This document shows, in pieces, positions 1-37,976 of a DNA stretch of 37,976 bases. A program made the position numbers and the translations under genes. This stretch comes from Hyphomicrobiales bacterium. GTDB taxonomy: Bacteria > Pseudomonadota > Alphaproteobacteria > Rhizobiales > Aestuariivirgaceae. The notes under the pieces are model-generated. The model was not told where the DNA came from. It made no database searches and was given only the letters and a program-made list of their open reading frames with translations. How positions within the stretch are numbered: position 1 is the stretch's first letter; each line of letters opens with the position of its first letter. The stretch is taken from assembly GCA_026990765.1 (NCBI GenBank), contig JALXCV010000134.1:1-37976 (forward strand), written 5' to 3'.

Positions 1-916
1 GCGTATGAGATGTGCTTGTGCTGTCACTGCCTGCAGCCTGGGCGCGGGCCAGATGGCGTTCAATATTGCGGGTAATTATCAGGCTTTGATCCTGTAAAAT
101 CCGGCCTCTTTCATCATCCAGCATGGCGGCTTCATTTCGCATGACAGTCAGCGGGTTTTTTAGTGCATGGGCAAGATTTGCTGCCTGGGCACGGGCTTTG
201 GCAAGCATGGTGGAATTATGATCCAGCAGGGCGTTGATTTCTTCAACTACCGGGGTTACTTCATCTGGTACATCTTCCTGCAAATTTGGCAGTTCGCCAG
301 ACCTTATTTTTGCAATGTCTTTGCGCAGTTTGGATAGTGGTTGCAATCCAAAGCGGACCTGTACGGCAATAGTCAAAATCAGAAATAATGCCAGTATGGT
401 CAAGGTTATGACAATTTGCCAGGTGAAGTGGCCTACAGCATTCTGTATATTGCTGACAGGACCGGCAATGGAAAAAACATATTTTTGCCTGGAATCGGGC
501 AGGCTTATTGTTTGTGAATAGATGCGTATCTTTTCATCTGCCGGACCAATTGCCTGACTAATTCGGGGGCCGGTTGTACCTTTGACTTGAGTGAATTGCA
601 GATCCTGATCCCATAGGGATTTTGAATGAAACAGATTTTTTCCCTGACTTTTAATCTGCCAGTACCATCCAGATAAAGGGCGCTTGAAGCGGGTATCGGA
701 AGGGTGCCATTGCAATTGCAGTTTGCCATCGCCAGATATTTGCGCTGCGGTTACCAGTTCTTCCATATGGTCGCGCAATTCATCATCAAACCGGCGTTGT
801 ATATGATCGTGAAACAAATATACCAGCAGGGAACCGGTTATCAGCAGGGCGGCTGTAACCCAGACAAATGAAGAAATGCTGAGCCGGAATGTCAGGGAGC
901 CTGGTTTAACTGACAT
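1..916 (-). CDS. Sensor histidine kinase, PhoQ/FeuQ-like (partial, C-terminus cut off by window edge)
   Basis: Membrane sensor kinase of a two-component system; it would phosphorylate the response regulator encoded just upstream. Translating the minus strand from ATG at 916 gives MSVKPGSLTFRLS, a first membrane segment at about residues 12-34, a periplasmic sensor region holding the motif RPLSGWYWQI, a second membrane segment at about 170-190, a HAMP-like linker, and an H-box NLAHALKNPLTV with the phospho-acceptor His at residue 250. HALKNP rather than HELRTP is the PhoQ-type variant. About 305 codons lie in the window; the ATP-binding N/G boxes lie beyond base 1. The start overlaps the last 11 bases of the regulator gene, indicating translational coupling. 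Family assignment is firm. The inducing signal is unknown; PhoQ (divalent cations) and FeuQ are only the nearest analogies I can name. Confidence 0.85.
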   Translation of the reverse strand, partial: MSVKPGSLTFRLSISSFVWVTAALLITGSLLVYLFHDHIQRRFDDELRDHMEELVTAAQISGDGKLQLQWHPSDTRFKRPLSGWYWQIKSQGKNLFHSKSLWDQDLQFTQVKGTTGPRISQAIGPADEKIRIYSQTISLPDSRQKYVFSIAGPVSNIQNAVGHFTWQIVITLTILALFLILTIAVQVRFGLQPLSKLRKDIAKIRSGELPNLQEDVPDEVTPVVEEINALLDHNSTMLAKARAQAANLAHALKNPLTVMRNEAAMLDDERGRILQDQSLIITRNIERHLARAQAAGSDSTSTSHT

Positions 917-1574
917 CACCACAATCCAGTATGTAACCAAGGCCGCGGCGGGTTTTTACAAGTTCAGGATAAAGTTTTTTACGTAGCCGGTTGATAAGTA
1001 CTTCAATTACATTGGAATCCAGATCAAAATCCTGATCATAAATATGTTCCGTCAGTTCGGTCTTGGAGATGATAGTGCCCTGATGATGCATCATGTAGGA
1101 AAGGGTCCGATATTCAAGAGCCGTCAGTTCCCTGACTTCACCCGACAGAATGACCTGGCCATTGGAGGTATCAAGCTCAACTTTTCCGCATTTTATAATC
1201 GGATTTGCCAGACCAGATGAGCGTCGGATAAGGGCTTCGATACGGGCAACAAGTTCTTCCAGCTCAAATGGCTTGGACAGATAATCATCAGCACCACCAC
1301 GCAGCCCGGCTACAGTATCGCGCCAGGTACTGCGGGCGGTCAGGATCAGTACTGGCATGGTTAGTCCTTGCTGGCGCCAGTTGCGAAGAACCGAAAGGCC
1401 ATCACGCATTGGCAGGCCAAGATCAAGAATTACTGCATCATAAGACTCGCTTTCACCCAGATACTGCCCATCTTCACCATCATGGCTGATGTCAACCGCA
1501 TATCCTGCCTTGCCAAGTATGGTTGCAACCTGACGGGATATATTTTTATCATCTTCAATAACCAGTATTCTCAT
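906..1574 (-). CDS. OmpR/PhoP-family response regulator (FeuP/PhoP-like)
   Basis: DNA-binding response regulator of 222 residues, the usual length. The receiver domain (about 1-115) shows the acidic pair Asp8-Asp9, the phosphorylation site Asp51 in ILDLGLP, the switch Thr in LTAR and the conserved Lys in SKPF. The C-terminal winged helix (about 125-220) carries YDQDFDLDSNVIEVLINRL and RRGLGYIL, the recognition-helix and wing signature of PhoP/FeuP-type regulators. The gene lies 15 bases after the PepSY gene and overlaps the kinase start by 11 bases, so all three are probably one operon. A PhoP-box-like direct repeat at 2150-2167 lies upstream of the operon, suggesting autoregulation. The orthologous name (feuP or phoP) cannot be settled from sequence alone. 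Confidence 0.9.
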   Translation of the reverse strand: MRILVIEDDKNISRQVATILGKAGYAVDISHDGEDGQYLGESESYDAVILDLGLPMRDGLSVLRNWRQQGLTMPVLILTARSTWRDTVAGLRGGADDYLSKPFELEELVARIEALIRRSSGLANPIIKCGKVELDTSNGQVILSGEVRELTALEYRTLSYMMHHQGTIISKTELTEHIYDQDFDLDSNVIEVLINRLRKKLYPELVKTRRGLGYILDCGDVS

Positions 1575-1589
1575 GGTTGATATGGTGCC

Positions 1590-2099
1590 TTAATCATCAT
1601 GCCCCTCACCGTGGCCTTCGCCATGCCCGTCATCATGCCCATCGTCATGTTCAGTGCCTTCATTTTTTCCCTGATTGTCTGGTTTTGTGTATCCAGATTT
1701 GCGCTTTTTTGAAAAGTATTGCCGGCCTGTCTTGTAATTACCGCCAAAATATCCCTTGGATTTTACGAGTTTAAGGTTCAAGGCATTGTAGTACAATTCC
1801 AGCACCGAACCTTTTCGGGTCAGTATCTTGACCTCATATATAAGCAGGTAGCTGCCGGCAATTTTCTCCTTTTCCAGCTTGACTGAAAGAATACGGCTGG
1901 GATATTGGCGATTGATCTTTCTGATCAGGCGTTTGAGGGGAATTGCCTGCCGTTTTTCCATATGATTTGCAGATTTATGACTATCTCCATCAGCCATTGC
2001 CGATATTGTTGGCTGTAGGGCCAAAATAATCAAAATTATTGCGGCCCTTGCAATTTTGAAAACTAAAGAACCTGATTTTCCGGGTAAAAGCTGATACAT
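1590..2099 (-). CDS. Exported PepSY-like protein with His/Asp-rich C-terminal tail
   Basis: A 169-residue protein with an N-terminal hydrophobic signal or anchor (about residues 13-35, ending SAMA), then a PepSY-like alpha/beta segment (about 50-110: basic helix LKRLIRKINRQYP, then strands ending VLELYYNALNLKLV). The last 20 or so residues are almost only His, Asp, Glu and Gly, with five His in a GHDD/GHGE pattern, which is typical of metal-binding tails. It is first in an operon with a response regulator and sensor kinase. Small periplasmic PepSY proteins beside such kinases can act as accessory inhibitors or sensors; FeuN of rhizobia, a small periplasmic protein that restrains FeuPQ, is the closest role I know. 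Inhibition and metal binding are inferences. No good ribosome binding site is visible before ATG 2099. Confidence 0.7.
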   Translation of the reverse strand: MYQLLPGKSGSLVFKIARAAIILIILALQPTISAMADGDSHKSANHMEKRQAIPLKRLIRKINRQYPSRILSVKLEKEKIAGSYLLIYEVKILTRKGSVLELYYNALNLKLVKSKGYFGGNYKTGRQYFSKKRKSGYTKPDNQGKNEGTEHDDGHDDGHGEGHGEGHDD

Positions 2100-2149
2100 G
2101 AACTTGTTTTTTACCGTCCGTATTTTTCATATTTATGCCTGATTGAAGC

Positions 2150-2167
2150 TGAACCTGAGCTTAAACC
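2150..2167 (-). promoter_or_regulatory. PhoP-box-like direct repeat upstream of the two-component operon
   Basis: Read on the minus strand this is GGTTTA-AGCTCA-GGTTCA, two near-identical hexamers in direct repeat. The enterobacterial PhoP box is (T/G)GTTTA-N5-(T/G)GTTTA; here the spacer is six, not five. A CATAAA hexamer (2132-2137) that could be a -10 lies 12 bases downstream, about where a PhoP-activated promoter would have it. This is a candidate autoregulatory site only. Confidence 0.35.
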
Positions 2168-2196
2168 GGGCTTCAGTCTGACTAAAGCAGAACACT

Positions 2197-2244
2197 GTTA
2201 GGTTGTTGTTATCACTTTCGATAAGCGATGTGAAACAACCTAAC
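2197..2244. repeat. 11-bp perfect inverted repeat in leader of the small exported protein gene
   Basis: GTTAGGTTGTT at 2197-2207 is the exact reverse complement of AACAACCTAAC at 2234-2244, with a 26-base spacer. The right arm ends four bases before the GAGGA ribosome binding site (2249-2253) of the gene starting at 2261. It could be a dyad operator or an mRNA hairpin just upstream of the ribosome site. Confidence 0.6.
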
Positions 2245-2260
2245 CAATGAGGATTTAAAA

Positions 2261-2530
2261 ATGATCAGGAAAACCGTATCAGTATTATCAATTGCCGTTC
2301 TTGCCACAGCCTTGTCCATGCCAGCCTATGCAGATTCTGATGGAGCTGGTGAAGGTAATGAACGGGGCATGGAAAACAGCCATGAAGCTGGCGATCATGA
2401 TATGGGCAGGGATCGCGAGACTTTTGAAAAACGCGAAAGACGTGAAAATCATGAATACAAGACGGTCGCTGGCAGTAATATGAATCAAAACAGCAAAATG
2501 AAGAAAGTCCGGCAGAATTTCAATAATTAA
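2261..2530 (+). CDS. Small exported charged protein (hypothetical, His/Asp/Glu-rich)
   Basis: An 89-residue protein with a clear signal peptide (Lys/Arg start, hydrophobic core LSIAVLATALS, cleavage site AYA-DS near residue 25). The mature part is short, hydrophilic and rich in Glu, Asp, His, Met, Arg and Asn, with no cysteine and no hydrophobic core, so it is likely disordered. GAGGA seven bases before the ATG is a good ribosome binding site. It is transcribed away from the PepSY/regulator/kinase operon, so it is a natural candidate target or accessory factor of that system. I do not recognise a family. A periplasmic metal-binding or stress role is speculation based on composition and position. 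Confidence 0.7.
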   Translation: MIRKTVSVLSIAVLATALSMPAYADSDGAGEGNERGMENSHEAGDHDMGRDRETFEKRERRENHEYKTVAGSNMNQNSKMKKVRQNFNN

Positions 2531-2548
2531 ACCTGCTGCTATAATGAT

Positions 2549-2579
2549 GTTCAACGGGCGCGTCTTTGGCCCGTTGAAC
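2549..2579. terminator. Bidirectional terminator hairpin between convergent genes
   Basis: GTTCAACGGGC (2549-2559) pairs perfectly with GCCCGTTGAAC (2569-2579) around a nine-base loop, between the stop of the small exported protein (2530) and the stop of the 5'-nucleotidase (2594). The T-run on the plus strand is short (TATTTTA), so it may act from both sides with modest strength. Confidence 0.75.
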
Positions 2580-2593
2580 TATTTTACCTCTGG

Positions 2594-4171
2594 CTATTTC
2601 CTGATTATACGCCCGTCTGTATAAGGCTTGTAACCACCGGTGCTGGCCATATATTCAGCCAGAACATCGGCAAGGTCAGGGCCGAAATCATAGACATGTT
2701 GCGCATTGACGAACATCTTGTAGCCATCACCGCCCCCACGAACATAATTATTGGATACAACCGAATATAGTTTTGTGGCTTTTATCTCGTTCCATTTGCC
2801 ATCTTCAAATACCAAAACCTGTTTAATGCGGCCCTTGTTGGGTGCAACTGACGGGTCCCAGGTGAATTTAAGACCTGCAACTTGCGGGAATCGACCTTTT
2901 ACGTCTTCAACCTGACTGACACCGTTCTCCAGTGCCGCTACCAGGGTGGCACCGGTTACCTGAAAGGTGGACAGGGTATTCTGGAAGGGTAGCACGGTCA
3001 GTATCTCGCCCATGGTCACATCACCCTTGTCGATTGAGGCGCGCAGACCGCCGGAATTGGCAATGGATATGGTTACTCCCTGATTTTTTACCCTGTCCAG
3101 CATGGCATCGGCTACCAGATTGCCCATTTCGCATTCCTTCACCCGGCAGTCTTTGGAATTGCCATTAATCGGGGCAAGCGCAGTGGCCACCACCTTTTTG
3201 CGGATTTTTTCAAGTGGTACAGCAGCTGCTGCAATGCGTTGCTTTACAGCTTCATTTTCTTCAACCTTTGCATCCATTATAATCGGTTCGCCGGTGGCTG
3301 AAGTAATATTGCCCTTGTCATCAAAGGTGATATTCAGCTCGCCAAGGAATTTGCCATAGGCGTAAGCTGAAACAATGGCGGTGCTGCCGACCATGGTGGG
3401 GTAGGGACCTTCTGCCCTTTTGGATTTGTTGGACAGATAGGTGTTGGTGTGACCGCCGACTATGACATCAACACCTTTGGTGCTGGCAGCTACTTTCTTG
3501 TCAACATTATAGCCTGAATGGGATAGTACAATGATCTTGTTGACGCCCTTGGCGGCAAGCTTGTCGACTTCTCCCTGAACGGCAGCTGATGGATCTGTAA
3601 AGATAATGTTTTTGCCGGGGCTGGATAATTCGTCTGTATCCTGGGGGGTAAGACCAATCAGCCCGAGTTTTTCCCCACCGCGTTCGATGATGGTGGATTT
3701 GGCCAGTTTTCCGGCCAGCAAGGGTTCGCCCGAGACATCTGCATTGGACATCAGGACCGGAAATTTCACATTATCCATAAAGCCGCGCAGAACCTCAGGA
3801 CCGTCATCAAATTCATGATTGCCGACAGTCATGGCGTCATAGCCAAATCTGTTCATCATTTCAGCGGCAAGTTTGCCCTTGTAATAGGTATAGAACAAGG
3901 TTCCCTGAAACTGGTCGCCACCATCAACCAGAATGGTGTTGTTTGAGTGCTTGCGTGCAGCTGCAATAGCCGTTGCCAGCCGGGCTGAACCGCCAAAGCA
4001 TTTGCCTTTTTCATTCCTTTTGGCAGAGCAGCCAGAATCATATTTGCTTATCGGTTCAAAGCGTGAATGAAAATCATTGGTATGCAAAATTGTCAGCTGA
4101 TAGTCAGCCAGGGCTGCGCTTGCGGTAATAGTGCAAAACCCTGCGGCAAGAATTATTCGTGAAACAGACAT
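2594..4171 (-). CDS. Secreted 5'-nucleotidase / UDP-sugar hydrolase family metallophosphoesterase (UshA-like)
   Basis: Periplasmic enzyme of 525 residues predicted to release phosphate from nucleotides. An N-terminal signal peptide ends near ALA-DYQ. The calcineurin-like catalytic domain follows with all its metal motifs: ILHTNDFHSRFEP, VDGGDQFQGT, VGNHEFDDG, LSHSG and VGGHTN. The C-terminal 5'-nucleotidase domain carries IANSGGLRASIDKG, LPFQNTL and GGGDGYKMF, which form the substrate pocket. I chose ATG 4171 because AGGGAG lies seven bases before it and it begins exactly at the signal peptide; an in-frame extension to 4237 lacks both. It lies beside phosphate transporters, fitting scavenging of nucleotide phosphate. 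The exact substrate (AMP, UDP-glucose, others) is not determined by sequence. Confidence 0.9.
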   Translation of the reverse strand: MSVSRIILAAGFCTITASAALADYQLTILHTNDFHSRFEPISKYDSGCSAKRNEKGKCFGGSARLATAIAAARKHSNNTILVDGGDQFQGTLFYTYYKGKLAAEMMNRFGYDAMTVGNHEFDDGPEVLRGFMDNVKFPVLMSNADVSGEPLLAGKLAKSTIIERGGEKLGLIGLTPQDTDELSSPGKNIIFTDPSAAVQGEVDKLAAKGVNKIIVLSHSGYNVDKKVAASTKGVDVIVGGHTNTYLSNKSKRAEGPYPTMVGSTAIVSAYAYGKFLGELNITFDDKGNITSATGEPIIMDAKVEENEAVKQRIAAAAVPLEKIRKKVVATALAPINGNSKDCRVKECEMGNLVADAMLDRVKNQGVTISIANSGGLRASIDKGDVTMGEILTVLPFQNTLSTFQVTGATLVAALENGVSQVEDVKGRFPQVAGLKFTWDPSVAPNKGRIKQVLVFEDGKWNEIKATKLYSVVSNNYVRGGGDGYKMFVNAQHVYDFGPDLADVLAEYMASTGGYKPYTDGRIIRK

Positions 4172-4354
4172 GGTCAGGCTCCCTGATATTTTTGGACTAT
4201 TTGTCCATACGATCACAGAATTTTGTTTGCTTGGCAATAGTAATCAACGCGATTGTGAGCAATTGTCGGGCTGCCAATTCTATCATGGTGGCCCGTATTT
4301 GAGGATTTACCGGCAAATCATATTTTGCGAATATGTCTAAATGTTTGCGGTAAA

Positions 4355-4386
4355 GCCCTGGCCAGATTGTGGATTGAGGCCAGGGC
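4355..4386 (-). terminator. Terminator hairpin downstream of pit
   Basis: GCCCTGGCC (4355-4363) and GGCCAGGGC (4378-4386) form a perfect nine-base stem. On the minus strand it follows the pit stop codon and leads into a short TTTA. The rest of the 4172-4413 gap shows no gene that I can support. Confidence 0.65.
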
Positions 4387-4413
4387 GTCGTGCAAAGATG
4401 GTGTGTGATATAA

Positions 4414-5466
4414 TCAGATAACCACCTGATTAAAGACATTTTGCAAGATAAACAGGCCGATAAAGCAGACAAGGGCTGCCATGACCGGGGTTACAACCCA
4501 GCCAAGCACAATGCGTCCCAAAGTTCCCCACTTGATACTGGACAGACCGCCTCTTACAAGGGAAATGCCGATAACGGCACCTACAACTGCCTGTGAGCTG
4601 GAAACCGGCACCAAAGGAATGGTTGGCAGGCCGTGTGACAACAGCCATTGTTCCAGATCATGTGATGCAAACAGGAACAGTACCAGTGAATGTGAGGTTA
4701 CCACGACCAGAGCAGCAATGGGTGAAATTCTGCCAAGATTTGAACCAACTGTGGTCATGACCCCTTTGGAGTAGGTCATGACACCAAGGGCGATGGCAAG
4801 CCCACCAGCAAGCATCAGCATCTGGGTGCCGGACAGAAATTCAATACCGTTGATGGATACAGATGAGAAAGGTTTGGCGGGAACAAATACCCCGACAACA
4901 TTGGCGATATTATTGGCTCCAAGTGAATAGGCGCCAAATGCTCCGGCAGCTATCAGGGCAAGGCGTGTGTAGGCATCAGCACGCAACAGGTGAATCTTGT
5001 TCATTCTGGAGGCAGTTTTTACTGATTTGAACATGATTACAGCAATAATGGCTGCCAGTACCGGGCAGATAAACCATGTGCTGAGAATGGTGGTCAAGAT
5101 ACCCAGATCAGTAGGTGATCCTGAAAACATGTTCCAGCCTACAATTCCGCCTACAATAGCCTGGGTGGTTGATACTGGCAGACCTGCCTTGGTCATGGCA
5201 TAAACCGCACTGGCGGCTGCAAAAGCGGTCATAAAGGCGCCGGGCAGGGCTGAGATGGCACCAAGCTTGCCCAGGGTGTGAGTGGTGCCGCCACCACTTA
5301 TAATAGCACCAATTATTACAAACACCGAGGTAATGATCGCGGCGGTTATCCATGGTACCATACGGGTTCCAACAGCAGTTCCAAAAACATTGGCAGCATC
5401 ATTGGCACCAAGTGCCCAGCCAAGAAACAGACCGCTGGTCAGGAAAAACATGATAAGGGGATCCAT
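4414..5466 (-). CDS. pit: Low-affinity inorganic phosphate transporter, PiT family
   Basis: Inner-membrane phosphate permease of 350 residues, the short form common in alphaproteobacteria. The first PHO4 repeat begins FFLTSGLFLGWALGANDAAN and the second has SLGANNIANVVGVF; GANDxAN is the hallmark of the family. Further hallmarks are VSTTQAIVGGIVG and VSSSQAVVGAVIG, and roughly ten hydrophobic helices are visible. The gene lies 13 bases after the DUF47 gene, the standard orfA-pit operon. In Sinorhizobium meliloti, orfA-pit supplies phosphate when it is plentiful and is repressed by PhoB on starvation, while phoCDET is induced. Here the phoCDET-like operon lies divergently next door. Function is confident; regulation is by analogy plus the Pho box at 6254-6271. 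Confidence 0.93.
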   Translation of the reverse strand: MDPLIMFFLTSGLFLGWALGANDAANVFGTAVGTRMVPWITAAIITSVFVIIGAIISGGGTTHTLGKLGAISALPGAFMTAFAAASAVYAMTKAGLPVSTTQAIVGGIVGWNMFSGSPTDLGILTTILSTWFICPVLAAIIAVIMFKSVKTASRMNKIHLLRADAYTRLALIAAGAFGAYSLGANNIANVVGVFVPAKPFSSVSINGIEFLSGTQMLMLAGGLAIALGVMTYSKGVMTTVGSNLGRISPIAALVVVTSHSLVLFLFASHDLEQWLLSHGLPTIPLVPVSSSQAVVGAVIGISLVRGGLSSIKWGTLGRIVLGWVVTPVMAALVCFIGLFILQNVFNQVVI

Positions 5467-5479
5467 TGCTCAAATGCCC

Positions 5480-6136
5480 TTATACTGTACGCTTGATAGC
5501 ATAAATTGCCAGCCGGTCAGCCACATCTTCAGCCCAGTCTGCTATATTGTCGATGGATTCAGCAACATCGCGCAATTGCAGCTTTTGTGACAAGTCCAGA
5601 TCGGAAGCAAACAGCTCGCTCTTTAAATTGGAGCCAACCTTGTCGGCCTCTTTTTCATAAAACATGACTGCGTGGTTGTGTTCGGATACTGAATGAGGTG
5701 AATAAAAGAATGCTCTGGCGCTCAAGATTACCGCCTCAACCGATTTGACGGCATGTGATGAAAGGCGCTTCATGTCATTGCGATATTTGGACGGGATTTG
5801 CGGGCGCTCATTTTCCAGTCGCCACAGGGCACCCTGGAACAGGCCAAGCAACTGATCCAGATTTTCAATCAGTCCCAGAACATCGCCGCGACTTTCTGGG
5901 ATAAGAGTGTGCAAATACAACTCACGCTCAATATCTCGGCGCAGATTGTCTGCATCAGTCTCCATGGAATTGACCTTGTCGAGCATGGAGCGGTAATCGT
6001 CGGTATGCCCGTGCTTGAGGTATTCCTTTACAGCCATGCGAAACAGCATGGCTGATTCAGAGATGTTTTTCAAAAAATTATCGATTTGCTGTTCGAGGTC
6101 TCTGGTGCGCCCAAAGACGCGTAGTTTCTTAAACAT
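5480..6136 (-). CDS. DUF47 (PhoU-like) phosphate transport regulator, OrfA of orfA-pit
   Basis: Cytoplasmic all-helical protein of 218 residues, the normal size for the DUF47/TIGR00153 family. It is related in fold to PhoU and almost always sits upstream of pit. Recognisable segments are an N-terminal VFGRTRDLEQQIDNFLKNIS, a central FLIENLDQ-type helix (VLGLIENLDQLLGLF) and a C-terminal SIDNIADWAEDVADRLAIYA. It probably controls or assembles the Pit permease. It is first in the operon, and its leader contains a consensus TTGACA promoter (6208-6235) with a Pho box farther upstream. No strong ribosome binding site is visible before ATG 6136. Confidence 0.88.
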   Translation of the reverse strand: MFKKLRVFGRTRDLEQQIDNFLKNISESAMLFRMAVKEYLKHGHTDDYRSMLDKVNSMETDADNLRRDIERELYLHTLIPESRGDVLGLIENLDQLLGLFQGALWRLENERPQIPSKYRNDMKRLSSHAVKSVEAVILSARAFFYSPHSVSEHNHAVMFYEKEADKVGSNLKSELFASDLDLSQKLQLRDVAESIDNIADWAEDVADRLAIYAIKRTV

Positions 6137-6207
6137 ATCTAGGTTTTTTCTTTAGTTGTTTTTTCCTGTACATATTCCAACAGTGAAGAGATTGGCGGTA
6201 AAAATTC

Positions 6208-6235
6208 ATTCCAAAGTGATTGATTTTAATGTCAA
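6208..6235 (-). promoter_or_regulatory. Sigma-70-type promoter for orfA-pit
   Basis: On the minus strand a perfect -35 TTGACA (6235-6230), a 16-base spacer and TGGAAT (6213-6208, four of six matches to TATAAT) lie about 70 bases before the DUF47 start. The opposite strand of this -35 reads TGTCAA, which contains the TGTCA core of a PhoB half-site. Confidence 0.5.
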
Positions 6236-6253
6236 TTCATTTACTGTGTATCC

Positions 6254-6271
6254 ATGTCACATATGTGTCAT
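6254..6271 (+). promoter_or_regulatory. Pho box (PhoB-binding site)
   Basis: ATGTCAC-ATAT-GTGTCAT is two direct-repeat heptamers separated by four bases, matching the CTGTCAT-N4-CTGTCAT layout of PhoB sites with TGTCA kept in both halves. It lies in the divergent region between orfA-pit (leftward) and phnD (rightward), 113 bases before the phnD start, oriented towards phnD. A TACAAT hexamer at 6295-6300 might be the -10. Confidence 0.65.
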
Positions 6272-6278
6272 GTTTAGT

Positions 6279-6301
6279 GATTGTAGGACGTTTCTACAAT
6301 C
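6279..6301. promoter_or_regulatory. Perfect dyad next to the Pho box
   Basis: GATTGTAG (6279-6286) and CTACAATC (6294-6301) are exact reverse complements around a seven-base spacer, seven bases after the Pho box. On the plus strand it is followed by a run of A, not T, so it is not a terminator for that strand. A second regulator's operator or an early-transcript hairpin are both possible. Confidence 0.45.
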
Positions 6302-6384
6302 AAAAAATGAAAAAATATTAATATGGACTCGCTACGGTAGTGTAGTTTTTGAAATATTGGTGATAATTTAACAGGGAGAAAAAC

Positions 6385-7362
6385 ATGAGAAAACTAGTAA
6401 AAAAACTTACCTCAGTAGCACTGGGTGCACTTGTGGTTGCGAGTATCGCATCACTATCACCGGTGAGTGCTGAAGAATGTCATCGCGGCAGCCTGGACAA
6501 GACCTATTGTGATCGCGATTTTGACCTTGTGGCTGATTTGCCGCTGGATGAAAGCAAGTGGGTTAATCCCGATACGCTGATTTTTGCCTATACACCAGTT
6601 GAAGACCCGGCAGTTTATGCAGGTATCTGGGGCGGCTTTGTCAAGCATATGGAAAAAGTAACCGGCAAAAAGGTTGTTTTCTTCCCGGTTCAGTCAAATG
6701 CGGCACAGCTTGAAGCCATGCGTTCGGGCCGTTTGCATGTAGCCGGTTTCAATACCGGGTCAAATCCGATTGCGGTTAATTGTGCAGGTTTTGTACCATT
6801 TACCATGATGGCCAAGAATGACGGCAAGTTTGGTTATGAAATGGAAATCATTGTACCAGCTGACAGTGATATCAAGGGGCCGGCAGACCTTAAAGGTCGA
6901 ACCCTTGCCTTTACCTCTCCAACTTCCAATTCAGGTTTCAAGGCACCTTCGGCAATTCTCAAAGGTGAATTCAACCTGGTAAAGGATCGCGATTTCAAGG
7001 CAGTTTTCTCAGGCAAACACGACAATTCAATCCTTGGTGTTTATAATGGCGATTATGAAGCAGCCTCGATTGCCAATTCAGTATGGACCCGGATGGAACG
7101 TCGCGGCGTTATCAAACCTGGCAAGATCAGGTCAGTTTACAAATCCCAGACATTCCCGACTACCGGTTATGGTCATGTCTACAATCTGAACCCGCTGGTG
7201 GTTGCCAAAGTAAAACAGGCTTTCCTTACCTATAAATGGGACGATCATTTCAAGAAGGAATTCAAGAAAGCTGACCGGTTCATTTCGATCACCTATAAAT
7301 ATGACTGGTCGGTTATTCGCGGCATCGATAAAGCCAATGGCGTGAGCTATGAATGCAAATAA
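6385..7362 (+). CDS. phnD: Phosphonate/phosphate ABC transporter periplasmic binding protein (PhnD/PhoD-like)
   Basis: Periplasmic ligand-binding protein of 325 residues. A signal peptide ends near VSAEEC at about residue 30. The mature protein has the PhnD-type fold: LIFAYTPVEDP strand, PVQSNAAQLEAMRSGRLHVA, and the ligand-anion loop FTSPTSNSGFKAPS, equivalent to the Ser/Thr-rich loop that binds the phosphonate head. AGGGAGA before ATG 6385 is a strong ribosome site. It is the first gene of phnD-phnC-phnE-phnE and is preceded by a Pho box. No C-P lyase genes (phnGHIJKLM) occur in the window, so the ligand may be phosphate or phosphite rather than alkylphosphonates, as for PhoCDET of S. meliloti. 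Four Cys in the mature protein could form disulfides. Confidence 0.9.
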   Translation: MRKLVKKLTSVALGALVVASIASLSPVSAEECHRGSLDKTYCDRDFDLVADLPLDESKWVNPDTLIFAYTPVEDPAVYAGIWGGFVKHMEKVTGKKVVFFPVQSNAAQLEAMRSGRLHVAGFNTGSNPIAVNCAGFVPFTMMAKNDGKFGYEMEIIVPADSDIKGPADLKGRTLAFTSPTSNSGFKAPSAILKGEFNLVKDRDFKAVFSGKHDNSILGVYNGDYEAASIANSVWTRMERRGVIKPGKIRSVYKSQTFPTTGYGHVYNLNPLVVAKVKQAFLTYKWDDHFKKEFKKADRFISITYKYDWSVIRGIDKANGVSYECK

Positions 7363-7389
7363 TAAACAGCTGAATTAGCAGTAATCAAC

Positions 7390-7419
7390 ACCGGGTCTGG
7401 TGTCTGCATCAGACCCGGT
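7390..7419 (+). terminator. Intercistronic hairpin/attenuator between phnD and phnC
   Basis: ACCGGGTCTG (7390-7399) pairs perfectly with CAGACCCGGT (7410-7419), loop of ten, followed by T-rich ATTTCTTGTTTTC. It sits right after the binding-protein gene and before the ATPase gene. This is the usual position for a partial terminator or 3'-end stabiliser that raises the amount of binding protein over the membrane components. Confidence 0.75.
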
Positions 7420-7460
7420 ATTTCTTGTTTTCATTTATTTTTACGGGGCGGGGAACGCTT

Positions 7461-8273
7461 ATGTTGCGTCTTGAGAATGTTTTTAAACGCTATAAAACCG
7501 GTGATCTGGCTTTGAAAGATGTTACGCTGGAAATACCTGATGGGCAGGTAATTGCGTTAATTGGTCCTTCCGGTGCCGGCAAGTCGACCCTTATCAGATG
7601 TGTCAACCGGTTGGTCAATCCAACCAGTGGCAAGATATTTCTGGGTGATACCGAGCTTACATCGCTTTCATCGGGTGCATTGCGCAAGGCGCGCCGGCGC
7701 ATGGGGATGATTTTTCAGGAATATGCGCTGGTTGAGCGTCTGACAGTCATGGAAAATGTCTTGTCAGGACGACTTGGATATGTTGGCTTCTGGGCCAGCT
7801 GGTTTCGCAAATTCCCCAAAAAGGATGTGCAGGAAGCCTTTCGTCTGCTTGACCGGGTTGGCCTGCTGCATATGGCTGACAAGCGGGCAGATGAATTGTC
7901 CGGTGGCCAGCGCCAGCGTGTCGGTATCTGCAGGGCCTTGATCCAGAATCCCGAATTATTGCTGGTTGATGAGCCGACCGCCAGCCTTGACCCCAAAACC
8001 TCCCGCCAGATCATGCGGTTGATCAATGAATTGTGCAAAGAGCGTGGACTGGCTGCAATTATCAATATTCATGATGTTCTGCTGGCGCAGATGTACTCAC
8101 AAAGGGTCGTAGGGCTAAAAGCCGGGGAGCTTGTGTTTGATGGACCACCTGAAGGTTTGGTGCCGGAAGTTCTGACAGATATTTATGGTGAGGAAGACTG
8201 GGAAGCCACGATCGAGGAAGTTGATGAGGATGATGAAGAACTCCTTGTTGAGGAAGCCGAGGTTGTCGCATGA
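7461..8273 (+). CDS. phnC: Phosphonate/phosphate ABC transporter ATP-binding protein
   Basis: ABC ATPase of 270 residues that powers the PhnDCE importer. Visible motifs: Walker [11 protein letters not shown]-loop IFQEYALV, the PhnC-typical insertion [17 protein letters not shown], signature [10 protein letters not shown], Walker [14 protein letters not shown], and switch His in NIHD. I chose ATG 7461 (preceded by GGGGAA) instead of an upstream in-frame start at 7425, because the protein then starts [11 protein letters not shown] as PhnC proteins do and the earlier start lies within the hairpin's T-rich tail. Oddity: the last 27 or so residues are strongly acidic (runs of Glu and Asp), an extension I do not know from typical PhnC. 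The stop overlaps the phnE start (ATGA). Confidence 0.92.
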
Positions 8274-9100
8274 GTGAGGTATCAGCAGAAAAGAAGTTTC
8301 CTGACCGCTGGAAAAAGCCACCCTTTATTAGCAATCCCACCTTGCGCTGGCTGCTTTATGTGGCAGTTGCAGTGTATTTTGCCACAGCTTTCGGGACTAT
8401 GGATATTGACTGGCAGCGGGCATGGGAAGGACTGCCTCGCGGGGCGGAATTTCTGGCGTCATTTTTCCCGCCATCACTTACTGATTCAAATGGTGTGCAT
8501 GTTACCGGCACCATTATTGATGGTATTCTGGATTCGATCTGGATGGCGATATTGGCAACAGTTGCCGGCATTGTGTTGTCAGTTCCGGTCGGACTTGGCG
8601 CGGCGCGTAATCTGTCTCCGATGCCGGTTTATCTGTTCTGTCGTTCGATAATTGCGGTATCACGGACATTCCCGGAAGTCATTCTGGCAATTTTTGCCGT
8701 GAAGCTGTTTGGCTTTGGTTCGTTTGCAGGTCTGGTGGCGCTTTCGATTGGCACAATCGGGTTTTTTGCCAAATTGCTGGCAGAAGATATCGAGACTTCT
8801 TCCACTTCCCAAAATGAAGCTGTCAAGGTTACCGGGGCCAACTGGTTCCAGTGGGTGAATTATGCAATCCAGCCACAGGTGATGCCGCGTATGATTGGTC
8901 TGGCCATGTACCGGCTTGATATCAACTTCCGTGAAAGTGCGGTGGTGGGTATTGTTGGTGGTGGCGGAATTGGGGATACGCTGAAAACCTCGTTTGAGCG
9001 CTATGATTTTTCCATTTCGGCAACCATCCTTATAGTAATTATCGTGATTGTGATTTCGCTTGAATATTCATCAGGCTATTTGAGAAAGTGGGTGCAATAA
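8270..9100 (+). CDS. phnE: Phosphonate/phosphate ABC transporter permease (first PhnE)
   Basis: Inner-membrane permease of 276 residues with about six helices. The start overlaps the phnC stop by four bases. A cytoplasmic N-terminus is followed by a first helix ([17 protein letters not shown]), a periplasmic stretch, then the binding-protein-dependent transport core. The coupling (EAA-type) loop reads [24 protein letters not shown] in part and is followed by [17 protein letters not shown], the typical PhnE ending. It pairs with the second permease at 9100, giving a heterodimeric channel as in PhoE/PhoT of S. meliloti. Confidence 0.9.
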
Positions 9101-9915
9101 TGCCTATTATAGATAAACCGGATGGTCCTGTATGGAAACGTCGCAAAACACCGGTGCAATTACTGATCTGGTTTGGCTGGATGGTAGCAATTGCAATAAC
9201 GGTCATGGCCTGGAAGCGTATTGCAGCCAATGATCTTTTATGGGTGTATATGCCAACAGCCGGGCAACAGGCCGTGGACATGATGCAGCGGATGATACCA
9301 CCAAACTGGTCCTATATGGACAAATTGTGGAAGCCGGTCTGGGATACTTTGAATATTGCCACTATTGGTTCTGTCATGGCGATGGCTATTGCCGTTCCTG
9401 TGGCTTTTGCAGCTGCCAGAAATACTACTCCCCACAAGCTGGTGCGGGCCTTTGCCCTGCTTATCATTGTCTCGACCCGTTCGGTTAATTCACTGATCTG
9501 GGCATTGGCGCTGGTATTTATTCTGGGACCTGGAGTGCTGGCCGGCACGCTGGCAATTGGTCTGCGCTCAATTGGTGGTTGCTCAAAGCTGCTATATGAA
9601 GCGATTGAGGAAATAGACCATAATCAGGTTGAGGCTATTGAGGCAACCGGTGCTTCCAGGCTGCAGCAGATGGCTTACGGGATTCTTCCACAGGTAATGC
9701 CTACCTTTGCCGGGGTCGGGGTGTTTCGCTGGGATATCAATATTCGCCAGTCAACCATTTTGGGGTTGGTCGGGGCGGGCGGCATCGGGTTGCAGCTTTC
9801 CAGTTCGATGAATACGCTGGCCTGGACACAGGTCTCAATGATCCTGCTGGTCATTTTAGGCACAGTGGTTATTTCTGAAACCGTTTCAGCCAAGGTGCGA
9901 CACGCAATTATCTGA
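9100..9915 (+). CDS. phnE: Phosphonate/phosphate ABC transporter permease (second PhnE, PhoT-like)
   Basis: Second membrane subunit, 271 residues from ATG 9100, which shares its A with the preceding TAA stop (TAATG), a typical coupling arrangement; a GTG at 9088 in the same frame is the alternative. It has an N-terminal helix (LLIWFGWMVAIAITVMAW), then a transport core with coupling loop EAIEATGASRLQQMAYG and NIRQSTILGLVGAGGIG. It clearly derives from the same family as the upstream permease, and the two probably form the heterodimer. The operon seems to end here; a hairpin follows at 9960-9983. Confidence 0.9.
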   Translation: MPIIDKPDGPVWKRRKTPVQLLIWFGWMVAIAITVMAWKRIAANDLLWVYMPTAGQQAVDMMQRMIPPNWSYMDKLWKPVWDTLNIATIGSVMAMAIAVPVAFAAARNTTPHKLVRAFALLIIVSTRSVNSLIWALALVFILGPGVLAGTLAIGLRSIGGCSKLLYEAIEEIDHNQVEAIEATGASRLQQMAYGILPQVMPTFAGVGVFRWDINIRQSTILGLVGAGGIGLQLSSSMNTLAWTQVSMILLVILGTVVISETVSAKVRHAII

Positions 9916-9959
9916 GCGATCGGCAACGGCAACGGTTTGGATACTATTTCAGTGCTATT

Positions 9960-9983
9960 GTGGGAGCAATAATCTGCTCCCAC
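9960..9983 (+). terminator. Hairpin at the end of the phn operon
   Basis: GTGGGAGCA (9960-9968) and TGCTCCCAC (9975-9983) form a perfect nine-base stem with a six-base loop, between the phn operon and the next gene. There is no clear T-run after it (TTCAAGG), so termination may be partial. Confidence 0.5.
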
Positions 9984-10001
9984 TTCAAGGCCTGATCATT
10001 T

Positions 10002-13000
10002 ATGTCCAGTAACCTCACTCACCTTTTAAAAACCCGCCGGTTTGCGCCGATGTTCATTACCCAGTTTCTGGGTGCGTTCAATGATAATCTGTTCAAGAAT
10101 GCCCTGACCATACTGATATTGTTCAGGCTGGCTGACCAGATTGCCCTTGATGGCGGGGTAGTGGTGACGCTGGCAGCGGGTATATTCATTCTGCCATTCT
10201 TCTTGTTCTCGGCCCTTGCCGGACAACTGGCTGACAAATATGAAAAGTCGCAGCAGGTCAGAATGATCAAGCTGGCTGAAATTGTGATTATGGTCGTGGC
10301 ATCACTGGCCTTTATTCTGTCCAGTGCCTGGATGCTGATTGCGGTATTGTTTGCCATGGGGGTGCAGTCGGCATTTTTTGGGCCGTTGAAATATGCGATA
10401 TTGCCTGATCATCTCAAAGAAGAAGAACTGATTGGCGGCAATGCGTTTTTTGAAGCCGGGACTTTTCTGGCAATCCTTATGGGCACCATTGGTGGCGGAC
10501 TGATTATTCTTACTGACAATGGCATTGCCATTATCTGCACAGCCATTCTGGGAGTAGCGATTGCCGGTTATATTGCATCCCGCCAGGTGTCGGTTGCGCC
10601 AGCCGGGATGCCGGATTTGAAGATCAATTACAATATTTTCAGCGAAACCCGTTCGATGGTGGCTGAATCGTTCAAAGAGCGCGATATGGGGCTGATCATT
10701 CTTGGCATATCGTGGTTCTGGCTGGTTGGCGGGGTGGTGCTGTCGCAATTTCCGCCACTGGTAAAAGATGTTGTTGGCGGCAATGAACATGTGGTGACCT
10801 TGTTCCTGACAATCTTTTCAGTTGGTATTGGTGTTGGATCACTTTTGTGCAACCGGCTGCTGCAAGGTGAAGTATCGGCCAAATATGTGCCGGTTGGTGC
10901 CATTGGCATAACCTTGTTCATTATTGACCTGTATTTTTCTGTTCGCGGATTTGGAGAACCAAAGGCACAGCTTTTGGGCATAAATGCGTTTCTGTCTGAT
11001 TTCGCCGGTTGGAGGATTATTTTTGATCTTTTGGGAATTTCGATCAGTTCCGGGCTGTTTATCGTGCCGCTTTATGCGATGATGCAATCGCGCTCAGACG
11101 AGATGGCAAGAGCGCGCACCATTGCCTCCAACAATATCATGAATGCGCTGTTCATGGTGGCGGGAACCCTGGTGGCGGCGATAATGCTGATTGTCGGGTT
11201 TACGGTTCCAGGTGTACTTCTGGCACTGGGGCTGTTTAATATTATCGTCACCATTTATATTGTCAGGCTGCTGCCGCGCCACACAATCAGGGCAGTATTA
11301 TCTGTGATCTTGAGTTTTTTATACCGGGTTGAGGTCAAGGGGTCTGAGAATATTGCCAAGGCTGGAAAACGGGCAGTGATCGCGGTAAATCATGTGTCAT
11401 TTCTTGACGGGTTGCTGATCGGGGTATTTTTGCCGGTGCAGCCGGTATTTGCCATAGATTCATTTATTGCCCGGCAATGGTGGCTGAAACCGTTCATGAA
11501 TCTGATTAACGCCTTTCCGCTTGATCCAACCAATCCGATGGCGATCAAGTCGCTTATTCGCGAGATTGAAAAAGACCAGCATGTGGTGATTTTTCCAGAA
11601 GGGCGGATAACGGTTACCGGCGCGCTGATGAAAGTGTTTGAAGGGCCAGGCATGATTGCCGACAAGGCAAATGCGCCAGTGGTGCCGGTACGGATTGATG
11701 GTGCGCAATATTCGTTCTTTTCACGGCTGCGCGGCAAGGTTCGGATCAGGCCATTTCCCAAGATCACCATTACCATTTTGGAGCCTAAGCGAATTTCAGC
11801 TCCTGATGAGCTAAAGGGCAGGGCGCGGCGAAATGAAATCTCGTTGCAGCTTTATGATCTGATGAGCGAGATGATCTTCAAGACCTGTGACAAGCAAAAA
11901 ACCCTGTTCAGTGCCCTGATTGATGCAAGGATGGTGCATGGTGCAAAACAGGTGGTAGCAGAAGATATTGACCGCAAACCGCTGAACTATAAAAGGCTGG
12001 TGCTTGGTTCATTTGTACTTGGGCGCGAGATTGGCAAAATTACCGGCAAAGGTGAGTATGTGGGGTTGATGCTGCCCAATTCGGTTGGTGCGGTGGTAAC
12101 CTTCTTTGCCCTTCAGGCAACCGGGCGGGTTCCCGCCATGCTGAATTTTGCAACCGGGGCCAATTCCATTTTATCAGCTATTGAAACTGGCGGTATCAAA
12201 ACCGTTTTGACATCAAGACGGTTTATTGAAAAGGCAAAGATGCAGGCGGTTGCCGACCAGCTGGCTGGTAAAATCCGGCTGGTTTATCTGGAAGATATCA
12301 AGGATAATATTGCCGGCATCAGCAAGGTTTACGGCATTTTCGCCAATATGTTCCCCGGATTTTTCCACAGGATGTATGGCAGTAAAAATGATCAGCCTGC
12401 TGTCATATTATTCACTTCCGGTTCTGAAGGAACACCAAAGGGGGTGGTGCTCAGCCATCAAAATCTGTTGGCAAATTGTTGCCAGCTGGCGGCAAGGATT
12501 GATTTTTCTCCCCAGGATATTGTGTTTAATGCCCTGCCGATATTCCATTCATTCGGTCTGACAGGTGGCATGCTGCTGCCGATGCTGTCGGGGATCAAGA
12601 CATTCCTTTATCCATCACCATTGCATTACCGTATTGTTCCAGCGCTGATCTATGACAGCAATGCCACGATCATGTTTGGCACTGATACATTCCTTTCAGG
12701 TTATGCGCGGGTGGCTCATTCCTATGATTTTTATTCAATCCGTTATGTTTTTGCCGGGGCTGAAAAGGTTCGCGATGAGACCCGCAAAGCCTGGTTTGAC
12801 AAATTCGGTTTGCGAATACTTGAGGCTTATGGGGCAACTGAAACCGCACCGGGGATTGCTGCCAATACACCGATGCACTACAAGGCTGGAACTGTCGGGC
12901 GGTTACTGCCATCGATTGCGGCAAGGCTGGAACCGGTTCCGGGAATTGACAGGGGCGGCAGGCTGATTGTTACCGGTCCCAATATCATGATGGGTTATTT

Positions 13001-13415
13001 GCGGGCTGAAAATCCAGGGGTTATCGAGCCGACCAAAGACAGCCAGTATGATACAGGCGACATTGTTGATATTGATGCAGAAGGTTTTGTTACCATTCTT
13101 GGCCGGGCCAAACGCTTTGCCAAGATAGCCGGGGAAATGGTTTCCTTGACCGCGGTTGAGAACTATGCCGGTTCGTGCTGGCCAGATAATGCCCATGCCG
13201 TTGTGGCAGTGCCCGATGAACGCAAGGGTGAGCAATTGGTGTTGGTGACCGACAATCAAAAAGCTGAACGCAAACATTTGCTGGAATGGGCGCGCACCAA
13301 TGGTGTGGCTGAACTGATGATCCCGCGTGATATCATGATTGTCGATCAGCTGCCGGTGCTGGGAACCGGCAAGACCGATTATGTGTCGATTGCGAAAATG
13401 GTTGCCGGTAAATAA
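10002..13415 (+). CDS. aas: LplT-Aas fusion: lysophospholipid transporter / acyltransferase / acyl-ACP synthetase
   Basis: A three-module protein of 1137 residues for salvage of lysophospholipids. Residues about 1-420 are a 12-helix MFS transporter of the LplT type (opens FITQFLGAFNDNLFKNAL). Residues about 440-640 are a PlsC-type acyltransferase with NHVSFLDG (His464, Asp469) and FPEGRIT. Residues about 650-1137 are an AMP-forming acyl-ACP synthetase with FTSGSEGTPKG (from residue 804), YGATETAP, YDTGDIV and the C-terminal catalytic Lys in GTGKTDY. E. coli has LplT and Aas as neighbouring separate proteins; here transport, activation and re-acylation lie on one chain, a known arrangement in some alphaproteobacteria. 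The ribosome site is weak (AAGG 14 bases upstream). The next gene starts four bases after the stop. Confidence 0.92.
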   Translation: MSSNLTHLLKTRRFAPMFITQFLGAFNDNLFKNALTILILFRLADQIALDGGVVVTLAAGIFILPFFLFSALAGQLADKYEKSQQVRMIKLAEIVIMVVASLAFILSSAWMLIAVLFAMGVQSAFFGPLKYAILPDHLKEEELIGGNAFFEAGTFLAILMGTIGGGLIILTDNGIAIICTAILGVAIAGYIASRQVSVAPAGMPDLKINYNIFSETRSMVAESFKERDMGLIILGISWFWLVGGVVLSQFPPLVKDVVGGNEHVVTLFLTIFSVGIGVGSLLCNRLLQGEVSAKYVPVGAIGITLFIIDLYFSVRGFGEPKAQLLGINAFLSDFAGWRIIFDLLGISISSGLFIVPLYAMMQSRSDEMARARTIASNNIMNALFMVAGTLVAAIMLIVGFTVPGVLLALGLFNIIVTIYIVRLLPRHTIRAVLSVILSFLYRVEVKGSENIAKAGKRAVIAVNHVSFLDGLLIGVFLPVQPVFAIDSFIARQWWLKPFMNLINAFPLDPTNPMAIKSLIREIEKDQHVVIFPEGRITVTGALMKVFEGPGMIADKANAPVVPVRIDGAQYSFFSRLRGKVRIRPFPKITITILEPKRISAPDELKGRARRNEISLQLYDLMSEMIFKTCDKQKTLFSALIDARMVHGAKQVVAEDIDRKPLNYKRLVLGSFVLGREIGKITGKGEYVGLMLPNSVGAVVTFFALQATGRVPAMLNFATGANSILSAIETGGIKTVLTSRRFIEKAKMQAVADQLAGKIRLVYLEDIKDNIAGISKVYGIFANMFPGFFHRMYGSKNDQPAVILFTSGSEGTPKGVVLSHQNLLANCCQLAARIDFSPQDIVFNALPIFHSFGLTGGMLLPMLSGIKTFLYPSPLHYRIVPALIYDSNATIMFGTDTFLSGYARVAHSYDFYSIRYVFAGAEKVRDETRKAWFDKFGLRILEAYGATETAPGIAANTPMHYKAGTVGRLLPSIAARLEPVPGIDRGGRLIVTGPNIMMGYLRAENPGVIEPTKDSQYDTGDIVDIDAEGFVTILGRAKRFAKIAGEMVSLTAVENYAGSCWPDNAHAVVAVPDERKGEQLVLVTDNQKAERKHLLEWARTNGVAELMIPRDIMIVDQLPVLGTGKTDYVSIAKMVAGK

Positions 13416-13418
13416 TCC

Positions 13419-14063
13419 ATGTTGAGCCTTAACCGCATTGCTCTTGTCACAATGTTTGCAATTGCCGGGTTCATGATCTGGCAATTTCGTGAAAAGCTTT
13501 ATGCCGACAAGGGCCAGCTGATCATAGTAGCACCGCAAGGCATAAATGACCCGGTGGTGTTTTCATGGCATGGCGAGGTTCAACTGCCAATGGCAAAACA
13601 GTTGGGTGAAGCGTTTGGTAAATGGAAATCACGCTCCAGCCATATTCTGATTGATCTTGATTCTCCAGGCGGTTCGCTGTTTGAGGGCAAGCAGGTGGTG
13701 GAGCTGATTATCTTGATGAAGCGAACACACCGGGTTGACACTATTGTCAGGGCCGGGAAAATCTGTCTGTCAATGTGCGTGCCGATCTTTTTACAGGGCC
13801 AGATGAGAATGGCGGCAGCTTCCTCAAAATGGATGTTTCACCAGCCATCCTATGTTGATGATATTACAGATAAAAAGGTCAAGGTCAGCAAATCAAAGCA
13901 GCAGGCACTGGCCAGAAAATTCTTCAACAGATATCTGCTGGATTCAGAGATTGACCGTAAATGGCTACAAAATTTACAGCGTGAATGGCAAAAGGGTGAT
14001 GTGTGGCGGACCGGTCAAGAATTGTATGATGAAGGGGCAAATGTAATTAACCAGCTGTTGTAA
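13419..14063 (+). CDS. Membrane-anchored ClpP/SppA-fold (COG3904-like) protein
   Basis: A 214-residue protein with one N-terminal hydrophobic anchor (about residues 7-22) and a periplasmic ClpP/crotonase-fold domain. LIDLDSPGGSL at about residue 80 matches the oxyanion strand of SppA/ClpP-like proteases. The following CLSMC (about 118) corresponds to the position that holds the nucleophile in exported ClpP-like proteins (often CxSxC in alphaproteobacteria), and FHQP (about 143) supplies a conserved His. A proteolytic activity is plausible but not proven. The C-terminal part is basic and helical. The gene starts three bases after the LplT-Aas stop, so the two are probably cotranscribed, hinting at an envelope-lipid or membrane-quality role. 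Confidence 0.65.
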   Translation: MLSLNRIALVTMFAIAGFMIWQFREKLYADKGQLIIVAPQGINDPVVFSWHGEVQLPMAKQLGEAFGKWKSRSSHILIDLDSPGGSLFEGKQVVELIILMKRTHRVDTIVRAGKICLSMCVPIFLQGQMRMAAASSKWMFHQPSYVDDITDKKVKVSKSKQQALARKFFNRYLLDSEIDRKWLQNLQREWQKGDVWRTGQELYDEGANVINQLL

Positions 14064-14072
14064 ACTGGTTAA
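14047..14072 (+). terminator. Hairpin overlapping the stop codon of the ClpP-like gene
   Basis: TTAACCAG (14047-14054) pairs with CTGGTTAA (14065-14072) around a ten-base loop containing part of the TAA stop. No T-run follows, so it is a weak terminator or an mRNA 3'-end structure. The following stretch to 14213 shows no gene that I can support. Confidence 0.35.
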
Positions 14073-14213
14073 CCATAAAGCCGAAGCTTGAGCTAATGGC
14101 GAAATATTCACTCATCTGACAAGGGATTCTTTAAGGAATAGTCATTACAGTTTGAAGGTGGATAATAGGGGACAATTGTGCGTTTTGCGTGCAAGGCCCG
14201 GTTGGGAGTTAAA

Positions 14214-15602
14214 ATGTTCACCATTGACAGATGGCTGAAATATCTGCCCGGTCCGATACGGGGGCTGGTTGAAGAAATGGCGAAGGGCCAGAGTGACACG
14301 GCGAAATCACAGCGCGGTGCCTTTGCAGCTTTCCTCATTCGTGTTGCTTCTGCTGCCATTGCCTTTTTGTCCCAGGTTTTACTGGCCCGCTGGATCGGTG
14401 CGCATGAATACGGGATTTTTACCTATGTATGGGTGTGGATCAATGTAATTGGCACCCTTTGTGCTGCCGGTTTTGCAACATCGGTAATGCGGTTTATTCC
14501 TGAATATGCCTCACATCATGATTTTGACCATGTGCGTGGATATTTGCGTGCAGGAAGGGCGTTTTCAACTCTTGCCGGTCTGGTGTCAACAATCAGCGGT
14601 TTGCTGATCCTGTATTATTTTGATGATTTTGTTGAAGATTATTATCGCATACCATTTGCCATAGCGCTGTTATGTGTCCCGGCCTTTGCATTGACAGATT
14701 TTCAGGACGGGCTGGGCCGGGCGCAGGGGTGGCTCGATCTGGCGCTGATACCGCCCTATATTTTCAGGCCGGTATTGTTGTTTGTATTTATTGGTGGTGC
14801 GGTGCTGATCGGCTGGTCGCGTGATGCTGAAACAGCTGTGATATCGGTGGTTGCCGCCACCTGGATAACTGCCGCGGCGCAATATCTGTTGCAGAAAAAG
14901 CGGATGCGTGAAGCTGTGCCATCTGGTCCGCGCAGTTATAAAATCGGTTTCTGGCTGAAAGTGTCATTGCCGGTCATTGCACTGGAAAGCTTTGCAATGA
15001 TGATGACCAATCTGGATATTCTGATCCTCAATTATTTTGTCAATCCCGATCAGATTGCCATTTACTATGCTGCGGTGAGAACCATTGCCCTGATCGCATT
15101 TGTGCATTTCTCGGTGACCGCAGCGGTTACATCGAAATTTGTTCCCTATTACACCAAGGGTGATATGGACGGGCTGAAGGCATTTTTTGTTGAGACCAGA
15201 AAATGGACTTTCCTGCCATCATTGATTGGAGCGGTTATACTGCTGGCGCTGGGCAAACCTTTATTGTGGTTGTTCGGGCCTGAATTTACAGCCAGCTATC
15301 CGGTGATGTTCGTAATGGTCATCGGCCTGTTGACCAGAGCGCTTGCTGGTCCCTTGCAGGGACTGATGATTGCAACCGGTCAGCAAAATGGCGCTGCACT
15401 GGCGCTGGGTGTGGCAGTGGTGTTCAACGTGGCGTTAAACTTTTTGCTGATACCAAAGTTTGGTTTGCTGGGAGCCGGGACTGCAACAGCAATTTCCTAT
15501 TGTATTGAATCCCTGTTGCTGTATTTGCAGTCAAAAAGGCTGTTTTCGCAATCAGGTCACCCGATAAAGGTGAAAGAAATCAATGGTTCAGCTGCTGAAT
15601 GA
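14214..15602 (+). CDS. Polysaccharide flippase (Wzx/MATE/MurJ superfamily membrane protein)
   Basis: An integral membrane protein of 462 residues with about 12-14 helices, the layout of oligosaccharide flippases of the MVF/Wzx superfamily. Diagnostic segments are AAFLIRVASAAIAFLSQVLL, ARWIGAHEYGIFTYVW (very typical of Wzx-like proteins) and, near the end, the small-residue helix LLGAGTATAISYCIE. I chose ATG 14214, preceded by GGGAG at good spacing; a GTG at 14178 is in frame but has no such signal. It should flip a lipid-linked glycan across the inner membrane. The following gene overlaps by 20 bases. There are no glycosyltransferase or polymerase genes in the window, so the glycan is unknown. 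Confidence 0.85.
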   Translation: MFTIDRWLKYLPGPIRGLVEEMAKGQSDTAKSQRGAFAAFLIRVASAAIAFLSQVLLARWIGAHEYGIFTYVWVWINVIGTLCAAGFATSVMRFIPEYASHHDFDHVRGYLRAGRAFSTLAGLVSTISGLLILYYFDDFVEDYYRIPFAIALLCVPAFALTDFQDGLGRAQGWLDLALIPPYIFRPVLLFVFIGGAVLIGWSRDAETAVISVVAATWITAAAQYLLQKKRMREAVPSGPRSYKIGFWLKVSLPVIALESFAMMMTNLDILILNYFVNPDQIAIYYAAVRTIALIAFVHFSVTAAVTSKFVPYYTKGDMDGLKAFFVETRKWTFLPSLIGAVILLALGKPLLWLFGPEFTASYPVMFVMVIGLLTRALAGPLQGLMIATGQQNGAALALGVAVVFNVALNFLLIPKFGLLGAGTATAISYCIESLLLYLQSKRLFSQSGHPIKVKEINGSAAE

Positions 15603-16695
15603 AACCGGCAGTTTGCGGCCTGACTATCTCAAACTTGCTGATAATTCAATCTTGCCTGCCATGGGCAATGATTATTCATGGATGGGCCAGCAGTTTCAAT
15701 GTCTGGATATGGGCGATGCAGAATTGCTGGTCAGCGCATATGATCCAGATGATCAATCTGAACTGGTTGCAGTTGCCGGTCTGCAAAAGCGCAATGGCCT
15801 GATAGCGCAAAGCCTTGATAATGGTTTTTTGTTTTCGGGAACGCCTTTGCTTGGCAGTGCAGATAGTGACAAAAATCCTATATTGGCGCTGATGTATGCG
15901 GTTGGCGAGCAGGCGGGGGTGAAGGCCGTCAGGTTTTCCAAAGTGCCAGCTGATGGTCGCTTCATGCAACTGGTCAAAGATTATTGCAAAGCAGAAAATG
16001 CCTGCCTTGAAGTGTTGCAGCAATATGAGCGGGCCAGTCTTGTTTGTGACCAGTCCTATGATGAATGGCTGACCAGTTCAGTTTCATCGCGCCACCGGGC
16101 AGAATATCGACGCTTGCGCAGACGCCTGTCAGAACAGGGCAAGCTGGAAATGCAAATCTGGTCTGGTTCTGACCAGGTTTTGCAATGGATTGATGAATTT
16201 ATTGCGCTTGAAGCTGCCGGCTGGAAGGGACGGCGCGGAACGGCGATTGCCGCTGATCCTTCCCATGTCCAATTTATTCAAAACAGTCTTTCACAGCTGG
16301 CTGAGCGCGGTATGCTGAAATTCTGGCGGCTTAGCCTTGATGGGCGGGTGATAGCTTCCATGTTCGGTTTTGCAAGCGGGCAGCAGGGCTGGATGGGCAA
16401 GATTGCTCATGATGAAAGCCTGTCGAAATATTCGCCGGGAGTATTGCTGAGCCTTGATCTGACGCGTGACTGGCTTTCGAGCGGTGAAGTGAAAATTGTT
16501 GATTCCTGCGCTGAGCCAGGTTTTGTGATGATTGAAAGAATCTGGCGGGACCGACTGGCAATGGCGGATATATTGCTGTCAGTGCCTGATTGCAGCAAGG
16601 CAAGTTTCAACCGGACAAGAATTGTTGAGACTGCCCGGTTAAAAATGAGAAGAACCGCCCGCAAGATTGTGCGCAAATTACGCTGGTGCATGTAG
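15583..16695 (+). CDS. GNAT acetyltransferase, CelD/BcsL (FemAB-like) family
   Basis: A 370-residue cytoplasmic protein of the Acetyltransf_6 type. The N-terminal half is a degenerate GNAT-like domain; the C-terminal half (about 150-340) has SSRHRAEYRRLRRRLSEQG, IDEFIALEAAGWKGRRGTAI and LSLDGRVIASMFGF, which are characteristic of CelD/BcsL-type proteins found in exopolysaccharide and cellulose loci. It likely transfers an acyl or aminoacyl group to a sugar or lipid intermediate. The gene begins 20 bases inside the flippase gene, so the two are translationally coupled and probably act on the same glycan. The C-terminus is basic (RRTARKIVRKLRW). The substrate is unknown. Confidence 0.75.
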   Translation: MVQLLNETGSLRPDYLKLADNSILPAMGNDYSWMGQQFQCLDMGDAELLVSAYDPDDQSELVAVAGLQKRNGLIAQSLDNGFLFSGTPLLGSADSDKNPILALMYAVGEQAGVKAVRFSKVPADGRFMQLVKDYCKAENACLEVLQQYERASLVCDQSYDEWLTSSVSSRHRAEYRRLRRRLSEQGKLEMQIWSGSDQVLQWIDEFIALEAAGWKGRRGTAIAADPSHVQFIQNSLSQLAERGMLKFWRLSLDGRVIASMFGFASGQQGWMGKIAHDESLSKYSPGVLLSLDLTRDWLSSGEVKIVDSCAEPGFVMIERIWRDRLAMADILLSVPDCSKASFNRTRIVETARLKMRRTARKIVRKLRWCM

Positions 16696-16714
16696 CGTTT
16701 GAACAGATTCAAGC

Positions 16715-16776
16715 ATTCACTTGCAGATATGAGGCAGGTCTTGCAAGGCAAGGCCGTTCATATCAGCAAAGTGAAT
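16715..16776. other. Nested imperfect hairpin between convergent genes
   Basis: The left arm at 16715-16732 pairs with 16758-16776 over about 17 positions with one bulge and one mismatch. Inside it, GGTCTTGC (16737-16744) pairs with GCAAGGCC (16748-16755) across three bases. It lies between the ends of the GNAT gene and the EamA permease gene, so a bidirectional terminator is the simplest reading; a structured small RNA is possible. The 16696-16815 gap holds no gene that I can support. Confidence 0.45.
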
Positions 16777-16815
16777 TCAACTTGATGCGACAGGCGCCAA
16801 GGGCTGTTTGAGTTT

Positions 16816-17745
16816 CTACTCACTTCTGGAAAGTGCCAGCCATGTTACCCCGGCAATTACCAGTGACATGCCGATGAAGTGCTGAATGGTGAATATCTCG
16901 TCCAGAAAGATGATGGCCATCAAGGTGGTGAAAACCGGGCCGGCACTGCCAACTATTGAGGTTGGACCAGGGCCGATGCGGGAAATGGCGGCAGCCAGAA
17001 AATATGATGGCAGAACCGTTGCAAATACTGCGATAAACCCGGCGATCAGATATACTTCAGCAGGAACGATCAGGCCGGAAAGGTCATAGATGAGTAAATA
17101 ATGCAGCATGATGGCAAAGGCTGCACCGCTCATGGCGATGGAGGTAAACAGGCGCGGGCCGGTCTGGCTTATCAGGTTTTTGGAGAATACAATAAATACT
17201 GAAAAAACCAGAGATGCTCCCAGTACCAGCAAGGCCCCGATGGTTATTTCACTGCCAAAGTCATTCAGATCACGGGTGAATATAATGGCAAGGCCAGTGA
17301 AAGTCAGGGCCAGTGATGCGATAGCTGTAGTAGTGAGGCGGGTTTTGAAAACAAATACCGATAATATTGCTACAAATATCGGATAGGTGAACAGGATAAG
17401 CCGCTCAAACTGGGCGGTTATGTGGGTGAGGCCAAGCAGGTCCAGATAGCTGGCCACATAATATCCAAGCATGCCGAGAATGATGGTTGCAATTATGGTG
17501 GTAAGGCTCAGCTTTGGCAGGTTGCCGGTCTGTTTGCGGGTTTGCCATGCCATCAGGCCGAAAAACAGATAAAATGGCAGGGAGAAAACCAGCCGCAGGG
17601 TCATCAGGGTCTCGGGCGGGATGCCATATTGATAGATGATCTTTATCAGGATTGGTTTGGTTGAAAATAAAACGGCACCCAGAACACCATAAATAATTCC
17701 GTTACGGTCAAGCCGTGTTGAACTTGCCATGTCAATACCGTTCAT
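16816..17745 (-). CDS. DMT-superfamily (EamA) permease
   Basis: An inner-membrane transporter of about 309 residues with ten predicted helices in two EamA repeats. The first repeat begins GIIYGVLGAVLFSTKPILIK; the second ends in PVFTTLMAIIFLDEIFTIQH, the classic EamA closing helix. Such proteins export or import amino acids, metabolites or drugs, and the sequence does not reveal the substrate. The start is uncertain: a TTG at 17766 and ATGs at 17745 and 17730 are in frame, and none has a convincing ribosome site; I used 17745. The gene is convergent with the GNAT gene and shares strand with xerC upstream. Confidence 0.8.
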   Translation of the reverse strand: MNGIDMASSTRLDRNGIIYGVLGAVLFSTKPILIKIIYQYGIPPETLMTLRLVFSLPFYLFFGLMAWQTRKQTGNLPKLSLTTIIATIILGMLGYYVASYLDLLGLTHITAQFERLILFTYPIFVAILSVFVFKTRLTTTAIASLALTFTGLAIIFTRDLNDFGSEITIGALLVLGASLVFSVFIVFSKNLISQTGPRLFTSIAMSGAAFAIMLHYLLIYDLSGLIVPAEVYLIAGFIAVFATVLPSYFLAAAISRIGPGPTSIVGSAGPVFTTLMAIIFLDEIFTIQHFIGMSLVIAGVTWLALSRSE

Positions 17746-17818
17746 ATCTGAATGGTAATGGGGCAATGACGGGCAGTTGCCGGTAAATAATGTATTGTGA
17801 TGCCATCAGGCTGGCCCT

Positions 17819-18763
17819 TTATGCGCGTGGATGGGCGCTGGCATATTGCTTGAGCAGATGGGCCGCGTCAACTTCTGTATAGACCTGGGTGGTGGAAAGT
17901 GAAGCATGGCCCAGCAATTCCTGAATGGCGCGCAGATCAACCCCGGCAGATAACAAGTGGGTGGCAAATGAATGGCGCAGTGCATGTGGTGTTGCAGTGT
18001 CAGGCAGACCAAGATAGCCTCGCAGTTTTTGCATTACCAGCTGGATATTTCGGGCATTAAGTCTGCCGCCTTTAACGCCAAGGAACAAAGGCCCGTCTGG
18101 TTTGAGTTCAAACGGGCATAGCTGCAAATAGGCGTCAATGGCATCAATGGCAACAGGCAGAACCGGAACATGGCGGGTTTTGCCACCCTTGCCCTGGATT
18201 ACCAGCGCCAGTGATGATCGCATATCTTTTAACTGGCCGTAATCAAGCCCCAGACATTCAGAAATTCGCAGCCCGCAGGCATATAACAGGGTCATTACTG
18301 CCACATCGCGAGCATTTACCCAGTCAGTTTGGTCTTTATTTGTGGTAAGCTTTGTGGCTGCCCTGACATTGAGCGGTTTGGGGATGGCATGCGGGATTTT
18401 GGGTGAACGCAGGGCCGACAGGGCCGGATTGTGCAGGATTTCACGCCGTTCCATATAGCGATAAAATGAGCGGATGGCGGATAATTGACGGGCAAGGCTG
18501 GTGCTGCCCACACCCTGTTTGCGCCGTTCAGCCAGAAAGCGGCGAAAATCAATAGCGCGGATGGTTGCCAGATCAGACAGTTTTGCCGCATGGCCAAGAT
18601 GCCCGGCCAGAAAACTGCCAAATTGCGACAGGTCCCTTGCATAGGCTTCTATAGTATGGCGCGATGAACGGCGTGTCGACATCAGATGCTGCAACCAGCC
18701 GGTAATCTGTGCTGCTGCATCTGAGGCCATGTGAAAGGAAATGTAATCGGCATTGCTTGTCAT
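17819..18763 (-). CDS. xerC: Tyrosine recombinase XerC
   Basis: Chromosome-dimer-resolving site-specific recombinase of 314 residues, the normal XerC/XerD length. The N-terminal SAM-like DNA-binding domain (about 20-110) includes RHTIEAYARDLSQFGSFL. The catalytic domain has the full set: Arg166 in ACGLRISE, Lys195 in GKGGKTR, His260 and Arg263 in HALRHSFATH, His286 in LLGHASLS and nucleophile Tyr295 in TTQVYTEV. It acts with XerD and FtsK at dif. An integrase of a mobile element is unlikely, since length and motifs are XerC-like and no att repeats or cargo genes surround it. The start at 18763 has a weak ribosome site; ATG 18730 is an alternative. Confidence 0.88.
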   Translation of the reverse strand: MTSNADYISFHMASDAAAQITGWLQHLMSTRRSSRHTIEAYARDLSQFGSFLAGHLGHAAKLSDLATIRAIDFRRFLAERRKQGVGSTSLARQLSAIRSFYRYMERREILHNPALSALRSPKIPHAIPKPLNVRAATKLTTNKDQTDWVNARDVAVMTLLYACGLRISECLGLDYGQLKDMRSSLALVIQGKGGKTRHVPVLPVAIDAIDAYLQLCPFELKPDGPLFLGVKGGRLNARNIQLVMQKLRGYLGLPDTATPHALRHSFATHLLSAGVDLRAIQELLGHASLSTTQVYTEVDAAHLLKQYASAHPRA

Positions 18764-18820
18764 GGATATAGTCTATGGATTAAACCTTCATGATTGCTTT
18801 ACGAAAGAGCTGTGAAACGC

Positions 18821-19645
18821 ATGCGAAAGATTATTGCAGGACTATTTTGGCTGTTAATGGCAGGCCCGGTTCTGGCCCAGGTGGTGGAAGGTGATGATGC
18901 ACCATTGCGGTTTGCCCGGTTTGAGGCTGAAGATGGCAAACATTTCGGGTTTCTGTCATTTGGTGGCCTGCACCAGCTTGATGGAGATTTTCTGGATATA
19001 AATTCAAAACCCACTGGCTGGGGTTATGATCTGCATGGTGTCAGGCTGCTGGCACCGTTAAGGCATGGAAAGATTATCTCTGTCAGCAATAATTATCGCT
19101 CACAAAAGGCAGGGCCGGAGTTTGAACAGGTATTTGTTGAAAATATCCTTGGGCCAGATGCACCCCTGCCGGTCAACAAGGGGAGCTTTGGCGGTGAGAT
19201 GGTGGTGGTCATGGCGAAAGCAGCGCATAATGTCAGCGCCAGCAAGGCTGGTGAGTATATTTACGGGGTTGCCTGCGGGATCATGCAATATTCCGGTTCG
19301 CAAATGCGCCATATTGCGATTGGCCCTTATGTGGTGCCGGGTTTGAGCAATAACCGCTTGCATATGCAGCTGGTGGTAAATGGCAAAATCTTGCGCAAAA
19401 CATCATCGCGCCAGATGAAACGCAATGTTGAGCAGCTTGTTGCATGGATTTCAAAACAGATTGATCTGGAGGCTGGCGATATGATTTTTACCGGCGCTCC
19501 CGGCAGGCTGGTGGAGGCAGGCCGCGGTGATGTTATCGAAGTATCGCTTGAAGGTGTGGGTACACTGAAAACCATGATTGGTGACAGGACTTGCAAGGGA
19601 AATAACGGGGATAATCCTATTGCGCCCTGCAGGAAATCAAGATGA
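18821..19645 (+). CDS. Exported fumarylacetoacetate hydrolase-fold protein with degraded metal site
   Basis: A 274-residue protein from ATG 18821. Residues 1-19 form a signal peptide (MRKIIAGLFWLLMAGPVLA, then Q), which is unusual because FAH-family enzymes are normally cytoplasmic. The rest aligns with the FAH C-terminal fold: SNNYRSQ, GGEMVVVMAKAAHNVSAS, the LVVNGKILR strand, AWISKQIDLEAGDMIFTGAP and GRGDVIEVSLEGVGTL. The metal-binding ExE is reduced to GGE, and the Asp of the usual NDVSARD segment is replaced (GIMQYSGSQ), so ordinary divalent-metal hydrolysis is doubtful. In-frame TTG 18794 and GTG 18812 are other possible starts. The gene is divergent from xerC and convergent with proV. 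The function is unknown. Confidence 0.7.
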   Translation: MRKIIAGLFWLLMAGPVLAQVVEGDDAPLRFARFEAEDGKHFGFLSFGGLHQLDGDFLDINSKPTGWGYDLHGVRLLAPLRHGKIISVSNNYRSQKAGPEFEQVFVENILGPDAPLPVNKGSFGGEMVVVMAKAAHNVSASKAGEYIYGVACGIMQYSGSQMRHIAIGPYVVPGLSNNRLHMQLVVNGKILRKTSSRQMKRNVEQLVAWISKQIDLEAGDMIFTGAPGRLVEAGRGDVIEVSLEGVGTLKTMIGDRTCKGNNGDNPIAPCRKSR

Positions 19646-19661
19646 TCCGGCAGTAATATGA

Positions 19662-20708
19662 TTAGTGGGCAGTATTGACAGCTTTTTCCTTCATCAGTGC
19701 ATCAGCAATCTGCTGGCCTGCAATGTGACCGATTACCTTGCCATTTTCATCAATTATTTCGATGGTCAGGTTTTCTTTAAGAACTGGCGGCATCAGGTCT
19801 TCCAGCAAGGTATTGGGTCCCATCTGAATGGCTTTTTTTCTTGCTGCATCTGACAGTTTCTCCGGCTTTGCCATGATGGTTCTGGCGCGCAGTACCTTGG
19901 TTTTGTTGACATCGCCAACAAAGGCGGCGACATAGTCATCTGCCGGGTTCTGGATAATTTCTTCAGGGGTGCCGATCTGGGCAACCCGGCCCCCTTCCAG
20001 AATGCAGATATGATCACCAAGGAAAAGCGCCTCATCAAGGTCGTGGGTGATGAACATGATGGTCTTTTTCAGCGAGGTTTGCAGCTCTAGCAATCGCTTT
20101 TGCATATCGTTGCGAATCAGCGGATCAAGGGCGGAAAAGGCTTCATCCATCAACAATATATCAGGGTCGGTTGCCAGCGCCCGGGCAAGGCCTACACGCT
20201 GTTGCATGCCGCCGGAGAGCTGGTCGGGATATTGATGTTCAAAACCGGTTAATCCGACCAGATCAATTTTTTCCTGTGCCTGGCGATGCCTTTCGGTTTC
20301 GGCAACGCCTTGTACCTGCAGGCCAAAGGCGACATTGTCGATGATATTCTTGTGTGGCAACAGGCCAAAGCGCTGGAATACCATGGATAATTTGTGCTGG
20401 CGGAATCTGGTGAGCTGTTTTTCACTCATGGCCAGTACATCCTCACCATCTACATGTATGGAACCGGAGGTTGGTTCGATCAACCGGTTAAGGTGGCGAA
20501 TGAGGGTGGATTTGCCAGAACCGGAAAGCCCCATAACCACGAATATCTCGCCTTCTTCGACTGAAACAGAAACATTGTCCAGGCCAACCACATGAGCGGT
20601 TTTGGCCATGACTTCTTCCTTGTCGGCCCCGGCCTTTACCATCTTCATAACCGATTGCGGGTCATCCCCGAAAATCTTGTAGATGTTCTTGATTTCAATT
20701 TTTGCCAC
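19662..20708 (-). CDS. proV: Glycine betaine/proline-type ABC transporter ATP-binding protein
   Basis: ATPase of a quaternary-amine importer, 348 residues. It opens with the ProV-typical KIEIKNIYKIFG and an insertion before Walker A (VMKMVKAGADKEEVMAKT), then has GLSGSGKST, MVFQRFGLLPHKN, signature LSGGMQQRVGLARAL, Walker B ILLMDEAFSALDP and THDLDEA. The C-terminal 80 or so residues resemble a single CBS-like regulatory part (LLEDLMPPVLKENLTIEIID) and are shorter than the two-CBS tail of E. coli ProV. It is the last gene of the proX-proW-proV operon, five bases after proW. Substrate could be glycine betaine, choline or proline; sequence does not decide. Confidence 0.9.
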   Translation of the reverse strand: MAKIEIKNIYKIFGDDPQSVMKMVKAGADKEEVMAKTAHVVGLDNVSVSVEEGEIFVVMGLSGSGKSTLIRHLNRLIEPTSGSIHVDGEDVLAMSEKQLTRFRQHKLSMVFQRFGLLPHKNIIDNVAFGLQVQGVAETERHRQAQEKIDLVGLTGFEHQYPDQLSGGMQQRVGLARALATDPDILLMDEAFSALDPLIRNDMQKRLLELQTSLKKTIMFITHDLDEALFLGDHICILEGGRVAQIGTPEEIIQNPADDYVAAFVGDVNKTKVLRARTIMAKPEKLSDAARKKAIQMGPNTLLEDLMPPVLKENLTIEIIDENGKVIGHIAGQQIADALMKEKAVNTAH

Positions 20709-20713
20709 TTGTC

Positions 20714-21724
20714 TCAGCCCTTGTCGGTTTTGCGTTCCTGCAGTTTTTTACCATAAGCCTGGGTTATCCGGTCGAGCACGATGGCCAGCAGGACAATGGC
20801 AAGGCCAGCTTCCAGTGCCCGCCCGACATTTAGCTGCTGCAGGCCAAGCAATACTTCATCGCCAAGGCCCCTTGTGCCAATCATCGAGGCAACCACCACC
20901 ATGGCCAGTGCCATCATGGTGGTCTGGTTGATGCCCTGCATGATATTGGGCAGGGCGAGGGGAAGTTGCACAATGCGAAGTTTTTGCATCGGGGTGGCAC
21001 CAAAGGATTCAGCGGCCTCCATGACTTCAGTATCAATCAGCCGGATGCCAAGATCGGTCAGCCTGATGACCGGGGGAACGGAATAAATAACCGTGGCAAT
21101 TATGGCAGGAACGGCTCCCAGACCAAACAACATGATGCCGGGGATCAGGTAGACAAATGCCGGGATGGTTTGCATCAGATCAAGCACCGGCAGGATGATG
21201 TTGCGGGCGCGGTCGCTGCGGGACATGATAATGGCAACCGGAAAGCCGATCAGGGCGCATATGGCAATAGAGATAACCACTAGGGCCGTAGTCTCGATCA
21301 TCTTGTCCCATAAAACCGGACTTAACAGACCAATGGCAAACAGGCAGGCGGCAATTATAATGGCAGTGGACAGTTTTTTGCCGCTTAAAAAATAGGTCAC
21401 TATGGCAGCAATCACGATGAATATCGGCCATGGGGTCAGAACCATTGCCCCGGTCAGGCTGGAATATATACCAAGCAAACCGGCATTTATCGCATCAAAG
21501 AATGGTCCGTAGGTTTCAACCAGCCAGTCAATGCCGGCATTGGCCCATTGTTTTAATGGAAAATCCAGCCAGCGTGGCCAGTCGCCCAGCCATGCAGTGT
21601 CGCTGAACAATTCAGACAGACTGCCGGGTTTGGTTTTTTTCGATGAAATATAGCCAAGATATGAGGCACCGGACAATAAGGTGATACCAATGAGGCTATA
21701 GAACCAGATTCTTGCTTTTTTCAT
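20714..21724 (-). CDS. proW: Glycine betaine/proline-type ABC transporter permease
   Basis: Membrane subunit of 336 residues with about seven or eight helices and an N-terminal periplasmic stretch (about 30-90), as in ProW. The permease domain has the coupling loop MEAAESFGATPMQKLRIVQL and the following ALPNIMQGINQTTMMALAMV, which is very typical of ProW/OpuAB. It is separated from proX by about 110 bases containing a strong hairpin (21767-21808), and is five bases before proV. It should form the homodimeric channel with two ProV subunits. Confidence 0.9.
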   Translation of the reverse strand: MKKARIWFYSLIGITLLSGASYLGYISSKKTKPGSLSELFSDTAWLGDWPRWLDFPLKQWANAGIDWLVETYGPFFDAINAGLLGIYSSLTGAMVLTPWPIFIVIAAIVTYFLSGKKLSTAIIIAACLFAIGLLSPVLWDKMIETTALVVISIAICALIGFPVAIIMSRSDRARNIILPVLDLMQTIPAFVYLIPGIMLFGLGAVPAIIATVIYSVPPVIRLTDLGIRLIDTEVMEAAESFGATPMQKLRIVQLPLALPNIMQGINQTTMMALAMVVVASMIGTRGLGDEVLLGLQQLNVGRALEAGLAIVLLAIVLDRITQAYGKKLQERKTDKG

Positions 21725-21766
21725 TGTGCTGCCAGGCGTTCAAAAAAGGTGAAATGCTGAGCAATG

Positions 21767-21808
21767 GCTGAAACCTGATATTCAGCAGTGCCGGAATCAG
21801 GTTTCAGC
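21767..21808 (-). terminator. Intercistronic hairpin between proX and proW
   Basis: GCTGAAACCTGAT (21767-21779) is the exact reverse complement of ATCAGGTTTCAGC (21796-21808), a 13-base stem with a 16-base loop. It follows the binding-protein gene in the direction of transcription; the T-rich CCTTTTTTG comes about 20 bases later. It likely protects the proX transcript end and lowers readthrough into proWV. Confidence 0.7.
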
Positions 21809-21833
21809 ATGGTTGTTTCAAAAACTGATTGAC

Positions 21834-22859
21834 TTAAAGGCCAGCCTTGACTTTTGCAGCCACGTCAGCCGGCACCCAGCTTTCCCATGTTTTGTCGGTT
21901 TTAAGGAAATATGCAGCAGTTACATCTGCTTCACCGTCTGCTTCGGTTTTATAATATGCCAGAAGCTTGTTCACCATGGCCAACGGGATGGTATATTTGG
22001 AGAGAAACTTGACGACTTCAGGTTCGCTCTTGTCAAGCTGGGTGTTGATGCCAACATCAAGCGGCATGCCATTATAGGCAACGGCCTTGACCTTGCGCAT
22101 GCTTTCAATGCCCTTTTCCTTGATTTCCTCGACAAGCTTGGAAATGACTTCCCAGTCCTTTTTGTTATATGCAGGTTCTTCCAGCTTGACCAGATCAACC
22201 TGTCCCATCAGGGCCGTTGGTTCCCAATAATAGGTGAAGATGGGTTTTTTCTTTTTGAATGCACCCTTGATCGCAGCATCAAGCGCACCGGCGCTGCCCG
22301 GATCATAATTGGTATAATATTTGTCCAGACCATATGAATGATGTTTGACCTGATTGACCGTGTAGCAGGTCCAGCCGGAAATGCAGCTTGTCATGCGTCC
22401 TTTGGAAGGCTCCAGAGGATCCTTGAACAGCATGGCGATTTCAGGTTTTAACATGTCCTGAACGGATTTCAGATGGTATTTTTTTGATGTTGTTGCATCT
22501 ACATAAAAACCCTGACCTGATTGCGGGGTGTTAACGCCGACAAGTCGAATTGTTCCTTTTTTAATTGCCTTGTTGACCTGTTCCTGAATATTGCCGGTCC
22601 ACATTTCCATGACAACATCAATCTTCTGGGCATACAGAGCAGCCATGATCGGGTTGGTTGAACCGGTGGTGATTTCAGTTTTGCAACCATAGCCCTTTTC
22701 AAGGATAATCTTGGCAATAGCGGTGTGCAGTTTGGCGCTGCCCCAGTCAAGGTCACCGATACGGATTGTACCGCAGGCACTGGCTGCCGGTGCGCTCGCC
22801 GTCATTGACAGCGCCATGAATCCGGCAGCAGCCAAAGTTTTGGTCAGAGTAAATTTCAT
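21834..22859 (-). CDS. proX: Glycine betaine/proline-type ABC transporter substrate-binding protein (OpuAC domain)
   Basis: Periplasmic binding protein of 341 residues. A signal peptide ends near APAASA-CGTIRIGD. The OpuAC domain starts IRIGDLDWGSAKLHTAIAKI and continues with ITTGSTNPIMAALYAQKIDV, MEMWTGN and a Trp-rich ligand region (SGWTCYTVN, YYWEPTALMG); aromatic cages of this kind bind quaternary ammonium groups. AGGGAGAAAG before ATG 22859 is a strong ribosome site, almost the same as that of phnD. The gene heads the proXWV operon, which would import an osmoprotectant or a carbon/nitrogen source such as betaine or choline. The exact ligand is not determinable here. Confidence 0.88.
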   Translation of the reverse strand: MKFTLTKTLAAAGFMALSMTASAPAASACGTIRIGDLDWGSAKLHTAIAKIILEKGYGCKTEITTGSTNPIMAALYAQKIDVVMEMWTGNIQEQVNKAIKKGTIRLVGVNTPQSGQGFYVDATTSKKYHLKSVQDMLKPEIAMLFKDPLEPSKGRMTSCISGWTCYTVNQVKHHSYGLDKYYTNYDPGSAGALDAAIKGAFKKKKPIFTYYWEPTALMGQVDLVKLEEPAYNKKDWEVISKLVEEIKEKGIESMRKVKAVAYNGMPLDVGINTQLDKSEPEVVKFLSKYTIPLAMVNKLLAYYKTEADGEADVTAAYFLKTDKTWESWVPADVAAKVKAGL

Positions 22860-23154
22860 TTCTTTCTCCCTGTTTGTATTTATCAGTTGAACTCAGCTTA
22901 CATGTAGCTGGTTTTATTAAGCTTTTACGACAATATTGGGAATAAAGCGACAGAACCAGCTATTTTTCCAAATTGTCCACTTCAAGTGTGTCATTAAAGG
23001 CTGTCTGTGGCTCGACTATTGCCCAATTGGTGCCAGTCATGTGCCCATTTGTCTAAATCAGATACTTTCAATTAGGCCCCAACTAGTATAGACAGCAGTC
23101 TAACTTGCCAGATTATGCGGCAAACAATCCTTTTTTACAGAAAATTTCAATTCT
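22860..23154. other. Divergent intergenic region proX / typA
   Basis: A 295-base region without a supportable gene. It must hold the leftward proX promoter and the rightward typA promoter, but I see no clear consensus pair. Small dyads are CAGCT-N7-AGCTG near 22897 and TAGAC-AGCA-GTCTA at 23089-23102, the latter about 50 bases before typA. Confidence 0.4.
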
Positions 23155-24981
23155 ATGGAACTTAGAAATATTGCTATTATTGCCCATGTTGATCATGGCA
23201 AGACAACCCTTATTGACCGTCTGCTGGCGCAAGCTGGTACTTTCCGGGAAAATGAGAAGGTGGCTGAGCGGGCCATGGACTCAAATGATCTGGAGCGTGA
23301 ACGCGGCATAACCATTCTGGCCAAGGTAACATCAATGCAGTGGCACGGGGTGACGATCAATATTGTGGATACTCCAGGCCATGCTGATTTTGGCGGTGAG
23401 GTTGAACGTATTCTCAATATGGTTGACGGGGCAGTGCTGCTGGTTGATGCTGCTGAAGGCCCGATGCCGCAAACCAAATTTGTGTTGTCAAAAGCACTGG
23501 CCATGGGCTTGCGGCCAATTGTCTGTATCAACAAGATAGACAAGGATGATGAGCGCCATGATGAGGTGCTCAATGAAGTGTTTGACCTGTTTGCTGCACT
23601 TGATGCCAATGAGGACCAGCTTGATTTTCCGGTGCTTTACGGTTCGGCCAAACATGGCTGGATGGCAACAGAACCACATGGACCAAAAGACAATATGGCT
23701 TGTCTGTTTGACATGGTGGTCAACCAGACACCTGCGCCAAAGATTGAAGATGGACCGTTTTCAATGCTGGCCACCACGATTGAGGCCAATCCGTTTCTGG
23801 GAAGGCTGCTGACCGGGCGGATCAGATCAGGCAAGGTTGTGACCAATCAGGCGATCAAGGGTTTGGCGCGCGATGGCAGTCTTGTGGAAAAGGGCAGGGT
23901 TTCGAAGATCCTGAAATTCTCCGGTCTGGAACGCCTGACTGTGGATGAAGCTGAAGCTGGTGATATTGTCTCGATTGCCGGGCTGACCAAAACCACGGTT
24001 GCCGATACGATCTGTGATGTGGAAGTTACAAATGCGATTGCTGCTGACCCGATTGATCCGCCAACCCTTTCCATGCGGTTCAGGATCAATGATGGACCTT
24101 ATGCAGGAACTGAAGGTGCCAAGGTGCAAAGCCGGGTCATTCGCGAAAGGCTGATGCGCGAGGCTGAGGGCAATGTGGCGCTGCATATCAGGGATATTGA
24201 GAATGAAGCCGATGCGTTTGAAGTGTCGGGCCGCGGTGAACTGCAACTGGCCATATTGATAGAAACCATGCGGCGCGAAGGCTTTGAGCTGACTGTTGGT
24301 CGCCCGAAAGTGGTCATGCGCGATGATCCCGATACCGGTGAAAAGCTGGAGCCGGTTGAAGAAGTGATCATTGATGTTGATGAGGAATATTCAGGCGCGG
24401 TGGTGGAAAAACTGTCAGCCAGAAAAGCCAATCTTATCGATATGCGCTCATCTGGTGTTGGCCGCCAGCGCCTGACCTTTCATGCCCCGACCCGCGGGCT
24501 GATTGGCTACAATTCCGAACTGTTGTCTGATACGCGAGGCACAGCCATCATGAACCGGCTGTTCCATGCCTATGAACCTTATGCAGGCGATATAGCCATG
24601 CGTCATACCGGGGTGCTGATTTCCAATTCCAAGGGGGTGGCAGTGGCCTATGCCTTGTGGAATCTGGAAGATCGCGGGCCAATGTTCATTCATCCCGGGG
24701 ACAAGGTTTATGAGGGGATGATCATTGGTGAGCATACCAAGGGACAGGATCTGGAAGTCAATGCGTTAAAGGGCAAGAAACTTAGCAATGTGCGGGCCTC
24801 GGGCAAGGATGATGCAATCCAGCTGACCCCGCCAATACCACTTACCCTGGAGAAGGCTTTAAGCTATATATCTGATCAGGAACTGGTCGAGATTACTCCG
24901 CGCTCGATCAGGTTGCGCAAGGCTATACTTGACCCGCATGAGAGGAAAAAGGCAATGCGGGCCAAAAAGGCTGAAGGCTAG
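23155..24981 (+). CDS. typA: Ribosome-binding GTPase TypA/BipA
   Basis: Translational GTPase of 608 residues, full length for the family. The GTPase domain shows G1 AHVDHGKTT, the switch-I region [12 protein letters not shown]3 [13 protein letters not shown]4 NKIDKDD and G5 GSAKHG. EF-G-like domains III and V follow ([34 protein letters not shown]), then the TypA-specific C-terminal domain ([32 protein letters not shown]). It acts in ribosome assembly and stress or cold adaptation. ATG 23155 begins exactly at [16 protein letters not shown]; no clear Shine-Dalgarno precedes it, the leader being A/T-rich. ppa follows 30 bases later. Confidence 0.96.
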
Positions 24982-25011
24982 ATTTAACGCTGGACAGACA
25001 AGGACAGGCAA

Positions 25012-25539
25012 ATGCGTTTGGATGCAATTGCGGTGGGTGCCAACCCGCCATATGAGGTTAATGTTGTAGTTGAGGTTTCAGTTGGTTCTGAGCCGATCAA
25101 ATATGAAATGAACAAGGAAGCCGGCACCATGGTGGTTGACCGTTTCCTTTATACCTCGATGCACTATCCGGGAAATTACGGGTTTGTGCCGCATACTTTG
25201 TCAGATGATGGTGATCCGATTGATGTGATTATCGTATCTGAACGCAAGATTGTCCCTGGTGCAGTAATTGCAGTGCGCCCGATCGGGGTTTTGCGGATGG
25301 TGGATGAGGCCGGCGGGGATGAAAAGATTATCGCGGTTCCAGCATCCAGCATTTCATCACGCTACAAGAATATTGTGAATGTATCGGACCTGCCGCCAAC
25401 CATTGCCGACAAGGTTGAGCATTTCTTTGCTCATTATAAAGACCTTGAAGATGGCAAATGGGCAAAAACCCAGGGTTGGGGTGATCATGAAGAAGCTGAA
25501 AGGCTGATTGCTGAAGCAATTGAGCGGGCAAAAGCCTGA
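25012..25539 (+). CDS. ppa: Inorganic pyrophosphatase (family I)
   Basis: Cytoplasmic soluble pyrophosphatase of 175 residues, the usual bacterial length, which hydrolyses pyrophosphate to two phosphates and pulls biosynthetic reactions forward. The substrate-binding stretch is [40 protein letters not shown] carries the DGDPxD metal motif; the C-terminal [14 protein letters not shown] is the conserved end. AGGACAGG precedes ATG 25012. It lies 30 bases after typA on the same strand, probably cotranscribed. Confidence 0.96.
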
Positions 25540-25559
25540 AAATTTTTGCTTTTCTGGAG

Positions 25560-25880
25560 TTACTCGACTTTCACAGCAGTACCAGCTGCTGTTACCATCA
25601 GCATGGAGCCATTCTTGCCAACGGTTTCATAGTCAATATCAACTGCGATAACAGCATTGGCGCCAAGATTGGCGGCCTGGTCGGTAAGCTCGGCGATGGC
25701 AGTCTGGCGAGCATCGGCCAGAACTTGTTCATAGGCACCGGAACGCCCACCGACAATATCGCGGATGGAAGCAAACAGATCGCGGAATATATTGGCACCA
25801 AGAATGGTTTCCCCGGCAACAAGGCCCCTGTAAGAGATGATTTTGTGGCCTTCTATGGTGTTGGTTGTGGTTACAAGCAT
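25560..25880 (-). CDS. UPF0145 (YbjQ-type) protein
   Basis: A 106-residue soluble protein of the YbjQ/UPF0145 family, homopentameric alpha/beta proteins of unknown role, sometimes described as heavy-metal-binding-domain proteins. Family signatures are [20 protein letters not shown], the segment [40 protein letters not shown] and IDYETVG. I chose ATG 25880, preceded by AAGGAG at seven bases; the in-frame ATG 18 bases earlier would place that ribosome site inside the gene. It is convergent with ppa, 20 bases away, and no terminator stem is visible between them. Confidence 0.85.
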
Positions 25881-25939
25881 TTTTGTCTCCTTGATCATTT
25901 CAGGCTTGAAACAAGCTGAAAAGCTTGGGTTAAGTATTT

Positions 25940-25953
25940 GATGTAATTACATC
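25940..25953. promoter_or_regulatory. Perfect 14-bp palindrome upstream of the UPF0145 gene
   Basis: GATGTAATTACATC is a perfect palindrome 60-73 bases before the UPF0145 start. GCTTG-AAA-CAAGC lies nearby at 25904-25916. It could be an operator or the end structure of the DUF924 transcript; nothing else supports either reading. Confidence 0.25.
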
Positions 25954-25958
25954 TTGTT

Positions 25959-26510
25959 CTAACCGGCAAAGCCGCCATCTTCCAGAAAGTCCTGTTCGGC
26001 CCCGGTTGACTGGCGACCAAGAATTGCATTTCGGTGTGGAAAGCGGTCAAATTCCTTGATGATCTGCATATGTTCAATGGCGTGAGGCAATGTGGAGTCC
26101 AGCTTGTGTCTCTTGCACATGGCAACGCAATATTTCTGGTCTGCCATTAGTTCAGAGTGCATGAATGGCATGATAAACCAGCGACGGTGATCCGGGTCTT
26201 CAAATTGTGAGATGTAATCGCAGGTTATGGCATATTTGGCAACAGTTCTTGCATGTTCATCTGCGGCAAACATTTCAGGAGTATTCCGATAAATATTGCG
26301 GGAGAACTGATCCAGAATAATGGTCAGCGCCATGGTGTTGTTACGGTCACCGCACCATTCGTCAAGCTCACCGCGTTTGGCCATTTCCAGTGTGGGGCCG
26401 AATTTTTCAGCTATTTCATTATCGAAATCCTTGTTTTTCTGCCAGTAAGCCGCCTCATCCTGAGAGAACCAGAAGCCGAGTATTTCCCATGGCGATGCCG
26501 GTTTTGTCAT
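25959..26510 (-). CDS. DUF924 family protein
   Basis: A 183-residue all-helical protein of the DUF924 family (TPR-like fold, function unknown). Signature segments are EILGFWFSQDEAAYW at the start, LTIILDQFSRNIYRNTPEMF in the middle and RFPHRNAILGRQSTGAEQDFL at the end. GGAGG overlapping the stop of the marC gene serves as its ribosome site, so it is translationally linked to marC (five-base gap). No substrate or partner can be named. The match to the family is strong. Confidence 0.88.
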   Translation of the reverse strand: MTKPASPWEILGFWFSQDEAAYWQKNKDFDNEIAEKFGPTLEMAKRGELDEWCGDRNNTMALTIILDQFSRNIYRNTPEMFAADEHARTVAKYAITCDYISQFEDPDHRRWFIMPFMHSELMADQKYCVAMCKRHKLDSTLPHAIEHMQIIKEFDRFPHRNAILGRQSTGAEQDFLEDGGFAG

Positions 26511-26515
26511 TGCTG

Positions 26516-27175
26516 TTATCCTCCAAAGCCTGCTGATGTCAGGCCGGTTAATACAAATTGCACTGCAAGAGCTGCAAGGATCATTCCCAGTATGCGGGAC
26601 ATGGCGCGTGATGCGGTCGGGGTGATCAGGCCACCGGCATGTGCGGCCAGCAGGAACAACACCAGGGTTATCACCAGAACGGAAATCAGCACACCTATGA
26701 CCGTGGCAAATCCGGCCAGCCCATATTGATTATTGCCCATCAAAAGGATGATTGAAGCAATGGCGCCGGGACCGGCAATCAGGGGAGTGCCGAGCGGAAA
26801 CACCCACTGGTCATCGATTTCACCCTTGGTGCCGGAATGTTCGGCACTTGATCTTTCGGCATTTTTTTCGCGGCGTTCACTGCGTTTTTCAAACAGCATT
26901 TCCAAGGCTGTCAGAAATAACAGCAACCCGCCAGCTATTCTGAATGCGGCAAGACTTATGCCCAGAAAACCCAAAACCGCATGACCGGCAAAGGCAAAGG
27001 CCAGCAATACTGCTGTTGCAAAAATGACAGAGCGCCAGGCAATGGCATTTTTGCTATTGTGGTCAAGATCTGTTGTCAGTGCCATGAAGATTGGCACCAG
27101 CCCGACCGGATCAATGATCACAAACAGGGTTGCAAATGCCGGAACGGCAATATCACTCCATAATTGTGCGATCAA
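26516..27175 (-). CDS. MarC family integral membrane protein
   Basis: A 219-residue membrane protein with six predicted helices, belonging to the MarC/UPF0056 family (not a proven antibiotic-resistance factor despite its name). It starts with the typical PAFATLFVIIDPVGLVPIFMAL and contains PLGTPLIAGPGAIASIILLM, the conserved loop. The start appears to be TTG at 27175, overlapping the upstream stop (TTGA); the next in-frame Met falls within the first helix, so a non-ATG start is needed. A charged loop rich in Glu, Lys and Arg (about 100-120) separates the halves. Confidence 0.85.
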   Translation of the reverse strand: MIAQLWSDIAVPAFATLFVIIDPVGLVPIFMALTTDLDHNSKNAIAWRSVIFATAVLLAFAFAGHAVLGFLGISLAAFRIAGGLLLFLTALEMLFEKRSERREKNAERSSAEHSGTKGEIDDQWVFPLGTPLIAGPGAIASIILLMGNNQYGLAGFATVIGVLISVLVITLVLFLLAAHAGGLITPTASRAMSRILGMILAALAVQFVLTGLTSAGFGG

Positions 27176-27585
27176 AACCCGTCACCCACATGGCCGATAT
27201 TCATGTCACGGCGGGCTGAGCGAATGGAAATTGTGTATCCAGCGACTACGTCAATGAAACACATGACGACCAGTATCAGGAATATGCTGGTTCCAGCCTG
27301 AGCCACCAGCAGGAATTCCACCAGGGCTGCAACAAAAACCGCGGTTGAGAGAATATGATCAAGAATGGTAGCTGTGCCGATTCTGGCAGCCTTGATGATT
27401 TCAAGGAATAGCAAAATCAGGCTGCCAATGATGAAATAGTCACCACCGGTCAGGCCGAGAGTTGCTCCCGACATCATGTCATATACCAGCAAGTCGCCTT
27501 CCAGCATGCCGGGTGAATTAAATGCCAGCACATTGTAGATGATCAGTGAAACCAACAGAAGTGGGAAAGCTGTCAGAAAGCGCAT
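27172..27585 (-). CDS. Small four-helix membrane protein (hypothetical)
   Basis: A 137-residue protein with about four hydrophobic helices (residues 5-22, 48-66, 75-95 and 98-116) and a polar C-terminus ending SARRDMNIGHVGDGF. I do not recognise a characterised family, though similar small proteins occur in alphaproteobacterial genomes. The upstream AAAGGCAG gives a fair ribosome site. Its stop overlaps the TTG start of marC by four bases, so a shared membrane-related job with MarC is possible. It follows the rpmF terminator, so the operon starts here: 27172-25959. Confidence 0.65.
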   Translation of the reverse strand: MRFLTAFPLLLVSLIIYNVLAFNSPGMLEGDLLVYDMMSGATLGLTGGDYFIIGSLILLFLEIIKAARIGTATILDHILSTAVFVAALVEFLLVAQAGTSIFLILVVMCFIDVVAGYTISIRSARRDMNIGHVGDGF

Positions 27586-27641
27586 CTGCCTTTAGTCCTT
27601 TTTGATGGAGTGGCTAAAGAACCGTTTAGCAGTTTGCGTAT

Positions 27642-27671
27642 AAAAAACAAGGGCCGACATGAAGTCAGCCC
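27642..27671 (-). terminator. Rho-independent terminator of rpmF
   Basis: On the minus strand GGGCTGAC-TTCAT-GTCGGCCC forms an eight-pair stem with one G-U pair, followed directly by TTGTTTTTT. It lies 37 bases after the rpmF stop codon. This is the clearest intrinsic terminator in the window. Confidence 0.85.
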
Positions 27672-27707
27672 CCTGGTAACAGTGCAATGAAGCCCTGTTC
27701 TTGACAA

Positions 27708-27893
27708 TCAATATTCGTCTTTGGGTTCCAGAACCTGACGTCCACGATACATGCCTGTTTTCAGGTCGATGTGGTGCGGACGGTGCAATTCACCGGTTTC
27801 CTTGTTTTCAACGTAAACTGATTTCTGTGTTGTGTGACCGGAACGGCGGAAACCGCGTTTCATCCGGGAGATTTTACCCTTAGGGACTGCCAT
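27708..27893 (-). CDS. rpmF: 50S ribosomal protein L32
   Basis: Ribosomal protein of 61 residues. It starts [19 protein letters not shown] and ends [26 protein letters not shown], as alphaproteobacterial L32 does. There is no cysteine, so this is the zinc-free form rather than the four-Cys form. It is a separate transcription unit with its own terminator, and is divergent from ispA, a neighbourhood seen in rhizobial relatives, where mtgA often lies close by; mtgA is absent here. Confidence 0.95.
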
Positions 27894-28024
27894 TGGAATG
27901 CTCCAGACTCAAAAATAAATTAGGCGCAGAAAGTGCCTTTAAGCCCTTAATGCGTTAGCTGCAGGGGCTTATACAGGCTTTATGAGAAAATATCCAGCCC
28001 CAATTTCCAGCATTTTCATCCCCC

Positions 28025-28053
28025 GTGACAGTTTGCACAATGATGGTTATAAA
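28025..28053 (+). promoter_or_regulatory. Probable promoter of ispA
   Basis: GTGACA (28025-28030), a 17-base spacer and TATAAA (28048-28053) fit a sigma-70 promoter 41 bases before the ispA start. The rest of the 200-base rpmF-ispA gap shows only a loose dyad (AAGCCC...GGGCTT, about 27941-27970) on the rpmF side. Confidence 0.45.
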
Positions 28054-28093
28054 GCAGTTTTTATGGCTGGATAAGCAAGGTTGAACAAAACAA

Positions 28094-28981
28094 ATGTCAT
28101 TTATTGAAAAACTGGGCCAGGTGGCAGCTGAAACCGATGCGTTGCTGGATAAGCTTCTGGCTGTGAAAAATGTCAAATCGGACCGGATAATCAAGGCAAT
28201 GCGCTATGCGGCGCTGGCACCGGGCAAGCGGCTCAGGCCATGGTTTGTTGCAGAAAGTGCAAAAATTTGCGGTGCTGATCATTTGCAGGCATTGCGGGCC
28301 GGGGCGGCGCTTGAATGTGTGCATTGTTATTCGCTGGTGCATGATGATCTGCCGGCCATGGATGATGATGATCTGCGGCGCGGGCGGCCTACCTGTCACA
28401 GGCAGTTTGATGAGGCTACGGCCATTCTGGCAGGCGATGGGCTTTTGACCTTTGCCTTTGAGATTCTGGCAGATGAGAAAACCCATGAAGATGCCAATAT
28501 TCGCATTGAACTTGTGAGCGCTCTGGCAAAGGCTTCGGGGATGAACGGCATGGTTGGCGGGCAGATGCTTGATCTGGAGGCCGAACAGCGCAATCAGCAG
28601 ACGCTTGAAGAGATCATTGCCATTCAGGCGCTTAAAACCGGGGCGCTGTTTGAGTTTTCCCTGATTGCCGGGGCGATTCTGGCCGGGGCTGATGCGGGGG
28701 ACAGAAAGGCGCTTAGTACATATTCTGAAAAAATCGGTCTGGCCTTTCAGATTGCCGATGATATTCTGGATATTGAATCATCGCCGGAACAGCTGGGCAA
28801 GGCTACCCAGAAAGATGCCGAGGCGGGTAAATCCACCTTTATTGATCTTTACGGGCTGGATGGAGCAAAGGCAGAAGCAAACCGGCTGGTTGATGAGGCC
28901 TGTGATGTAGTCCAATGTTTTGGCAAACGCTGTGAAGGTCTCAGGCAGGCTGCTGTATTTATTGTCAATCGCAAGAAGTAA
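28094..28981 (+). CDS. ispA: Farnesyl/geranyl diphosphate synthase (polyprenyl synthetase family)
   Basis: Cytoplasmic isoprenyl chain-elongating enzyme of 295 residues, the usual size of short-chain IspA. The first aspartate-rich motif is HDDLPAMDDDDLRRGRPT (Asp84, Asp85, Asp90) and the second is FQIADDILD; GKRLRPW binds the allylic diphosphate. Two residues (PA) lie between the aspartates of the first motif, the type II pattern of bacterial FPP synthases, and the residues before it (CVHCYSLVH, with Tyr79) are consistent with a C15 product. It makes the precursor of ubiquinone, undecaprenyl phosphate and hopanoids. The gene ispG, which supplies its building blocks, lies 0.9 kb downstream on the other strand. 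Confidence 0.92.
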   Translation: MSFIEKLGQVAAETDALLDKLLAVKNVKSDRIIKAMRYAALAPGKRLRPWFVAESAKICGADHLQALRAGAALECVHCYSLVHDDLPAMDDDDLRRGRPTCHRQFDEATAILAGDGLLTFAFEILADEKTHEDANIRIELVSALAKASGMNGMVGGQMLDLEAEQRNQQTLEEIIAIQALKTGALFEFSLIAGAILAGADAGDRKALSTYSEKIGLAFQIADDILDIESSPEQLGKATQKDAEAGKSTFIDLYGLDGAKAEANRLVDEACDVVQCFGKRCEGLRQAAVFIVNRKK

Positions 28982-29136
28982 CAGGTGGAGCCGGCTTTCC
29001 CCCTAAGTGGAACAGTTTGATGCTGGGCAAATTATTGCCTGATTTCCCGTTCAGGATTCATTCATTGCAGATGTTTCACTCTATGGTTGATTTGAAGGGT
29101 CGTATTTTGAAATACAGCTATGGACAGGGAGATGCG

Positions 29137-29415
29137 ATGTTAAACAAGTTTATCAGGACAAGTACGCTGGTTTTAATGGCCGGTTATTTTGGGTCTGTTG
29201 TTGCTGGCAGTCGCAATGATGTGAAAGCCGGCTGGTTATTCTATGAAGACAATCCTGGCTATGAGCATTTTCAGCCCTACAGGCGAAAAGCAATGCGACT
29301 TGACAGATATTATCCGCGCAGCAAGAAAGCCAGAAGACAGGCCAACAGATATTGGATCAGATATGAAAAATGTCTGAAACTCAGGGCTCCGGAATATCTT
29401 TACACAATCAGGTAA
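29137..29415 (+). CDS. Small exported protein, tandem paralog 1 (unknown family)
   Basis: A 92-residue protein from ATG 29137, which has AGGGAGA six to eight bases before it; a longer frame from 29017 lacks such a signal and would bury the signal peptide. Residues about 8-24 are a hydrophobic signal or anchor (LVLMAGYFGSVVAGS). The mature part is rich in Tyr, Arg and Lys: NPGYEHFQPYRRKAM, RYYPRSKKARRQAN, YWIRYEKCLKLRAPEYLYT. It aligns without a gap over all 92 residues with the next gene, about 43 identities. There is a single Cys. I recognise no known domain. A basic, aromatic-rich periplasmic or surface protein is all that can be said. Confidence 0.7.
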   Translation: MLNKFIRTSTLVLMAGYFGSVVAGSRNDVKAGWLFYEDNPGYEHFQPYRRKAMRLDRYYPRSKKARRQANRYWIRYEKCLKLRAPEYLYTIR

Positions 29416-29541
29416 TATCAGACTGGCAGGCTTGGGGCCTACAGCTCATCAGTTCCACAATATGGAATAATTAACTTTAGGGCAACTTGTTGTCGCGTTT
29501 TAAGGTTATGGTTTTTCATATATATAAAAAGGAGAAGATGA

Positions 29542-29820
29542 ATGCTCTATAAAGCTGTCGGACTATCTGCAATAATCCTCACTGCAGGTTATATTGGATC
29601 AATTGCCATTGGCTCGCTAAGTGATGCTGATGCTGGATATCGCAAGAAATACAATCATCCAGGTTATCAATATTGCCAGCCTTTCAGGCGCAAGGCGGCA
29701 TTTGCTGAACGGCAATACCCCCAGACCAGAAAAACCCTCAGAAAAGCTGATTATTACTGGGATGTATATCGTGCCTGTCTGGAAGACCGGGCACCGGAAT
29801 ATCTTTATACCGCAAAATAG
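29542..29820 (+). CDS. Small exported protein, tandem paralog 2 (unknown family)
   Basis: A 92-residue paralog of the preceding gene, with a strong ribosome site (AGGAGAAG) before ATG 29542 and a TATATATA-rich stretch upstream that may hold its own promoter. It has a hydrophobic N-terminus (ILTAGYIGSIAIGS), then NHPGYQYCQPFRRKAA, RQYPQTRKTLRKADYYW and the shared end CLEDRAPEYLYT. Shared features with paralog 1 are the spacing of PGY, QP-RRKA, YP, YW, CL and RAPEYLYT. It has two Cys where paralog 1 has one (CQPF against FQPY). The tandem pair suggests duplication followed by divergence to about half identity. The function is unknown. Confidence 0.7.
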   Translation: MLYKAVGLSAIILTAGYIGSIAIGSLSDADAGYRKKYNHPGYQYCQPFRRKAAFAERQYPQTRKTLRKADYYWDVYRACLEDRAPEYLYTAK

Positions 29821-29858
29821 CTGCCGGTCGTGAGGTGGCAACTGGAGGGGTTGCCATC

Positions 29859-31082
29859 TCATCCCCAGCGGTTCTGGATATAATCCTCGATTATGGTTTT
29901 GAACTGCTGGTTGATATCTGTACCGCGAATGGTTCTGACTTTTTTGCCGTCAATGTAAATCGGGGCGGCTGGCACTTCCCCTATGCCGGGAAGGGAAATG
30001 CCAATATCTGCCTGTTTTGATTCGCCCGGGCCATTGACGATGCAGCCCATGACGGCCAGTTGCAGATTCTCAAAGCCGGAATATTTTTCTCGCCAGACAG
30101 GGGTTCGAAGTTCAACGAATTCTTCAATTTCCCTGCCCAGTTCCTGAAACACCGTGGATGTGGTTCGACCGCATCCAGGACAGGCAATTACCATCGGCTT
30201 AAAGGCTCTAAGCCCCATGGTCTGCAATATCTCCTGGGCAACTATAACTTCACGATTGCGATTACCGCCCGGTTCCGGGGTCAGTGAAATGCGGATGGTG
30301 TCGCCGATGCCTTCCTGCAACAGCACTGAAAGACCGGCGGTTGAGGCAACAATGCCTTTGGAACCCATACCGGCTTCGGTCAGTCCAAGGTGCAGGGCAT
30401 AGTCGCAGCGTTCGGCCAGCATCCGGTAGCAGGTGATAAGGTCCTGGACCTCAGATACCTTGGCCGAAATGATGATCTTGTCGGCGCCCAGTCCGATTTC
30501 GCGGGCGCGGGCTGCTGAATCCAGTCCGGAGCGGACCATGGCTTCATGCATGATCAGGCGGGCTTCAAGCGGTTTTTCGCTTTTGGCATTTTCATCCATC
30601 AAACGCTTTATCATGGCCTGATCAAGTGATCCCCAGTTGACTCCGATACGTATCGGCTTGTCATTGGCGATGGCCTGTTCGATCATCATCGAATAATTCA
30701 GATCCTGCTTGGCCTTGAAACCGACATTGCCGGGATTGATGCGATATTTGGCCAGCGCCTCGCCGCAGGCTGGATGATCGCGCAATAATGTGTGGCCAAT
30801 ATAGTGAAAATCGCCAATTATCGGAGTATCAATGCCCTTTTTGTCAAGCATGTCGCGAATATGGGGAACTGCAGCTGCAGCTTCATCGCGATCAACCGTT
30901 ATGCGGACAAGCTCGGAACCGGCCCTGGCCAGTTGTTCAATCTGATCGGCAGTTGCCCTTGCATCAGCAGTATCGGTATTGGTCATTGATTGCACGACCA
31001 CCGGGGCATTGCCGCCAACCTTGATGTTGCCAACCATTACGCCAATACTGGCGCGGCGTTTTTCCACAGCCGAATAACTCAT
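29859..31082 (-). CDS. ispG: 4-hydroxy-3-methylbut-2-enyl diphosphate synthase (GcpE)
   Basis: Iron-sulfur enzyme of the MEP pathway, converting MEcPP to HMBPP; 407 residues from ATG 31082. The N-terminal TIM-barrel half has [39 protein letters not shown] and [10 protein letters not shown]. The C-terminal half holds the three cluster cysteines: Cys301 and Cys304 in [10 protein letters not shown], and Cys347 in GCIVNGPGE, the latter also carrying the catalytic Glu motif. A TTG one codon earlier is a less likely start. A perfect TATAAT (31131-31136 on the minus strand) about 50 bases before the start is a probable -10. It is convergent with the small exported paralogs. Confidence 0.95.
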
Positions 31083-31130
31083 CAATATTAAAGCCTTTAG
31101 TTACCTGTTAACTCGTTGAGTGCTTATGCC

Positions 31131-31136
31131 ATTATA
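31131..31136 (-). promoter_or_regulatory. Probable -10 element of ispG promoter
   Basis: TATAAT on the minus strand, 48 bases before the ispG ATG. No good -35 is visible at 16-18 bases (TTAAAA is the best), so the promoter may rely on upstream A/T-rich sequence. Confidence 0.35.
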
Positions 31137-31165
31137 ATATTTTGTGGTGCAAGTTTTAATATTGA

Positions 31166-31181
31166 CACTATCGAGATAGTG
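31166..31181. promoter_or_regulatory. Dyad overlapping a TTGACA in the TerB-like gene's upstream region
   Basis: CACTATC-GA-GATAGTG is a perfect seven-base dyad. A TTGACA at 31162-31167 overlaps its left end, which would let a repressor cover a -35, but no fitting -10 is visible 17 bases on. It lies 59 bases before the TerB-like start and in the shared ispG/terB region. Confidence 0.3.
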
Positions 31182-31239
31182 GAGCAAAAAACCCTGATAC
31201 AAATTTTCCGTGTATATTTACAGTTCGGGGAAAGCATTT

Positions 31240-31719
31240 ATGACGCAGACACTGGATCAGGTTGCAGAAGAACTGGTTTTGGCTAATCAGGATCTGGGCA
31301 ATTGTGAAGATATCAAAACCAAAATTGCAAAGTTTCTGATGCTGTCACAAATGATTCCTGCTGACGGGATTATCCGGGAAAGTGAAATCAAAAAACTGCT
31401 GAAACTGATTTCTCGCCGGTTTGGGGTTGAGCGCGAAATAGTCAATGAATGTGTGAAGCTGACTGAATATAACCAGCAATCAGCGGTGCCGATAGACGAA
31501 CTGGTTGGCAGAATCAAGGACAAGATGGACCAGAAACATCTTGAAACCCTTATTCGCGATCTGTGGGATATGGCATTGTCTGACAATGAGCTGCATGACC
31601 GGGAAGAAGCGCTTATCTATGCCATTTCCGACAAGCTGGGTATTCGCAGGCGAGTTGTCATCGCCCAGCAGGAAAAATGTGAGCGGTTTTCCCCCTGTAG
31701 ACCAAATATATCCATTTAG
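31240..31719 (+). CDS. TerB-like (tellurite-resistance/DjlA N-terminal fold) protein
   Basis: A 159-residue soluble, all-helical protein. TerB-fold signatures are the repeat-like acidic segments: MIPADGIIRESEIKKLLKLI (first half) and LWDMALSDNELHDREEALIY (second half), each pairing a D-G/D-N-x-L acidic turn with a helix, as in TerB and the N-terminal domain of DjlA. I chose ATG 31240, preceded by GGGGAAAG; a GTG at 31210 is a longer alternative. The role is unknown; stand-alone TerB proteins are widespread and need not confer tellurite resistance. No other ter genes are near. Confidence 0.75.
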   Translation: MTQTLDQVAEELVLANQDLGNCEDIKTKIAKFLMLSQMIPADGIIRESEIKKLLKLISRRFGVEREIVNECVKLTEYNQQSAVPIDELVGRIKDKMDQKHLETLIRDLWDMALSDNELHDREEALIYAISDKLGIRRRVVIAQQEKCERFSPCRPNISI

Positions 31720-31749
31720 CCTGTCTTGATTGGTGAGCATAATTATTTC

Positions 31750-32943
31750 TTATTGAGGAAGGGTTGCCATAGCGCTGGCCAGCCGGGCCAGCGCGGCTTG
31801 CAGTTTTGCATGGGTGCAGGCAATATTCAGGCGAGCAAAACCTTCACCGGTTTTTCCAAATGCCTGACCTCTGGTTACTGCCCAGCCAGCTTCATTCCGC
31901 AAAAAATGCGTCAGCTGATCAGGTGACAGGTTAAGTTGCCTGAAATCCAGCCACAATAAAAATGTTCCTTCAGGTTCGATCAGGTCAACGCCTTCAATAT
32001 CGGCAAGTTGTGATCGCACCATCAAAAGGCCAGTTTCAAGATAATCAAGAACAGCATCAAGCCAGGCATCGCCTTTTTCATATCCTGCCTGCATGGCAAC
32101 ACTGGCAAAGGCATTGTTCTTGTTGACCGTCAACCGGCTATTTTCAATCTGAAATGCATTGCGCAATTCAGGGTTGGAAATAATGGTGAAGGCTGAGCAG
32201 CATGAGGCAATATTGAAGGTTTTTGCCGGTGACAGGCAGGTGATTGAATTATCGGCAAAAGCTGAACTTATGGAGGCAAAGGGTGTATGTTTGTGCTGGC
32301 TGAAAACAAGGTCTGAATGGATTTCATCACTGACAACAAGCACATTATGGCGAATGCAGATATTGCCCAGACGGGTCAATTCATCCCTTGTCCATACCCG
32401 CCCTATCGGGTTGTGCGGATTGCACAGATAGATCATTTTGTTTTCAGGATTAGCGGCCAGTTTTTCCAGCCCGTCAAAATCGATTGTGTAGCGGCCATCA
32501 GCAAAAATTAGCGGGTTTTCTGCGATTTTGCGGTTGTTTTCATGCAGAATGTCATAAAAATCAAAGAATACCGGGGGTTGAATTATCACCCCGTCACCCT
32601 GATTGGTGAATATTGAGGCGGCAATGGCCAGTATGTTCAAAATATTGGGGGCACGCAGAATATGGGACTGGTCGATCTGCCAGCCATGGCGACGCTGAAA
32701 CCAGCCGGTGAGTGCCGGAAACAGGTCGTCAGGGACAGCTTCATAACCGAAAACAGCATGCTGCAAACGCTTTTGCATGGCGCTGATTATGCAAGGTGGT
32801 GCCTGAAAATCCATATCGGCAACCCCGGCAGCAAATAATGCCGCACCATCTGGCCCCAAAACCATTTTATGAGTTTTAAGCGCTGGAACCGCCCGGCGGT
32901 CAATTTCCTTATCCAGATTGAACGGGTCTTTTTTACTGGTCAT
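31750..32943 (-). CDS. patB: MalY/PatB-type PLP-dependent C-S lyase / aminotransferase
   Basis: A fold-type I PLP enzyme of 397 residues, similar to MalY and PatB (cystathionine beta-lyase activity). Diagnostic features: the early MDFQAPP segment (typically MDF-PP in this family), VPDDLFPALTGWFQRRHGW, CNPHNPIGRVWTRDEL, SDEIHSDLVF, and the PLP-binding Lys241 in LSPAKTFNIAS. It would cleave cystathionine or other Cys conjugates to homocysteine or thiol, pyruvate and ammonia. The start is ATG 32943; GTG 32958 is a less likely in-frame start. It converges with the TerB-like gene, with 30 bases between. Confidence 0.85.
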   Translation of the reverse strand: MTSKKDPFNLDKEIDRRAVPALKTHKMVLGPDGAALFAAGVADMDFQAPPCIISAMQKRLQHAVFGYEAVPDDLFPALTGWFQRRHGWQIDQSHILRAPNILNILAIAASIFTNQGDGVIIQPPVFFDFYDILHENNRKIAENPLIFADGRYTIDFDGLEKLAANPENKMIYLCNPHNPIGRVWTRDELTRLGNICIRHNVLVVSDEIHSDLVFSQHKHTPFASISSAFADNSITCLSPAKTFNIASCCSAFTIISNPELRNAFQIENSRLTVNKNNAFASVAMQAGYEKGDAWLDAVLDYLETGLLMVRSQLADIEGVDLIEPEGTFLLWLDFRQLNLSPDQLTHFLRNEAGWAVTRGQAFGKTGEGFARLNIACTHAKLQAALARLASAMATLPQ

Positions 32944-33075
32944 ATTACCGGTTCCCACAGTAAAACAGGACTTGCACAGCGCACGGTAACACTACAGGTC
33001 GTAATTGCAATCAACGCTTTCACCCGCTTTGGTTAAGCATTCGGTATGCCGGACCAATTGCGTGAGCAGAACAAA

Positions 33076-33151
33076 TGGTGCCGCATAGGTGACTTGAACA
33101 CCTGACCCTCGCATTACGAATGCGATGCTCTACCAGCTGAGCTAATGCGGC
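33076..33151 (-). tRNA. tRNA-Thr (anticodon CGT)
   Basis: On the minus strand a complete 76-base cloverleaf: acceptor GCCGCAT pairs with ATGCGGC, D-arm GCTC...GAGC, anticodon stem TCGCA/TGCGA with loop TTCGTAA (anticodon CGT, reading ACG), T-arm AGGTG-TTCAAGT-CACCT, discriminator A and an encoded CCA end at 33078-33076. It stands alone between the patB-like gene and the HemY-like gene; no att-like repeat of its 3' end was noticed nearby. Confidence 0.97.
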
Positions 33152-33199
33152 ATATATAGATCACTTATCCAGTTTAATGCCGGTTTTCAAGCTTAAAGC

Positions 33200-34849
33200 T
33201 CAGTTGAACCAGCCTGCCTTGTTATTGGCACCGTTTTTCTTTCTGGGACCGGGGTCATCTGGCTGATGTGGTTTTTCAGCCGGATCAGCTTCACTGAGCT
33301 TTATTGGTTCAGTTTTGGCAGGTTCAGGCTTTTCTGCAACGACTTCGGGCTTTTCTTTGGCCTTTGCTTCCGGGTTTGCAGTGTCGGTTTTCTCGACCAC
33401 TTTTTCCGGTTCCAGATCAATCACCTCAACGGGTTCTTCATTGCTTGCAGCAGATTCTGGTTCACCAACTACTACTTCAATCTGCTTTGCTTCTTCATTG
33501 GCAGGTGTGGGCTGGCTGGCAAAGTCGGAAATTATTTCTTCTTCTGTGCCCTGTTCGGTATAGCCAAGTCCTTCGACCGGAACTTTCCATGAAAAAGCTG
33601 CCAGTTCACCGGTTATGGGTGAGACCGGAAGCCAGATTGAGGAAACATAACCATCTGCAGTCCATGCAGGGTCGCGCTTGGCCCTGACAGCTCGGGCCAT
33701 CCATTCGCGGGTGCGGCCCTTGTCGGCAAATTCACCGGTTTCTATTTCTGCCATCAAGGTGCATACACGAGTGCGTGGCTGTTCAAGCGTATAGGGTTTC
33801 AGAGCCTCTCTTGCCTGTTTCCACTTTCTGGCTTCAATGGCAGCTGTGGCTATGGCGATACCGCCTTCTTCGCCGCCATGGAAGGTTCTAACCAGATCGT
33901 GCATGCGCTGCAGCCGGTCTTCAACCGAATCACCGGGACGCAGATGGGCGTAGACTTCAGCAATTTCAGGATGCGGGCTGAGTTTCCAGGTTTTCTCCAG
34001 AATACGCGATGCCTTGCGCATGGAACCAGTTGCCCCAAGTGCGCGACCGGCTATAACTGCAGCTGGCACCAGTGATGGGTCAAGTTTGTGGGCGCGGCTT
34101 GCCAGATCAATGGCAGCTGGTATGTCGCTGTCTTCAGCTTCCATGGCCTGTGCTGTGAGAACCGCGGCCTTGAGGATTTTTTCCCTTGCAGCATCTATCA
34201 GGCCGGATTTGCGCTGGTTTTCCAAAGTGGCCAGCACAGCAGGCCAGTCTTTTTCTGATGCGTAAGATACCAGCATTGCACCTGATGCCCAGGCTGCACC
34301 GGCATTTTCACGCAGGGCTTCGCGGGCAATATCCCTTGCAGCATCAATATCTTTTTCAGCTCTTGCCTCATTGAACAGGCCGCGCAATCCCAAAAGCCGG
34401 GTTTCGGGATCCTTTGTCATTTGTTTGTAAACCTGTTTAACCCTGGCAGTATCGCCTTCAGCCTTTGCCGACTGGGCTTCCAGTAATTTGGCAAGCGGTT
34501 CATTGGGCAGGATTTTGGCGGCGATTTTGGCATATTGTCTGGCGCCATGTTCATCACCGGCGCCAATGGCTATCAGGCCTTTTGACAATGCGTCATGGCC
34601 TTTGCGCAGGCGGCGGCGCGAGAAGAAACCTCCAAGTGCAGTCGGGCGACCAAGCACCCATTTAATGATGCCCCAGATTATCCAGATAGACAGGAACAGG
34701 ATGGCAATAGCCAGAAAGGCAATGCCTATGTGAACTTCAATATTATAGCCAAGCCAGGTTATGTTCATGGTGCCTGGCTGATCTGCCATCCATGTGGCGC
34801 CAAATGTAACTGCGGCCAGAACAGCGAACCAGAAGATTATGCGTATCAT
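33200..34849 (-). CDS. hemY: HemY-like TPR membrane protein
   Basis: A 549-residue inner-membrane protein of the COG3898/HemY_N type found at the end of hemC-hemD blocks (unrelated to protoporphyrinogen oxidase HemY of Bacillus). Two N-terminal helices (about 1-20 and 40-65, WLGYNIEVHIGIAFLAIAIL) are followed by GRPTALGGFFSRRRLRKGHD and a long TPR region (about 85-390). The C-terminal 110 or so residues are a Pro/Glu/Lys/Ala-rich tail and probably disordered. Its role in haem synthesis is genetic rather than enzymatic, possibly scaffolding. It lies 23 bases after the Mic60-like gene, in one operon. Confidence 0.88.
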   Translation of the reverse strand: MIRIIFWFAVLAAVTFGATWMADQPGTMNITWLGYNIEVHIGIAFLAIAILFLSIWIIWGIIKWVLGRPTALGGFFSRRRLRKGHDALSKGLIAIGAGDEHGARQYAKIAAKILPNEPLAKLLEAQSAKAEGDTARVKQVYKQMTKDPETRLLGLRGLFNEARAEKDIDAARDIAREALRENAGAAWASGAMLVSYASEKDWPAVLATLENQRKSGLIDAAREKILKAAVLTAQAMEAEDSDIPAAIDLASRAHKLDPSLVPAAVIAGRALGATGSMRKASRILEKTWKLSPHPEIAEVYAHLRPGDSVEDRLQRMHDLVRTFHGGEEGGIAIATAAIEARKWKQAREALKPYTLEQPRTRVCTLMAEIETGEFADKGRTREWMARAVRAKRDPAWTADGYVSSIWLPVSPITGELAAFSWKVPVEGLGYTEQGTEEEIISDFASQPTPANEEAKQIEVVVGEPESAASNEEPVEVIDLEPEKVVEKTDTANPEAKAKEKPEVVAEKPEPAKTEPIKLSEADPAEKPHQPDDPGPRKKNGANNKAGWFN

Positions 34850-34872
34850 TATCTATGCCCCTAACTAAACTA

Positions 34873-36390
34873 CTATGAACGCTCGGCAGTTATGGCCTGC
34901 ATCACGGTTTGTGAAATGGTTTTTAGCGCATTGTCAGCTTCAATGCGAGGTGCGGCGGTTTCAAGCCACTTATCCAGACCGGCAGGTTTTGGTCCCTTGG
35001 CCTGTTTCAGGATTTTTGCAGCGCTGGCAATGCGGCCATCTCTGGCGGCTTCCAGCGCTTTTGCCATGACAGATGACCAGTCAGTCTCACCGACTTTGGA
35101 GATTTTGGCCATTGAAGAAAGCTTGCTTCCCAGAACGCCCCATACGCCACCATCTTCAGCCTTGTCAGTGTTGTTATCTGCTGGGGCTGTGGCAGTGGTT
35201 GGCAGTTTGCTCAGGGATGCTGCAAGTTCACTGGAGGTGATAATGCCCTTTGCAGCGTATTTGCGCAATTTATCCAGGGTTGCTTCTTGTGGTATCAGCT
35301 TGCTTACATTGTCCAGTTCAGCTTCAAACGGTACACCGGAATTGATCCGGGCGCGAAGCACGGTATAATTTCTGGCCAGTTCTTCACCCGGGCTGTTGCC
35401 GCCTGCAGCTACCAGTTTTGACTGCAACTCCTTGACCCCTGCCATATCACTGACCAGAGTTTGTGAAGTGGTTTCGGCCTCTTTCAGGCGAACCGTCAGG
35501 CTGTTGATTTTGGTCTGTAATTCGGCAACAGTACCTTCAAGGGCGGCTGTCTTGTCATTGGCAAGGCTGGCGATGGTTTCATTCTGGGTCTTGATCTGTG
35601 CCTGCATGCTGGCAAGGCGCTTTTCCATGGCGGCGGTCTTGTCGGCAATGGCTTTTACCTGATCACCCAGTTGCTGGGTTTTCATGGCAAAAGCAGCTGT
35701 TGCTGCATCACCGCCCCTGGCTATGGCGCCAGATATGGTGGCTTTGGTTTTGCCAATATCAGCTTTAAGCGAATTGATGGTATTTTGAGCTTCGCTAAGC
35801 CGGGCTGCCATGGTCCGCACTTCCTTGCCAAGGTCAGGCGAAGGGATTTTTGCTGTTTTTTGCAACTGGCTAACTGATGTGGACAGTTTTTCAATAGTGG
35901 ATTTCACATCAGCTGGCAGTTGCGGTGCGGGAGGATTTGCTGCTTCCAGCTTTTCCAGTCTGGAGGCAAGTTCGGTAAAGCTTTGCTGTGATACGCTGCC
36001 AGCCGGTGGCCAGAATTTGGCGCCATATTGCTGATAGGCAAATGCGCCGGCAAGTCCGGCAGCGATCAGGGCTGCAAGCGATACCAGAACCAGCCCTTTT
36101 CGGCTTTTTGAAGGTTTTGCGGCTGGTTTTTCGCCCGGTTTATGTTTGGGTTTTTCTGCCGGTTTTGCCGGAGTTGGCTTTTTGGCAGTCTCTGACGGCT
36201 TCTTGGCTGCAGCTTCTGGTTTGTTGTCAGCAGCTTTTTTGGCTGCCGGTTTTTTTGCCGCCGGTTTCTTGTCGTCGGTTTTTGTCTTGTCAGCCTTGCT
36301 GTCCGGGCTGATCTCGGTAGCCTTGAGATTGATCACAGGCTTTTTGGCTGCTGGTCTGGCTTTAGGCGCTGGTTTTTTTCTGGTTGGCAT
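34873..36390 (-). CDS. Mic60/mitofilin-like membrane protein (COG4223)
   Basis: A 505-residue inner-membrane protein. Residues 1-100 are a Lys/Ala/Pro-rich cytoplasmic stretch with repeated KKPAAKKPAAKKA-like units. Residues about 105-125 form one membrane helix (GLVLVSLAALIAAGLAGAFA). Next comes a long coiled coil (about 150-335) and a C-terminal mitofilin-type domain with ELARNYTVLRARINSGVPFE and LDKLRKYAAKGI. This is the alphaproteobacterial relative of mitochondrial Mic60, which shapes inner-membrane invaginations, and its location beside hemD and HemY is characteristic. ATG 36390 fits the family start. Confidence 0.88.
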   Translation of the reverse strand: MPTRKKPAPKARPAAKKPVINLKATEISPDSKADKTKTDDKKPAAKKPAAKKAADNKPEAAAKKPSETAKKPTPAKPAEKPKHKPGEKPAAKPSKSRKGLVLVSLAALIAAGLAGAFAYQQYGAKFWPPAGSVSQQSFTELASRLEKLEAANPPAPQLPADVKSTIEKLSTSVSQLQKTAKIPSPDLGKEVRTMAARLSEAQNTINSLKADIGKTKATISGAIARGGDAATAAFAMKTQQLGDQVKAIADKTAAMEKRLASMQAQIKTQNETIASLANDKTAALEGTVAELQTKINSLTVRLKEAETTSQTLVSDMAGVKELQSKLVAAGGNSPGEELARNYTVLRARINSGVPFEAELDNVSKLIPQEATLDKLRKYAAKGIITSSELAASLSKLPTTATAPADNNTDKAEDGGVWGVLGSKLSSMAKISKVGETDWSSVMAKALEAARDGRIASAAKILKQAKGPKPAGLDKWLETAAPRIEADNALKTISQTVMQAITAERS

Positions 36391-36462
36391 TTTCTGACAG
36401 AAGCCCCCTTCCGGCTATGAAAATCAAAGTGCACATGAAACACAAATCAATGAAGAAATCAC

Positions 36463-37158
36463 TTATTGAGTTGTTGAGTTGATCAACTCTACGATGGAAT
36501 TGGTTTCGGGTGAAGCGGCAATGAGGATATTTTTTGAGTTAATGTTAAACTGACTGGCAATCATGGCAACATTTTGCGACAGGCAAAAAAATTTATGCTG
36601 ATTGTACTTATATGGGGTTTCTTGCAGGGAAAACCAGATTTTTGCAGTTCTTGGTGAAAACAGCAATATGCCATCGAGTGATGAAAGGTTTAATTCTTGC
36701 GGGATATTTGTTGCTGCCAGTGCATCATAAAGTATGCTGCGGTCGATTTTAAAGCTGGATGCCTGCAACCGGTTTTGCAGATTACCGGTGGTTTTGGCGC
36801 CTGAAGCATAAAGCAGCGGGCCGTCTTGCGGGTCAAGGCTGGCCTTAACATGCCGGATCATGGCCTCAACATCACCTTTTGCCTGCTCAATATTGGTAAA
36901 ACCTGCCTTGCGGGCGGCAATGGTTGAAGCCGGGCCAACAGTAATGGCCTTGTCACAGGGCAATGCCCTGTTGTTAAAAGCTCTGGCACCATTGGCGCTG
37001 GTAACCAGAACGGCCTGATAGGGTTTTGCCGGGATGGTTACATCATCGCGAAACACTATATCTATCAAGGGGAAGTGGCTTGTCTGATGGCCAGCGGTTT
37101 CAAGTCTGGTGATCAGGTCGCTGGCATCAGGCTTTGGTCTGGTGACTAAAAGGTGCAT
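36463..37158 (-). CDS. hemD: Uroporphyrinogen-III synthase
   Basis: A 231-residue cytosolic enzyme that cyclises hydroxymethylbilane to uroporphyrinogen III. HemD is poorly conserved; supporting features are the start MHLLVTRPKPDASDLITRLE, VLVTSANGARAF in the first domain, AITVGPASTIAARKAGF (the typical VGPxTA-like segment), LLYASGAKTTGNLQNRL and LLFSPRTAKIWF. Length is normal. It starts 12 bases after the hemC stop and is followed by the Mic60-like gene after 72 bases. Identification rests on motifs plus position in the hem block. Confidence 0.88.
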   Translation of the reverse strand: MHLLVTRPKPDASDLITRLETAGHQTSHFPLIDIVFRDDVTIPAKPYQAVLVTSANGARAFNNRALPCDKAITVGPASTIAARKAGFTNIEQAKGDVEAMIRHVKASLDPQDGPLLYASGAKTTGNLQNRLQASSFKIDRSILYDALAATNIPQELNLSSLDGILLFSPRTAKIWFSLQETPYKYNQHKFFCLSQNVAMIASQFNINSKNILIAASPETNSIVELINSTTQ

Positions 37159-37170
37159 GGCAATCAGCTT

Positions 37171-37976
37171 TTAAGCAAACAGCTTGCCTCCTGCCATTTT
37201 GGCAATCTCGATACCGGCATCACGGCCCATTGCCTCACCATCCTTTGCCGGACCAACGCGTGAAGTTTCAAACTGGTTTTCACCGTCTTTGGTCAGGGCC
37301 ATGACCTTGAGCGAAACAGTATCGCCGTTCAAGGTTGCGTGAGCAGCAAGCGGGGTGCGGCAGGAGCCGTCAAGTTCGATCAGGAAACCGCGTTCGGCCC
37401 CGACAGTGATTTCAGTTTCAAGATGGCGCAAAGGTTGCAGCAGTTCCATGGTAGCACTGTCACCATCGCGAATTTCAATGCCAATTGCACCTTGTGCAAC
37501 TGCAGGCAGCATTTCATCCAGTTGCATTGGCCGGGTTATAATGTCACTTAGGCCCAGACGATTAAGACCTGCGCAGGCAAGGAAAGTTGCATCGGCAACC
37601 TTGTCTTTCAGTTTTTGCATCCGGGTCTGGACATTGCCGCGAAACTCAACCACTTCAAGATCAGGGCGCAGGCGGCGAACCTGGGCGGCGCGGCGAACTG
37701 ATGATGAGCCAAGCCTTGCACCCTTTGGCAGGTCCATGATCGATTCGGCAATTGTGCAGATAAAGGCATCGCGCGGGTCTTCGCGTTCCAGCAATCCGGC
37801 CATGATCAGACCGTCAGGCAGAACCGCCGGCATGTCCTTCATTGAATGTACTGCCAGATCGATTGACTTGTCGAAAAGTGCTTCTTCGATTTCCTTGGTG
37901 AACAGTCCCTTGCCGCCAATTTCAGCCAGGGCGCGATCCTGCACCTTGTCGCCGGTGGTCTTGATGATGATTATCT
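37171..37976 (-). CDS. hemC: Hydroxymethylbilane synthase / porphobilinogen deaminase (partial, N-terminus beyond window)
   Basis: Haem/tetrapyrrole pathway enzyme that polymerises four porphobilinogens. The frame is open to the right edge (it reads IIIIKTTGDKVQDRALAEIG there), so the true start lies beyond 37976 and roughly 45 N-terminal residues are missing. Present are GGKGLFTKEIEEAL, DLAVHSMKDMPAVLP (the catalytic Asp loop), GSSSVRRAAQ and RGNVQTRMQKL, and the cofactor-attaching Cys in ELDGSCRTPLAAHA. The order hemC, hemD, Mic60-like, hemY on one strand is the alphaproteobacterial arrangement. Confidence 0.95.
   Translation of the reverse strand, partial: IIIIKTTGDKVQDRALAEIGGKGLFTKEIEEALFDKSIDLAVHSMKDMPAVLPDGLIMAGLLEREDPRDAFICTIAESIMDLPKGARLGSSSVRRAAQVRRLRPDLEVVEFRGNVQTRMQKLKDKVADATFLACAGLNRLGLSDIITRPMQLDEMLPAVAQGAIGIEIRDGDSATMELLQPLRHLETEITVGAERGFLIELDGSCRTPLAAHATLNGDTVSLKVMALTKDGENQFETSRVGPAKDGEAMGRDAGIEIAKMAGGKLFA

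Follow-up and report, generated by a model that had tools for sequence, protein, structure and literature searches.

An exact Pho box likely drives phnD in a Hyphomicrobiales draft genome in which no PhoB was found

An exact Pho box lies in the 248-nt gap between the divergent genes orfA and phnD of a Hyphomicrobiales bacterium, and it likely drives phnD. Taken as a whole, the explanation that we consider probable is that a PhoB-type regulator reads this box and thereby activates the phnD promoter. A winged-helix response regulator of that type would bind the two half-sites, spaced 11 bp apart, under phosphate shortage; once bound, it would turn on the ABC importer phnDCEE, and at other loci of the genome, sites of this kind would switch on two further transporters, a Na/Pi symporter and a second PiT. 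The orfA-pit pair would then lie head-to-head upstream of an older phnD promoter, an arrangement that occurs in this genome alone among those examined. This explanation draws on the site itself, the families of the genes, counterparts of the site in sister species, two near-sites before transporters and the rarity of the arrangement; from these we infer the binding, the response to phosphate, the direction of regulation and the substrate.

The window, by which we mean the whole 37,976-nt stretch of DNA that was analyzed, had previously been interpreted from its letters alone. That sequence-only reading placed orfA-pit leftward and phnDCEE rightward of the gap, and in our profile scans the families of these genes fit the calls. 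The features of the locus are as follows.

2594..4237, minus strand: 5'-nucleotidase-like gene behind pit (PF02872, PF00149); its best upstream box score is only 7.0
4414..5466, minus strand: pit, PHO4 family phosphate transporter (PF01384, 192 bits)
5480..6136, minus strand: orfA, DUF47/PhoU_div protein (PF01865, 72 bits; TIGR00153, 62 bits, below the cut-off of 104)
6230..6235, minus strand: TTGACA hexamer, the proposed orfA -35, at chance level; its plus strand reads TGTCA at 6230-6234
6254..6271, plus strand: Pho box ATGTCAC-ATAT-GTGTCAT, an exact double half-site read towards phnD
6278..6302, no strand assigned: perfect 9-bp inverted repeat TGATTGTAG-7-CTACAATCA, just past the Pho box, holding TACAAT (6295-6300)
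6385..7362, plus strand: phnD, phosphate/phosphite/phosphonate binding protein (TIGR01098, 217 bits, above the cut-off of 112; PF12974)
7461..8273, plus strand: phnC, ATP-binding protein, ATG at 7461 (TIGR02315, 328 bits, above cut-off)
8270..9100, plus strand: phnE1, permease (TIGR01097, 259 bits, above cut-off)
9100..9915, plus strand: phnE2, permease, ATG at 9100 (TIGR01097, 279 bits, above cut-off)

The phnDCEE genes set a binding protein, an ATPase and two permeases in one row. The binding protein scores over the cut-off of TIGR01098 and under that of the PhnD equivalog TIGR03431, and its nearest solved relative is 9lf9 (E 4e-117), followed by PtxB. No C-P lyase genes lie directly beside phnDCEE; the neighbors scanned were orfA-pit, the 5'-nucleotidase gene and an acyltransferase/ligase gene. 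Positions 1-2099 hold a QseB/PmrA-like response regulator, a sensor-like gene that runs off the edge of the window and a small protein that matched no family, and no link between these regulator genes and the Pho box was seen.

The Pho box has the sequence and the coordinates that the sequence-only reading gave it, as the letters confirm. It is oriented towards phnD, 113 nt from the start of that gene and 117 nt from the start of orfA, and it follows the operator pattern of two direct 7-nt repeats like CTGTCAT placed 4 nt apart. Dinucleotide shuffling of the gap produced an exact double site in only 6 of 20,000 trials, which sets the box above chance. Its score of 11.25 makes it the sole strong box in the window; the description of it as the only good one holds in that sense, but a second site, inside an ORF at 19038, also passes the score cut-off (9.75). 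The boxes of PhoB regulons share this layout of 7-nt half-sites with 4 nt between them and TGTCA cores 11 bp apart, as described in extracts of PMC3131613 and PMC4415409, and the case at hand differs from them in that no PhoB was found in the window's draft genome. The box is also nearly palindromic (8 of 9 pairs), but we reject a palindromic operator because the counterparts in the sister species retain the 11-bp direct repeat only.

The inverted repeat just past the box is a candidate operator, mRNA stem or promoter part. Its RNA fold (6274-6312) reaches -11.4 kcal/mol with a z of -4.8, and its core pattern was found solely in the window's own copies among the 261 loci searched. We considered and discarded a role as terminator: a T-run is absent on both strands, and the terminator scan did not list the repeat. 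The phnD leaders of the sister species carry hairpins different from this one, and two overlapping terminator-like stems lie on the plus strand inside orfA, at 6105-6123 (2 found versus 0.1 expected in shuffles).

Three genomes of the same genus as the window's, G001, G002 and G003, are here called the sisters, and their phnD upstream regions carry TGTCAC-AAAA-nTTnCA repeats 80-82 nt before the alignment-estimated start. The counterparts are clear in G003 (GTGTCACAAAATTTTCAT) and G002 (TTGTCACAAAACTTTCAC) and weak in G001 (CTGTCACAAAAGTTACAA), where this is not the top site of the phnD upstream and another scores slightly higher. A TTGT stands 24 nt after the beginning of TGTCAC in the sister counterparts and 26 nt after it in the window. 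Because the sister upstreams carry these counterparts, we take the Pho box to be a putatively ancestral element of the phnD promoter. The sister phnD genes are not beside orfA; each follows a same-strand AMP-ligase gene, immediately in G001 and G003 and after three intervening main ORFs in G002. Contig C90 of the window's genome unites the AMP-ligase gene with the two-component genes, the flanks of phnDCEE in G001 and G002, but lacks phnDCEE itself, which seems to have moved. Control of phnD by a box is not general. We removed repeats, upstreams shorter than 150 nt, hits of at most 40% identity and hits that began at residue 45 or beyond; of the 88 phnD upstreams left, 13 had a forward box at p <= 0.02 (the window included, and several of the 13 being close relatives), versus 5 with a reverse one.

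Sites of this kind also precede phosphate-acquisition genes elsewhere in the genome. We searched the window's genome with the pattern TGTCAYN5TGTCAY, allowing at most one mismatch, and recovered 68 sites versus 17 for the reversed pattern, a control that coding bias makes imperfect. By a simple rule in which a site counts as coding if covered by an ORF of at least 100 residues, 57 of the 68 are coding and 11 fall between ORFs, and the five other exact matches in the genome are all inside ORFs. Seven of the 11 inter-ORF sites lack a near start codon on the same strand, and the remaining four have a possible one within 125 nt.

Site before phnD: 113 nt from the start, exact
Site before the Na/Pi symporter: contig C72, 115 nt from the start, one mismatch (NF037997 above cut-off, PF02690)
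Site before the second PiT gene: contig C98, 124 nt from the start (169 nt to the first ATG), one mismatch (PF01384, 366 bits)
Site before a bacterial globin: contig C90, L127:10422-10438, 84 nt from the start, one mismatch (PF01152)

The presence of three phosphate transporters among the four sites with near starts is far from chance. Three hits in five 200-nt phosphate-transporter upstreams have a rough Poisson probability of ~1e-6, a figure that assumes ~10% non-coding DNA and counts the five phosphate-transporter promoters known to us, not a full inventory. A like motif, CTGTCATCAAACTGTTACATAAGTGTCAT, stands between the PhoR-like and PstS-family genes of G002, which bears PhoB. The globin with a one-mismatch site adjoins a GAF plus winged-helix protein and a CreBC-like two-component pair.

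These sites bear directly on whether the Pho box is functional at all. A relic of a PhoB regulon since lost, or a random match, would agree with the failure to find PhoB and with the preponderance of genome near-matches inside ORFs (57 of 68); we nonetheless regard it as very improbable, given that the double site before phnD is perfect and outscores its counterpart in PhoB-bearing G002 (11.25 versus 10.25) and that two further sites precede phosphate transporters. Because the sites appear to be maintained, they argue that some protein would read them.

The identity of that protein turns on a puzzling set of absences. No PhoB was found in the window's draft genome, rated 97% complete, where the best match reaches 205 bits against a cut-off of 296. 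PstB among the matches listed reaches 235 bits at best, below its cut-off of 343; no stand-alone PhoU was found, and PhoU domains occur only within a Na/Pi cotransporter. G001 and G003 (96% and 91% complete) likewise gave no PhoB over cut-off and no PhoU match, nor, among the matches listed, any PstB over cut-off; G002 has PhoB, PstB and PhoU. The absence of Pst and Pho is defined here by searches for PhoB, PstB and PhoU alone. Throughout the order, PhoB (E <= 1e-75) is present in 361 of 397 genomes and PstB (E <= 1e-95) in 365 of 397. Since the sites are present yet PhoB was not found, a phosphate-type regulon seems to survive in this organism, with PhoB either missing from the assembly or replaced by a substitute reader.

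At 97% completeness, loss and an assembly gap could each account for the missing genes. We put at about even the chance that PhoB, PhoR and Pst are present in the organism and missing from the draft, with an ordinary PhoB reading the box. The sites look maintained rather than decayed, PhoB and PstB are present in most of the 397 genomes of the order, and in G002 the PhoR-like, PstS-family, pstB, phoU and phoB genes occupy one run of ~7 kb, so a single gap could remove them all. Against this stand the completeness of the genome itself, the two of three sisters that also lack PhoB, PhoU and, among the matches listed, PstB, and the PhoB matches listed for the window's genome, among which no PhoB fragment is recognizable. 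More tentatively, the lineage may truly have lost PhoB and Pst, leaving another regulator of the OmpR type to read the boxes, and the CreBC-like pair of contig C90 would be the first to consider (CreB 216 bits, below 273; CreC 184 bits, below 356). PhoB, PstB (among the matches listed) and stand-alone PhoU were not found in three of the four genomes of the genus, a pair of this type is convergent with phnDCEE in G001 and G002, and the one-mismatch site before the globin gene is close to the pair on C90. CreC is the protein also called PhoM. In E. coli, PhoM phosphorylates PhoB, according to a title in the reference list of PMC4415409. The candidate fits by place only, and it is kept as a candidate on that footing. 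The DNA-binding domain of the C90 CreB-like protein is identical to that of G002 PhoB at 31 of 100 positions, no closer than other regulators (23-38 among the full-length regulators fetched; 36-38 for four that we take to be ChvI, C62 and two QseB types). In three of four genomes the promoter of the pair itself shows TGC[AG]CA repeats at 11-bp spacing, a motif unlike the Pho box, and G002 possesses both PhoB and a CreBC-like system. Such pairs lie at L126:2757-5020, L125:8152-10433 and L127:7128-9394.

The sequence-only reading had proposed something more ambitious, a reciprocal switch in which PhoB at a single site both activates phnD and, by spreading over the orfA -35, represses orfA-pit. 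We consider this unlikely. The 248-nt gap is common to both operons, and there is a precedent in Sinorhizobium meliloti, whose orfA-pit, a pit accessory gene plus pit, resembles that of the window in setting a DUF47 gene before a PHO4-family transporter. Extracts of two papers report that S. meliloti orfA-pit is repressed on phosphate starvation, with a box immediately before the start of translation (PMC3131613), and that the regulation of pit is reciprocal to that of the Pst and Pho systems (PMC8829014). The box of the window is placed differently, 117 nt from the orfA start and pointing to phnD.

TTGACA, the proposed orfA -35, and the TGTCA beneath it are present as described, but they are no better than chance: 34% of the 20,000 gap shuffles contained TTGACA on one strand or the other, and 68% one or more copies of TGTCA/TGACA. 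By these frequencies the Pho box stands out, and the orfA -35 with its half-site does not. The -10 hexamers behind TTGACA, at spacers of 14-20 nt, match TATAAT at 1-4 of 6 positions, the best being TGGAAT at 16 nt. The single site returned by a promoter scan, where chance predicts 1.3, is not the TTGACA but a minus-strand TACACA-16-TAAAAT at 6250-6223. The half-site is also out of register: the TGTCA under TTGACA (6230) is 25 bp from that of the box (6255), where an 11-bp register needs 22 or 33, and the stretches that are in register, at 6243, 6232 and 6221, match TGTCA at 0, 0 and 1 of 5 bases. Among 17 orfA upstreams, one has a forward box and one a reverse box at p <= 0.02, and the window accounts for the latter. 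The phnD half of the shared-site switch is supported by the orientation of the box, its sister counterparts and the other transporter sites; the orfA half is left unsupported, with a chance-level -35 and a half-site out of register. That the Pho box also represses orfA is possible but unsupported, and any effect on orfA of a protein at the box would be secondary and is unproven.

The distribution of the two genes also tells against the switch. In a draw of 397 genomes from the order (OrfA at E <= 1e-30, PhnD at E <= 1e-40), OrfA occurs in 14 and PhnD in 81, and all 14 OrfA genomes have PhnD (Fisher 8e-11); these genomes come from 5 genera and therefore do not represent 14 events. Only the window's genome has both genes on one contig. 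A further four OrfA genomes come from the 60 nearest relatives: G001 and G003, which have PhnD, and G025 and G035, which gave no PhnD match. The last two led us to reject OrfA and PhnD as an obligate pair. Across all 18 OrfA genomes, PhnD is present in 16, apart from orfA in 15 of these and adjacent in one, the window's. None of 56 named phnD loci, 51 of which have more than 1,500 nt upstream, has orfA or pit beside phnD; among all fetched loci, the window's own copies are the only ones to combine phnD with orfA or pit, and no orfA match was found on plasmids. The comparison across related genomes that the sequence-only reading called for thus recovers counterparts of the box before sister phnD genes but the orfA/phnD pairing in one genome only. 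The 17 other genomes in which OrfA was found lack the head-to-head layout, which is therefore not conserved wiring, and the compact linked circuit is likewise unsupported; PhoB itself was not found. The layout appears to be a rearrangement confined to one genome rather than a conserved switch.

Where orfA-pit came from is less clear-cut. The window's proteins are identical to those of the sisters at 55-57% for OrfA, 69-72% for Pit and 79-83% for PhnD, and OrfA is equally distant from other families (57-60% identity). Simple vertical descent of orfA-pit was set aside, given that OrfA and Pit are less identical to the sister proteins than PhnD is; trees placed OrfA weakly, so acquisition or fast divergence may account for this. 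In G001 and G002, orfA-pit forms the tail of a phnW-phnA-phnY-orfA-pit row for 2-aminoethylphosphonate breakdown (L181:6387-12114 and L182:383-6085), a position that differs from S. meliloti orfA-pit and that counts against the reciprocal switch. The window's genome gave no match to phnA, and all three sisters have one. Phosphonate use with phosphate export has been described in marine bacteria (extract of PMC8316502). The place of orfA-pit in the phosphonate row hints at phosphate export or homeostasis, and a role of Pit in export is what we infer from it.

The phnDCEE importer itself has known relatives. The S. meliloti phoCDET genes are a PhnDCEE-type system, a four-gene importer likened to that of the window by description. 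They belong to the group most upregulated by phosphate stress (extract of PMC8829014). The phn1-type phnDCEE of the pSinA arsenic island has the same gene order, a PhnD 58% identical to the window's and, as its best site before phnD, a partial box only; there phoB-pstSCAB-phoU and ars genes lie beside phnDCEE, whereas in the window no pst or phoB genes are nearby or found, and phnDCEE faces orfA-pit. Among phn1 loci described in an extract of PMC3834237, one is arranged phnDCEE' without related genes nearby. Open-licence papers yielded none on pit and phnD divergent around a Pho box, none joining orfA-pit, PhoB and phoCDET, and none on a lack of PhoB. The importer with its box is a known kind of system, the facing orfA-pit is a local arrangement, and the absence of PhoB is the real question.

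For the genus of Anderseniella sp. CSMAG_107, we advance with considerable reserve a scenario in which lineages lost PhoB, PhoU and PstSCAB, while that of the window kept a Pho-box regulon (phnDCEE, Na/Pi symporter and PiT) read by another regulator, PhnDCEE being a phosphate-family ABC importer. If the draft is right about PhoB, this would be regulatory rewiring, the phosphate-starvation sites having outlived both their textbook regulator and the Pst sensor-transporter. If PhoB was only missed, the locus would be an ordinary Pho-controlled importer with an unusual neighbor. Either way, it is a caution against inferring a conserved circuit from the head-to-head layout of one genome.
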